Source of the DNA: Eublepharis macularius
Lineage: Eukaryota; Chordata; Lepidosauria; Squamata; Eublepharidae
Reading direction: 5' to 3'
NCBI RefSeq assembly: GCF_028583425.1
Contig: NC_072806.1
Location: forward strand, 31,666,001-31,730,000
DNA: 64,000 nucleotides
Part shown: positions 1 to 64,000 of the stretch, one piece after another
How positions within the stretch are numbered: the stretch's first letter is position 1
How the letters are laid out: each line of letters starts with the position of its first letter
The notes under the pieces: generated by a model
The model's input: only the letters and a program-made list of their open reading frames with translations
What the model was told of the DNA's origin: nothing
The model's database searches: none
Translations under genes and position numbers: made by a program

Positions 1-451
1 TTTAGCACCTTTGAACAGAGGCATGGCACACAGAACTTGCTATGGCTGGCTTTAGGAAAACTGGCTGATGGCTGGCTAAAAGGCGACCGTGGCCACTCCA
101 AGGCACACCGCACTGAGCCAGCTGCTTCGTGGCTTTAACCCCTCTCCCTCCCCGTGGGAAGAAAGTGGGGGGGGTGACCTGGCAGGGCAGTAACTGCCTC
201 AATCCTCCAGGCCTGCAAGAGCTGGCAGGAATGTCCCCTTCAAGAGACAACCACCTCTGGGACGTCTGGGAGGCTCCTCCGCTCCCAATCAATACTGTCT
301 CACTTTGGACCACACAGCGGCCCTTGTTAGTGGCTGAAGGAACAAAACTGCTAGTTTTAAGTAATTCCCAGCTTTTTGAGGGTTTTTTTTTGGGGGGGGA
401 GAGAGGGGAGAACAGAGAGGCAGTATGGGAAAGTCCCCCCCTCCCGCGCAC
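1..451. other. AKAP10: AKAP10 intron 9 (partial)
   Basis: Intronic sequence running off the left edge. It contains poly-G and poly-T runs near 380-400. No exon or repeat is recognised. Confidence 0.6.
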
Positions 452-596
452 CTTCTCCATCGTGGTCCAGGCTTGCCGCAAAGGAGTGGTGAAACAGTTG
501 GGGAGAGGTCCTCCCTCCCTGCAGATATTGGACTCGATTTCCAGTCGTACGGAGTCATCAAAACCAAGAGGGTGGGTGGCTTGGAGAGAGAAGTAC
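452..596 (-). CDS. AKAP10: AKAP10 coding exon 9 (second RGS domain, C-terminal part)
   Basis: The minus-strand reading (YFSLQATHPLGF, then RLEIESNICREGGPLPNCF and RQAWTTMEK) matches vertebrate AKAP10 almost residue for residue from memory. The exon follows a GCAG acceptor, completes the lysine codon split with the previous exon, and ends at AAG before a GTGCGC donor, which is weaker than the GTAAGT-type donors of the other exons. It encodes the end of the second RGS domain. AKAP10 anchors the regulatory subunits of protein kinase A; its PKA-binding amphipathic helix and PDZ-binding tail are encoded further left, outside the window. The 145 bp bring the coding total in the window to 1,395 nt, a whole number of codons. 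Confidence 0.96.
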
Positions 597-1906
597 CTGC
601 CAGCGGCCCAGAGGGAAGGGAAACAAAACATACGGAGAGGTCAGAGGCAAGCCTGCAGACCAAACCTGGCCCCCTGCATCTGCCTGGCTCAGACTCTCGG
701 GGGGGGGGGGGTTGTGTCGCTTGGAGTGAGGGAGCAGGACGGGGCTCAGGAAAGCGGCCTTTCCGCCAGCCAGTCCCACTAGCAACCTCTCTCTGAGAAG
801 AGCCCCGGAGAGGGACTGACCATGCACACATTCTTCTTTGTTTGCACATTTTATTATCTTTTCATTATTTTATTATCTAGGGACTTTACCAGGCATGGCC
901 TATACATTGCATGCCTCTGCGGACGCAGGAACTAGATACTTGCCCCTTAAAAGAAAAATACGCATGCTGGTATTGTCAGGAAGCAGAATCACCACCGTGT
1001 CCCAATTTCAGGTCAGCAGTCCTGGTTTCAACCCAAGGAATGCTTGGAACTGTGGTTCGTGGAAGGAACAGAACTCTAGGAAACTCTCAGCATCTCCAGT
1101 TAAAGGACTATAACTCCCAGGATTCTTTGGGGAAAGGGCCGATCTGGAGAGGCGTGGTACAAATGATCTATTTTTTAAAAAACCCAATGAGAATCCAAGC
1201 ATGCGTTTTAAAACTAGCTGTTGATCTGGAAGAGGCTACCTCTGGGATGAGGTGGGGTCACAAAGCCAGTGTTGGCTTAAAAAAGGGAATGAAGGTCCTT
1301 GCTTGGTCATTAGATAGCATTTTAAAAACCTCCAAAGCCGATATGCCATTACAGCCTGAGGGCAAAGTGAGCGGAGTTAGACTTCCTAGAGCAAACTAAT
1401 GTTCAGGGCAGCCTCTGCTCCCCCCTCAAACCTATTGCTTCATCAGCTCTACGAGTCTGGCTGGCTTTGGGAACTTAACACACCAAGGACCTCCAAGGAA
1501 CCACCAAGGAAATGGGCCACTGCAGGGTGCCTCCCATCCCTGCAGCCAAAGGGCTTTTCTTCTCACTCTCTACAGGCGCTGCTGGGAAAGGGCAGCTGCT
1601 GCTTTTGCCCTTACAGCTTAACAGGGAAGTTGGGATCTGCACTTTATGCCTTCCTGCGGAAGTTAGGGAACTAAAAGCAAGCTCCCCCTTCCCCTTTACA
1701 ACTTGAACAAAAAGAGAAAGCTGAGCTAGTTATGAAGTTCTGAACCATTCCCCATTTAAGAGTCTTCTACATACTAAGTTTGAAATTAGCTGAAGTTCTG
1801 ATTACTTCCAATCAGCTAGGCGAGGATTTCAAGGTGCAACACTGCAGGTCTTGAGAACTGATGAAAGCAAGGTAGGGGGGGAGGAAATAAAGGAAAAGCA
1901 ACTCAC
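597..1906. other. AKAP10: AKAP10 intron 8
   Basis: Intron with a G homopolymer near 700. A stretch at about 1068-1160 contains ACTATAACTCCCAGGATTC, a phrase that recurs in lizard interspersed repeats. Nothing coding is seen. Confidence 0.5.
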
Positions 1907-2043
1907 TTATCATACAAAATCATAGCATCGTTCTGGGCCTCCTGCCCATCATACTGGCCCTTCTTGGCAGCCAGCTGAGACTGGAAGTTATCTGCTGCCA
2001 ACCAAAACTGTAAAATATTAACAGCATCTTCTTTCTCCATGTA
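1907..2043 (-). CDS. AKAP10: AKAP10 coding exon 8 (second RGS domain, N-terminal part)
   Basis: The reading begins YMEKEDAVNILQFWLAADNF and ends AQNDAMILYD, matching the RGS-2 region of AKAP10. It is bounded by a CCAG acceptor and a GTGAGT donor. The last two bases (AA) complete a lysine codon with the next exon. The WLAADNF segment is the conserved RGS helix that follows the domain start. The exon is 137 bp and intact. Confidence 0.97.
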
Positions 2044-2149
2044 CTGGAAAGCAAAATTAAGGAAGAGATTGTAAGGGGTTTTTTTTAGCACTTCCTAGAG
2101 TCTGGGGGTGGGGCATTCACTACTTCCAAGGAAACGTACTGATTCACAC

Positions 2150-2305
2150 AATGCTATCTATTGTAATTTTTCTATCAAACTGTATGATTATATAATGTAT
2201 TTAATTATGTATTATGTTTTAAGTGGCGTGATCTGCCATGAGCCCGCTTGCAGGGAGGGTGGAATAGGAGCCAAATAAAGTAAAATAAAATAATAAAATA
2301 AAATA
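2150..2305 (+). mobile_element. L2-type LINE 3' end
   Basis: The words GAGCCCGCTTGCAGGGAGGG then an A-rich AAATAAAGTAAAATAAAA tail match the 3' end of the L2 copy found on the minus strand at 61.3 kb. Only the terminal part is present. Confidence 0.65.
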
Positions 2306-2307
2306 AT

Positions 2308-2610
2308 GCATAATTAATTGTGGAACTCACTGCCATAGGACAATGATAGCCTCGATGGTTTTAAAAGGAGATTGGACAACTTTCAGAAGGACAACTTGTG
2401 ATGGGAAAATAGAACCTCCATGTTCAAAGGCAGTGCTCCTCTGAATGGTCGTGGCTGGGGGAAGGGGAGGTTTGGGGCATTATGCCTTTGCTTAGCGCCC
2501 TTCCAGGGCCACATGGTTGACCACTGTGCGAAACACGTTGATGGACGTGATGGGCCCTGGGTGTCTGATCCAGCAGGGCTTGTCTGATGTTATACTCTTA
2601 AGGCCAGGGC
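2308..2610 (+). mobile_element. CR1-type LINE 3' relic
   Basis: Translation of the start gives NSLP, then FKRRLDNF, the conserved C-terminal end of CR1 ORF2, followed by GGGTGTCTGATCCAGCAGGG, typical of a CR1 3' UTR in reptiles. It is an old fragment inside AKAP10 intron 7. Confidence 0.65.
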
Positions 2611-3277
2611 GACAGGAGATCACGGAATGGCTACAAAGCAGGATTTGAACTACTGATTATGACGCAGCGCCAGAGACAGTCAGCGCAGCCCTCAGGAGGA
2701 CGGACGGGCTACTGCGCGGCATTCAGAAATGCAGGAAATGCTGCAGAAATTGGACACAGAATCTACTAGAGATGCCAACAAGTTTTCAGTTAAGACACTT
2801 TCTCAGCAGGGAAGAAGAACCCAATAGGGAGGGGGAAGGAGAAGAGAAAACAGTTTTCTTGTTAGCAGCTTAACCCGCAAAGAGAATGCTTTTACTATAA
2901 ATATAACTGGCAACTCTCCAGAACCTTACAAGTTGCTACTTCTCAGCCAGGTATTTGAAATGGCTGCTTCTCAGCAGAGTTTGTTTTGTTGCAGGAATTT
3001 TGTGCTTTTCTATTTCAGGCAGTTTTCACAACTTCTCTTTGGCAAGTCTATAAAGGTTCCATGGTGGGTGAAGGAGGTGGGGAGGAAATGCAACATCCTC
3101 AGTGCCACTGCGATCTTTGTTTGGGGGGTTGAGGAGAGAATAAAGTGAATGTATATGCCTGAGAACCACTGGCCTACCAGACGGTGTTCTCAATGAAGAC
3201 CCCCTCCACACACACACACACAGATGTTCCCTCAATCTTAGGATCTCTTAGTACAGGAGGAAAAGAAAGCCCCTTAC

Positions 3278-3401
3278 CTCCGAGAAGTAGAACAGCGCAG
3301 ATTCACAAAAGAGAATATCAGCCAGATAAACGGTTCCACTGGTCAGCACCTCGATTTGGTATTTACAGAAATGGTGGCTGCGTAGAAATTCACTAAAGTG
3401 C
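3278..3401 (-). CDS. AKAP10: AKAP10 coding exon 7 (end of RGS 1, start of RGS 2)
   Basis: The reading HFSEFLRSHHFCKYQIEVL followed by TSGTVYLADILFCESALFYF is diagnostic of AKAP10. It ends the first RGS domain and opens the second. A GCAG acceptor precedes it and GAG is followed by a GTAAGG donor, leaving phase 0. Its first base completes the glutamate codon opened by exon 6. Intact, 124 bp. Confidence 0.97.
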
Positions 3402-3751
3402 CTGCATGAGGGACAGAAGAGTTTTGCAAAAAGGGAGAGCGATTTGTGATGACCCCCCCCCCCCCGCTTCCCACTCAGCAATGCGCAGGAGGCTGATATG
3501 GACAGGCAGCATAGAGGGCCCCACCTTTACTTGGGGCACAGCTAAATACCAGGATTTACACTATCATGGGTATCCTTGAGAGGGGGCAGGAGTGGGATCC
3601 AGCCTGGGAACCCCCACCACAATCTGGACAAAGGAGGAAATTGTTAAACAAACAGGCAGGCCAGCTGAGCAGCAACAATCCAAAATGAGTCTAGTGATAC
3701 TGCCCAACTGCCTGTAAAAACACCCGCCATCCCTTAGGAGTTCCAACTTAC

Positions 3752-3836
3752 TCTTGTTCCATAGCATTAAACACTATCGACTGTGCCATAACAAAACAGT
3801 TGGGGTCCACTTGTCCGTCTTCCCCACAAATCTTTG
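3752..3836 (-). CDS. AKAP10: AKAP10 coding exon 6 (inside RGS 1)
   Basis: This short 85-bp exon encodes KICGEDGQVDPNCFV, then MAQSIVFNAMEQ, matching the AKAP10 segment with that motif. It follows a TTACAG acceptor and ends GA before GTAAGT. The phases agree with the exons on either side (one base carried in, two carried out). Confidence 0.95.
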
Positions 3837-4189
3837 CTGTAAAGGCACCAGATCATACAATATAGTTAGCGCAAAGACACCTAAAATTAAAGAAGCAGCA
3901 GCACCTTATGAGAAGGAAAAAAACACAACTGGGTGCTTTGAAAAAGCGGGGAGGGGGGAAACAGGATTTACTGGCCTCAGGGCACATCCTAGGTGCAGAT
4001 CTAAAACTGCCTAAAATCCACCTGATGCTTAGGGCTTTCCACAGAGAATTCCAGGGACAGGAGAGGTGAGTGAGGACTGCGGCTGCTCTGTGTTGCTGTT
4101 GGAGAACATCCCAAAAGGACAACAGAGGAAACCCCTTTAAATGTCTTTCTGTACCCTTGACGTTTGGGCAATTCTGCTTTCCCACTTAC

Positions 4190-4288
4190 CCACGATGTCA
4201 TTCCTCATCAACTCTGTAATTGGTATTGGTTTAGCAGCATCTGGAGAAATATATTTGGTAAAAATAGTAACTGCGTCCTGTTCTATAC
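4190..4288 (-). CDS. AKAP10: AKAP10 coding exon 5 (inside RGS 1)
   Basis: The 99-bp exon encodes IEQDAVTIFTKYISPDAAKP then IPITELMRNDIV, matching AKAP10. It follows a TCTCTAG acceptor and precedes a GTAAGT donor. The codon shared with exon 4 reads Gly where the human protein, from memory, has Ser. Otherwise the segment is conserved. Confidence 0.95.
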
Positions 4289-5562
4289 CTAGAGAAAGAG
4301 AGAGAGGTGAAGACATGATGAATGCTGAGCCCGGCTAGATGCCATGACAAGATACGAACAAACAGGTTTTCAACCAGCAAGCTTTTTTAGGAACATGAAG
4401 AGATCTTGGTTCTTGGGTCGCGTACAATGAACAGTTTTTGGAAAGGAAATTACCTGAGGGGCCAACAGCCTCTGAGGGGAGGAAGTGTTGTGGGCGGAAG
4501 GACCACAAATCCCCAAGAGGGTCTGGTGTTTCTTGAGCGGCAGCCCCTCCCTCCCTCCCCCAGCCTGCGTGACAAACTGCTTCAGAAAGCGAAGGGCCTC
4601 TCAACAGCTATTGCTGATCTCCTGCCATACCCCAACCAAGCCCTCGCATGTAGAACTGAAGGGAAAACACATCTCTTCCCCATTACCCTCCTTTCTTCCT
4701 TCCTGCCCACCCTCTGGATCACCTATTAGACTCCATGCTCCTTGGGGCACAGTTTCTTTTACTTGCTGCTGTGCGGCAGTGTGCCATGCATATTGGTGAA
4801 CCCTCATAAAACACAGGAAACGCAGGAGACAGGGGAAGAGGCCTGTTGTTGAGAAAGAAGGATTATTTCCCCTGGATGCATGTCTTTATAACTTGTGTAC
4901 TGGAAAGGTGTGAAGAACAGCACAGAAACAAAAGCCACCAACAGGGAATGGCTATAAGTAGGACAGAAAGGGGCTGGCTTGGGGAGTGTTTTAGAAATGA
5001 GATTTAGCTCTTGAAGGTGAAAAGAAAAATGGGAAGAAGAGAGAGCTTAATGGGGCCTTGCAACACAGCATTTGATATATATTGCAAGAATCCTGTTACA
5101 TGAGCTGTAGAGAGGCACTTCATCTTGTCTTTCACATAAGCACACGGCACAAGCCAACTTCCCCCTCTTTAAGGAATCCTTCCATTTGGCTCTATCAGAA
5201 CAGGAGATCCATAAAAGGAGCCTGAAGATATGGCCTCTGGGGACCTTAACCAATAAGAGCCTCCACCCCATTTACTATAGACAGATTAGTCCAGTGCTAC
5301 TAACTCAGTGGCATGGAAGGCATATGTGGTTCTTTGGCATGCCACCCAGGGCTCTTCTGAGTTCTGTTCCCCAATGTGGCACTCATTGCATGTTTCAGCA
5401 AACTGGGCAAAACCATTACCCAGTGGGGGTTTGTAGTTGGCAGGTGGTTCCCACCTTGAAACACCTGCCACTGGAAGACAGGTAAGCTGTGAGTGTCCCT
5501 GGGCAGCAGGCCTCGTGCCAGAGACGGAAATAAAGAGCAAAAATGAAGTAAAAATTTTATAA

Positions 5563-5678
5563 CACCTCACAGGGTGTTTGTTGTGGGGATAATAATAACA
5601 TACTTTGTAAATCGCTCTGAGTGGGCATTACGTCGTCTTGAAGGGCAGTATATAAATCGAATGTTGTTATTATTATAA
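5563..5678 (+). mobile_element. tRNA-derived SINE, 3' part
   Basis: The segment CACCTCACAGGGTGTTTGTT with GGGGATAATAATAAC, CGCTCTGAGTGGGCATTA and a TTGTTATTATTAT tail is the 3' half of the squamate tRNA-type SINE seen in full at 25201 and 43233. The tRNA-like head is missing. Confidence 0.75.
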
Positions 5679-5694
5679 AAATCAATAAAATAAA

Positions 5695-5915
5695 ATCAAA
5701 AAGAGTCCAGTAGCACCTTTAAGACTAACCAATTTTATTGTAGCATAAGCTTTCGAGAATCAAGTTCTCTTCGTCAGATGCATGATGATCATGCATCTGA
5801 TGAAGAGAACGTGATTCTCGAAAGCTTATGCTACAATAAAATTGGTTAGTCTTAAAGGTGCTACTGGACTCTTTTTGATTTTGCTACCACAGACTAACAC
5901 GGCTAACTCCTCTGC
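5695..5915. mobile_element. Penelope-like palindromic element with two hammerhead-like arms
   Basis: The left arm (from AAGAGTCCAGTAGCACC) is repeated inverted on the right around a centre near 5787. The flanks carry a 14-bp duplication ATCAATAAAATAAA (5681-5694 and 5916-5929). Each arm holds a hammerhead-like motif: minus strand at 5743-5781 and plus strand at 5793-5831 (GCAT, CTGATGA, A, paired GAGAA/TTCTC stem, GAAAGCTT, ATGC). The outer sequence CTACCACAGACTAACACGGC is shared with the copies at 34.5, 49.1 and 58.9 kb. Assignment to Penelope-like elements is inferred from structure. Confidence 0.65.
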
Positions 5916-6723
5916 ATCAATAAAATAAATTATCTCTGTGCCAAACAGTAACTATTTGGGGCACTCTCAAACACACAGCCTGGGCATTCATGAAGAAGAA
6001 ACAGAAACTACCAGCCCTGGTTCCAAGCATTTAAGGCCAGGATGCAAAGAACTGTTTAAGGCTCACAACCAGGGGCTTGCAGTCGAAGGGTTTTTTAAAC
6101 ACTTTGTCACTGAATTCCAGGCAGTCAATTCATATAACAAATTGCGTTTGAAACTCTCCTCAGTTTCAAACATGTGACACTACATTCGTTTGAGAGAAAA
6201 AAGGATCAAATCCCCCACAGGTGTTATAGAACTAAGTGCATGGTTCTTTGGATGCCGGCTTTCGTCCAAACCAATGTTCCCCTGCACATGCATAGAGAGG
6301 GGAGTAGCATTCCAGTTACACTCTATGCAGATATACATTCTGCAGTGTAAAAGGCATCCAGGCTGTATCTCAAGAAGGTTCGAACTCTACTCTGAAGAGG
6401 TATTTCATAATAAGCCAATGTTATCGTCAATTATTGTAGTAGCCAATGCATGAATTACTAAACGGTAATCTTGATTTAAAGTTGCCCCTTTGCAACCGAA
6501 ACCACCAGTTTAAAAAAAATCAGGGGCCTACACGACAGGGGAGGGCAAGAGGCCCCTTGGTCCGATTCAGCAACGCTGTTCTTAGTCCACTGGCTCTCCT
6601 GTGTCCTACTGGCATGAGCAACAGGGTGCTTCCACAAATGAGAAAACCATTTTACACTATCATGAAATGAGCCAAGTTTCTTAGGAAGCGCTGCGTGAGC
6701 CAGTAAGCGAAGTCAACACTTAC

Positions 6724-7278
6724 CTTTCATGAGTTTTCCTGACAAGTCCTTGAGTGAAAAGGAGGGGCTGTTTCTGTTGGGCATGGAGGCTTTGGAAGAG
6801 TCTTGAGATTCATTCGGAATGGAACAGTCGTCTGCCTCAGACGTTCCAAACCTGAGCCGAGGTTTGCTGCCACCTGGGCAAAGCAGCAAACGGTTCTGAA
6901 GGTTGCAAGTTCGGCCATTCAGTTCAGTAGCTGAGGGTGTGATAGAGAAATGCTGAGCTGGGCCAGGATCCTCCAGTTGTTCATTAAACAAATCAGAGGG
7001 AGAAGACACTACATTTTCGTGCTGTTGGACAGAAGGGGAAACCGGCTCTGCCAGTGAGCTGTGTTTGACAGTGTTCAGGCTGTGTGCTCTTATGCGGGAC
7101 CATGTGGTAGAGTGGAAACTCTCAGCCTCCAGCCAGAATCGGACCAGATGTTCCATTCGACGCAGTTCCATAAACTGGATAAAATATGGAAGGGCGACAC
7201 TGTCCCGAAGGACTTGCTCTAATGTCTTTGAAAGGCTGGATTTGGTCTCTTGAGCCCGATAATCCAGACAGGATCGGC
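6724..7278 (-). CDS. AKAP10: AKAP10 coding exon 4 (start of RGS 1 plus variable insert)
   Basis: The largest coding exon in the window (555 bp). It opens RSCLDYRAQETKSSLSKTLE and runs through the RGS-1 core (LPYFIQFMELRRMEHLVRFW, then LEAESFHSTTWSRIRAHSLN). A serine-rich, poorly conserved insert follows, ending SFSLKDLSGKLMK. This insert is the known interruption that splits the first RGS domain of AKAP10. The acceptor is TTTAG and the donor GTAAGT. The frame is open throughout and in phase with both neighbours. Confidence 0.97.
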
Positions 7279-7455
7279 CTAAAGGAAGGGAGAAGAAAAA
7301 CGGAATTTGCCCACTGGTGGAAAAGATACACAGCGCAATTATGTTATCAGCCCCTCCATTGTTGGCTTAGCTCAAATGGTAGGCTTGACAGCAGGTTACT
7401 CATTTTTTTAAAGTTGATTCACCACCTGACAAGCAATGAATTAATTACAGTTAAA

Positions 7456-8430
7456 TGAAAGAATGAATGAATGAATGAATAAAATTATTGCGGTCAGAGA
7501 CCATAACAATGACAATACATCCTTATCAATCAATAAAATAGTTAAATCCAGCGTAAAAACGTAAAGGACATAAAAAAATACATTTAGCATTTAAAATCTT
7601 ATCTTAAAATGTGTATAGTTCTCTGGGAACCGCAAGAATTCTAATATTTAAAACATTAAAATAGTTAAAATCGTAAAAAGAGCAGGAGACTATGTTTGGC
7701 TATTCTTTTTATTATGGAATTTAACCAAATAGAGACAGAATTTGGCTATTTGCCTGGAGATAGTTGGATTTTCATCAATAAGGAGTTTCTCCAGGCAGGC
7801 CTTATTTGCCTCTGCAATTGGTGGGTCTAAGAGTAGGGGAATAAACTTGTCCCTATAGACTTGATGGAAAGGACAACGAAAGAACATATGAGTAAGTGAT
7901 TCCACTTCACCAATGGAGCAACGGCAGCGTCTATCCTCATATGGGATCTTTCTATATTTCTATATAGAAATATGGTATCCTCATATGGGATCTTTCTATA
8001 TCCCTTCAATGACCACTGAAGGGATAACTTCACATCGGGCCAGGGTGAAAGCTCTTCTATAAGATGGGACATCCAAATGAGTGAGATATCTGGCCATACC
8101 CATAACGTATCTAGATTCCCTAGGGGCCATAAAATGAGGAGACTGAGCTAAATCTCATTGGCGCTCTATGTCTCTCATCCATCGTTTAACAATACTTTTT
8201 GCCTGGTCACTGCCCAGAGTCAGTAGATCGGCAGGCGACAGTCCCAATCTTTCTAGGCTGGGACTAGAAAGATGGTAAACGGTATCTTTGTAATATCTAC
8301 ATACCCACCAAACCAATATTTTCCAAGTCACCAAAACCCCACAACAGCAGCCGTTCTGAGATGAAGGACATGAGAGAGAACATACAAGCAACTACACGGC
8401 ATTAGACACAAAGGCCATAATGAACATTTC
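7456..8430 (-). mobile_element. 5'-truncated non-LTR LINE, C-terminal coding part and 3' tail
   Basis: Minus-strand frames include PYEDRRCRCSIGEVESLTHM and FFRCPFHQVYRDKFIPLLL, a CxC...H...C zinc-knuckle-like end, and upstream LERLGLSPADLLTLGSDQAK. The 3' end is a (ATTC)n tail at 7456-7480. A segment near 7934-8000 is tandemly duplicated. The same type of C-terminus appears at 46.6 kb. The clade is not certain (not CR1 or L2). It lies in AKAP10 intron 3. Confidence 0.7.
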
Positions 8431-8611
8431 CTTCTTCCATTCCCAATTACAGGAATACTCTTCAAAAAATAAAACAGGCTCCCTTGCTGATCAAAGCCAG
8501 ATCGATGCAAGCTACACTAATCTACCAAGCAAAATCTGCAATCGCAGAAGACACACCCAGTTAACAAAAGGGGCCCCACCAAACCGATGCAGAGAAGAGA
8601 CCAAAGCTTAC

Positions 8612-8791
8612 CAAGGTCCCCGAAGTGAGCAGCCTCCATGTGGCTGGGCTGCTTCTTAAGAGCTGCTGTGCGGCTGCTGGAGGAATCCATATTGGCTGAG
8701 ATGGCGTTGATAGCCACATGGCTTGGTCCGGCAGCCTCCAGCAACGCACTGTTTCTGGTGCTTCTCTGTGGGGAATGTACAGGTATTGCAG
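8612..8791 (-). CDS. AKAP10: AKAP10 coding exon 3
   Basis: The reading includes SALLEAAGPSHVAINAISAN and TAALKKQPSHMEAAHFGDL, typical of the AKAP10 N-terminal region before RGS 1. The donor is GTAAGC. The acceptor is a tandem CAGCAG: using the distal AG gives the exon written here (180 bp) and a junction that aligns best with the human protein; using the proximal AG starts it at 8794 and adds one alanine. Both keep frame. Confidence 0.95.
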
Positions 8792-9119
8792 CTGCTGTAA
8801 GAAACGAGGAAATGGAACATGGTTTTTATCTGCACAAGAGGACCTATTCAAACACCTTCTGCAAGTTTAAACACATAAAACTGAGCATTCTATGTGGACT
8901 GGTTCCTTAAATGCAGAATTTAGGGGAAGAGATGTTTCTTGAATGGAACGCTTTATTGCTGATCCAGGTACAGTCACTGTAGGCATTTTCAGGAGCCACT
9001 GTAGAGACATACTGTGCTGCCCTACATAAAGCCGAACGATGGGTCAATCTAGCTCTAATCTCCCTATTCTGACTGGCAGCTGCTCTCCAAAGCCTTGGAC
9101 AAAGAAAGGTCTTTCCCAA

Positions 9120-9215
9120 TAGCTGCAACCACAGATCTTTTAATTGGAAAAGCTGAGGATTCAACCTGGTTCTTTCTACATGCAGAGCAGATGCTCTGCA
9201 ACTAAGCTAGAGCCC
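9120..9215 (-). mobile_element. tRNA-derived SINE head
   Basis: Read on the minus strand it gives GGGCTCTAGCTTAGTTGCAG then AGCATCTGCTCTGCATG and GGTTGAATCC, a tRNA-like A box and B box. The same family is on the plus strand at 58510. Confidence 0.6.
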
Positions 9216-10269
9216 ATTCTCTGGTCCAGGGCCATAACTGTCATTTTCTATTCAAACTGTCCAGACTCCAATACACATGCGTGATTAGACTTCATAATTA
9301 AGTTGCCGCCTTCTAGGAACAAAGGGCATTATAAAATTCAAGCAAGAAATTTTCTCACGGCCTATGCTGATACGTCTCCTGCCTGCTAATACACTCAAGG
9401 TGATTTCAACAAAAAATACCAACAGACCATTATAACAGATGAACACAAAGAGGGTAAAAAAGACAAGTAAAAGCATTTTTTTAAATGCACGATTATCATG
9501 GAATGACTAGGTAGGATGGCCACTTCTGTAATGTAACAGTAAAGGGCAGAACATTTCTCTTTTCCTTATGAATGCAACTACAAGGAAAAACACTTCATTC
9601 AAATGTTGTTGGGAGGGGGAGTCAGAGCATGTGGATTTGGGAGCCAGGTCACATCTACAGGACATCCATTCCTGGCTCAGTCCAACTCCTGGAAGCTACT
9701 CCCACACAGAGGTACAGCACTGCTGAATATTCTATCTCTGCTGACTAAACACTATTATACACAGCATGAATTACTTGGTTCTCCAGGGCAGAAAGACTTC
9801 GCTACAGGGCTTGTTTCTAAGGTCTACATATTCCCTTCCTCAATACAAAGCTCTATGGGAAATCAAGTATTTCTCTTTTCAGAATGTGGCAAACAGAAGA
9901 GGAACTGTGGTAGCTTTCGCCTCAGTGAAATGGTAACACAAAGCAAGGTACTTTGCCACCGAACTGAAGGCGAGAGTAAACTACTGCTGTTAAAAGAGGT
10001 AGGTGTCAAGGCACCCACAATAAACCAGAGTAGTTTAAATGTACGGAGACATTAATAAGATCATTCGTAGAAAAGATTTTTAATGAATAGAAGATACCAA
10101 ATACATTAAGGTTGCACTAATCTAATTGTAAGTGGTAAAGCCACAGGGACATTCGGGGTTCCTTCACTTTCCCTTTTATCTTCTTCCCCACACTCTCTTT
10201 CTTCCTGGTAGCCTCGTAACTGCTCTCCCTTCCCTGCTTCCTTATCTCCTTCCCGCTGACCAACCAACC

Positions 10270-10455
10270 TTTTATTTGATCTAACCCAGCTTTATTATTT
10301 ATTCACTTCATTGATGCCCCACCTTTCTCTCAATGTTATCCTCTCAGCAACCTGACGGGCCCAATGCCACCCAGCTAGCTTCCATGACAGAGCAGGGATT
10401 TCAACCTGGGTCTCCTAGATCCTTGCCTCGCCACTTCGCCAGACTGGCTCTCAGC
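10270..10455 (-). mobile_element. tRNA-derived SINE
   Basis: The plus strand reads TTATTTATTCACTTCATTGA, CCCACCTTTCTC and later TTTCAACCTGGGTCTCCTAG. This is the reverse complement of the SINE type seen at 33466 and 16914. It is diverged and lies in AKAP10 intron 2-3 territory. Confidence 0.6.
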
Positions 10456-11569
10456 TTTCCATTTCCCTAGCAGCCTCCCCCTTAGAAAAGTCCAGCTAAG
10501 TTGCAAAAGTCAGGCAGTAGCAAGTCACTCAGGGGAGTTGTGTGGTGGTCACTGTGGGCTCCAGCCAAGATGCACAAAGTTGTATGGAGGCTGCCGCTGG
10601 GATCAGGCAAGTTGTGTGGCATCAAATCTTAACCACTGCTGCACTGCTGAGTTGCACAAATTGCAGGGTAGCGACTTGCCCAGTAGTTGTTGCTGGGCCT
10701 GGCCCAAATAATTTCTCCCTCCATGGCAGTTACGAGGGGAGCAGGTGTGGACTGGAAGGCCAAAATAGCCCTGAAAAGGGCTCTCTTCCAGGCTATTACT
10801 GACAAAAACCAAGGTCTGAAAGCTGGCAATGTTGTTATAGCTGCCTAGCAACCCCCACTATGCCCTGTGAGATCTCAGAGGATACAGGTTCTATTATTCC
10901 AAACATAAATAATATTTAGATTCCAGATTTTTCAGCAAATCTAGGGCTTTCTTGGGTTTGTAGAAAGATCTTTCTTGTCTGTTCATGGCTTCAGTCTCCA
11001 GATCAAGTATCCACAGATAGGGCCATGTTGAGAATTAGATACACTGATGATGACAAACAATTACAGTACACATGGCATTATTCAATTCAGCTAGTTTTCT
11101 CCTCTTTTTTGTTGAAAGCAAAAACTACAAATGATAGTAGGAAAATGCCCCCCCCCCCCAATACTACTGGCAGAAAGCAAAAAAAGGGCTTTGCAAATGA
11201 CAAACCCTCAGTGAAAGGTGTTGTGCAGAACAGGAGATGGATAACAGGGATTCGGCTTCCCGGTTTTGGCTAAACCTGTTAAACCTTTGAGGATTACAAA
11301 CACTCCACAGAGGAACTGATGCCAGTTCAAAACGGTAGGAACTTCTGTGCTGGACAGCAGAGGAATGTTTAAGCCTTGTTTTTTTTCTTAACTGTCGAAA
11401 GCAGCCTTCCCAACATACAGCAGTTCCTTACGCTATTGATGGGGACATCCGATTGATGGCCCAGGTCTAGCTGCAGCCCCAAATGTTAATGACCATATAA
11501 CTAAAAAAACTGCCCATGGAATTGTTTCCAAGATGGAAGAAATTAAAATATTCCACACCATGTTAAACA

Positions 11570-11815
11570 TGTTTCAGTAAATTTGGCTGTGCTGCTCGTC
11601 CACCGCTGTATGCTTTATTAATCCCATGTATCTTTAATTATGTGCACTTTAAATTTTGACCACTTTTAGATTTTGTGATGTGTGTATTTTAATCTGTGTT
11701 TTAATTTTGTTAATTCAGACTGTTATAGTTTGTGTCCTCGATGCTGTTCTGTTGGCTGCTTTGAGTCTGAAGGATGAAGTGGGGTAGAAATGTTTTAAAT
11801 AAATTAGTAACACAA
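11570..11815 (+). mobile_element. L2-like LINE 3' UTR
   Basis: An AT-rich stretch ends GCTTTGAGTCTGAAGGATGA, GGGGTAGAAATG then TTTTAAATAAATTAG, the usual 3' end pattern of L2-type elements. No coding part is visible. Confidence 0.5.
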
Positions 11816-11989
11816 GGTATCCTTCTCTTTGGACCTCAATCAACATGGTCTTGAACAGCTTCCATTAGATGTGGCAAAATCCCCTCCAGGACCCTGATAA
11901 AACTACCCGGAGGGCAGAGTGGCCCTGGGAATACACAAGTTGGCGACCTACCCCTTCAGCTCTTCTAAATTGAAGGACCGTTAACTTAC

Positions 11990-12037
11990 CTTTAATTGCC
12001 TTTGCTTCTGTTGCTTTTTCATGCTCTTTGTTTTTCA
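11990..12037 (-). CDS. AKAP10: AKAP10 coding exon 2
   Basis: A 48-bp micro-exon too short for ordinary ORF detection. It lies between a TTTTGCAG acceptor and a GTAAGT donor and reads (V)KNKEHEKATEAKAIK. This aligns with VKGKEQEKTSDVKSIK of human AKAP10 as remembered. The phase (one base in, one base out) fits exons 1 and 3 exactly. The segment is lysine/glutamate rich. Confidence 0.92.
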
Positions 12038-12822
12038 CTGCAAAATATAAAATGATGATGTCAGGTATCCACTAAGAAGCTAGAGCAGAGGGGCATCATC
12101 AAATGCCAATGGATAGAAAAAGTCAAGGTATGCAAACTGCCCATCACAAAAATCCAAAGTTCTCTGAATGTGTGAAGCTTCCGTATGCAGAGTCTGACAA
12201 CTGGCTTAACAGACCTAGGACTACGTACACGGACGGGCAGGAACTCTCTACAGCTTTCTACTCAGGAGTCTTCAGTCTCTTGGTTGGGAGCCTGGAGTGG
12301 ATCGTGGAGCCCCTCCTCCCGGGCCATGAGCCCCAACAGAGTTGCCTTTCGTTTTGCTGCCTTTTGGAAGGACTGGCTGAAGAGAAAACAATGGGGCCCT
12401 GCTTCCTGCCTCTCTTGGCATGCACGCTGAGAAGAGCAGCAGGACGACAGGAGAAGGTCATTCAGTGACGATGGGGACTCCTTCTTGGCTACTCCCCAAG
12501 GCACACTTCCTGGGGCGGGGCTTGCATTTCCTGTCCTCAGCCCAGTCCTGGCCTTGACACTGGTAAGGTCATAACTCAGTCTCACCCTCTTTCTGCCAGG
12601 TGCCTGCAGCTCAGCGAGTCCAAGGTCTGGAAAGGCGGAAGACTGCTGCTTGAACTAGAGGTGCCAGAGACTGAATGTGAGGCCTTATGCAATTCTAAAC
12701 ACACGTTTGACTATCGAGCTATGGACTTTTCCTTGCCATTAGGAAGAAAGAGGGAAGTTGAGCCAAACAGGGACAACAGGAATCAAGATAATGAAGAGGT
12801 ACAATTTGCTATGGATCTGACA

Positions 12823-13010
12823 GCAGTTAGAAACATAGAGCAGGAAGAAACCCCAATGGTCATCCAGTCCAACCCCCTGCACAATGCAGAAAATTCACAG
12901 CTCCCCCCCCCCCCCGTGACTCTTGCTCTATACCCAGAGGGAGACAAAATATCTCCAGGATACCCAATCAAACTGGCCTGGAGGAAAATTCCTTCCTGAC
13001 CCCACTGGCA
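12823..13010 (-). mobile_element. CR1 LINE 3' fragment
   Basis: The reverse complement of AACATAGAGCAGGAAGA and CATCCAGTCCAACCCCCTGC is the CR1 3' end (GGGGTTGGACTGGATG...). It contains a C homopolymer at about 12903-12915. Confidence 0.65.
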
Positions 13011-13672
13011 ATTTGTTTCTATCCATCCTTGATTATACAGCCCTCCTTCCATTTCTTAAATGTGTCTTTTTAAATTTTCAGATTTTTAGGAAGGTGTTTA
13101 TGGAGCCGCCCTGACTTCTTTAGTTTCTTCCCATTTTCCCTTCTCATTGGAATAATTTGTATTGTGCTTTCAATATCTCACTTTTAAGGAACTCTCACCC
13201 ATCTTGAACTCCCTTCTCCTTGAGGATTTCTGACCATGGAATTCTACTTAGCATAACTTTGAGCTTGTTAAAATTGGATTTTCTAAAATCCAACCTATAT
13301 GTCTGACTACGTTCAGCGTTTCCCTTACCCAACATTACATGGTCACTACTACCTATGTACTTTCACCTCATCAGCCAGTTCTTCTCTCTCGGTGAGAATC
13401 AAGTCCAAGACTGCAGACCCCCGTGTCTCCTCCTCCCAAGTGGTCCTTTGAGGAGTGCCACTTGCTCCTTTCTTACTCTCCATTAATATAATCCAGCTCC
13501 CCGTTTTCACTGCTTTAATGCAGGAACAGGAAGCCGAAACCACCCTGCTGCACTCCTCTTTGTGAAGAGTTAAGAGGGCTGTGCCTCCTCTGGACCTTGA
13601 AGGACAGGAGAAAGAGCACGTGAATGGAGCCACCTCACTGTCCTGAAGTGAGACCTTCAGCTAGGATATACC

Positions 13673-13963
13673 CAGGGCTTTTTTTCAGGTGGAATGTGGT
13701 GGAACGGAGTTCCAGAAACTCTTGAAAATGGTCACGTGGCTGGTGGCCCCACCCCTTGACCTCCAGACCAAGGGTGATTTAAACTTTTAAAAACTCCCCC
13801 CTTATTTCAGCTGACCCAAAGTGACATCATTGGTCCTGGGAGCATGCACGCACTTTGTGGGCGCGCATGTGGTACCAGGGCCTCCACCTCCTGCCAAGAG
13901 TTGCCCCCCATGCTGGCCACCCACTGAGTTCCACCACCTCTTTTCCCAGAAAAAAAAGCCCTG
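13673..13963 (+). mobile_element. hAT-type MITE (CAGGGCTTTTTTTC ends)
   Basis: It begins CAGGGCTTTTTTTCAGG and ends CCCAGAAAAAAAAGCCCTG, a good terminal inverted repeat. The flanks GATATACC (13665-13672) and GATATGTC (13964-13971) look like an aged 8-bp duplication. A second copy with different internal structure is at 39022. It has no coding capacity. Confidence 0.75.
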
Positions 13964-14439
13964 GATATGTCAGTGCATCGGGAACAGCACTGCCTGGCAA
14001 GATGGCGGGCAAGAAGTGGGCACAGAAAGCTGCCAGGCCCCTGGCTGGTTTGTTCTCCAGGCTGACCAGCATATGTCCCTGAGGAAGGAGAAGCTCATCT
14101 TCCCCTCCAGCAGGGCTTAGCCTGAATGAGTCATCTGGAGCTATCGGTTCTTTGGCACCTCTCCTCCCCCTCTGCTTTGTGTCGCATGTGGTCTGGGTTG
14201 TGCATGTTGATCAAGGAGGCAACTACGAGAAGATGTGGCACAGTGCACAGTCTTGGTGCACAGCATTGGAACAGATGCCCTTCTAGATCCGGTAAGCAAA
14301 AAAAGCAGTCAGCAAAACCATCAAAGCTAGACATATTCAGAAGCAAACCCTATGCCATAAGGTCAACAAGAAAAGAATACAGTGGGGCAGGAAAAAAATG
14401 TAGGTTACTGTGTTGCCATTATACCAATGTAATATGAGT

Positions 14440-14545
14440 GCTTTGCCTAAGCCTTCAGAGCACTTGACATATATTATCTCAGTTAATCTTACAACAGTCT
14501 TGCGAAGTGGGCCAGTATTACCCTCATATTGCAGAACTAGAACTA
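14440..14545 (+). mobile_element. Old MIR/CORE-type SINE relic
   Basis: The order ATTATCTCAGTTAATCTTAC, AACAGTCTTGCGAAGTGGGC and a stretch like CCCTCATATTGCAGA resembles the MIR core shared by amniotes. It is heavily diverged. Confidence 0.45.
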
Positions 14546-14978
14546 TGCCCGGTCTCATAAAATAAGCAGGCTCCTTCACAAGCAATACCTCCAGTTTATT
14601 TTTGCCTTGAGCTGCGTTCTTTGAGTATTTTAAACATCTTGCTTGTCAGATTAATGTAGGCTCTCACTTATTGCACAGCTGGAAACACTAACACAATGTT
14701 TGTTAAGCAGCATGTTACGGAAACTGCCTTTGCCTGTTATTGATGAGCACACTGAAATTTTAAAATGCAAGTAAACAAATAAAAAAGGTGATCACTTCAA
14801 AACAGCAGGTGACCATAACCATCTAAATGCTGATTTCAGCCACCAACCCACTACCTAATCAGAGAATTTTACTTTGGAATTTTACTTCCATGGGGTGGCC
14901 CTGATTGCCTCTAGCAGCAAACGGGGAAAAAAGAGGAATGCCAGGAGGGCACTTTAAAGGATACCGCATTTAGAAAGC

Positions 14979-15210
14979 TGCTGTAGCACAGCGGTTAAGT
15001 GGTTCGGCTGCAAATCAGCACTCTACTGGTTCAAATCTCACTACTGCCTTGAGTTCAGTAGGTGGCCCTGGGTAAGCCACTCCTCTCAGCCCCAGCTCCC
15101 CAGATGTACTCTGGGGATAATAACAACACTAGCTTGTTCACCGCTCTGGGTGAGGCACTAATCTGTCTAGAAGAGTGGTATATAAGCACAGTTGTTGTTG
15201 TTGCTGTTGA
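14979..15210 (+). mobile_element. tRNA-derived SINE (GCTGTAGCACAGCGGTTAAG type)
   Basis: A box-like TAGCACAGCGGTTAAG and B box-like GGTTCAAATCTC are followed by GGTAAGCCACTCCTCTCAGC, GGGGATAATAACAAC and a TTGTTGTTGTTG tail. It is full length or nearly so. Sister copies are at 20321 and 27224. Confidence 0.8.
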
Positions 15211-16913
15211 AGAAGTTTGTGTCCACATCAAAAGCAACTGGACTGTCATCCACAAAAGTTTATTCCACAAGAAACATAAGTCTTTATGGTGCTGTAAGAC
15301 TCATTTTTGAACTCTAGGTCACAAAAAGATTGTCTCCCAATAAATCTGCTCATCTTTAAAATGCAACCAAACTCCTTTTAGCTTTTTGTGACCTGGAACT
15401 CTATGAATTTATAGAAACAGCAAAATGGTACACAGCCCATTAAGAATCAGAAATAGAAAGCCTCCCACACACTGCAGATTTCCAGCCATGATCTTGTACT
15501 ATTTCAGAAGCCTTAATTTACTGGCAATAATTTGCCTTTTCACTGCGTACTGCAAAGCAACTTCCCCAGGACAAGTGTGTGAGACAGTAGTTTAATTCTT
15601 AACTCTACTGCACCAGCTTGTGAATTCCACCAACTGAAATGGTTATTTGGTTAGACAGCTGAAAGTTGCTCTGGATTTTTCACTGGCCCAGTTTCGGAAG
15701 CGACTGTCTCCCGCTGCAAGGAGAGAGCATACGAACGGCTGCGGTGTGAAATACAGCCCTCTCCACGGAGCTTTACATAATTAACTAGCCAGAGCGGACT
15801 TGGAGACCAAGCAGCTCACAGGGAGGGTGGGGGGAGGCAGACCTCGCAAGAGAGATCGCTCAGGCTTTCCACTTGGAATTCAAAACATTTCCACAATTTA
15901 AGTGGTGCTTGACCCAGATGCTCTTCAGGGCTGGGGCAACAAATTCCTACCTACTTTTTCAGTTCGCTTCTAAGCTGCCTTTTGTAGAAAACCAGAAATG
16001 GCAGCAACTATGTTTCTTCTATGGGATCCCACTGGTTAGCTGGTATTCTATATTCAGTCATGAAACTTTTAAAAATTTAGTGCATCCCCAGCTTGTCCAT
16101 TTGAGCAAGGTCGGGGAGGTGTGTTACTCAATTCACAAATCGCTCAGAGCACCCTTGTATGGGACTGCTGAGGTGTCTGTGAAATGCCATTTTTTTGCCA
16201 CATTCCTTTGAGGAAGCGAAGTCACAAAAAGCTCTGCCCCAGATGGCAAAACCAAACGGCAGTTCTGCCAAGCAGCAATATTAAAACCCAAGATATATTC
16301 AGTCAAGGAAAAGCAAGAGTCAGGTTCTGCTTAGAGGTCACAGAGGGGCATGCTGCATTTATGGGATTTTTCAAAGCAAATCTACTGAGCAATGGTGTTA
16401 TGCCCAACACGCAGGACAACCCTTTTCAGAAGGCGCCTAGCCCCAATCTGGTATTTTAAAACGGAAAACCTTCTTGCAGAGCAGCGGCTGTGGCATTAGC
16501 AGTTTGTCAGGCGGCACACAATCTGTCAAGTCAGCACTTTATGCTTTTGCTAGAGGTTAGCGCTTTCATTCTAGAAGCAGGGCAATTCCAACCTGGATTT
16601 AAGCAGCCTGGCCCATTCATTTCCCTTTATGGAAGCCGTGAACTGCCAGTGGCAACAGAATGCACTGGAGAAATATTTACAGCCAGGCTCTTACTACAAA
16701 ACTACCACGTAGTTCCAAAAGGACAACTGTTAATAGCAAGCCAGGAAGGCCCTGGAATTGCCACCTTATATCACAACACCGACTCTTTACTAAGACGGCG
16801 GCCAGCAGTACATATTGGGACCCCATTTCATTTTCCTAGCAGGCTGTGGAGGGTGATTCTAAACCGAAAAATATCCACATATAGACTGCTTTGGCTTTGG
16901 AGGCGGGGGAGAA
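15211..16913. other. AKAP10: AKAP10 intron 1 segment without recognised features
   Basis: Ordinary AT-rich intron. No exon, RNA gene or repeat with clear ends is recognised. Confidence 0.5.
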
Positions 16914-17123
16914 AGCCAGTGGGGTGCAGTGGTTAGAGAACATCAAAATCTGAGAGGGGGGGAGGCGTTCCAAGTCTACCACTGGGTGACCTTGGGCCAG
17001 TCACACACACTCAGTTAAACTAATTTACAGGGATGTTGTGGAAATAAAATGGAGAATGATGTGAGCCACTTGGGGTAGAATGGCAGGGTATAAATGATTC
17101 AAATAAATAAATAAATAAAAACG
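16914..17123 (+). mobile_element. tRNA-derived SINE
   Basis: GGTGCAGTGGTTAGAG, then GTGACCTTGGGCCAGTCACA, GATGTGAGCCACTTGGGGTA and an AAATAAATAAATAAAT tail identify the squamate SINE also at 25687 and 33466. Confidence 0.75.
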
Positions 17124-18310
17124 GAGGAAGGCATCACAGAATTCTGCCCAATTTAAGTCTGAATCCGCCGCAGCCCTCACCTTCAACTTCCATGGTATTA
17201 GTTTTTCCAACACCTAATCAGCACGCGACTATTACCTGCACTTATGCCATTATATCATCTCCTCCTAATTACTAACTTGCTACTAGTAATGAGGGCTTCA
17301 TGCTACCACCTCTAGCTGCCTGCAATTCCAGTCACACCTAAATATTTCTGCACAGCTGTCAGCCTCCAGCTGAACAAGCTGACTGAAATCAGAACAACAG
17401 AGTATGGAAGACAGTTATGCTGAGCATAGCTACCCTCTTGCAACAGTCTAGTCAGCTTCTCTGACACTTCCTCCAAAGAGCTTGCGGGTACATGATTCTT
17501 CCTCCTCCGATGACATGGAAAAGTTCAAAAATCCTCAGGCCTGCAGCTCACACAGGCTGCTCGAATTTTCAAAAGAAACCAACAAACTCTGCACAGCATG
17601 ATTCTTTTTGCTATAGACAAGTAATGCCTACTTTAAAATCATGCCCAGGTGAGCAAGGAAGGAAGGTTAATTATTGTTTTTCTCCTTGTGGGGTGGAGAC
17701 CTGGATTTTTTCACCAGAAGAAATATGTTTGGGGGAGAACTGATATATATGCATTACTTCCTTATAAAACCTACATTTGTTTTACTGCCTTAACATAAGC
17801 AGCATTGTGTATAAGTTAGCATATAAAATCGTTTCATATGTTTGTGAAATTTCAATGTATAAATGCCTTACTTTTCCACGAACGAAACAGTCGATATGTC
17901 TAGTCCCCGAAAGAGACAGAGAGAGCTGCAGACTGCAGCATCCTATGTTACTTGGGCACATATATCTTAGTTTTGGCCATCAGAGAGGTATATAAAATTG
18001 TAAAGCATATAAACAAAAATTTATAGTAAACAAAGGTGTGTTATTTGGATAGAAGTAGTCCAATACATTCATAGCAGGATTAGCAGCACATTACGGTACT
18101 GAGCTAAACTTTATACCATTAAAAATACTGAACTACCCAGTAGGGTATTATACACAGCATAGCATATTAACTGGGGACAAAACCAGGCACTTTTAATAGT
18201 AAATACTGTATTTACTAGAAAGGAAGGTGACCCTGAATATAAAACAGCCCCTTACAAATGTTATATGCACACACAAAAATTTGGAAATAACTGTAACTTG
18301 TATGTGAATT

Positions 18311-18599
18311 AGGGATGCCAGGTCCCCCAGAGTCCAAACTAGGGGACTGGGGAGAGGAGGAAGTGCTGCTGTTTTTGTAAAACGTTAAATTTTGGACCAA
18401 TTTTTACAAAATCAATCCCTGGCGAGATCTGCCGCTTCTGCATTGCACTGGGAATGATGTTGTTCTCAGCTTGATGCAGGAGTGTCTCAGAGCACACAGC
18501 ACCCCTCACCTCCCTATTTCTGTGAGGCCAAGTAAAAGGGGGGGGGGGTGAGCAGAAGCTGGGGAAGTCCCCGCCCCCACCAGGAGACTGGTAACCCTA
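18311..18599 (+). mobile_element. hAT-type MITE (TAGGGATGCCAGG ends)
   Basis: It starts TAGGGATGCCAGGTCCCC and ends CTGGTAACCCTA, with imperfect 8-bp flanks ATGTGAAT/ACGCAAAT. A G homopolymer sits at about 18538. It is non-coding. Confidence 0.55.
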
Positions 18600-20164
18600 A
18601 CGCAAATGTAAGACAACTGCTTCCTCTTCTTTTTTTTTGGAAGGAATCAAGTGTGAAAAAGCCTAGTCTTGCATTTGAGTAAATACTGTATACCCTTGAA
18701 AACACTGGGTTGGGTCCAGTGTTCTGTTTCCATGGACCCAGCTCCCAGCTTTCTGGGAGTCAGGAACAAAATTTCAGGGGGCATTCTGGGGGAGAGGGGG
18801 CAGAAAAGCTTTAGTGCTGTGAGTAGAAATCCTTGTACACACAGAAACGCTGTGTTGGATACAATCCAGCATGCCCCCCTTCAGTATACACAAGAATTAT
18901 CATTCCCTAATGCTGCAGAACTTCTTACGCAGAAATCTTTAGGGGTGAGTAAATGTTGTCTTAGAATATATTTTAAACATTCCAAGCAACATATTTCATT
19001 GGAGTTTGGAGTTTTTTAGTGTTCCCTCAAATCTCTAATTATTGGGAGGGTAGGGGTTGGGGAAAAATCCTCAAGAAGCTTTCTCCCTGTCAATTTTTCT
19101 GCTCCCCATGCCACCCCGGGCTTTCAGTTATACTGTTACACCCAACGCTTGCTTACTTGCAAATATGTAACTATGGTGTGTGGGATTTCCAGCAGAGAGA
19201 TTATTTAGAACTGAAATGTTATCAATCCCTTGAAAACTGGAGGCTGCTTATTGAAATTAGGAGATAAAAAGCAGGTTAAGAAAAGTATTTTCTAATGAGG
19301 CCCATGTTGGTTGGTGTAAGAATATGCAAATTTCTGAAACCCACTGAAGCATTCTTTCTGTATGAAGAGCTCTGTGAAATTCAAAGGTTTGCATGTGGCT
19401 TATCAACATAATTTAGTCCAGTAAAATATCAGCCCACACCCACACCTGGCCTAATTCCTTACGCCACTTCCTTAATAATCATAAGAAGGTTTGCTTGTTT
19501 GAGTAATCCCATAATACAGATGTGTCGTTATCCATTCTTCAAAGAGGATTAACATTTTAGAACTGACATGGCCTCTTTTGGCGGCTCAGTTTCCACTTTT
19601 TGATACACTTAACATTTAAAGGAAATTCAGCGCCTCCAGTCAGGCCTCTCCCTGCAGACCTGTCCCCATTCAATTTTTGCCAGACCTAATCTCAGCCTGC
19701 TAAGGGTTCTGTGACGTTCCGAAGGTGGATACGCCTTATTTCTCTGCATCTCCGGAAGTTAAGAAGCAGTGTCCCCAGCAGGGCTTTTTGTAACACAAAC
19801 CTTACATTTCTGTTGTTTTCTCTCCCTCCTTCCTGCTTCTGAAAGGAAGCAAGAAGAACTAGGCCACTGCTAGCCTATGAAACAACAAATGGTTTCCCAC
19901 CCAGTATTCGGAACATCTCAGCCCTTAGAAGAGTTCTGCACGAGTCAGAGATGCGCTTCTAACTTTTGTTTTGATGGTCATCTTGTTCTCTCTCTTTACG
20001 GAAGCACAAGTAGGCTAGAAGTTGTCAACATTTGTCAAAGAGTTTCACGCAGACATCTACGCACGTAGATGCTTCTTTACTTTAAAAAGGTAAGAAACCT
20101 CCTGTTTATGGAAAGGTAGCAAAATGTGTGTGTGAGGCGTGTATGTCCTAGATTATCCTTCCTC

Positions 20165-20310
20165 CTGAATTTTATCCTGCCCTTTCACCAAGCAGCTCAG
20201 GGTGACAGCCATATCTCTCCCCCCGCCCCCCAATTTGGTCCTCTTAAAAACCTGTGTGGCTGGTTAGGCTGTCCTTCATGGCATAGTGGGAATTTGAACC
20301 TGGGTTGTCC
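20165..20310 (-). mobile_element. tRNA-derived SINE fragment
   Basis: The plus strand reads TATCCTGCCCTTTCACC, AGCAGCTCAGGGTGAC and GGAATTTGAACCTGGGTTG, the reverse complement of a SINE. The next SINE (20321) abuts it. Confidence 0.5.
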
Positions 20311-20320
20311 TAGTTTTAGC

Positions 20321-20545
20321 GAGCTACTGTAGCACAGCGGTTACATTGTTGGCTTGCATTCTGCTGGTTTGAATCCCACTACTGCCACAAACTCAGTAGG
20401 CGGCCTTGGGTAAGCCACTCCACTCAGCCCCAGCTCCCCAGCTGTACTGTGGGGATAATAATAACACTGACTTTGTTATCTGCTCTGAGTCCAGAAGGGA
20501 GGCATATAAACACAGTAGTTATCATTATTACTATTAGTCCTTACG
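20321..20545 (+). mobile_element. tRNA-derived SINE (GCTGTAGCACAGCGG type)
   Basis: GAGCTACTGTAGCACAGCGG, GGTTTGAATCCCACTACTGC, GGTAAGCCACTCCACTCAGC, GGGGATAATAATAAC and an ATTATTACTATTA tail. Same family as 14979. Confidence 0.8.
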
Positions 20546-21569
20546 TGCTCAAACTCTATGCCAGGCCTTGAACAATTTTCTTTCGCTCTAGAAGCCAGTC
20601 CAAAATGTTAGGAGCCAGACTGACATTTCAGCCTTCAGGGTTATATATGACCATATTGTTTAATTATTGCCATCAGAAACAATAATGGACACCACAATGA
20701 AATTTCTAACTGCTGTGACGACCTGGGATTTGTCAAACCCTGTTCCGCAACACACTAGCTCTCTAAACCATTCGTTTGCTACATGCAGAGAACTTCTGAC
20801 ATGAGGAAGCATCTAAACATTCAACCCCTCACCTGCATTTTGAAGCAATGACACTTTCAGGCAGGTTTTACCACATGCTAATTTGAAACCACGTGTGGAG
20901 ACTTAAATGGCAGAGGAATCCACATTTTGCCTCCTGGTCCTGTCCGGGGATGTACTCAAGAGTCCTGGAGACAGATTTGGATTCTAGAAATGCAACACTC
21001 ATGAGAAATCCACAAGTCGCCAGTTTGCAGCAATGTCAGGGGATACCTTTTCTGTGGCTTTCAGTGTTTAGATTTTGTGCTGCCTGCCTTTAGAAAACTA
21101 ACTAATAACAACCTGGCATTACATTTAGGACTCCCAAGTCTGTCGGTATTATTGAGTATCTCAGCAACATTTACTGATCCGAAGTGATAACACTGTTTAC
21201 TTGGAGGTTTTCTGCAGGTATCTCGTATTTTTAGAGTCAGGGTAGGCCATGTACAAGGATGACCTAGACACCAGGCTCTTTCCTTTGGAAACCTTTTGTG
21301 GTCTTTTCCCCCTAGGTAAGACCACCAGTGAGATGTCGGATGCCAGGGGAGAAATCTTGGCAGGAAGGGGCAGTCTTAAACCTTACAGACTTTGCCCAAC
21401 CTACCATAACTCTTTCAACTATGATTCCTATTGCTAACCTCTCCACCAGGACTGGTTTATTCACAGCCACTAAAAAGCAGACCAGTTACAAAGGTCTTAA
21501 TGGCATTCCTGTAGAACAACTGAGGATCAACAAGCCTTCAGAACATGGCTGAAGGATCAAGGGGAGCTC

Positions 21570-21690
21570 TCAGGCTAACTCACTTCACAGGGTGGTTGTG
21601 AGGATCAAGTGGAGGAGAGCAGAATGATGTAAGCTGCTTTTTGAGTCGCCATTGGAGAGGAAGACAGGGCATACATGAAATAAATACAGA
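21570..21690 (+). mobile_element. 5'-truncated tRNA-derived SINE
   Basis: Only the 3' half is present: TTCACAGGGTGGTTGTGAGG, GAATGATGTAAGCTGC and a GAAATAAATAC tail. Confidence 0.55.
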
Positions 21691-23559
21691 CTGGAGGATG
21701 AGTTGCTTTATAAGAGTCTCCTCTGTCATGCTGGAGCATACTGTGAGATTTCGGCAAACTGTGGACTGAAGCTTTGTGAGGACCTTGGTTAAAAGTAAAA
21801 CTGCGTTAATGTCCTTGATGCTCTAACCTTTAGCCACAGTTAAGGCAACAGAGAAAATGTATAACCAAAGAGAGCAGGGGCTTGAGTAAAACAATCCCAG
21901 AGCTTACTCCTCCGACCATGGTCAAGGGACCAGCTGTGTTACACCTGCCCAGAACAGAATTTAATAAGGGGGATGGGAGTGGCTGGCCACAAAACAGCTC
22001 CTAACTCATGAGCAAATACCAATGAACCATATCAGAAGCCAACTTTCAGGCAAAGCCACACACCCGAAAGCCAATGAGACTGCTTCTTGATAACATGGAC
22101 ACAATTTCTCTCAGAAGCCTGCCCAGTGTAAATTGGTCACGTGCATTATACAATCAGCAAAGTATTGACACAATGCATAAAGCGCCAACAGGCACATCTT
22201 ACTATTTCCTCTTTCTATAATTAAATCAGCCTTGTACCCACTCGGAAACGAGAAAAACCTGAGTGTTTGCAGCCCTTTCGTGAAGGAAGGCTAGCCTGGG
22301 CCTTTCAGTTCAGGCTGCTATAACATACCTGATCCCTTGAAGGCAATTCTGGAGAATGAGAAGCATTTTGTAAAAATGTCACCTGGGGAGCTGAACACCA
22401 GCCACCACTAACACCTAGGGGACTGTGGGCCCACACAGGCCTGCCAAGCCAAGGGGTCAGAAGGGACCAGGACATATTTTGAAACAGTTTGAAAATCCTC
22501 TTTGCCAATATACCCGTGAGCCCGAGAAGATGAGAGAGCCACACTGAAATCAATCAACCATCTATTTCTGCAATATTGCCTGATGATTTCTGGAGAACCA
22601 CCCTCTCCTGCCTTTGCTGTAGAATACGTTCAGTTTGAGATTTAAGGATGCTCAGTTTATTTTAACATAAGGAGGCACCAGCTGACACACTTTTGTGCTA
22701 TTCGAAACAAATTTAATATTCATTTTGAAAACCATGATCCTTGCTCATTTGTTTGGGATAACCTCTTCCCTTAACACCAAAAACTTATGCAACTGAGTAC
22801 TCCTTGAAGACAGATAGCCAAATCAGTCCTGCAACCCAGTGCATTATCTTGAATGCTACTCATGAATCAAAAAGACAAGGCTTCTAAAATTAACACACTG
22901 CCCAAGGCGTTGAGCTTCCTGCTACCCAGGCAAGCTTTTAGACTTCTGCTGAATGCAGAGCAATTAGGAAGTGTCCATGCCTTGTTATATGACTGTTCAC
23001 TATCGGAGCCTCTGAATATAATCAATTTTGACTCCCCCACTGTCATTCAGGAGTGCTGAGAAGAATGAATGCACCAGGTGAAGGCTAAGAATCCATCCCA
23101 CCAGGTCAACTCTCCTCCACGGCTCCTCTGTGGTTCCAGGAAACACTGAGGCCAGGGAGAGATGCAGCAAAAGCCAGTTGCTCAGAGGCAGCTACTGAGA
23201 TGAAAACCAGGATGCTCAAGGACATTCACTCATGTCCTCTGACATGACAATGGTAAGCAAAGGGAGAAGCTAAAGTATAAAGACAGAGTCATAGGGATAT
23301 GTTCATTCAGACAGAATCCTCAAACTGCATTTTCATTGCCCAGGATGTCACTGCTGCCAACCCTATACCCCAGACACGCAGTCATGGCTGCAATCTCTTT
23401 GCTAATGAATGGGACACCCCAAGCCTTGGGGTCATATCCAGTTTTCCTGATCCCATGTCTAAGACCTACTGGTGAACACAGCCTGGTCTACACATGTAGC
23501 AGGACAAAATGGAGAAGTGCTGAGACAACAGAAGGCACTATTGCACTTTGGAATAAAGA

Positions 23560-23720
23560 TGAGGGATTAGAACACAGGAAGAGCCCTGCTGCATCAGCTC
23601 AGTGGACAATCTAGTCCAGCAGCCTGCTTCACACAGTGGCTAACCAGTTGTCCTGGAGGGCCAACAAACAGGGCACAGAGGCCAATTTTCCAAAGTTCAC
23701 CAACTGTATCAATAATTCAC
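23560..23720 (-). mobile_element. CR1 3' UTR relic
   Basis: The plus strand reads AGAGCCCTGCTGCATCAGC, CCAGCAGCCTGCTTCACACA and GTGGCTAACCAG, the reverse complement of the CR1-like 3' end widespread in reptiles. Confidence 0.55.
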
Positions 23721-23727
23721 TTTAAAT

Positions 23728-23825
23728 GCAAGATTTGAGTCCAGTAGCACCTTAAAGATCAACAAGACACCTGAGGTATAAGCTTTCAAGAGTCAAAGTT
23801 CCCTTCGTTGGATACTTTCCAACAG
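23728..23825 (-). mobile_element. Diverged Penelope-like repeat arm
   Basis: GAGTCCAGTAGCACCTTAAA and TATAAGCTTTCAAGAGTCAA identify one arm of the family at 5695 and 58857. The hammerhead-like core is degenerate here. Confidence 0.5.
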
Positions 23826-24404
23826 CCCAAATGCATCCCATGACATCCAAGATGAGATAATGCCACCTGGGCAGGAGACAACCACAGCTTTCAGTAAGTA
23901 ATACAGGTCAGGAGAAACTTGCGATGCCCTTGTCCCCTTTGCCCTTCCGTCTCTTGATCTGCCCCAGCAGGTATCCAGCTTTCACATTTTGTCTCACCCT
24001 GAGGCAGCATAACCTACATATTCTGAACACCTTCTGCAACTTCTTCCCCACTGCTGTGTGCTCAGTTCTTTGACACACCACTGCCAAACTGAGCCCAGCT
24101 CCAAATCTCCATGGCCACTTGCTTCTCTTATTTCTTAACCAACCTTCCAATTCATGATTTTTTATCTACTTTAATTCTGCCTCACAGAACAGCAAGTTTT
24201 TACCTCATTCCCTTCTTTAACACATTTGGACACCCTCCCTGAGCCACACACTCAACTCCCTTTATCACCCAGCTCCCAAATATTAATCAACCTGTCTCCA
24301 CTCCCCAAAATTCCCTGGCTATCAACACTTCCTCCCCACCCCAGTCTCCTCTTTTTAGGTTACGTTCATCCGTTTCTCATAAGCTCATCCTTCATACCAT
24401 AAAA

Positions 24405-25450
24405 ATTGCCAACGTACCACATACCTCAATTCCCACATTTACACCCCTCTTCCTGAAATTCATGAATTCCTATCCACCAGAACATCGGTTTTGCATACAG
24501 AAGGCTCTGGGAACAATTTCCAATTAAAGGATCTTGGGTAACTGGACCAGGAAAATCCCTGGAGAGCCACACCCACCAGCTTTGCATGCAGAAGATCCCA
24601 AGTCCGATCTCCAGTTTCAGGATCTCGCATGTTGGAAAAAAGGCCTCTCTGCATCTGAAATCCAGGAGAGTTGCTGCCATTCAGCAATGCAGTAAATGGA
24701 TGTATGTTCTCGCTTGACTTAAACCAACTTCATTTTGAACCAAGGGTTCAGAAGCAGAGCATAAATGATGTATCATGTTGTCTAATGTCAATCCTAGAAT
24801 GGATTATGTTCTGTTTCAGCAGTCCTTCAACCCTGTATTGGATCCTTGCTAATGTAATCCGTGCTCTGTAAACTTGTATTCATCTGCCCTATAACATTGT
24901 TTTATGGAAATGTCCTTGACACTGTATGGAAATGCCTACCCTTGTCCTTGCTACTGATTGTACTGATCTCACACTATGTAATCCGCCTTGACTCTCAGTG
25001 AGAAAGGTGGACTATCAATGACATAAATAAAATAAAAATAAAGAAGGCCCCGGATTCTGTCTCCGGCATCTCTGACTGAGGGCTCACAGATGACAGGAAG
25101 GACCTTTCTCTGTCTAAGATTTTGGAAGGGAGGGAGCTGTCAGGTCTTCCTGAACTTGATGGACCAATGGTCTGACTCAGTTTAAGCCACCTTCCTCTAA
25201 GCCAGTTTAGTGTAGTGGTTAAGAGTAGGGAACTCCTCTAATCTGGAGAACCAGGTTTGATTCCCCACTCCTCTGCTTGATGCCAGCTGGGTGACCTTGG
25301 GTCAGTTACAGCTCTTCCAGAGCTCTCTCAGACCCACCCACCTCACAGGGTGATTTTTGTTGTGGGGATAATTATAACATGCTTTGTAAACCATTGAGTG
25401 GGCATTAAGTTGTCCTGAAGGGTGGTATATAAATAAAGTTAATATTATTA
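24405..25450 (+). repeat. Composite SINE/LINE block, copy 1 of a duplicated segment
   Basis: The order of parts (tRNA-SINE pieces, an L2-like 3' end closing AATAAAATAAAAATAAAG at about 25045, another SINE piece, and a full SINE from 25201) is repeated at 41740-43487. Identity is very high through the L2-like core (24720-25190). This copy lacks the two palindromic elements found in copy 2, so it shows the empty sites; TTAAACCAACTT at 24719-24730 is one of them. Confidence 0.75.
25201..25450 (+). mobile_element. tRNA-derived SINE (Sauria type)
   Basis: GCCAGTTTAGTGTAGTGG, GGTTTGATTCCCCACTCC, GCTGGGTGACCTTGGGTC, CCACCTCACAGGGTG, and an AATATTATTATTA tail. This is the common squamate SINE with a tRNA-like promoter. 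Confidence 0.8.
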
Positions 25451-25458
25451 TTAATGAG

Positions 25459-25600
25459 CACAAAGCTTGGTAACACAGCACCTGTTTTGCATGCAAAAGG
25501 TTCAGGCCCTGGCATCTCCAGCGCTGAAAGAGGCCACCAACTCAAGGGAGACAAGGCAGAGGCAGAGAAACCATCAACCATCTGCCCAAGGCAGGATCAT
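25459..25600 (+). mobile_element. tRNA-derived SINE (third type)
   Basis: CACAAAGCTTGGTAACACAG then CCTGTTTTGCATGCAAAAGG and CTGGCATCTCCAGCGCTG match the SINE head seen at 58510. It is diverged. Confidence 0.5.
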
Positions 25601-25686
25601 AAAGCCAAAGGTGAGTGGCAGGGCACCTGCTTCACCTGCAGGTGCCTGGTACAATTCCAGCTTCTCCAAGTTAGGAAATCTCCAGC

Positions 25687-25912
25687 AGCAGGTGTTGCAT
25701 AGTGGTTAGCATAGGACCCAGCAGAGCCAGGTTCAAATCCCCACTCTGCCACGGACGCTCACTTATGACCTTGGGCTAGTAATGTACATCCAGCCTAGCC
25801 TACCTCACAGGGCTGTTGTGAGGATGAAATAGAGGCGAGGCGTCAGCCCAGCGGGGAGAATGGCAAAGTATAAATGAATTAATTGAATAAATTAATGAAG
25901 TACAAGAGTTGA
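25687..25912 (+). mobile_element. tRNA-derived SINE
   Basis: GTTGCATAGTGGTTAGC, GGTTCAAATCCCCACTC, GACCTTGGGCTAGTAA, CAGGGCTGTTGTGAGG and a TAAATGAATTAATTG tail. It ends about 50 bp before the AKAP10 CpG island. Confidence 0.75.
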
Positions 25913-25959
25913 GGAATTCTGTTGCAGACAGTTGGAATGAGCTGGTGTGTGTGAGGCTT

Positions 25960-26450
25960 TGAGGTGGGAGATACCCCCCGCCGGCTCCCAGCCAAACCTT
26001 CTTCCCAGCAGCCTCGCCCCCTCCCCCCGACCCCTCTTCACAGGCAGCCCCGCCTCGCCTGGCCCCTTCCCCGCCCGTCGCCACTACCTCTCCGCTTGAA
26101 GAAGGACATGGCGGCGCGGCGCGGGCCAGGACGAGCCGGGCCCGTGTCTCCCTCAGGGGTCGTGCGGCGCCTTCCTCCTGCCGCTCCCGCCGCCACCTCC
26201 CGCGCCCCACACCGAGGAGGCGGCAGCCACCGCCGCCATGTTGTCAACAACCGCCGAGCCGATGCCTTCTTCCGGGGGGGAGGGGGGAACGGCTGAGGCG
26301 AGGGAAGGCCCGCGGAGCATGTCGGGAAAAAAGGGAGCAGGAACCGGGGAAACCGCCGGCCGGCCACTTGCCCTCAAGCGACATGGTGGCTTTAGCCTCG
26401 CGAGGCGACAAAAGCGCGGGAGAGGAGCGATGGGAGAGTTCTGGTGGCCA
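25960..26450. promoter_or_regulatory. AKAP10: CpG island promoter of AKAP10
   Basis: The block is GC-rich and dense in CpG compared with the AT-rich introns around it, and it spans the start codon of AKAP10. It contains an ETS-like CTTCCGG at about 26268 and GCCGCCATG near 26236. No TATA box is evident. Transcription runs leftward. Whether a divergent transcript also starts here cannot be told from sequence. Confidence 0.8.
26088..26109 (-). CDS. AKAP10: AKAP10 coding exon 1 with start codon
   Basis: The start ATG at 26109-26107 opens MSFFKRR, like the MSFFRRK start of the human protein, and the exon ends AGAG before GTAGTG. Seven codons plus one base remain, in phase with exon 2. The frame is open upstream as far as an ATG at 26367, but that extension is low-complexity proline/arginine sequence. 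Human AKAP10 also has an annotated upstream methionine, so an N-terminally extended form cannot be excluded. The exon lies in a CpG island. Confidence 0.9.
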
Positions 26451-26555
26451 TCTTGGAAGAGGCAAGGGAAACAGGGAAGGCGGTGCTTGGAGGTCAGCCA
26501 TCTTGGAAGAGGGCATGGAAATGTAAAACTTGGGCGGTGCAGAAGTTCCATCTTG
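26447..26555 (+). promoter_or_regulatory. Three CCATCTTG (YY1-like) sites with a 50-bp period
   Basis: CCATCTTG occurs at 26448, 26498 and 26548, the first two preceded by G (GCCATCTTGGAAGAG). The interval is exactly 50 bp and nearby words such as GGCGGTGC also repeat, so this is a short degenerate tandem repeat. GCCATCTTG is the classic YY1 core, frequent at housekeeping CpG promoters. The block is 340-450 bp upstream of the AKAP10 start codon. Binding is inference. Confidence 0.55.
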
Positions 26556-26603
26556 TGTAAGGGCAGAGGCCACTTAGGTCGATTCCGACATATTGGATAA
26601 GGG

Positions 26604-26676
<73 letters not shown>
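26604..26676. repeat. (TATC)n microsatellite
   Basis: About 18 uninterrupted TATC units lie between the AKAP10 promoter block and a Penelope-like repeat. Confidence 0.98.
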
Positions 26677-26677
<1 letters not shown>

Positions 26678-26679
26678 CA

Positions 26680-26840
26680 CCTCCAAGACTACCAAAATTT
26701 GTGCTAGGGTATGAGCTTTCATGAGCCACAGCTCACTTCTTCAGATACCCTTCAGATAAGATGGTAGGCTCATGAAAGCTTATACCCTATCACAAATTTT
26801 GTTACTCTTACAGGTGCTACTGGACTCTTGTTCTTGTCTG
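26680..26840. mobile_element. Penelope-like palindromic element (GGGUAU variant)
   Basis: Two inverted arms share ATGAGCTTTCATGAGCC and CTCATGAAAGCTTATACCC, and the outer GGTGCTACTGGACTCTTG. The left arm on the minus strand (26707-26750) folds as GGGUAU, CUGAAGA, A, GUGAGC-UGUG-GCUCAU, GAAAGCU, C, AUACCC: a six-pair closing stem different in sequence from the GCAU/AUGC type. The right arm is degenerate. Confidence 0.55.
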
Positions 26841-27079
26841 CCTGTCTTCCTGCCTGTCTTATCTACTGTTGCCTGCAAGAAACACCATGACGGTGATTCT
26901 GAGACTTCAGAACTGGGACCCTTGTGACAACCTGAACACTGAGGTGCGGTTCACTTATTAGACATTTCATTATAAAAATTTATATTCTACCTGTCTCCTG
27001 GACAGCTCTAGGGTGACTAAAAAAAACCAACATGGCAATCATCAACAAAACAAAACCATTAGCAGCTGACAGAGATCAG

Positions 27080-27223
27080 TTCCCCTGGAGAAAATGGCTG
27101 CTTTGGAGGGTGGACTCTACAGCATTATACCCAGCTGAGGACCCTCCTTCCCTCAAGCCCCACCCTCTCCAGGCTCCACCTCCCAAATCTCCTGGAATTT
27201 CCCAACCCAGAGCTGGCAAACCT
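27080..27223 (-). mobile_element. hAT-type MITE fragment (TAGGGTTGCCA family)
   Basis: GGAGGGTGGACTCTACAGC, CAAATCTCCTGGAATTTCCC and AGAGCTGGCAAACCTA match one half of the element at 34737, in reverse orientation. Confidence 0.6.
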
Positions 27224-27450
27224 AGCTGTAGCATAGTGGGTAAAGTGGTTGGGATGCAAACCAGCACTCTGGTGGTTCAAATCCCTCTATTTCCATGAGT
27301 TCAGTAGGTGGCCTTGGGTAAGCCACTCCTCTCAGCCCCAGCTCCCCAGTGGTGTTGTGGGAATAATAATACACAGACTTTGTTCACTGCTCTGAGTGGA
27401 GCACTAATCTGTCTAGCAGAGCAGTATATAAGCACTATTATTATTATATC
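27224..27450 (+). mobile_element. tRNA-derived SINE (GCTGTAGCATAGTGG type)
   Basis: GCTGTAGCATAGTGGGTAAA, GGTGGTTCAAATCCC, GGTAAGCCACTCCTCTCAGC, GGAATAATAATACAC and an ATTATTATTATA tail. It directly abuts a MITE fragment. Confidence 0.8.
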
Positions 27451-28599
27451 CTTGGGGGAAAGGGCAGGATAAAAAGGAAAGAAAGATTGAGCGGGCTGAT
27501 GACTCGCAAGCAGCAATTTTCAACTCCCAAACCAGGATTTATGCAGCACTTGGAAAGCGGGCCTTTTAAACATGCGCAGTGGTCCTCGATCTCCACTCTG
27601 AGAAGCATCAGCCACTTGTAGAAGGAATATGAAAGCCTGATAGCCAAATAAAATTGAGCCCCAGAGCCTCTCATTTAGAAATTAAGCCGCCACCACATGA
27701 CAGACTCTCTTGAATTCATGCATTGTTTTTTAGGGGAACGCAGGCATCCGTGTTGCTCTAGACCAAAACAAATGCATCAAAGTTTTTGAAATGTCAGGAG
27801 GAAATAGCTTCTGTTTGTGAGCAATTAAAAAAAGAAAGTCTCTCAAAAAATCATTCCTTTCCCTGTAGCTGAAAGAAATCTTTATTTTAGCCTCCTGGGG
27901 AAGGGCTTAATTTGACCTAGGGCCCGTCGGAGCTGAGCATTAGAACCTGTTTTCAGTGTTCTGGCTCAGTCTTGGAAATGTGACAAGCACCGGACTTATC
28001 ATTGGGTCCCCACAATCACCCACCCACACACCAAATAGGTCTGGGATCAGCGCAACTTATCCTGCCAGTTTGAGAGTTATCAGTTCAGTCAAGCTTCAGA
28101 GAGCCCTCACCCCACCTGACCCAGCTTTTCATTTTAGAAATCTCCCTAATTTTGCTATCGTTAGGCAAGTTGTCCGTCCAAAATTGTTCCATCAGGATTT
28201 TCTATCCAGTTCACAGCGTCTTTGCTTTAGGAGTGAAAAAACAAAATAAAGTATCTTAGAGCTGGGCCAGTTGTCAGAAATGGCTAGTTGGCAAGTGTCT
28301 GGTCTTTGAAGACTCAATCTCCCCCCCCCCCCCGAGGGACAGGAAAACCTGACATGTAGCATTTACAAGGAACTGAAATTGTCCTTCAGGATCTGTTTTA
28401 TCATCTATTCTTTCAAAGGAAGCTTCTTTTCTGGATTTTTCCCTGGATCACGGAGCCCTTTCCCCAAAGATAACCAAAAATGACAACTTGACAGGTGTTT
28501 TCTTTTTGGCCAAAAGCCAGTGAAACATCTGCCCTTCTGGAAGTGAAGTCTGTTCTATTCGAGAAGGTTTTTATCTCTTGACTTTTGAGTTTTATTTTT

Positions 28600-28893
28600 A
28601 TTGAACACATTCTTTAGAGAGCTCTTTTAAATTAAATTCCGGTTTGTAGCTTTTCTTGTTTTATTGCTCTGGCTGGATGCTGTTTGATGGCTCGGCTGGA
28701 GGTTTTTTTAGGAATTTTAAATGAATGGCGGCCTTATGATTTTTTTATGATTGCTCTCGTTAATCTTTTATTGATTTCTTTTTTAATTAAAGGATTTTAT
28801 TGCTTCATATCGGTCCCAGCTTTGGGGGTTGACATGGGTCAACAGAAAGGGGAGCAGCAATGCTCTAACATAAATAAATAAAATAAAAATAGC
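28600..28893 (+). mobile_element. Probable LINE 3' UTR
   Basis: AT-rich sequence ending CAATGCTCTAACATAAATAA ATAAAATAAAAATAG-like tail. Assignment to an L2-like 3' end rests only on the tail. Confidence 0.4.
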
Positions 28894-29059
28894 TGTCTGG
28901 ATTCATCATTGATACCAGAAGTAGACACATGTATTGAAAGCCAGACTGGTGATCATTTGGTAGTGCTCTTTCTCCACAATGGAAATGACTCTTGAAAAAG
29001 CCAGTGTGTGGCCTCTTATCTCTTGGGGCAGCATGCCATCCAAACAACGGAGAAGATGT

Positions 29060-29160
29060 TATTTACAGTGCAGCTCTAAGCAGAATTACACCTTTCTAAA
29101 TCCATTGAAATAAATGGGCTTCAAAAGGTGCGGCTTTGCTTAGGACTGCATTGTCAGAAT
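29060..29160. repeat. Short palindromic repeat (MITE-like)
   Basis: CAGTGCAGCTCTAAGCAGAA at the left and TTGCTTAGGACTGCATTG at the right are inverted versions of each other around CCATTGAAATAAATGGG. It looks like a small foldback element common in lizards. Confidence 0.5.
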
Positions 29161-29495
29161 ATTTACACCCCAGTGTTCTAGTCCATGAACTCTTGTGGAA
29201 GTTATGAGAACAAAAGTTAAAACAATAAATATCCAATAAGAAAACATGACACAGCTCTAAAAAGAACAACGCAATAACTAAAAACTAATCAACTGGCAAC
29301 ATAAAAATTAAAGAACCAGAACAAGGGAAACTGAGAGAACAACATCAAATGGACAATTTTACACACTGATGATGATGACTTAAATATTAATATTTTTTAA
29401 AAAATGGTTCATGGCTAGAGTATACAGCAGTGTGGTTCTTAACCTTTAATTCACTTCTGCCTCCCAGGGGCACAACACCATCATCAAATGCCCCC

Positions 29496-29559
29496 ATTCA
29501 TTCATTCATTCATTCATTCATTCATTCATTCATTCATTCATTCATTCATTCATTCATTC
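29496..29559. repeat. (ATTC)n microsatellite
   Basis: About 16 units of ATTC. The surrounding 29.2-30.5 kb shows no gene. Confidence 0.97.
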
Positions 29560-30959
29560 CCTTCCCACTGACCACAGTAGTTCCAAGATCTTTACCCCCA
29601 CCAAAAATCCTGACCTGACAACTAAAAGAGAAAACAGACAAGAAACACACATGTGCAACTATCCCTCTGAATTAACAGCCTCCTGATGAGAAAGAATATC
29701 TCCAACATATCACTTATGGAAGTTGAAGAGTGTAGTATCACTCGGTGCCCCATTTGGCAGGGTAGTGCTGGCCTGGTAAGTTGCTTATCTTATGACCACT
29801 AAAAAAAACGGGCCTGGCCTGGGGCTGAAAGGACAGTTCAAAGGGAGGACTGAGGAGGGAGGCCCTGGGAGGATCTGAAGTAGCAAACAGGCTGGTAGCA
29901 ATTAAACATAAAAACAAGGCAACTTTCTCTGAGTATATACAGGATATCATATGATACCAGCATCTCAGGCCTGCGTTCAGTGACACCTTGTGCCTGATGG
30001 CCATCAACAAACTCTGTAATGTTAGGCTCAATTCCTATTTGCTGTATGCAGCTTTTTAAAGAGCTGTGGCAGAAATCTGGAATTGTATCCGCAGTGTGAG
30101 TTGCTCAATATCAAACAACAATCCTTTGCTTGCTGTCAGAAGCCACTCATTTTAAATGGGGAAATGGGATTAGCTAAAATTCTAAAAGCCCTGTTTCCCT
30201 CTCCCCCAAAAATTCTGAATGCCCTCTGGGTGGCTGTATGGCCCCCTTTAAGAGTCAGTGGTATAAGAAGAGTTTATATCTAAATCAGGGAAAATATAAT
30301 GATTAGAATTCAATCAGAACAAGACGCGGGGACAAATAAAACCCTATAGGAAGGAAAAGGCCTGAATAAACAGAAATGTCGGCCTATTTTTTAAAAAAAC
30401 CAATCAGGAACAGTGAGTTAGCTTTCAAGTCCCACAGAACTCTTTTTCAGGTTTGATGGTAAGCAAAAGAAGACGACCAAGGGCAGAGAACAGGCAGAGC
30501 TGGAAGCACCCAGCTGCAAAACAATCCAGTCTTGAAGTACTGATCTAGGGAGATCTTTGTGTTCTATATAGATTAGGCAATGCTCAGCAGTAGGGATGTG
30601 CGTTTCGGCATTCAGAATGCCGAAAGAATGCCGAAACAAAAGTGTTTCGGCTTCTTTCGGGGAATGCCGAAACGTTTCGGGGAATGCCGAAACGTTTCGG
30701 GTAGCCGAAAGAAAAAAGCCAAAACGTTTCGGGATTCTTTCGGCTTTCTTTCGGCTTTTCTATGGGAAAATGCCTCCGTTTTCCAGGACGCCTGGAGGAG
30801 GCATTTTCCCACCGAATAAGCCCAAAATTGGTGGGGACCTTCCTCTAACCCTTCTCTAACAACCACCCAAGTTTCAGACAGATTGGACTTTGGGGGGCCA
30901 TGTTATGGCCCCCCAAAGCAGGTCCCCCCATCCTCCCATAAGAAAGCGAAGGAGCAGCA

Positions 30960-31430
30960 TATTGTTAGCATGCTCACTTAACATCAGAGAATCACAAAAA
31001 CACAATTCCTGGCAAAAACACTTTATTTCTTGAACAGCTTTAGGTTACACAGTAGGAGGGCACAACAGGGCATGATAGCAATGTACTACAAAAAATAATA
31101 CAACCCACTTCACCGTTTTTGACAGCAATTGTGTTTGTGTGATTCTCTGATGTGAAGTGAGTTGTGTTATTTTTGTGTAGTACACTGCTTTCCTGCTCTG
31201 TGGTGCCTTCCTACTGTGTAACCTAAAGCAAGTTACAGAAATAAAGTGCTTTTGACAGCAATTTTTTGGGGTGATTCTTTAATATGAAGTGAGTTGTGTT
31301 ATTTTTGTGTAAGATAGTGCTGCCATGCCCTTTGGTGTTCCCCCCTGCTGTGTAACCTAAAGCTGTTCAAGAAATAAAGTGTTTTTGACAGGAATCATGC
31401 TTTGTGATTCTCTGATGTTAAGTGAGTTTT
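30960..31430. repeat. Internal AATAAA-bearing repeat cluster of the hAT-like element
   Basis: A unit with GTAACCTAAAG...GAAATAAAGTG, TTTTTGACAG and GATTCTCTGATGT-AAGTGAGTT occurs about three times in direct orientation (near 31,110, 31,225 and 31,370, the first partial) and once inverted at about 30,965-31,050. Confidence 0.75.
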
Positions 31431-31946
31431 GTTTTAATTTTTCTGTGTGGGGGACTGCTGGTGTAATGTGTCATAATGCTTTGCCTACTTGTACTTTGGA
31501 AGGGAGAATATAATTTTTTTAAAACTTTATTTTGTGTTGTTCTTGTTTTATTCTTTGTTGTGCAGTTGGTTCCCATCATAGGGAACAATGGGGCTGGCTG
31601 GCCAGCCATCTCTGTAGGTGGTGGGGGAATTTGAGGGAGGGTGTCTGTGGTTCAGGTGCTCTTTCACAGGGACCAGCTGGCACTCAGAAGTGTGCCCACC
31701 ATTGTGGCACCCCTGGGCTGTGCAGAATTGCCCAGGGAAAGAGAGTTTAGAAGTTCCCAGCATAGGGAACAAAGGGAGAGGGCTGGCCTTTGCCAGCCTG
31801 TTCCTGGGGTTATGGGTGTGGGGCAGGTGGGGGTGGATTTGGGTCTGTGAGGGGCTAATGTGGGGATTTGGGTCTGTGTGTGGCAGCTGGGGGGGAATTG
31901 GGTTTGTGTGGGGCTGTAAGGGGTGGACTTTAGGGGCTGAGAGGAC

Positions 31947-32447
31947 CTACTTGGGGAAGCCATGAAATGGCCCCCCCAAGTGGGAGCAGGCTGAGCCTTG
32001 GTGGGGGGTGGGAGGAGGGGTGGGAGAAGGGCCCCAGAGGGCTGGGGGGCATTTTGCATGCAAAATGCCACCCCTGGCAACACAAGCCTCCCCCAGCTGT
32101 CAGTGGTAGAGATGAGAGCAGAGCACCTACTTGGGGAGGCCATGAAATGCCCCCCCCAAGTGGGAGCAGGCTGAGCCTTGGTGGGGGGTGGGAGGAGGGG
32201 TGGGAGAAGGGCCCCAGAGGGTTGGGGGGCATTTTGCATGCAAAATGCCACCCCTGGCAACACAAGCCTCCCCCAGCTGTCAGTGGTAGAGATGAGAGCA
32301 GAGCACCTACTTGGGGAGGCCATGAAATGGCCCCCCCAAGTGGGAGCAGGCTGAGCCTTGGTGGGGGGTGGGAGGAGGGGTGGGAGAAGGGCCCCTGAGG
32401 GCTGGGGGGCATTTTGTATGCAAAATGCCACCCCTGGCAAAGGAAGC
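31947..32447. repeat. 180-bp tandem repeat, about 2.8 copies
   Basis: The phrase CTACTTGGGGA recurs at 31947, 32127 and 32307, exactly 180 bp apart, and the copies are nearly identical. Because 180 is divisible by three, several frames stay open across the array and mimic long ORFs on both strands. The unit includes TTTTGCATGCAAAATG, a short palindrome. Confidence 0.95.
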
Positions 32448-33324
32448 CTGCCTCTTCATTTTTTCCCCATAGGAAATAATGAAGAAAGATCAGCAGCAGC
32501 ATGCTAACAATATGCTGCTCCTTCGCTTTCTTATGGGAGGATGGGGGGACCTGCTTTGGGGGGCCATAACATGGCCCCCCAAAGTCCAATCTGTCTGAAA
32601 CTTGGGTGGTTGTTAGAGAAGGGTTAGAGGAAGGTCCCCACCAATTTTGGGCTTATTCGGTGGGAAAATGCCTCCTCCAGGCGTCCTGGAAGACGGAGGC
32701 ATTTTCCCATAGAAAAAAGCCGAAAGAATGCCGAAATAATGCCAAAAGAATCCCGAAAGCTGAAAGCCGAAAGAGATTCTTGTTTCGGCTTTCGGCTTTA
32801 ACGATAGAGAATCTTCTTTCGGCTTTCTACTTTCGGCTATAGCCGAAAATTTTTGGCTTGCACACCCCTACTCAGCAGAAAAAAGGACAGTTTGTACTAA
32901 AAATTAATGGTACAGAGATGCAACAGCCATGTACTCTTTTAGAAAATATAGAAGCCACAGGTGTCTGTGTGCATCTCTAGCACTAATCAGAGCAGAAGTA
33001 AAAGATAATATGGCACTCCTTTTGGCTGCAAAACTGAAATTTCATTTTAGAGGTTTAACGTTAGTCCAGTAATGTGCTCTACAATTTTGGACTGATGCGT
33101 TTTAAACATAAAAACCGTACACAGCACCAGGGGGCGCTAAGCCATCTACTTTCTGAGCTGCTTTCAGGCCATCGTTTGCTCCCCAAACTAGGTTTCTATT
33201 TAAAAATTCCTGTTGAATCAGACAAGTGGTCCAGCACCCTCTTGCCTAGAGTGGCCACCTGGATGCATCTGGAAGGCCTCCATACCTCTCCGTCCCCCTA
33301 GTTATTTCCTCTTAGCAACTAGCA

Positions 33325-33465
33325 TTTACAGGTACACTGCCTCTGGACATGGCAGCACCATTTAGCCCTGATGGCTAATAACCATTGAATTTGAATCATG
33401 AATGTGTCTGACTCTCTTATAAAGACATCTTAATTTATGGCCATCTCTACATCCAGTGGCAGCAG
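33325..33465 (-). mobile_element. CR1 relic
   Basis: GTACACTGCCTCTGGACATG and CCATTTAGCCCTGATGGC on the plus strand are reverse-complement CR1 3' sequence as also seen at 56.9 kb. It is old. Confidence 0.5.
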
Positions 33466-33690
33466 TGCTATATAATGGTTATAGTGCAATACTAGGATCT
33501 GGGAACTTCCGGTTCCAATCCCCACTTTGCCATGGAAGCTTGCTGGGTGACCTTGGGCCAGTCACACACACTCAGCTTAACCTACCTTGCAGGGCTGTTA
33601 TGAGGATAAAATGGAGAACAATGTGAGCTGCTTCGAGTCCCCAGTGGGGAGAAAGACAGGGTATAACTGAAGTAAATAAAATAAACAAAC
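33466..33690 (+). mobile_element. tRNA-derived SINE
   Basis: TATAATGGTTATAGTGC, GGTTCCAATCCCCACTTTGC, GACCTTGGGCCAGTCACAC, GCAGGGCTGTTATGAGGAT and a TAAATAAAATAAACAAAC tail. Confidence 0.75.
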
Positions 33691-33954
33691 AAGTTCCACA
33701 AGCTAATTATTGGCTGATGAAGAACCGCTACATCTGTCTGGTTTCTATTGCCCGTTGGGGGCCCCCAAGACAGTTCTTGCATTATGGGAGAGGGAGAATG
33801 GTTATCTCTGCTATAGTATGTTATATGTACACACTGGTCCTACTCTTAAGTAACTTTCACTAAGTGAAATGGGGTTTTCTTTTAGACAAGAATGCTTATA
33901 TATTGAAGGTGCCACCTCTTTTCCGGGTGACTTTTTCATACAATGCACAATTTA

Positions 33955-34150
33955 CTTGGGGAAACTCACTGCCACAAGATATGATTGCGGGGGCTTAAGT
34001 AATTTTCAAAGGGGACTAGACAAATTCACGAAGAGAGCTTTCAGCTAAATGGATAAATGGATCTCCGTGCTCAGAGGCAGCTAAGCCTTTGCACAACAGA
34101 TGGCTGTGGCCAAACGGCAGGAGAAGGATACAGCCTTCAGGCCCTTTATG
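33955..34150 (+). mobile_element. CR1 C-terminal/3' relic
   Basis: GGGGAAACTCACTGCCACAA reads NSLPQ, followed by FKGD-like codons, the end of CR1 ORF2. A 3' UTR resembling that at 2308 follows. Confidence 0.5.
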
Positions 34151-34503
34151 CGCTGGACTGCCTGGATTCTTGCACAGAGATTACCGCTGTGTCCAGTAAG
34201 AGAACTTCCACTCTGCTGCTTTAATTACTGAAACAAAGGATTGCTGTGGACCCCAAATCTCTAGCAACACATGAGGTTGCCTGCTGCATCTCTGTATCAG
34301 TCAGTGCTCTGGTCAAGCCTTCTAAGGAAACTCTGTGGAGAACGGCGACTCCTGCTGGGCACCCAGCCTTGATTCTTATGTTCAGCCCAGATGCCGGATA
34401 CAATGATGGAGAGGCACACATGGACCCTTTTTTCGACCATTCAGAGGCTGATACATGCGGAGGCTTCAGCGGGCTTAGATTGGAGTGACTCTGCTTAGGA
34501 ACA

Positions 34504-34720
34504 AGATGGGTAGCCATGTTACTCTGTCTGTAGTAGCAGAAAAGAGCAAGAGTCCAGTAGCACCCATAAGACTGACAAAATGTGTAGTAGGGTATGAGCT
34601 TTTGCGAGACACAGCTCGATTCTTCAGATATCACAGTAGCACCTATAAGACTGACAGAATTTGTGGGAAGGTATAAGCTTTCGTGAAGCACAGCTCACTT
34701 CTTCAGATACTGTGACCCAG
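34504..34720. mobile_element. Penelope-like repeat with two tandem arms
   Basis: GGGTAGCCATGTTACTCTGT, then AGAGTCCAGTAGCACCC begins a first arm (to about 34,628), and GTAGCACCTATAAGACTGAC begins a second in the same orientation. The second arm has an intact hammerhead-like motif on the minus strand at 34671-34710 (GUAU, CUGAAGA, A, GUGAG stem, GAAAGCUU, AUAC). The first is degenerate. Confidence 0.55.
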
Positions 34721-34736
34721 GAAGGCTCATCCCCTA

Positions 34737-34954
34737 TAGGGTGGCCAGCTCCAAGTTGGGAAATTCCTGGAGATCTGAGGAGCGAAACCTGGAGAAGGTG
34801 GGGTTTGGGGAGGGAAAGGACCTTGGCATGGCATAATTCCATAGAGTCCACCCCCAAAGCATCCATTTTCTCCAGGTGAACCGATCTCTGTGGCCTGGAG
34901 ACCAGTTGTAATTCCGGGAGATCTCCAGCCACTACCTGGAGGCTGGCAGCCCTA
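34737..34954 (+). mobile_element. hAT-type MITE (TAGGGTTGCCA family) with 8-bp duplication
   Basis: Begins TAGGGTGGCCAGCTCC and ends GGAGGCTGGCAGCCCTA, flanked by ATCCCCTA on both sides (34729-34736 and 34955-34962). It has 218 bp and no coding capacity. Relatives lie at 27080, 46418, 49507, 49840 and 60739. Confidence 0.85.
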
Positions 34955-34989
34955 ATCCCCTACCACAAATTCTGTTCTGCAGAGGATTT

Positions 34990-36320
34990 CACTGTTAACC
35001 ACTCAGAGCGCAGCAGCCCGGTCTGGACTGTTCCTTTGCACGCGAAGCCGATGCAATCCTGCTGGTGTTCCTAGTGCCGCCAGTTTGCAGGGCCTCTCCA
35101 GGCGGCGCGCAGGACAAGGGCCGCCCGGCTGCAAGTGGGGGGCGCCGCGGGGCTCCACGTGACGCCGAGGCCGGCGCCAGGGCGCCGCCCATCGGGGCGG
35201 AGGGAGCGCGCCGGGCGCGGGGAGGCCACCTGCTCGGGGAGCGCCCGGGCGCCGCAGCTCTGCGAGGGCGCGCCACGTGCGCGGCCGGCCGCCTCCTCCT
35301 CGCCTGGCCCCGGGCGGCGGGCGGCTTCCGCGGCGAGGCCGAGGGGCGGGGGCCGGCCGAGCAGCGCCCGATGCGGGCGCGCCAGAAGGCAGGCGCGGGC
35401 GGCGGCGGCGGCGCTGGGCGGGCGCAGGATGGTGGGCTGCGTGGGCTGCTTCTGGGGGCTGCTGGGCTGCTGCCTGGTGGCCGTCTGCAGCTTCAGCTTC
35501 CTCTCGCCCGCCTGGATCGTCCGCGAGCGGGGCGGGCGGCGCGGGGCGGCGGCGGCGCCGGACGACGAGGGCGGCGAGGTGAGCTTCGGCTTGCTGTGGC
35601 ACTGCGCCGAGCCCTGGCGCCGCACGCGCGACTGCTACGCCTTCGGCGGCCTGGCGCGCTTCGGCGAGATCCCCTCCGGCTCCTGGCAGGTGAGCGGGGC
35701 CCTCTCTCTCCCGGGGGGCTCTCCCGCCGAGTGGGTCGGGGCGGGGGGCTTCGGGACCGAGCGCCAGAGGAGGCGCGCCTCTGGATCTCTGGGCGAGAGC
35801 CGGCCGCTCTGATCTGTTACGGATAGAGTGCGGATAGAGCGCGGCTCGCCCCCGGATGCGCGTAGGTAGGATCGCAGGCGAGGCGGTGCCGTTGAAACCA
35901 GCGAGGTGCTGGCAGTAGGGGCGGTTGGTTTCCCCCCATTCCCCCCCCTTTACAAGTCCCTGCAAAAAGAAACCGATAGGAACAGCCGCTGCGGTGGTCG
36001 CGCTCTCGGTGGCAAAGGGGCGCACCGTCTTGGCGTCGAACCCGCAGTTCGCGGGCACCCGGTCCCGTGTTCGGCCCCTGGCCGCTTCCCGTTGAAGTCG
36101 AGGCTGCCAGCTTTGGGAGGGCTTCGCCTCCAGGGAGGGGCGCCTTGGTCCTCAGCAGCTTTCCACGTGCAAGCCCCCCTCCCTTTCCTGGCATCTCCGC
36201 TTGGAAAGATCTTGGCAGAGCCGGCCAAAGCACCCGGGCAGCCCTTACTCAGTCCGAGACCTTGGAGAGCTACCTCCAGCCCGAGTCCTCAGCAGCGCTG
36301 GGCCACCACGTTGCCCGCTT
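34990..36320. promoter_or_regulatory. CpG island around the LHFPL-like first exon
   Basis: The most GC- and CpG-rich part of the window (for example 35,100-35,700) surrounds the LHFPL-like start codon and continues past the donor into intron 1. It explains the many long spurious open frames on both strands here. No TATA box is obvious. Confidence 0.8.
35429..35689 (+). CDS. LHFPL-family tetraspan protein, first coding exon
   Basis: The 87-codon exon begins at an ATG (35429) in a CpG island and ends TGGCAG before a GTGAGC donor. The protein starts MVGCVGCFWGLLGCCLVAVC, a hydrophobic first membrane segment, followed by SFSFLSPAWIV. After a charged alanine-rich stretch comes SFGLLWHCAEPWRRTRDCYA and then FGEIPSGSWQ. 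The pattern (first helix, SPAW, FGxxxxC...C, FGEIxSGxWQ at an exon end) is that of the LHFPL branch of the claudin/PMP22 superfamily. By eye the exon end is closest to LHFPL2 (FGEIASGFWQ). The remaining three helices are not found in the window. The loop is long and alanine rich for the family. The frame is also open upstream to 35135, but homology starts at this ATG. The exact paralogue is not resolved. Confidence 0.78.
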
Positions 36321-37950
36321 GGTCGGACCCTCTGTGGGGCAGTTTCAGACGTTACTGCCTTGAAAACATTCTGTGGCCACGGTGCCCCTGGGCTTAGGGC
36401 TGCTTAGGAAAGCAAGGTGGAGAAAAAGTATTGCCCAGAGCAAGCGGCTGATGCTGGGTAGGGTTGCCTTAGCAACATGAGGATTAAAATACTGGCGCCT
36501 TTAATGGGGGAAAACCGGCTAGGTCGATCTTGCACTGTCGTTTTTGCTTTGGGCTGGTGGCCCTGCTTGCCCTGTTAGGAGAGAAGTTTGCTCAGGCTGT
36601 GGATCTGGGCGCAGCTGGCACGGATTTTTCTTCGGGGCATGGCATAGGCGTTTGGCTCCCAGATTTCTTACAGCTGCTCTTTGTTTGGAGAAGAGCCCCT
36701 TGAAAATTAGACTGAACTAAAACAATTCTTAAATTTGAGAATGTTTTAAATCTGTGGGGAACGCTTCCCTTTGATCTGAACCTCGCCTTTTGTTTTCTTT
36801 GATGGAAAAAAAGCTGCTCCGTCACTATGCCTTCTCAGTCCCGATTGCTTCCCGCAGTAGCCTTTGAACTAACTCAGTTCAGAAATGGGGGTTTTGAGGA
36901 GGTGATGGGAGGGTAAGGCAGCCCTGCTCTTGTGATTTTAAGGCCCTACATAAAAGTGACGCTGAGCCTAACAAAGGTCCCTATTTGGGGCTGCATGTGG
37001 CAAGTGCCACATTTAAATCAGGACCCTGATTCCTGTGCATGCAGCATTAACATGCCAAGACCCCGTTATCCCAGCACGTGCCACATTGGTGCGCAAATGC
37101 TACACTTGTGGGAACTAGAGAGCCAGTCTAAAGATACACCTAATCTGGAATGGGCAAGTTCCTTTCCACATACCTGGTGTCACTTTGGAAGCTAGGATGG
37201 CCCCACCTTCACTGGGAGTTGGAATAACGGAATGGGGACATCCGTCCCAGGGGAAGTTCTCATCTTGTCCTCAATCATGCGGCCAAGGGAGGATAAACAG
37301 GAACCGAATCCAGATAGGACGGACATAACGGTGGCTGGTTAGATGTCCCTGTTGAAATGTCAAGATTTTCCCCACTGGTGATGGAGTGTAACTTTCATTG
37401 AAGGATCTGGGGTCACACTAGATGTGCAAGTTTTTAAAGAGGTCTGGGTTCCTTGCACTCACACAGCAGCTTTGGGGAATAGCTGTTAAAAATAAAAGAG
37501 TACCCGAATATCCTCATATTCCCACGGGGTTGGGGGGGAATGACTCCTCCCCTCTGAAGCTATTCCCCATGTCAAAATAGCATGGGGGGGAGTTTCCCCC
37601 CTGTTTTCACTGCTTCACATGCACAGAATACACCACTTGGAGCAGAAAAAACGGGGGGATCCTCCCTCCGGTACTATTTTGACAGGGAGAAATGGTTTGA
37701 GGGGGGAGGGAAGAGCCCCTCCTCCCCCCACAGATGCTTTTTGAGGCTGTTTGGGCTCTCCGTTATTTTTAACAGCCGATGTGTGGTTGCAAGGAACCTG
37801 AGTTGGATCTTGGAAATCTGGAAATCTCTTTAAAAACCTGCATGTCTAGCTTGACTTTTAGTTAAAAGGGTGATAATCCTGCTAGATCCAAATCTTCCGC
37901 TAGCAACAAGAAGCAAGTGTAGTTGTGAGAAACACTTTCTTCTAGCTGTC
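36321..37950. other. Intron 1 of the LHFPL-like gene, no recognised feature
   Basis: No exon with consensus splice sites and family-like peptide, and no clear repeat, was recognised. Confidence 0.45.
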
Positions 37951-37959
37951 TTCAGTCTC

Positions 37960-38480
37960 TTAATGCCTAATGGGCAATTCTGATCCATGCATTGCCCATT
38001 CGGGATTAACTTCAAGGCTAGATTACTGCAACATGCTGCGTGTGGGGCTGCCCTTGAAGTTGATCCAGGAGCTTCACCTGGCACAAAATGTGGCAGCCCT
38101 TTTGTTATAAGAGGCTACCTGTTAGGACCACGTTACACCACTCTTGAAGTCTCTCTGCATGTTGCCTATTTGTTTCTAGGCCCAATGTAAGATTCTGCTG
38201 CGTACCTTTAAAGTCCTTTATGACCTGGAACCCACTTACTTGAAGGACTGTCCCTCCCAGTGTGAACCTCTGCGGCGGTTGCACTTCTCACAACAGGGTT
38301 TCTTAGCAGTCCTCTTAATATGATCCCAGACCTTTTCTGTGGCTGCCCCACTGCTGTGGAAAAGTCTCCTAAGAAGGGGTGAAGCAGGCGCGTGCCCTTG
38401 GAGTTTTTCCATACGGTTGTAGAACAGAACTAGTTCAGAGAGCTTTCCCTTTGTATACTTGAAAGCAATTCTGATACGCT
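37960..38480 (+). mobile_element. Degraded L2-type LINE, reverse-transcriptase C-terminal part
   Basis: A plus-strand reading with SRLDYCNMLRVGLPLKLIQE then LHLAQNVAALLL, and later TFKVLYDLEPTYLKD, matches the C-terminal consensus of L2 ORF2 (SRLDYCNSLL...LQLVQNAAARL...FKALHGLAPXYL). Frames are disrupted. Confidence 0.75.
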
Positions 38481-39021
38481 GTGTGCAGCCAGGCACATAG
38501 CTGCTTACAGGCTTGCGCGCCTCGTCTCTGTGGTATGAAAAGCGTATGGCTCACATGCAAGATGTGAACGCCTGTAGGCTTTGCTTGCTTTTTTGGAAGC
38601 TGTTTGTGAGCTCCAAGGCAGGGGAGCAGATGCTGCTTGGGGGGCTCCACCATGCTTCATTGTTGCCTCTTTTCTTACTGAGCAGATGACCCGGGTGGGG
38701 GGGGGGCGGACTTCTCTCCTCTTCGGCTGGACACTGGGCAGTGCAAGCTCTTCTTGACCGGTTTAGTTTTCAGCCTGGCAGCCGTGATGGGGGGGGGGGG
38801 TCATCTTTCACCGTCAGATCCCAGCCATTCATGGCCAAATGGTTTGTTGATGTGTATGGCACTTTTAAGAGGTGTTTTCCTTGTTAGTACAGAGTGAAAA
38901 CTCTGAAATTGGGTTAATTGTATATGTTACTATAGGAATGCAAGTTATGCTGTTGCGAGTAAAAAACCAGATACTAGTTTGACTTGTTAATAACACTTGT
39001 ATTTATTGTTGACGTCAAAAG

Positions 39022-39256
39022 CAGGGCTTTTTTTCAGGGGGAATGTGGGGGAACGGAGTTCCGGAACCTCTTGAAAATGGTCACATGGCTGGTGGCCCCG
39101 CCCCCTGATCTCCAGACAGAGGGGAGTTGAGATTGCCCTCAATCTCAACTCCCCTCTATCTGGAGATCAGGGGACAAGGCCACCAGCCATGTGACCATTT
39201 TCTCTGAGGGCAACCCACTGAGTTCCACCACCTCTTTTCCCAGAAAAAAAGCCCTT
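39022..39256. mobile_element. Foldback hAT-type MITE (CAGGGCTTTTTTTC ends)
   Basis: Same terminal repeat as 13673, flanked by GTCAAAAG (39014-39021) and GTCTAAAG (39257-39264), seven of eight bases equal. The centre is an almost perfect palindrome (GAGGGGAGTTGAGATT ... AATCTCAACTCCCCTC, about 39119-39157), so the two halves are inverted copies of one arm. Confidence 0.8.
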
Positions 39257-39264
39257 GTCTAAAG

Positions 39265-41570
39265 TAACACACAGTAAGTTTTCGCGGTTTGATCTTGCTG
39301 ATAGAGGGACTTTGCCAGGCCATTCAGTGGGCTGAATGGACTCGATTCCCCAGTCCAGCGCTCTACCCCAGTGCACCACGCTGCTGGCTCTTTACGTTTA
39401 TGAACAGACAGGTGCTAGAGATGGAGCAGCCAGCAGAACTTCTGGTTCTGCTTCGAACAAGATTACCTGCCAAACGTACCAGGCTACCGAAGCGGCCTCT
39501 CTCGTTGAAGGACAAGAGCTGCCCGTAAGCATGTATGTTGAGTAATCAAACCCAGCATGTGAACTTGTGAAGCAAGCCCTTGAATGGTAGCGCACACACC
39601 CCGCCCCTGCGGGATGGTGGTTTTAATTAAAACAGCTTAAGTGTATGTGTGTTTACACACATTTTCTGTTTTCTCATGAGGGTGTCCATTTGGGGGGCAG
39701 TTCTTCTCCCGTTTATTGTATCTCAGTGCCTCTCTGGGTGGGAGGTTATTGCCCCCATCTCTGAGCAATCCAAACACAAATCCTTCAGAGTGGTTTGGCC
39801 AAAGTTGCTGACGCGACACGCTGAAGATCAAATGGGACGAGACAGGCCCTTGTATATTTACATACCAAGGCTGGGACTTGGAGAAGGTTTGGGTCCGATC
39901 TCTCTTCTTCCAGTCTTGTTCCCTTCTAAAATCTGAGCCAGTGTTACTCTCTCTACTTTCTTGGTAACCAAGTTACTCTCTTGGTTTCCTTCTGGTACCC
40001 AAGTATTGTAGGCAGAAAGGGCGATGTAAACGCACGGGTGATTTTTTGTTTTAAGCTGGAATGGGTGCTATTGACAAATGAGCATAAGGGGGAAACTGGC
40101 GGTGCTGCTCTAAATGCCTCTGCGGTGCTTTTGGTTCACCTGTTGTTCTTGTAAGCACTTAACATTTTAAAAAGTCAACTCTGATGCTGAATCAAGGTGC
40201 ATTTTGTGTCTTGCAATTTAATATGGAGATAGATGCAAGAATGGCTTTGAAGCGTTGCTGAAAATCTCAGCCTTTATCTCTGCTAGATTTGCTGCTTTGC
40301 ATCCCTCCTCCCTGATGAAATTTGAAATGCCCCCCCATGCACCTCACAGCCCAAATGGTCCTGATCTTGTGTGAGAAGGAGGGGGAGGGGGGGCTCCAAG
40401 AGAGCATTCAGGAAATGATCAGTAATGCACGCTGTGTGTTTGCACTGGGGGAATTATGTTAATCACCCTACAAACGATGCTTTGAATAATGCCCAGAGGT
40501 TAATTAACAGGCCTTTCTTCTGCAAAGAGGGCCGCCTTGTCTGTTTAAAATGGCAAACGCTGTCTTAATTTTCCAGCCCTCTCTTCTAATCTCTCTCTAA
40601 CTTGGAGTTTCTGGTTCATAATGACCTGCCCGTCTTTTAAATTATTTTTCAGTTTCTTAAGTGACCCCCTCCCAGTGTTTTGTCATGCTGATGTCTGGTG
40701 TTCAAGCAGCCTCTCTTAAATCCTGGGAGAATTCAAATGTGATTCCTTCTTTGAGTAACCCACCGTAACCAAGGTAAAAATGTATTGCAGGATGCGCCTG
40801 GTGGCTTAGCTCGAAGTGGGGCATCACCAGCTCCATCCTCCATCCTACAAGAGATTTCTGTCCATCAGAAATCAACAGAGCCAAAAGAAGCAATTCCTGC
40901 CATTTGGTGGTGGTGGTGTGTGGGGGGGGGTTCCTCTCTGTTTGCCAGAGTTGACAGTTACCTGGGCTGTCCAGTTATCCGGTGAATGTAGCATCTCCAC
41001 CTCATCTGAAACTTGAATTTTATCTGTTGTGGATTTTGCATTCTTGTAGCCCATCATTAACTTTGTGGTGATGGCCCTCTTTGAAAAAGAAGTAGTGTCC
41101 GGTGTATTGAAGATTGCATGCTGAACAGTGTCAGACAACAGAAAATTGGCCTCCCTCCTGCCCAGGTTGTGCGTAGCCAGACAGATGTGTCTAATGCTGT
41201 TTGGAAGCTGAAAATAGGATTAGGTGCTCCCCTGGCCTGATCCAACAGCCTTGTTTTGATGTATTCATCTATTTTTACAGAACAGATAGATCCCTGGGTT
41301 TCTGTGAAATCTAAAAGAGAGGGAGGCCGATTATACATTTGTGTACCCCCTCCCCTTCCCCAAACAGTGAACAGTTCCCGGGTAGAGCCTAGAAGGTTAT
41401 GACAAGTTTGTAATAATTGCTTTAGTTGCAAAAATATAAGCAGAGCACAGGGGGAGGTGAATACGCATTCAGACAAGGTACCACATCCATTGCAGCTCTC
41501 CAAAGAGAAATCTTTCCCCCCTGGTGCTTCACTCTTTCTCTCCTCTTCAGACTTCCAAGCCCCTTTATTG
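39265..41570. other. LHFPL-like intron; possible conserved non-coding stretch
   Basis: No gene or clear repeat. The part at about 40,410-40,600 (GGAATTATGTTAATCACCC, AGGTTAATTAACAGGCC) has unique, balanced-composition sequence with homeodomain-like TAAT cores, as is usual in conserved enhancers. Conservation is not testable here. Confidence 0.35.
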
Positions 41571-41571
41571 C

Positions 41572-41750
41572 AGTTTGGTGTAGTGGTTAAGAGTGGCAGG
41601 ACTCTAATCTGGAGAACTGGGTTTGATTCCCCACTCCTCCGCTGGAAGCCAGGTGGGTGACCTTGGGTCAGTCACAGCTCTCTCAGAGCTCTTTTAGCCC
41701 CACCCACCTCACAGGGTGGTTGTTGTGGGGATAATAATGAACACTGCCAC
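41572..41750 (+). mobile_element. tRNA-derived SINE (Sauria type)
   Basis: CAGTTTGGTGTAGTGGTTAA, GGGTTTGATTCCCCACTCC, GTGACCTTGGGTCAGTCACA, CACCTCACAGGGTGG. The tail is short and the duplicated block begins at its 3' side. Confidence 0.8.
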
Positions 41751-41882
41751 CATACCACATGCCTCATTTTCCACATCCAGACTGCTTCACCCCTCTTCCT
41801 GAAATTCATGAATTCCTATGCACCAGAGCATCAGTTTTGTTTACAGAAGGCTCTGGGAACAGTCTCCAGTTAAAGGATCTCA

Positions 41883-42169
41883 GGGCCAAGCTACAAATGA
41901 CGAGTGACACTTGAATGGCAAGTGAACAGACTCACGTGTATTCCTCCCTGTTCATTTGCACTCCACTTGTGCTCCACTTGATCACGTGGGGCACAAGTGG
42001 AGCGCAAGTGAGCAGGGAGGAATACACGTGAGTCTGTTCACTTGCCGTTCAAGAGTCATTCGTCAAGTGATCAAGTGGAGCGCAAGTGGCGCACAAGTGA
42101 ACAGGGAGGAATACACGTGAGTTTGTTCACTTGCCGTTCAAGTGTCATTCATCACTTGTAGCTTGGCTC
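41883..42169. mobile_element. Harbinger-type palindromic MITE (GAGCCAAGCTACAAG ends)
   Basis: Ends GGGCCAAGCTACAAATGAC and GTAGCTTGGCTC are inverted, and nearly the whole element folds back (GTGTATTCCTCCCTGTTC and its complement). The flanking triplet is TCA/TTA, and copy 1 of the block shows the uninterrupted site, consistent with a TTA target as used by PIF/Harbinger transposases. Confidence 0.75.
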
Positions 42170-42469
42170 TTAGTTAACTGGACCATGAAAGTCCCTGGAG
42201 AGAGACAGCCACTGAAGTTGATAGATGTGGACTAGATGGACCAGTGGCCTGCTTTGGAGAAAAAACTGCAACATGCACTTAAATAAGAAAGACCCGCAGC
42301 TCAGTGGCAGAACTCCAGCTTTGCATGCTGAAGATCCCAAGTCCGATCTCCAGTCTCAGGATCTCACGTGTTGGAAAAAAGGCCTCTCTGCATCTGAAAT
42401 CCGGGAGAGTTGCTGCCATTCAGCAATGCAGTAAATGGATGTATGTTCTCGCTTGACTTCAACCAACTT

Positions 42470-42754
42470 GTATTGTCGAAGGCTTTCACGGCCGGAGAAC
42501 GATGGTTGTTGTGGGTTTTCCGGGCTGTATTGCCGTGGTCTTGGCATTGTAGTTCCTGACGTTTCGCCAGCAGCTGTGGCTGGCATCTTCAGAGGTGTAG
42601 CACCAAAAGACAGAGATCTCTCAGTGTCACCACTGAGAGATCTCTGTCTTTTGGTGCTACACCTCTGAAGATGCCAGCCACAGCTGCTGGCGAAACGTCA
42701 GGAACTACAATGCCAAGACCACGGCAGTACAGCCCGGAAAACCCACAACAACCA
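42470..42754. mobile_element. Penelope-like foldback element (ACGU type) with 12-bp duplication
   Basis: The left arm (GGCTTTCACGGCCGGAGAAC, then GTTGTGGGTTTTCCGGGC) is inverted in the right arm around CAGTGTCACCACTGAG (centre about 42638). The flanks are TTCAACCAACTT (42458-42469) and TTAAACCAACTT (42755-42766), and copy 1 has the single unoccupied TTAAACCAACTT at 24719. Hammerhead-like motifs lie at 42555-42595 (minus) and 42662-42702 (plus): CCU, CUGAAGA, U, GCCAGC stem GCUGGC, GAAACGUC, AGG. Confidence 0.75.
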
Positions 42755-43232
42755 TTAAACCAACTTCATTTTGAACCAAGGGTTCAGAAGCAGAGCATAA
42801 ACGACTTACGTTGTCTAATGTCAATCCTAGAATGGATTATGTTCTGTTTCAGCAGTCCTTCAACCCTGTATTGGATCCTTGCTAATGTAATCCGTGCTCT
42901 GTAAACTTGTATTCATCTGCCATATAACATTGTTTTATGGAAATGTCCTTGACACTGTATGGAAATGCCTACCCTTGTCCTTGCTACTGATTGTACTGAT
43001 CTCACACTATGTAATCCGCCTTGACTCTCAGTGAGAAAGGTGGACTATCAATGACATAAATAAAATAAAAATAAAGAAGGCCCCGGATTCTGTCTCCGGC
43101 ATCTCTGACTGAGGGCTCACAGATGACAGGAAGGACCTTTCTCTGTCTAAGATTTTGGAAGGGAGGGAGCTGTCAGGTCTTCCTGAACTTGATGGACCAA
43201 TGGTCTGACTCAGTTTAAGCCACCTTCCTCTA

Positions 43233-43487
43233 AGCCAGTTTAGCGTAGTGGTTAAGAGTGGGGGACTCTAATCTGGAGAACCAGGTTTGATTCCCCACTC
43301 CTCCACTTGTAGCCAGCTGGGTGACCTTGGGTCAGTCACAGCTCTCTGAGAGCTCTCTCAGTTCCACTCACCTCACAGGGTGTTTGTTGTGGGGATAATA
43401 ATGACATATTTTGTAAACTGCTCTGAATGGGTGTTAAGTTGTCCTGAAGGGCGGTATATAAATTGAAAGTTGTTGTTGTTGTCCCCC
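43233..43487 (+). mobile_element. tRNA-derived SINE (Sauria type)
   Basis: GCCAGTTTAGCGTAGTGG, GGTTTGATTCCCCACTCC, CACCTCACAGGGTG, GGGGATAATAATGAC, GGGCGGTATATAAATTG and a TTGTTGTTGTTG tail. Confidence 0.8.
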
Positions 43488-43786
43488 CATCCCTCAGCTG
43501 AGGGAGAGGTTGTTGTCTGTATTATCTCCCTCAACATGAGAGCCATCCAGAGATACCTTCTCCTGATACTAAACACCTACTGAGGCAACAACCACAGCCA
43601 TTAAGGAACACTAACCTTCTTTTGTCAAATCCCAGCAGTAACCGTAGTGTAACACCCTTTCATTAGGACCAACCTAAATCTGAAACGTAGCACAAGCTTT
43701 TGACTTCCCTGGGGTAAGTTGGTTTCCCCGTCAAATGCTACTTCAGGCATATCCGTAATGCTAGACCCCTTCATTGAACCCAAGAG

Positions 43787-44154
43787 TAGAGGCGGGCATG
43801 AACCGGGAAAATGACGGTTCATTTCAGTTCATGGTTCGTTGCGTTTCACAGACGACAAACTGCCATAAACTTGCCCGGTTTGTGAACCAGTTCGTTATGG
43901 TTCGTTGGTTCGTCACTTCTGGGGCTTCAGAAGGTCTGCAGAAAGCCCGTCCCCCTGTTGTCTAGGTAACAGATTGATCAGCGCCAGGCTGCCTGAACCA
44001 AAAACCGAACCATACCAACCGCTCTAAAAATCATAGCAGTTTGTTGTGGTTCATCAGAAATGAGCTCCAACAAGCTGCTGGTTTGCGAACCAAAAAAAAA
44101 AAGGCCCAGTTCATGACAAACTATGGTTCGTATTTCGGTTCTTTCCCATCTCTA
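43787..44154. mobile_element. hAT-type MITE (TAGAGATGGGC ends), aged copy
   Basis: Begins TAGAGGCGGGCATGAACC, ends GGTTCTTTCCCATCTCTA, with many GGTTCG/CGAACC words inside. It is a relative of the element at 50121. The flanking 8-mers CCCAAGAG and CCGGAGGG match only partly. Confidence 0.75.
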
Positions 44155-45456
44155 CCGGAGGGCCATCTCCCTGGCAGTAGAGAAGTGCACAGAAGTAGCT
44201 CTTATCTGCTCTTTGTGTCTCCATGATGGCCACCTCTGAACATGAAGGGTCTCCTCCAAGTACTAGCCGCTTTGCGGGTTGTGAACTCCCAAAAGTGTGT
44301 GGCTGGTCTCTAAGAACGTGGGAGTTAGTGGTCATCTTTTCCAAAGCCATCTGACGCCTGCAGCACCACTTGTATTGAAGCTTCTGGAGGATGCTTCCGC
44401 TGCCTTGTGCATGTTAAGCGTTTAGGCGGCTGGATTGAGAGAAGCACTGATGTGTCTTTGTGTTCAAGACCTCACCCAGCTGTAAGATACTGATCAGATG
44501 GATGGCACGCGGCGGGGGGAGCTTGGGTGCCTCCTAATGATGACTCCAGCTTTGGCGTTGGCTCTGGGAAAGGATTTCTCCTTCTCAGAGCAATAATGAA
44601 GGCACGCCGGGAAAGAAAGGTTGATTTGGCAACCCTCAACAGCCCCCGAGGTGCCGCCTAATTAAAATTGCATTAAGTCTCTTTGCCTGCCTTGATGGAG
44701 GTCACAGGCAATGCTTTTGATGTGCTAATGCCTTCCTTTAGCCCCCCCTCTTCTCAGCCATCCATCATTTCTCACACACGCACCCTTTAGATAAAAACAC
44801 GCATGTGGAAAGTCTGCGCAGCCCTCATCCCAGCTTCTGCAATGGATCCGATGCATTGTTTGTCTCCTGGCTTCCTCCCTGTTTTTTTTTTCCAAAAGGT
44901 TAAAATAATTTGGCTTGAACCTCTTTTCAGGATAATAGTATAATGCTAAGTGGAGTTATACCCTTCTAAGCAAACTGTGCCGCCAAAGCCTGTGTACATT
45001 TATTTAGGAGGAAGGAAGGAAGTATCCCAAGTCTCACGTTTGAATGCAGTTACTTCCCTGTGGGGGTTTGTAGCCTTTTGCACCCTTGACTAGCCAGGAG
45101 GCTTTATTCTAAAAGCAAGGTGTGTGTGTTAAAACCCCCTTTCTTTCTTGTAGTTAGATTTGGCCTTTAACAGTCTTCTTACAGCCTCTGGGTAGTTTGC
45201 TGCCACCAGGAGTTATATTCCAAAATAATTTAAATTTCCCCTTTAATAACGTGCCCAAGCGTCAGGCTCCTTTGTGGGTCTATGTGGCCCTGAGGATAGG
45301 AATGAGATGTAAGAATAACTGATACTTATTTTTACAAGAGGCGTATCGGTTTCATACTGTTAATTAAGCTTGATGGTTTCAAAGATAGTTCTCAGTTGTT
45401 AAAGTTTCCTCACATAGGCTCATTCACAGAGATATACATAAACTTTCCCTCTCAGG
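44155..45456. other. LHFPL-like intron, no gene recognised
   Basis: Unique sequence for the most part. About 44,560-44,740 (CGCCTAATTAAAATTGCATT, GAGGTCACAGGCAATGC) has the look of a conserved non-coding element, unproven. Confidence 0.35.
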
Positions 45457-45776
45457 TGTGCACACAGTTTGCCTGCTTCAGATTGAATGTTCTCTCACAG
45501 ACACACAAAGTTCAGGCTTCCACACAGGTTGCCTGACTGAACTAGAATGCAAATCCCCTCAGACTTCCACACAGGTTGCCTGCTTTGCCCAGACTCAGTA
45601 TTTCTCTCAGAAATGCATAGACACCCTCAACCTGCACACAGCTTGCCTGTCAAAACCAGATTCAATATTTCTCTCAGAAACACCCAGTTCAGGCTTCCAC
45701 ACAGGTTGCCTGACTGAACTAGAATGCAAATCCCCTCAGTCTTCCACAGGTTGCCTGCTTTGCCCAGACCGAACTT
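45457..45776. repeat. 177-bp tandem duplication with shorter internal repeats
   Basis: TTCAGGCTTCCACACAGGTT recurs at 45511 and 45688 (177 bp apart), and the phrase CACACAGNTTGCCTG or a close variant occurs six times in the block. An open plus-strand frame follows the repeat but shows no known domain. Confidence 0.85.
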
Positions 45777-46474
45777 TTCTGTCTCTGCTCAGTAACTAAA
45801 AACTGCATTCACTCCGCCCACCCTCTCAGTCATCAACCGGTCATCTCACTCCTTCATCCCTCTCTTTCACCCCCACTCTTCATCTGTACCACACCAAGCA
45901 TTTAAAGAGACACACACACACTTAAAATCATCACAGGGTGGGTTGGCATGCAAAAATAGAAGAGGGCAGAAGGACAGAGACCCCCAGGTTTGGAAGCAGA
46001 AGTGAAAATTAAACCGAGGGCTGGAGCTGAACAACGGTGCTGTGGAATTGGGTAGCAGTCTTAGTTCAAGCCCAGTAAATGGAGGTTTTCCCTTCTCTGT
46101 AGCCACTTTATTCTTTAATAAGGCTGGTAGTGAGGGAGATCCTAATTTATATTGTTTTGAAAAATCTGTCTGCTCCGCTGGTGGGCTCTACGTTTAGGAG
46201 GTGGATGAGGGGCTGTGGCTGGCTTTGAGGGCCTCCCGGTCTTGGCTAGGAGCTAACATGGGGGCTGGACAGCTTTGGTGTTCTCAGTACACCTGGAGAC
46301 CGGAAGTGTGCCTGTTGCTACAAGAGGACTGCCTCACAACTGGTCCCACTCTGGAATAAAGCTGCCTGTACCTGCAAGCAAGAAATTTAGTCATGGAGTT
46401 TGGGCGTGGCACTGCTGTAGGGTTTCTAACTCCGGGTTGGGAAATTACTGGAGATTTGGGGGAGTGGAGCCTAA

Positions 46475-47428
46475 GAGCTAGACCACACAAGATGAATTAC
46501 ACGAGGACGCTCAAGTGAAGCAAGATCCAATGTCAGCTGGGAAGCGTAGTTTGAATTTCACTTCTCTCTACAGTGCCAGCCAGATTGTTCCTCAGAGGGT
46601 TTGTTGATAATTGATAGAGATCCAGTCTTTTGGGATTAGAGTTACAAACTCTATATAGTTCTGCTAATAGAACTTGTTCTCCCCTAAACTTGGGGATTGT
46701 CCCTAATGTAAGTCTCCCAGCCGTAAACCTTTACCAACTCTTGGCTCCCGATTTATGTAGAGCCTTTTCTCTGGCCAGATTTAATGTTCTTCCTTCAGCC
46801 ATTTTATATGGCAGATTTCATGGGATTCCTTATTATAGCAGGTGTTGTCCTTGTTCGATGGACTGTGTTGAAACTGTTCCCCATGTTCTTCTCCAGTGCT
46901 CTTTTTATCTGGCGCCACGCCGGGATCTTCTACATCCTATTTTAGCCCAACTTTCAGAGTTTTCTGATGATTTTAAGGTTCAGTTTCTGCTTGACAACCC
47001 AGATGGGGAAATAACTGAAATAGTAGCAAAGTATCTCTACAGTGCCATGGCTATACGCCCTGACAAGTAATATTCTATACTGGTTTTGCTGCACTGTTGC
47101 CCTGTCCCTATCTGTAATTTTAATCTCATTCTGTATGGATTCGTTTCTGTATTTAATATCTTACATTTTATATATGCCAATAAAGGCTTGCTTGCTTGGC
47201 TTGCTTGATAATTGATAGAACCTTGGGGGAGGCAAAGAGGAAATTAATAAACCCTCTGAGGAGCAATCTTTGCTTGCTCTGTAGAGAGGTGAAATTAACA
47301 AACACTCTGAGGAGCAATCTTTGCCGGCTCTGTAGAGAGAGGTGAGAGTCAAACTACGCTTCCCAGCTAACATTGCATCTCCCTTCACTTGAGCGTGTTC
47401 ATGTAATTTGTCTCATGTTGTTTGGCTC
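46475..47428. mobile_element. Harbinger-type palindromic MITE interrupted by a LINE
   Basis: Ends GAGCTAGACCACACAAG and TTGTTTGGCTC are inverted, with the triplet TAA on both sides (46472-46474, 47429-47431). Internal arms (TCAAGTGAAG, GCTGGGAAGCGTAGTTTG, CTCTACAG, CCTCAGAGGGTTTGTT) are mirrored. The LINE at 46619-47206 sits in it. Confidence 0.8.
46619..47206 (+). mobile_element. 5'-truncated LINE with 13-bp target duplication
   Basis: GATAATTGATAGA flanks both sides (46606-46618 and 47207-47219). The 588-bp insert has an open C-terminal reading frame (to 47070) with SLARFNVLPSAILYGRFHGI, then CCPCSMDCVETVPHVLLQC, a CxC...H...C end like the LINE at 7456. It ends ATGCCAATAAAGGCTTGCTT with a TTGC-repeat tail. 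A recent insertion by target-primed reverse transcription. Confidence 0.88.
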
Positions 47429-47460
47429 TAAGAAGACCAGGATTTAGGAGAAGAGAATTT

Positions 47461-48994
47461 TTAAATTGACATTAAAATTTGAATCTGTAGACAAATGCTT
47501 TATTCTGCCTCGACTAAAATTTAATAGATACCATGAAGTGAACTTTGGAGAGGAGAAGTACTGTCTCTCCCATGGGATCACCCATTGAACATCCCCAATT
47601 TTCCTTATTTTAATACATTTTTAAAGTCCTTCTCAGTAGATTCAGCAGGGTGCTGAAGGAATGTGAATTGTCACCTGAAAGTACTTTTAAAGTTAATTTT
47701 CTGAGACTCTCTCTGTCCCCAATTGGAGTCCTGTAGCCCAGACTGCGTCCTTCATCTGCTCTTCCCTCCTTTGGTTGTTCCTAGAAGGGCAGGAGCAAAC
47801 CGCCATGCACCTCAATTCTTGCCAGATTTTTTGTGTGGATTTTGTGTTTCAGTGCTGTGACACCTTGTCCTCCCTTCTCATCCCCGTGGCCCTCACTGCC
47901 AACTCATTTTGATTCTAATTTGTTTATGGAAATGACATACTGTCACCCTTGGTCTTTATGGTATGCCTGATCCTGTCGTATCGGATAAAAAATCCCGTGG
48001 TTGCAGTTAGAGAGGTTGGGGAGGGAGTAGCAAAAAAAAAAAAAAAGTCTCTCTGGAATCTATTAATATCCAGGAGAGGTGAAGATTGCAAGCTACGAAG
48101 GAAGTCTCCTCTGCTTTGATCTAATTCTGTCCTCACCCTCAAAGCCTGAGCAGCATCAGAACAAAAGTATCATTGAGCATATGCAGAGCTGGTCCAAACC
48201 CACCTCTCCAAGACAAGAAGCTTGGAAAGATGTGCTGGAGAGGGAGTTTTGCCTTATGAATGGCTCTGGTCGCCTTGGAGATTTCCTTCCCGCTTTTCTG
48301 GATCTTGAGCTCATGTTTCCTCCATTAGTCTGCACTTCGGTTTCTCTGCCCCAGCCCCGCTTCACTTTTTAAGCTGCCTTTACCCTACAATCCAGTGTCA
48401 ATCGTGTGTTCTGTGGATGAGTTTATAGAGGCCGTGTACATTGCATAAGCATCTGTGGATTCAAGCAAGCCCCTCTTTATTGGAGCTAATCAGAGTATCA
48501 CAAAAGGGTGCTAATGAAAAGGCATTGCATGACCCCTGTTTTTGCAATGTTTCTATGGACCAGCATGGTTAGCTACAATCTCTGTGGATTTGACGGAAGG
48601 GACATCTTAAAGATGTCTAAAGCGTGTCTAGTCCCCTTGACATTCTGCCTGCCTCCAAACTCACATGCTTGCCCACTGAACTAAAACTGTGTTGAGGCAT
48701 CAGTGAACATTCTGTGACATCACAGAAGCTCATCCAATAGCTGGGAAGGAGGCAGAGCTGGAAGATTAACCAGTTGCCTAGACTTCTCAAGTGTTGGAGG
48801 GAATGATTTCCCTCCTGCCCGATGCTATTTATCCTTGGCCATAGCAGCTCCATCTTGGAGCATGTGATCCTCTCCACGGGGTCCTTTGCACTTTGAAAAT
48901 GTAATTGCAGAAGCTGCTTCTAATAGCACACCTCTAGAGTCAGGCATGTATTCTTTCTGGATCCTGCATTTGGAATCTTATTTTTTGCATTAAC
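47461..48994. other. LHFPL-like intron, no gene or clear repeat recognised
   Basis: Mostly unique sequence with a 15-A run at about 48033. Confidence 0.45.
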
Positions 48995-49137
48995 CAACTT
49001 TACTGCATGCATCTGATGAAGAGAACTGTGATTCTCGAAAGCTTATGCTACGGTGAAGTTGGTTAGCTTTAAAGGTGCTACTGGACTCTTTACTATTTTG
49101 CTACTACAGACTAACACAGCTAACTCCTTTGGATCTG
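48995..49137 (+). mobile_element. Penelope-like repeat, single arm
   Basis: A hammerhead-like motif at 49009-49048 on the plus strand (GCAT, CTGATGA, A, GAGAA loop TTCTC, GAAAGCTT, ATGC), then GGTTAGCTTTAAAGGTGC, TACTGGACTC and CTACAGACTAACACAGC. It is one arm without the inverted partner. Confidence 0.65.
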
Positions 49138-49506
49138 TTTTTGCATTATTTCCCTATCAGCAATCTTAGGGCTCATAAAACCTCCTTGTCCTTTCTGCTC
49201 CCACTCCTGGATGTGATTAATTGTTTATCCCAAATAAATTAAGAGCCCCTCAACGGGTCTATAAATATGCCTTTCTGTGGCCTCCATAAATCCTGGTTGA
49301 TGATAGATCTATACCCGTTGTTTTATTTCCTTGGGTGTGAGATGCAGGCTGTGGCCATTCTGTTCATTAAATATATCTGGTCATACTTGCACAAAAATCT
49401 CGTTTTTAAAAAAATCTGTTAACTCCAAGTGAAATTTAAACTGGAAACCGGCATAAGCAATGTTTCTAAAAGTCCTCGCCTGCTCCACAGCTAATTTTTA
49501 CTGGAC

Positions 49507-49731
49507 TTAGGGTTGCCAGCTCTGGGTTGGAAAATTCCTGGAGATTTGGGGGAGTGGGGGATAGAGCCTGAAGAAGATGGGATTTGAGGAGAGGACAATC
49601 CTCGGTGGGGTGTTATGCCGTGGAGTCCACCCTCCAAAGCAGCCACTTTCTCCAGGGGAAATGATCTCTATCTGGAGATCAGTTGTAATTCCAGGAGGTC
49701 TCCAGCCACCACCTGGAGGATGGCAATCCTT
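49507..49731 (+). mobile_element. hAT-type MITE (TAGGGTTGCCA family)
   Basis: TTAGGGTTGCCAGCTCTGGG at the left and CACCTGGAGGATGGCAATCC at the right, with flanks TACTGGAC/TACTGGAT as a likely 8-bp duplication. Confidence 0.75.
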
Positions 49732-49839
49732 TACTGGATAGACAGCTTAAAGTGGTAATAGATAGCCATGGGGCATTTTTCTTCTCCACTAGCCAGAAGT
49801 CCCAGGGCTTCAGCCATCGCACTGTACAATCCCCCAAGT

Positions 49840-50058
49840 GGGGCTGTCAACATCCAAGTGGAGCTTGAAGATCTCCTAGAATTACAACTGATCTCTAGCC
49901 AACAGAGCTCAGTTCACCTAGAGATGATAGCTGTTTTGGAGATAGATTTTATGGCATAATATCCTACTGAGGTCTCTCTCAACCCTAAACCCTGCCCTCT
50001 CCACACTCAACCACCAAAGTCGTCAGGAATTTCTGAATCTGGAGCTAGCAAACTTACC
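49840..50058 (-). mobile_element. hAT-type MITE (TAGGGTTGCCA family), diverged
   Basis: AGATCTCCTAGAATTACAAC, TGGCATAATATCCTACTG and CAGGAATTTCTGAATCTGG, in the order of the reversed element. It abuts the Harbinger-type MITE at 50067. Confidence 0.6.
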
Positions 50059-50066
50059 TCAAATAA

Positions 50067-50830
50067 CCAAGTTACAATAGACAAATTACACGAGGAGGAG
50101 CACGTGAAGGGAGTTGCAATTAGAGATGGGCATGAACTGGGAAAAACCCGAACCATGTGGTTCGTGGCTCATCAAATTTCACGAACCATGAACTTTCACT
50201 AACCTGCCCCTGGTTCGCAAACCTGTTCGTTTGGTTCGTGAAAACATCACATCCAGGTCAGAAAATAATCACTTCCGGGTCAGCAGAAGGTCACTTCTGG
50301 GTAAGCAGAAGGTCTGCAGGAAGTCCATCCCCTGTTGCCTAGGAAACTGATTGATTGGCACCAGGCTGTCTGCAGTGACGAACCAAAAAACAAACCAAAT
50401 GAACCAGCCTAAAGCTCATGGTGGTTCGTCAGAAATGGGATCTGATGAACCGTGGTTCGCAAACCACGAACCGGCCTGGTTCATGCTTAATTTTGGTTCT
50501 TATTTTGGTTCGTGCCCATCTCTAGTTGCAATGTTAGCCAGGAAGCTGAATTTTAAAAGAGATCAGCTTTGTCAATTTCCCCTCTCTACAGGGCCAGGGA
50601 GATCCCTGCTCAGAGGGTTTGTTACCTCCCAAAGGCTCTGTCAGTTTCACTTCCCCTTTTAAGAGGCAAAGAAGAAATTAAAAACCCTTCTGAGCAACAT
50701 CTCCCTGGCTCTGTAGAGGGGGGAAATTGACAAAGCCTTCCGATCTCTTTTAAAATTCAGCTTCCCGGCTAACATTGCAACTCCCTTTACATGCTCCTTC
50801 TTGTGTAATTCGTATCTTGTAGCTTAGCTC
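50067..50830. mobile_element. Harbinger-type palindromic MITE interrupted by a hAT MITE
   Basis: The right end GTAGCTTAGCTC is flanked by TAA (50831-50833) and the left end CCAAGTTACAATAG follows TAA (50064-50066). Arms (AATTACACGAGGAG, GCAATGTTAGCC, CCTCTCTACAGGG) are mirrored. The element at 50121-50524 splits the left arm. Confidence 0.75.
50121..50524. mobile_element. hAT-type MITE (TAGAGATGGGC ends) with 8-bp duplication
   Basis: Starts TAGAGATGGGCATGAAC and ends GTTCGTGCCCATCTCTA, flanked by GTTGCAAT on both sides (50113-50120, 50525-50532). It is 404 bp, rich in GGTTCGTG/CACGAACC words, and non-coding. Confidence 0.9.
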
Positions 50831-51018
50831 TAAAAGAAAGTATTTCTCAGGGTGGGTTTGGCCCAGAGACAGCCAGTTGCTGAATCCCATGCTAAAGTTA
50901 TAAGGAGCTTAACGGGACCTCGTCAGCGACTGCCTTCCTTGCTGACTTGGCAAGGCAATCAGGCCTTAGCTCAGAGGAGCCTGCAGCCTACATTTTTGAC
51001 AGTGGGGGAAGTGACTGA

Positions 51019-51368
51019 GAGCCAAGCGACAAGTGACGCCTGACACAGGTTGGACACTTGTCAGCTTACCTCAAGTTTTGATGAGAAATGTAGGCATCCT
51101 GGTCTTACAGCTCGGCTCTCCATTTAATTGAAGTTTACAGACCCCCCCCCCCACACACACACAACGGAGGGGAAGGGGGAGCCCAGCAAGAGCCCGACGC
51201 CTGCACTCCCCTCCCGACTTCATGTTCTCCCTCCCATAGACTGCCGCTCTGTAAACTTCAATTAAATGGAGAGCCAAGCTGCAAGACCTGGATGCCTACA
51301 TTTCCCATCAAACCTTGAGGGAAGCTGACAAGTGTCCAACCTGTGTCAGGCATCACTTGTAGCTTGAC
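51019..51368. mobile_element. Harbinger-type palindromic MITE
   Basis: Ends GAGCCAAGCGACAAGTGAC and CACTTGTAGCTTGAC, with TGA on both sides. Inner arms (GACACAGGTTGGACACTTGT, ACTTCAATTAAATGGAGAGC) are mirrored around a C-run and a CA repeat at 51142-51162. Confidence 0.7.
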
Positions 51369-52049
51369 TGAGAGTGAGGGGCCTAGGGAAGGGAGGGTCA
51401 GCCGCAGATAACAAGTGGTGCATCCAAACTGGCATAGCTGCTTATATGCCTGGTTCCTTTTCCTTGTGGGTTAAAGTCTGAAATTTAAATTTAAGTTGAG
51501 CTTTTATGGCTCAGGGTGGCTTCATGGTGGGATTTAAAGGAGGAGGGAGGGCACAGCTGGTGCGTGGGGCACCTTCACTAACTTGTGTGAGTCTTCGGGG
51601 GAAGCCATATTGCTGTGTCTCCCAAATAAGCTTGATAGGGTGGATAAAAACACTTTGGGGGCACTGTCTGAAAATCCTATGCCCGTGGCGGTCATGTGTG
51701 CCCGTTTAATAGAACACTTAATGATATTTAATATTAGAACAATACCTTTTGGGGGTATGTTAAAGCTGATCCCAGACAGTGGCTTGGTTCAGATACAGGA
51801 GTAAGCTATCGGAGGCAAGAGGCAATAGAGTGGCCTCCCACATGTAGAAGTGTTGTTTCCATGTTGTCTTCGTGTTTATGTGTAACATGTGCTTGCTATT
51901 CTGGGTCTTTTGCTTTCTTTCTGAATCCTGTAGCATTTGGCATGTTGGGGTCTCTCCTGTGTATGCAAGGCTACAGTTTGGGAGCAAAAGCCATTTTTAG
52001 TACCGTGAATATAATGTATTTTGAAATATGTACCTGGAGCTGAATTGGT

Positions 52050-52440
52050 TATAAGGTACCTTGGGAATGTTTAGTTTGGAGAAGAGGAGGTTGAGGGGGG
52101 ACATGATTGCTCTCTTTAAATATTTGAAAGGCTGTCATTTGGAGGAGGGTAAGGAGCTGTTCCAGTTGGCAGCAAAGGGTAGGACCTGAAACAATGGGCT
52201 TAAATTACATGCACAAAGGTACCGGCTGGATATTAGGAAAAACTTTTTCACCGTCAGAGTAGTTCAAAAGTGGAATCAGCTGCCTAGGGAGGTGGTGAGC
52301 TCCCCCTCACTGGCAGTTTTCAAGAAGAGGCTGGATGAGTATTTGTCAGAGATGCTTTAGGCTGATCCTGCATTGGGCAGGGGGTTGGACTAGATGGTCT
52401 CTGTGGCCCCTTCCAACTCTAAGATTCTATGATACTATGA
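52050..52440 (+). mobile_element. CR1 LINE, ORF2 C-terminus and 3' end
   Basis: The plus strand reads FSLEKRRLRGDMIALFKYLK, later YRLDIRKNFFTVRVVQKWNQ and LPREVVSSPSLAVFKKRLDE, the classic CR1 C-terminus. It ends with GGGTTGGACTAGATGG and the CR1 terminal repeat ATTCTATGATACTATGA. The 5' part is missing and the coding part is broken at one place at least. Confidence 0.92.
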
Positions 52441-53214
52441 TTTTTCCAGTGCAGTAACTTTTTCCGGTGCTCAGACTCTACGGCTGTCGCAGTTGGGCAC
52501 TGCAGAGTGTGGATTTACACACGCACACACCACCCTCCCAGTCCTCTCCCACTGAACTATTTTTGGTTCCTGCCCTTTTGACTATTTCCTGTTATTCTCC
52601 AATCCTTTCCTCTAGTTCTGTCGCAAAGGACAATGGAGAAGTGCCAGGATCTCCTAAAATGTCAAAGACAGTTTTGTTGTGCTAGCCACAGAGAGCAGTA
52701 ATTTTGTTTTCCTGCTTAGAAAATAAATGGCATGTTTTCTAAACCGTTGTGTTTTCTAAACCTAGTGCAGGCTCCAGAAATAAACCGGCTGCCTCCTCTC
52801 TGTCCAGTTTTGGCAGCCGGGGAGGGGGGGGGGGCGTCTTCTTCCTGTTTGTCTCCAAAGTTAGAAGGTATTTTGTATCTCAGGATGAGTGCGTGACAGT
52901 TTTTCTCCTGCGCTAGTAACTGTGGCTTAGTTGAAATTGTCGCTTGTCTCTTTGTAAGCCTAGATCTTTCATGGGGCTTGTTTAGCGTTCTCTATCCTTG
53001 TCGTGTTCGGGTATGTTCTGTCTTGGATGGCCGATGCTGTTGAGCAGCAACAGCTTGTTCAATGGAATTGACTGGGACAGGCCCAAAAGAAATAACTTTG
53101 TCACACAACACGTAATTTTAATTCATGGAATTTGTGGCCGCAAGATTCGCCCACTGGTTCCGATGGCTTTAAACGTAGTTAGAAAAATTCTTGGAGGCTA
53201 GCACAATCAACAGC

Positions 53215-53400
53215 CATTGATTGTGATGACTAAATGGAACACCCATACTCAAAGGCAGTATATCTTTAAGTAACAGTTGCTGGAGACATTTAACAGGGGA
53301 GGACTGTTTCCCTTGTGCCTGAAGTATGGGCATCTCGGAGGTATCTGGAGGGAGTAATAAATAATGTGCTTCCGGAAAGTTGAAAAACATCCTGCCCTGA
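53215..53400 (+). mobile_element. CR1 3' UTR relic
   Basis: TAAATGGAACACCCATACTC, AAAGGCAGTATATCTTTAAG and GGGCATCTCGGAGGTATCTG follow the reptile CR1 3' UTR order. Confidence 0.55.
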
Positions 53401-53436
53401 TGCAATAGTGATACTTATCACTCTTGTACCTCCTTG

Positions 53437-53620
53437 TAAGTGTAGTGGTTTGGAGTGTTAGCACTGGACTGGGGAGATCTGGATTCAAATCTCCCTGCAG
53501 GCCATGAAGCTCAGCAACTGATCTTGGGACAGTCATTCTCAGAGCGGTTGGATGGGGTTTTCCCTTCCTCCATGTTTACTACCCTGATACCTTTTGAAGG
53601 AGGCCTGGAGAGAAATGCGA
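53437..53620 (+). mobile_element. tRNA-derived SINE
   Basis: GTGTAGTGGTTTGGAGTGTT, GATTCAAATCTCCCTGC and a diverged body. Confidence 0.6.
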
Positions 53621-53750
53621 AAAATATTAAAAATGGAGCCTGGCAGACCATAGGGCATATGTCTTGAAACTCACATTAGATCTATCACAGCTTATACAGG
53701 GGAACCTTCTTTTCTGTACTTGCTAGGTCCCTTAATGTCTTTATCAAAAA

Positions 53751-54535
53751 TAATTTATTTATTTATTATATTAGATTTTTAGTCCGCCCTCCCCGCCAGG
53801 TGGGCTCAGGGTGGAGTACAACATTTCAAATTACATAAATACAGTTAAAAACAGATAAAACAGTATACAAATAACATCAAAACAACTTTATACAATACAG
53901 CTTCTTTTCAGATGGTGATGATAAAATACTGCTTTTCAAGCCCTGGCTCATATGTGGGGTGGTGGACAGATCTTTAGTGTGGCCGGTGGGGGCCCAACCT
54001 AGCCTCCACCATATGCCTGTCTTACATCTCTGTCTTACAGGCTCGGCGGAAAGATAACAAATCTTGCTGGACCCTGGTTTCCTCAGACAGAGAGTTCCAT
54101 CGGATCGATGCCAGGACCGAAAAGGCCCTGGCTCTGGTCGAGGCCAGGCGGGCTTCCCTTGGGCCAGGGACCACCAACAGTTGTTTATTTGTTGAACGAA
54201 GCATCCTGTGGGGTACATATGGGGAGAGGCGGTCCTGCAGATATGCTGGGCCCAGTCCGCATAGGGCTTTATAAGTCAACACCAAAACCTTGAACCAGAC
54301 CTGTTAACCAGCAACCAATGCAGCTGGCGTAGTATATGTGTTATATGTTCCCTAATTGGGACCCTTGCAATTACTTGCGCAGCTGCATTTTGGACCAGCT
54401 GTAGCCTCCGGATCAGGCCCAGGGGAGGCCCTGCGTAGAGCGAGTTGCAGTAGTCTAATCTAGAGGTGACTCTTGCTTGGATCACTGCAGTTAAGTCATG
54501 GGTTGATAGGTAGGGGACAAGCTACCAGGCCTGTC
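53751..54535 (-). mobile_element. L2-type LINE, C-terminal coding part and 3' end
   Basis: Minus-strand frames read VTSRLDYCNSLYAGPPLGLI, RLQLVQNAAAQVIARVP, LRQLHWLLV, then VLTYKALCGLGPAYLQDRL and RAFSVLASIRWNSL: the end of L2 ORF2. The 3' end has AATAAATAAATT. Frames are broken by small changes. A 26-bp tandem duplication follows at 54541-54588. Confidence 0.88.
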
Positions 54536-55188
54536 TTAGATAAGAGAAGCTTTTGTGCGTCTTAAATAAGAGAAGCTTTTGTGCGTCGCCAGAACAGACT
54601 TCAGTCCACCATATCTAGGACTGCTGCGTCACAGTCTGAGGTTACTGGCAGAATTAACCTTGTGCTGGAAACGCTGGCAAAGTTTTCTCAGCGTGCTTGT
54701 CTTCGGATATGTTTACCTGCTCTCTGACATCGTCAGCCTGAGAAGGACACATGGAGACCGAGAGCTGTTATTCCAGCGCTGGAAAGATCAGGTGTCTCTC
54801 ACAGTGCAGCTGTGGACAAAAGACTCCATTACATTAAATGTACCTAGATTAGACCTCAGCAGGAAAATAGCTGTGTGACGGATGGAATGCGTGCTTCCAC
54901 TAAGAGAGATGTTTAAATTATTAGGAAACAAAAAAATCCTGCTGATCAGCAAGAAACCACTCTGCGCAGAGACACTATATAACCCTCTTCTTTTTAAAGT
55001 TCATTAGGCTTTTCTGCCTTCTCCTCTTTTTCTTCCCTCCATCGTTTTTATACTATTCTCCCCTAACCCCATTTGTTGGATGATTCTTGTAAAAAAAAAA
55101 AGTTTGGAAAAATTACTTTAAAAATGGAAACTGGAGAACATCTGCCATGAATATGCATGCTGTCCTTAGAGAAAGACTTCATCTAGAG

Positions 55189-55558
55189 CAGAGGTGGGCA
55201 AATTGCAGCTCGTGGGCCACATGCGGCCTGCTACAGAGTTTTTTGTGGCCCGCCAAGGCAGTCAGAAAAATCCACCTTCAACTGAAATTTCCTTCATTTC
55301 CTTCATTCCTACATTTGTCTCATTAAACTGATTCTAAAATTAAATGTGCTTGCAGCTATAGATGATATGAAATTAGCACAATAAATACATTGAATAAAAC
55401 TACCACTATTTTATTTAATTTATATTTATTGATTTTTATGATACAATTTATACCTTTTCTGAAATGCATAGTTAACTAATGAATGCAATCATTATGAATG
55501 AATGCTAACCTCCGCTCCCAAAAAGTGGCCCCCGAGCCAAAACAATTGCCCACCCCTG
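55189..55558. mobile_element. hAT-type MITE (CAGAGGTGGGCAA ends) with perfect 8-bp duplication
   Basis: CAGAGGTGGGCAAATTGC and GCAATT-type inverted end AATTGCCCACCCCTG, flanked by ATCTAGAG on both sides (55181-55188, 55559-55566). It contains GGGCCACATGCGGCC near the left end and an AT-rich interior. It is non-coding. Confidence 0.9.
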
Positions 55559-55566
55559 ATCTAGAG

Positions 55567-56761
55567 TATGGAAATAATAATACTGACTTACCTTATAGGG
55601 TTGGTTGCTAGGATTTCAAGGGAGTGCTTTAGAATCTTCAAAGCATTTTGTTGCATATTATTAGCAAGAATTCAATTGTAGGCTGTTGTGGCTGAGGCCC
55701 TGGGACTTGTGGGAACAGTATCTAAGAGTCCTCTCTCAGTACAACATATTTTGCATTATACCCCCTTCCTTCTTCCATGTTTGGAAATGTGTGAGGTGTG
55801 GGGCTGAGCTGCTTTTTGAACTTGAAATGTACAATTGCTTCTGGGATGTGTGTACCAAATTTCCATATGCTCTCTCAGCATTCAGCAGAACGGTTGGGTT
55901 AAAAAGAATGCCAAACAGGTGTCAGCCAGGGATGGGCAATATCTAGATAGAGCATTCGTCAGATCCCATAGGGCTGCTCTTATTTTTCTTTTTTGATTTT
56001 GTCTGTTATTGTTGATCCCTACTTTCAGTTCACCTCATTTTTGTCGCTCCTTTGTGGTATTCTGTTTTCTTTTTTAACATCATCAGCACAAAGAATCTTG
56101 AAAGACATTAAAGGAGAGGGAAAAAATCAGCACAGGGAAAGAGGAATTGGTGCGGAAACAAGACCGGTGGGACGATTTCTGAAGAGGGATATTCAGACGC
56201 AACCAGGCGGCTTTGACCTGTCTCTGCCCTCTTGTCTGCCATCTTATTGCTGGATCCTGTGGAACAAGCAATCTGTATGGATCGCTCTCACTCCTTGTTG
56301 ACTGCTCCTGTTCCCCGGGAAGTTCAGAGAGAGATCTGGGAGTTTGCCACCCCTGTTGGGCGTTCTCAGCTAGGCAAACGATTCTCTTCTCTCTGGCAGA
56401 CTGCGTCAATAGATGCTCAGTCCCCATCCAAGGGTGGCTGACGGGGAACAGTCACGCCGGGGAACTTCCTCGTTCTGTTCCCGTAAATAATACATCAAGA
56501 TGGCAGATCAGAAATGAAATTATCATTGGAAATGCATGAGTGCTGGCTATTAATAACATGTAGGGAGCGGGGGTGGGGAGGAGCACTTCTGTCCCCGTGA
56601 TTAATTATGCAGACGAGCGGAGGGGAGGCTGCAGTGGTTCCTCCGTGGGGCGGTGGTTGTGTTGCTCCTTGTTGGGGGGGGTGCCTTAAGGATGCATTCT
56701 TACACATGGATTTCCCATTTTTCTTTGGGGATGCCACGATAGCTAAGAAAGATAGTATCCA
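55567..56761. other. LHFPL-like intron, no gene recognised
   Basis: No exon was seen. Part of 56,470-56,640 (AAATAATACATCAAGATGGC, TGATTAATTATGCAGACG) could be conserved non-coding sequence. Confidence 0.35.
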
Positions 56762-57060
56762 GCTTGATCAGACCAATAGTCAAGCATCCTGCATCCCTTA
56801 AGCACCATCCAGGTGCCTCCTACAAGGTCCCAGGCAGGGTGACAGAGGCCAAGGCCTCCCCCTGTGATTGCCGTCCCCAGCAACTGGCTTTCAGGGGTAA
56901 ACTGCCTCTGGACATGGAGGTTCATATAGCCATCAGGGCCTTTTCTCTGGGAACTTTAGTCTAATTACCTTCTAAAGCCATCTCAGCCTCTGACTGTCGC
57001 TACATCATCCTGGGGCACTGAGTTCCGCAAGTTCAATCCTGAGTTTGTGTGATGAAATAC
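56762..57060 (-). mobile_element. CR1 relic
   Basis: The plus strand has GCTTGATCAGACCAATAGTC, CTGCCTCTGGACATGGAGG, TAAAGCCATCTCAGCC and CACTGAGTTCCGCAAGTTC, reverse-complement CR1 3' coding/UTR sequence. Confidence 0.6.
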
Positions 57061-58509
57061 TTACCTTTGTTTACCCTGAGTGATAGAGTGTCCTTGGGAT
57101 CTGGTATTACGGGAGAGGGAGACAAATCTCTCTGGTTCCTGCATGCCTTTCATGTCCCCCTTTTTCTAAATGGAAAAGATCCAAACTCTTTATCCTCCGC
57201 TGAGGTGAAAGGTGCTCCAACCTGCTGTTCGTTTTGGCTTCCTTTTTCTCTACCTTTCCCAGCTCTGCAATATCCTGCCAGATACAGGCTTTCTTTTGCC
57301 AGCTGCTCAGATGGGCTGTTGAGCTACTTGCCCCGTCTCCTTCCATCCTGACTGTACAGGGCAGGCTGGCGAAATCCAGGGCGCTGGGGTGAACAGTATT
57401 TTTGATAAGTTTTGAGAATTTTTCCAGCCACCCAGAAACCAATTTCAGTTTGATGTCTTGTTTGCATAGATATTTCTCTCTTTGCAGAATTTGAATGCAC
57501 TTCCACCTTGCGTGGATTCTGGCTTATCATTTGGCGTGTGTGTTGCCTAGCCCCATGGCAGAGGTTCAAACATCTGTTAATGGGAGTTTATCTGGTGTTA
57601 AATTAGGTGCAGCTCCAGCACGGATGGAAATGCCGGATGTGTGACTGGGATAAGAAGAAAGAGAAATGAATTTCTTTTATGATGGTACTGGGGAGTCTGG
57701 CTATGAATACCAAATGAAACCTTGGTAATGTAGCACTTGAATTATGTTTTCTCTGCCAGGTGGAGGGAGGAAGGTGAATACTGATCAGGGGGCAGTGTTT
57801 ACTGCTCGGGCCGGGAGCCTGCAGGCATACTTAGGAAGCCCTGTCTGTGGCTTCTACGGTAGGGCCATTTTGATGCTAGATGGGAATTTTAGGCTCTTCA
57901 GAATCTCTGCCTTTTTGAAAGCAAGCTTCTAATCCACAAAACGAGGCTAATAATGTTGTGAAATCTCACAGGCTTCTGTGATCTGTACCAGGCGAGCGCA
58001 AAATTTGATGTGGATTGTCGAACTCGGCACGGTCTTGCCTTCATTGTTCGGTTTTCTCTGTTTAGGTTAATTTTTTCGTGAAACAGTACAAGCGTGATTC
58101 TAGTCCTGCAACAGGAAACGGAAATTTCCAAAACAAGCCATAGTGGTGGTGGTGGTGGTGTTGAGTGGTCAATTGCTGGGTCTTTGATTAGCCCCTTATC
58201 CCAACATGCAGATGTATGCCAAAAGAAAAATAATAATAATAACAGTTCCTACGCAGTCTGTGATTTCTTGGGCGAAAAGTTCAGGGACTGTCATCCAAAT
58301 AAATGCACATTGCCTTAAACCCTAGATTTGAGCTGTCTTCATGTAGTGACTCTGTGTGTGAGTGTGTGTGTGTGTGTTTAAATGTTGGTACAGAAAACCC
58401 CAGCTTGTGTTTTGCCTCTTCTGTGAACTTGCCAGGTGACCTTTGGCCGGCCTTCAGTCTGCATGAGAGTAATACTGGCCTACTTTACAAGGTTGCTGAA
58501 GGATCCATG
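57061..58509. other. LHFPL-like intron, no gene recognised
   Basis: Unique sequence with short GTGGTG, AATAAT and GTGTGT runs (58142-58160, 58230-58240, 58355-58376). Confidence 0.4.
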
Positions 58510-58680
58510 GATCAGTGGTCATGATTCTCCTTGGCATGCATGCAGGTTCTGTCCCTGGCATCTCCTGTTGAAGTGGTGAGGCATGAAAGACCTGTCCTGA
58601 GGTCCTGGGTAGCCACTGTCCGTCTGAGCAGCCAGGATTGGCCTTGGTAGATTAATGGTCTGAGGCAGCTTCATCCATGA
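58510..58680 (+). mobile_element. tRNA-derived SINE (third type)
   Basis: ATCAGTGGTCATGATTCTCC, GCATGCATGCAGGTTC, CCTGGCATCTCCTGTTGAAG and GGTCTGAGGCAGCTTCAT match the reptile SINE whose head also occurs at 9120 and 25459. Confidence 0.65.
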
Positions 58681-58926
58681 TACATACTTTGTGGGAAGGA
58701 GTATCTGATGTGCTTTGAAAGCACGATCTAAACTTTTGTGGGAGCTTTTGGGCAGAGGAACCCGTGTATATGTGTTTTCTGCAAACTTATTCAAATCCCT
58801 AATACATTCCTATCTCTGATCTGCCAAATGCTATTTTCTCTCTATGGCCATAGATCCAGAGGAGTTAGCCGTGTTAGTCTGTAGTTGCAAAATAGTAAAG
58901 AGTCCAGTAGCACCTTTAAGACTAAT

Positions 58927-59186
58927 CAACTTTATTGTAGCGTAAGCTTTCGAGAGCCACAGCTCTCTTCGTCAGATGCAACTTTATTGTAGCATAAGCT
59001 TTCGAGAGCCACAGTTCTCTTCGTCAGATGCAACTTTATTGTAGCATAAGCTTTTGAGAGCCACAGCTCTCTTCATCAGATGCAACTTTATTGTTGCATA
59101 AGCTTTCGAGAACCACAGTTCTCTTCATCAGATGCAACTTTATTGTCGGATAAGCTTTCGAGAGCCACAGCTCTCTTCGTCAGATG
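58927..59186 (-). repeat. Five tandem 52-bp units, each a hammerhead-like motif
   Basis: CAACTTTATTG recurs at 58927, 58979, 59031, 59083 and 59135, and CAAC again at 59187: an exact 52-bp period. On the minus strand each unit reads CATCTGAYGA, A, a six-pair stem, GAAAGCTT and an ATGC-like end. Unit four changes both sides of the stem (GAGAAC with GTTCTC), keeping the pairing. Unit three departs from the GAAA core. Confidence 0.85.
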
Positions 59187-59199
59187 CAACCTGACGGTT

Positions 59200-59239
59200 G
59201 CATCTGACGAAGAGAGCTGTGGCTCTCGAAAGCTTATGC
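59200..59239 (+). ncRNA. Hammerhead-ribozyme-like motif (best copy)
   Basis: The order is GCAU (stem I), CUGACGA (core), one extra A, GAGAGC-UGUG-GCUCUC (stem II), GAA, AGCU (self-complementary minimal stem III), U (cleavage-site position) and AUGC (stem I). All core positions of a hammerhead are present except for the extra base between A9 and stem II. Small hammerheads with a reduced stem III are known from Penelope-like elements and act as dimers. Activity is not shown here. Confidence 0.5.
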
Positions 59240-60467
59240 AACAATAAAGTTGGTTGGTCTTAAAGATGCTACTGGACTCTTTACTATTCTCTCTCAAGGA
59301 TCCAACGGTGGGTGGTGCTGCTGGAGAAGGACGAAGCAGGTCATGGCTTGAATTGGACAGTTCCACCACTGGCGTGGCAGGGCTTTCACTCATTCCCTTC
59401 CTCAAGCGCTAAGGATAACAATTTTAAGCAGCACGAAATACACATGCAACTTGAAAGCTGGGCAAAACTGTCGACACGCTTCTTTCCCGCTTGTCTAGTA
59501 TAACCTCTGTGTGCATTTTTTTTAAAGTTAAGGAATGTATTACTGCAGCGAAATGAGTGTAAACGGTAGAGTTGCCAGGTCCCCTTACCCTCCTGGGGGG
59601 AGAGGGGAACCAGTGCTTACCTTTTCTTTGCTCCCATCATGCTTTTTGCGTGTGCCTCTGCAATGATGTCACTTCCTGGAAGTGACATCATCACATAGGT
59701 GCAGGGGGGGTATGCATGCTTTACTGCAGGTCGATTTTGGTCCCAAACAGGCTTGTTTGGGGTCGAGTGCTCTTGGGGTGCCATGATGACATCACTTCTG
59801 TGGGTGATGTCGTCGCATCACCTTGGGAGCATGCCCAGGAGGCCCATTCCCACACCTTTCTTCTGCCCCGTCTAGGTGACTGGTGGCAGGGGGCGGAGGG
59901 TGGGAGCAGGGGATCCCTCGCTCTCACCAGGGGAATGGGATCTTTATCATGGAGGGGGGGGGCTACACTCAAATGGGAAGTGGTTCCCTGCAGCACCTTC
60001 ACATCTGCACAAAACAAAGGAATGGCCCGGACTTGGGCAGTGTTCAGGATCCCGGTTTGTTGACAGAGGATACTGTGCTGAGAATAGTTAAAAGAAGATA
60101 AGACACTCCTTTACTCACAACGCAGTTAGATGAAACGGAAGGGTGTTGCCTTTAGCTCTTGTGCAACATGCTCAGTTTCAAAAGTCACTGTGAAGAGCGA
60201 GCATTTGTACCTGCGCCATAGCGTGCCAGAGAAGGCATAGCTTTCTACTCTCCTATCTCCCCTCTCCCTGCATGGGGGAGAGGGGAACGGCCTGTTTTTG
60301 CTTTTTGCTTAATAGCACTTTGTGAGCACGTGGGCAATTTCTGTCCTGCAAATATCATGGGGCGGGGGAGGGGAGATAATCTCTGTTGTTGCCCCAGTGC
60401 CAAAACCACAAGCCAAACTGAAGGGGGCATTCCCCCACATTGCACTGCTCTGATTTTATTTAAGATG

Positions 60468-60594
60468 GTTATGGATTTTCTGGGCTGTATCGCCGTGGTC
60501 TTGGCACTGTAGTTCCTGAAGTTTCGCCAGCAGCTGTGACTGGCATCTTCAGAGGTGTAGCACCAAAAGACAGAGATCTCTCAGTGTCACAGTG
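60468..60594. mobile_element. Penelope-like single-arm element (ACGU type) with 12-bp duplication
   Basis: TTATTTAAGATG flanks both sides exactly (60456-60467 and 60595-60606). The 127-bp insert matches the left arm of the foldback at 42470 (TATGGATTTTCTGGGCTG, then GTTTCGCCAGCAGCTG). Its minus strand (60515-60555) carries the hammerhead-like motif with stem II GCCAG/CUGGC. Confidence 0.8.
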
Positions 60595-60738
60595 TTATTT
60601 AAGATGCTGAGAAATCCCGTCTATTTTCAGTGTTTCCTTTTGGAAAAAGTTCAAGCTGCACCTGTGTCCATGAAATAAAATCACTGGCTACTGACCATAA
60701 GCAGTTGCTGATGGGCCGAGCGCGCAAGGGCCTTTAGG

Positions 60739-60932
60739 CAAGGGTTGCCAACCTCCAGGTGGGGCCTGGAGACTTCCCAGGATTACAACTGATCTCCAGA
60801 CTATAGAGATCAGGAGAAAACGGCAGGTTTGGAGGGCGGAATGCATGGCATTATACCCTGATATGGTCCCTTCCCTCCCCAAGCACCATCCATTCCAGAA
60901 ATTTCCCAACCTGGAGTTGACAACCCTACCTA
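60739..60932 (-). mobile_element. hAT-type MITE (TAGGGTTGCCA family)
   Basis: AGGGTTGCCAACCTCCAGG, GATTACAACTGATCTCCAG, GCATTATACCCTGATATGG and AGTTGACAACCCTA are the reversed element. Confidence 0.7.
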
Positions 60933-61192
60933 AAACTGCAATACTACTATAAAGTTGCCCTAAAGCACACTGCTGGAACAACATAGTTAGCTGCACCAGG
61001 GACTGTGCTCGCAGATACAGTGGAGAGGGAGGCCTTCCTTTTGGCATCTTAAGATTTTGGTTTCTCCTTGCTCTCCCCCCATCCCTGCTGTGGCTAGTAA
61101 CACCCAGCAGTATCACCCAAAACAATGTTTGAAAAGTGCAGCTTTGATTTCATGCACAGCTCCTAGATAGGTTTCAAAATTCAGACCCCCTG

Positions 61193-61267
61193 ATTCATTC
61201 ATTCATTCATTCATTCATTCATTCATTCATTCATTCATTCATTCATTCATTCATTCATTCATTCATT
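61193..61267. repeat. (ATTC)n microsatellite grown from a LINE tail
   Basis: About 18 units directly continue the 3' end of the minus-strand L2 copy that starts at 61268. Confidence 0.95.
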
Positions 61268-61990
61268 TAATATTTGTATTCCGCCCTCCCTGCAAGCGGG
61301 CTCAAGGTGGATAACAACCTTAAAATCATTTTAAAACATTCCATATTAAAACATTAAAACATCATATATAAAGTCTGCCAAGAAAATGTTGTGATACGAT
61401 GTCCCCCCATGGGTCAGTAATGACTCGGTGCTTTTATAAGAATAGCAGCACTCTTTTGCCTGGTGGCAGCAATACAACTAATAACCAACGATACAGCAGT
61501 ACAACTGAATATAGCAGCACAGCAACAGCAGCTGAAAAACAAACAGGGGTGGGCAACTTTCACAAGGAGGGGGGTGGATGTGGCATCCTCCGGCCAGTGG
61601 AGGCCCAGCCTCAGCCATGAGCCTGGCGGAACAACTCTGTCTTACAAGCCCAGCGGAAAGATAGTAAATCCTGCCGGGCCCTGGTCTCAGTAGACAGAGC
61701 GTTCCACCAGGTAGGAGCCAGGACTGAGAAAGCCTTGGCTCTAGTTGAGGTGAGGCTGGCCTCCCTGGGGCCAGGGACCGATAACAATAGTTTTTCTCCC
61801 GATTGGAGAGTCCTCCGGGGAATATATGGGCAGAGACGGTCCCTCAAGTATTTTAAATTCAAGTATAGAATTTTAATATGCCTCGACTCCCTCCTCCTCT
61901 TCTCCCCCACCCGGCAGTGGGCCATGTCTGACAGCGGCAGGGCGTCTTCTGCGGAGTGCCTGTTAATTAAGAAACATCCAGGCACGGCTG
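61268..61990 (-). mobile_element. L2-type LINE, C-terminal coding part and 3' end
   Basis: The minus strand reads LKYLRDRLCPYIPRRTLQSG, then KAFSVLAPTWWNALSTE and QDLLSFRWACKTELFRQA, followed by a 3' UTR with GAGCCCGCTTGCAGGGAGGG. Same family as 53751 and 2150. Confidence 0.82.
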
Positions 61991-63129
61991 GTAACGAGAT
62001 CCATTTTATCTATCAGTGGAGGCAGCGAAACGCATCAACAGAGTCTAATGGCCCTTGTATTCAATGCCTAATCTTCACGCACGGAAGACGCTTGCTGCTA
62101 TCCCCTGCCCTGCGATCCTGACCCCTCTTGGGACCGAGGGGCAAGTGAACCGTGGGCAATACATTTAACAGGGAAGGAGCAGAGAGCCCCCAAAGGGAGG
62201 CGGAGAGCCAGCACCAGAGACCTGGCCCATCAAACTTCCGCTTCGGAAATCAAAGTGGGATAAATGTTTAACGATCTTACGAGGGAACTGAAGGAGAATG
62301 TTGGATTAGAGGAAAATCCAGTTTATTAGCTCTTGATTCAAGCAGGGGGAAAAAATCAGCATTAAAACGTTTAGGAAGGTGACTCGTTCTCTTCTCTCCC
62401 TCCCTTTGCCTCCATGAGAGTTAGGAACTTAAGGTATGCGCCGATTACGGGAGAGGGCATCCAGTTAAACATGAACGTTTTTGCAGTGGAGTTTGGAAGG
62501 ATTTGTCTGGTAACATAAGGGTGTTCGGTCCTGAAGTTTTTAAATTACAATTTGAGGTTGGTTATTTGGAATTGCCATGTGAAACCCAGCTTCCCTAGTC
62601 TTTCTGAATCGCATCTCACAAACATTGCAGTCCATGTTTTTTCTTGGCACTGTGTGTGGCTTTGTCTCCCTCCACCCTTCTTTTCAGCTGCCTACTATCT
62701 CCCAAGCAGTCTTTGTGACAAGTACTGTTCCATTCCCTACGTATGGGGACCCGTTTTTAACATCAAAAAATTTCACACACACACACCCACATGATAGTAG
62801 CTGTACTGCTAGTACCCATTGTTTGAGAAAAGCCATGATAACAAAAAGCTAGTATGAATTCATTCACGCCTTTTATGGATTTGTATTTAATTAATCACAA
62901 GAGCATCTGCATACGTTTGGAAAATAGCATTATTTATTCTACAGAAGCTCTGTTTGCTTATTTATTCTATGAAGTCATTTAATGAGATGACTGGTGTATT
63001 TTTACTGCTTTTGGAGACTGGAAGTCTGGCTGAAGGGTAGACTGTACAGACCAGTGATTTGACCTGGTATAAACAAGCTTCATACGTTTATATAGTTTGG
63101 AGGTGAAAAGAAATCCTCCCCTCAAGTCA
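61990..63129. other. Unique non-coding stretch
   Basis: No gene or repeat with clear ends. Parts of 61,900-62,300 and 62,860-63,000 (GGATTTGTATTTAATTAATC) look like slowly evolving non-coding DNA by composition only. Confidence 0.35.
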
Positions 63130-63310
63130 TAGTAGCTGACTTACAGTAACCCTTGGCAGGGTTTTCCTGGCAAGAGACTAACAGAGGTGGTTTACTATTG
63201 CCTGGCTCTGCAACCCTGGTCTTTGTTGCAAGTCTCCTATCCAATTATTAACCAGGGCCAACCCTGCTTAGCTTGTGAGATCTGACAAGATCAGGCTCAC
63301 CTGGGCTATC
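63130..63310 (-). mobile_element. 5S rRNA-derived SINE
   Basis: The minus strand contains GATCTTGTCAGATCTCACAA, GCTAAGCAGGGTTGGCCCTG and TTGGATAGGAGACTT. These align with the 5S rRNA internal promoter region (GATCTCGTCTGATCTCGGAAGC, then AGCAGGGTCGGGCCTGG and TTGGATGGGAGACC). The tail GCAATAGTAAACCACCTCTG is that of the common squamate 5S SINE. Confidence 0.82.
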
Positions 63311-63508
63311 CAAGTCATAGTTTGGAGGTACTAGTGTACAGTCACCTATTTGCTGACAGTTAAGTCTGGGAATTCACTTGGATGTCTCGTGAACTTACAA
63401 TCCTTGACAAAACAATTGGTGGAGGCTTATTTATTTTGATTTTAACCCTTCTTTTCAGTAGTTCTGTTTGTATCTGTTTGCAGAATAAAAGGCCGATAAG
63501 CCACTTAC

Positions 63509-63661
63509 ATTGCTCTTAGCAGAGATAAAGTCATCAATTTTCAGCTGCTTTGTAGACTTTTCTGGGGTATGTTGATCTGAGTTCACCCTCCTCCGCTTCC
63601 CCCCCCCTTCTTGCAAGGGCTCGTGATTTGCAACTTCTATTCCAGATAGCAAACCGTCCAA
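63509..63661 (-). CDS. Unidentified internal coding exon (51 codons, phase 0-0)
   Basis: On the minus strand a pyrimidine-rich tract ending TTCTTAG is followed by an open frame of exactly 153 bp and then a perfect GTAAGT donor. The peptide starts LDGLLSGIEVANHEPLQE, has a basic cluster GKRRRVNS and ends KSTKQLKIDDFISAK then SN. KRRR looks like a nuclear localisation signal, and QLKIDDF resembles the start of a PCNA-interacting peptide (Q-x-x-I/L-x-x-F) but lacks the second aromatic residue. I do not recognise the protein. The clean splice sites and charged, non-repetitive peptide favour a real exon of a minus-strand gene whose other exons lie off the right edge or were missed. It could also be a chance match. 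Confidence 0.6.
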
Positions 63662-64000
63662 CTAAGAACAAAGCCACAGCTTCTCTAGTTAAAATAGAGT
63701 CTAGTTGAAATAGATTAAGATAAGGCAAAACAACGCTGAAACTCTAAAACCCTAGCAGAGAGATAAGGTACGGCTGCACGCTGCCTGCTTTTTAGTAGTA
63801 AGTTGGCTCCGAAAGGCTCACAGAAATCGGAATCAAATAATGAATAAAGTGCAATACGTAATGTTCCTTGTCAAAAGAATTCTTGTGGATCCATGCTTCA
63901 ACAAGGGATGCCTGATTGCCCCCACCTCCGTGGCCTTAGCAGCGGCGCTTGGGTTGGAAGAAGGGGGATCTCATCTCCAGAACATGGTGTCAGATCTCTG

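Follow-up and report, generated by a model that had tools for sequence, protein, structure and literature searches.

The 64,000-nucleotide stretch of Eublepharis macularius DNA analysed here (the window) carries a foldback in which one arm bears five direct 52-bp units on the minus strand and the other a single inverted unit on the plus strand. TRF (58927-59190, period 52, 5.1 copies, 93% matches, 0% indels) and the unit scans, which place successive unit starts 52 bp apart with the inversion included, agree on this arrangement. The foldback, the exact tandem period and the hammerhead motif of the Penelope-like element (PLE) type, with stem III almost absent, were all borne out as set down in the original prediction. 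The features of the locus, with one comparison copy from the same window, are:

58836-58843, no strand: possible left target-site duplication (TSD) TTCTCTCT, an imperfect copy lying 9 bp ahead of the tail (score 16), with the right copy at 59287-59294
58853-58890, minus strand: PLE-type 'tail' of 38 nt, on the array-side arm only (sequence and arm-end alignments; counterpart in parts of PMC11167929 and PMC3846280)
58891-58926, minus strand: part of the array-side arm that separates the last unit from the tail (sequence)
58927-59187, minus strand: five direct 52-bp units, with a hammerhead-like motif in each; cleavage is predicted 3' of the second U, between GCUU and AUGC (TRF and unit scans)
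58940-58979, 58992-59031, 59044-59083, 59096-59135 and 59148-59187, minus strand: unit cores (unit scan)
59188-59199, no strand: 12-nt loop AACCTGACGGTT, the head-to-head joint (sequence and genome pattern count)
59200-59239, plus strand: single inverted unit, core and stems sound (pattern match and unit scan)
59240-59288, plus strand: second arm, with a tail-less end at TTTACTATT (sequence and arm-end comparison)
5693-5918, no strand: foldback without an array, one unit per arm and the tail on the right arm, ends approximate (comparison copy)

The units were described with what we take to be the hammerhead core and its numbering (CUGANGA, stem II, GAA, UH and stem I; G12, for example). These elements of a minimal PLE-type hammerhead are present with an intact core in five of the six window units, G12 being lost in the unit at 59044. 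The original statement that every unit holds the motif is overstated: three of those five have a stem mismatch, in stem I for the units at 58940 and 59148 and as an A/C mismatch in stem II at 58992; only the units at 59096 and 59200 are free of these defects. The motif pattern has eight exact matches in the window, five of them inside the array, and none in 100 dinucleotide shuffles; chance is excluded.

Further PLE-like copies lie in the same window. A single-unit PLE copy at 48980-49140 has at its 5' end a short segment of its own arm in inverted orientation (ACCAACTTTACTG), carries TTTTTGCATTA on both flanks and is probably a truncated foldback; translation of the copy at 49016 from its ATG runs for 16 codons before a stop. 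Divergent copies (foldbacks or arms) whose stem II sequence differs are found at 23735-23810, 26680-26830 and 34510-34710, the last of which resembles two tandem copies. A perfect (ATTC)n tract of 18.8 copies occupies 61193-61267.

The family in the gecko genome

A search of the gecko's own genome (2.24 Gb, 72 contigs) with the 313-bp query as probe yielded 248 matches, 40 of the 3,201 first-look candidates having been scored, and a single-locus oddity was ruled out by these matches. Pattern counts, each with a reversed-pattern control of zero, found 3,062 unit-unit junctions, 4,652 palindromic head-to-head joints, 145 copies of the 26-nt window joint (at most one mismatch) and 1,420 units behind a TATA-like stretch. 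In such promoter-like copies the TATA-like box lies 33 nt before ATGCATCTGA. The palindromic joint, GATGCATC, is thus commoner genome-wide than the window joint, and the AACCTGACGGTT type is the commoner in the sampled array loci.

Three sets of loci were compared: the 39 best matches to the query of five units plus one (L009-L047), which are biased toward five or more units; 60 loci taken in order from the first 100 listed junction hits at 0 mismatch (L048-L107; 56 on C1-C4 and 4 on C5); and 20 loci of the family sharing the window loop, picked by hand with gaps along the list (L108-L127) and covering 901 bases, in which a long array could be clipped. The ungapped scans, which miss units with indels, found 772 units, of which 707 were kept. 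L014 and L036 were left out of the unit, arm, end and tail-side comparisons, their flanks being identical to those of L011 and L035, respectively. The loop-family hits at C10:2.78-2.91 Mb and C12:56.72-56.84 Mb are similarly spaced and in opposite orientation on the two contigs, with the same flanks in these two pairs, which points either to an inverted segmental duplication of large extent or to a piece duplicated in the assembly.

Expansion in a single arm had been thought unusual at the outset; confinement of the array to one arm is instead the rule among the sampled loci. The smaller arm holds one unit in 38 of the 39 best-matching loci (two units in the other), and in the 60 list-order loci it holds no unit in 19, one in 39 and two in 2, so that 58 have none or one. 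The larger arm in the list-order set ranges from 1 to 28 units, with a mode of 2. In the loop family (57 loci), the right arm carries one unit at 54; the array occupies one and the same side of the loop at 51 loci, is reversed at 3 and is absent from 3 with one unit per arm.

Some loci depart from the simple pattern. A promoter-like copy in L063 (~1100-1350) has two tandem units, the first with its stem II loop interrupted by another repeat, which also adjoins the array of L039. L043 has 22 units with 52- and 67-bp spacing mixed in a higher-order pattern.

Ends, arms and array growth

Exactly one tail was found in 89 of 99 parsed foldbacks, 80 of which have the other end near the tail boundary; one foldback has two tails and nine have none scored. 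With T for a tail, n for an end near the tail boundary and o for any other, the classes are 51 nT, 29 Tn, 7 To, 2 oT, 5 on, 2 oo, 2 nn and 1 TT. Tail ends are sharp, falling at position 38 in 63 of the 93 scored as tail, and tail-less ends are scattered across about 20 nt. A TSD-like score of at least 16, the score of the imperfect window pair TTCTCTCT, was reached by 69% of the family foldbacks and 1.3% of shuffled flank pairs; the matches are 8-22 nt long, mostly 11-14.

In PAc of Anolis carolinensis, an AC-rich stem loop 111-118 bp into the ORF is the most frequent starting point of reverse transcription; cutting and extension take place on both DNA strands, and two start sites flank the tail (PMC11167929, in part). 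In the gecko the tail ends at about +120, counted from the ATG in the CTGATGA of the common unit. The typical insert in Adineta has an inverted pLTR, a 31-bp tail that is optional on one copy and a TATA box, and its inverted joints often contain palindromes (PMC3846280, in part). Because these published layouts match, a foldback with a single tail is known PLE anatomy. With inverted arms and a tail on one only (58853-58890), the window locus looks like one PLE insertion, composed of an arm and an inverted arm and assigned from the unit, arm, tail and layout.

The more complex window loop AACCTGACGGTT could not be derived in one step, and a heritable composite is a serious rival; one complex loop common to 145 copies argues against the joint forming afresh every time. 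The foldback, duplicated unit included, would then be a non-autonomous element mobilised by PLEs, with a hairpin RNA from either strand copied whole. This would change the origin of the copies and not the growth of the arrays, and it overlaps the explanation we prefer. Besides the loop, the largely constant side of the array in the loop family is in its favour, as is the partner unit, which in 42 of 58 loci resembles its own array somewhat more than other arrays (p 0.002). The arm subtypes, A and B, which were defined post hoc after inspection, also agree within elements (22 A/A, 8 B/B and 2 mixed among the 32 classifiable of 57), and agreement in 30 of 32 suggests that both arms probably derive from one RNA or source. 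Arm divergence is 7.0% within and 8.3% between elements (7.9% and 9.0% in 47 other foldbacks), a difference so slight that the test is weak.

Copies of a one-tailed parent should keep the side of the tail. In the loop family, however, the sides are split 26:26, each of the 5 unclassified of 57 having an incomplete tail on a single arm, and no sequence signal for tail side was detected in these loci (p 0.16). The tail is on the array arm in 23 loop-family loci and on the other arm in 28 (16 and 18 in the other foldbacks). Tail side is unrelated to the array side and was ruled out as an inherited character. Moreover, no column differs in base frequency by more than 24 points between the two arms, and the same loop accompanies both subtypes, A and B. 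We regard copying of a whole heritable hairpin as conceivable yet rather doubtful.

The arrays themselves bear the marks of growth in place. In 57 of 70 loci, units resemble those of their own locus more than those of other loci (Wilcoxon 7e-7), the other 13 being without such closeness; adjacent units are closer than in shuffled order (p 0.014), and many variants are restricted to part of one array. Among 18 five-unit arrays no positional homology was found (0.0607 vs 0.0615). Higher-order periods of two units (L098) and four units (L029 and L033) were picked by eye among 15 arrays of at least nine units. The likeness of units within loci, the lack of a shared order and the higher-order periods together indicate that the arrays most likely grew locus by locus. 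As in minisatellites, copy number varies between loci (1-28 units) and units are alike locus by locus, and separate, stepwise growth at the DNA level is the most likely course.

An array might alternatively be made in one step during reverse transcription, with the enzyme jumping back 52 nt at the short GUUG/UG identity and recopying the unit. A single join does fit all 3,062 junctions, and near-uniform arrays exist, for example in L044 (14 units) and L013 (12 units). Variants confined to part of an array and the higher-order periods, by contrast, need stepwise duplication after mutation, and formation of whole arrays in this way is improbable. Such a jump could still account for the first duplication, as the common join may reflect either one origin or repeated jumping by the enzyme.

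Array loci are concentrated toward contig ends, 35 of 56 lying within 10 Mb of one against 13 of 91 promoter-linked copies (Fisher 2e-9; hand-entered from the listed hits on C1-C4 only, arrays at 0 mismatch and promoters at one or none). The window locus is 14.8 Mb from a contig end. By eye, two-unit copies with the shared loop are also near contig ends, so the location is not explained by growth alone; palindromic joints look spread out among the matches listed for the first 89 Mb of C1. For squamate satellites derived from SINEs, too, a subtelomeric position is reported as likely (PMC10702118, in part).

The hammerhead motif and cleavage

The unit motif fits the description of the PAc ribozyme (PMC11167929, in part), and PLE hammerheads are usually without helix III (PMC6155905, in part). 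Scoring with the Rfam hammerhead models, which had been proposed as a check, gave no match at the gathering threshold in the window, nor any in 58800-59400 with E values up to 10, possibly owing to the missing stem III. In predicted folds of three units, stem II forms in each and a 7-pair stem I in one.

Could the arrays be maintained for their ribozymes? Adjacent hammerheads would in that case cut 52-nt RNAs that are circularised, or serve PLEs, as in retrozymes. The intact core in five of six window units is compatible with this, as are the palindrome AGCU in GAAAGCUU, through which two motifs might share a stem III, the array junction, which can lengthen stem I as in the unit with seven pairs, and the mention of minimal hammerheads in tandem in axolotl PLEs (PMC7229834, in part). 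Across the sample, however, the core is intact in only 388 of 707 units, with most losses at two CpG sites, and the six pairs of stem II show no covariation, the paired fraction being that expected from independence. In the MFE fold of the array, neighbouring units pair with each other, and the transcript as a whole forms a long hairpin.

The starts of the arms bear on the same question. Among 143 single-unit arms, none starts within one base of the predicted cut; 109 begin at GCATC or no more than three bases ahead of it, and 13 begin elsewhere within the unit. These are arms with no further unit upstream, 104 array arms being excluded and L014 and L036 left out, and their loci were mostly chosen for arrays; cleaved RNA is thus not visible as a template in this 143-arm sample. 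The PAc ribozyme itself cut only in the presence of added PLE protein, and none of the RNA-seq reads had its start or end at the cut site (PMC11167929, in part). Selection for a ribozyme array is, on this evidence, highly unlikely, and the original proposal that the array favours dimeric cleavage was not supported by the Rfam, core, stem II and cut-site results. Cleavage of the array RNA into 52-nt units, judged from the DNA, is possible but unsupported.

Nothing found at the locus supports production of small RNAs from the repeats. Matches to MIR821, mir-3160 and MIR396 were set aside as falling below gathering scores and being of the type expected from a long hairpin. The lower variation of the core than of the spacer was discarded as evidence of constraint, since units had been picked by core likeness.

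Proposed origin and relation to known systems

The locus is probably best explained as a short PLE insertion of two head-to-head arms from the 5' region, in one of which the unit has grown to five copies in the manner of a minisatellite. Each arm would comprise a hammerhead unit and arm sequence, with a tail on one of the two, and the arms may be cDNAs of one kind of RNA that were started on each of the cut strands and became joined at their distal ends. The joint GATGCATC could be the palindrome common to two cDNAs that reach a start about 33 nt downstream of the TATA-like box: cDNAs reaching such a start would end in the self-complementary ATGCAT, and pairing of these ends would give GATGCATC. 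Once the unit had been duplicated in one arm, slippage or unequal exchange at the DNA level would raise it to five copies. An arm with one unit presumably cannot expand by misalignment and a duplicated arm can, which would account for arrays in one arm. The hammerhead would be inherited PLE equipment and not the reason for the array.

A bolder reading is that PLE foldbacks seed ribozyme minisatellites, mostly near chromosome ends, and that where such arrays are transcribed in the presence of PLE protein, neighbouring motifs cut the RNA into 52-nt units, giving tiny retrozyme-like loci; we consider this very improbable.

In short, the self-cleaving-RNA motif of a Penelope-type remnant is duplicated into a small tandem repeat here and likewise at many sites in the genome. 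The many apparently independent natural arrays of minimal hammerheads in one genome, with 2 to 28 units each, offer a test bed for dimeric or protein-assisted cleavage; the conversion of retroelements into subtelomeric satellites is extended from SINEs to PLEs; and the one-tail pattern limits the ways in which a PLE insertion can acquire its two ends. No report of arrays of this kind in reptiles was found among the listed papers of the hammerhead and Penelope literature, as judged by titles and abstract openings, and the scale and regularity of ribozyme-bearing arrays derived from PLE foldbacks appear to be new.

The closest known systems are PLEs of the Penelope/Poseidon clade. PAc has its hammerhead at the junction of the pLTR and the ORF and a tail of 30-40 bp (PMC11167929, in part), and Pen2a of Adineta vaga shares the inverted pLTR, the optional tail on one copy, the palindromic inverted joints and the TATA box (PMC3846280, in part). 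In the portion of the Pen2a paper available, hammerheads are not mentioned, and its TSDs are short, at 8-10 bp, compared with mostly 11-14 bp for the TSD-like matches in the gecko. Unlike PAc and Pen2a, the gecko insert consists of two arms with no ORF, reading of the copy at 49016 stops soon after the ATG, and the hammerhead unit is tandemly repeated. Squamate SINE-derived satellites also arose repeatedly as tandem repeats from part of a dispersed retroelement, with a likely link to subtelomeres (PMC10702118, in part), whereas the source in the gecko is a PLE and the unit bears a ribozyme motif. Metazoan retrozymes likewise combine tandem repeats with type I hammerheads; their units, however, are about 150-450 bp long, with canonical hammerheads and circular RNAs (PMC7229834, in part), while those of the gecko are 52 bp, carry a minimal motif and are known from DNA alone.
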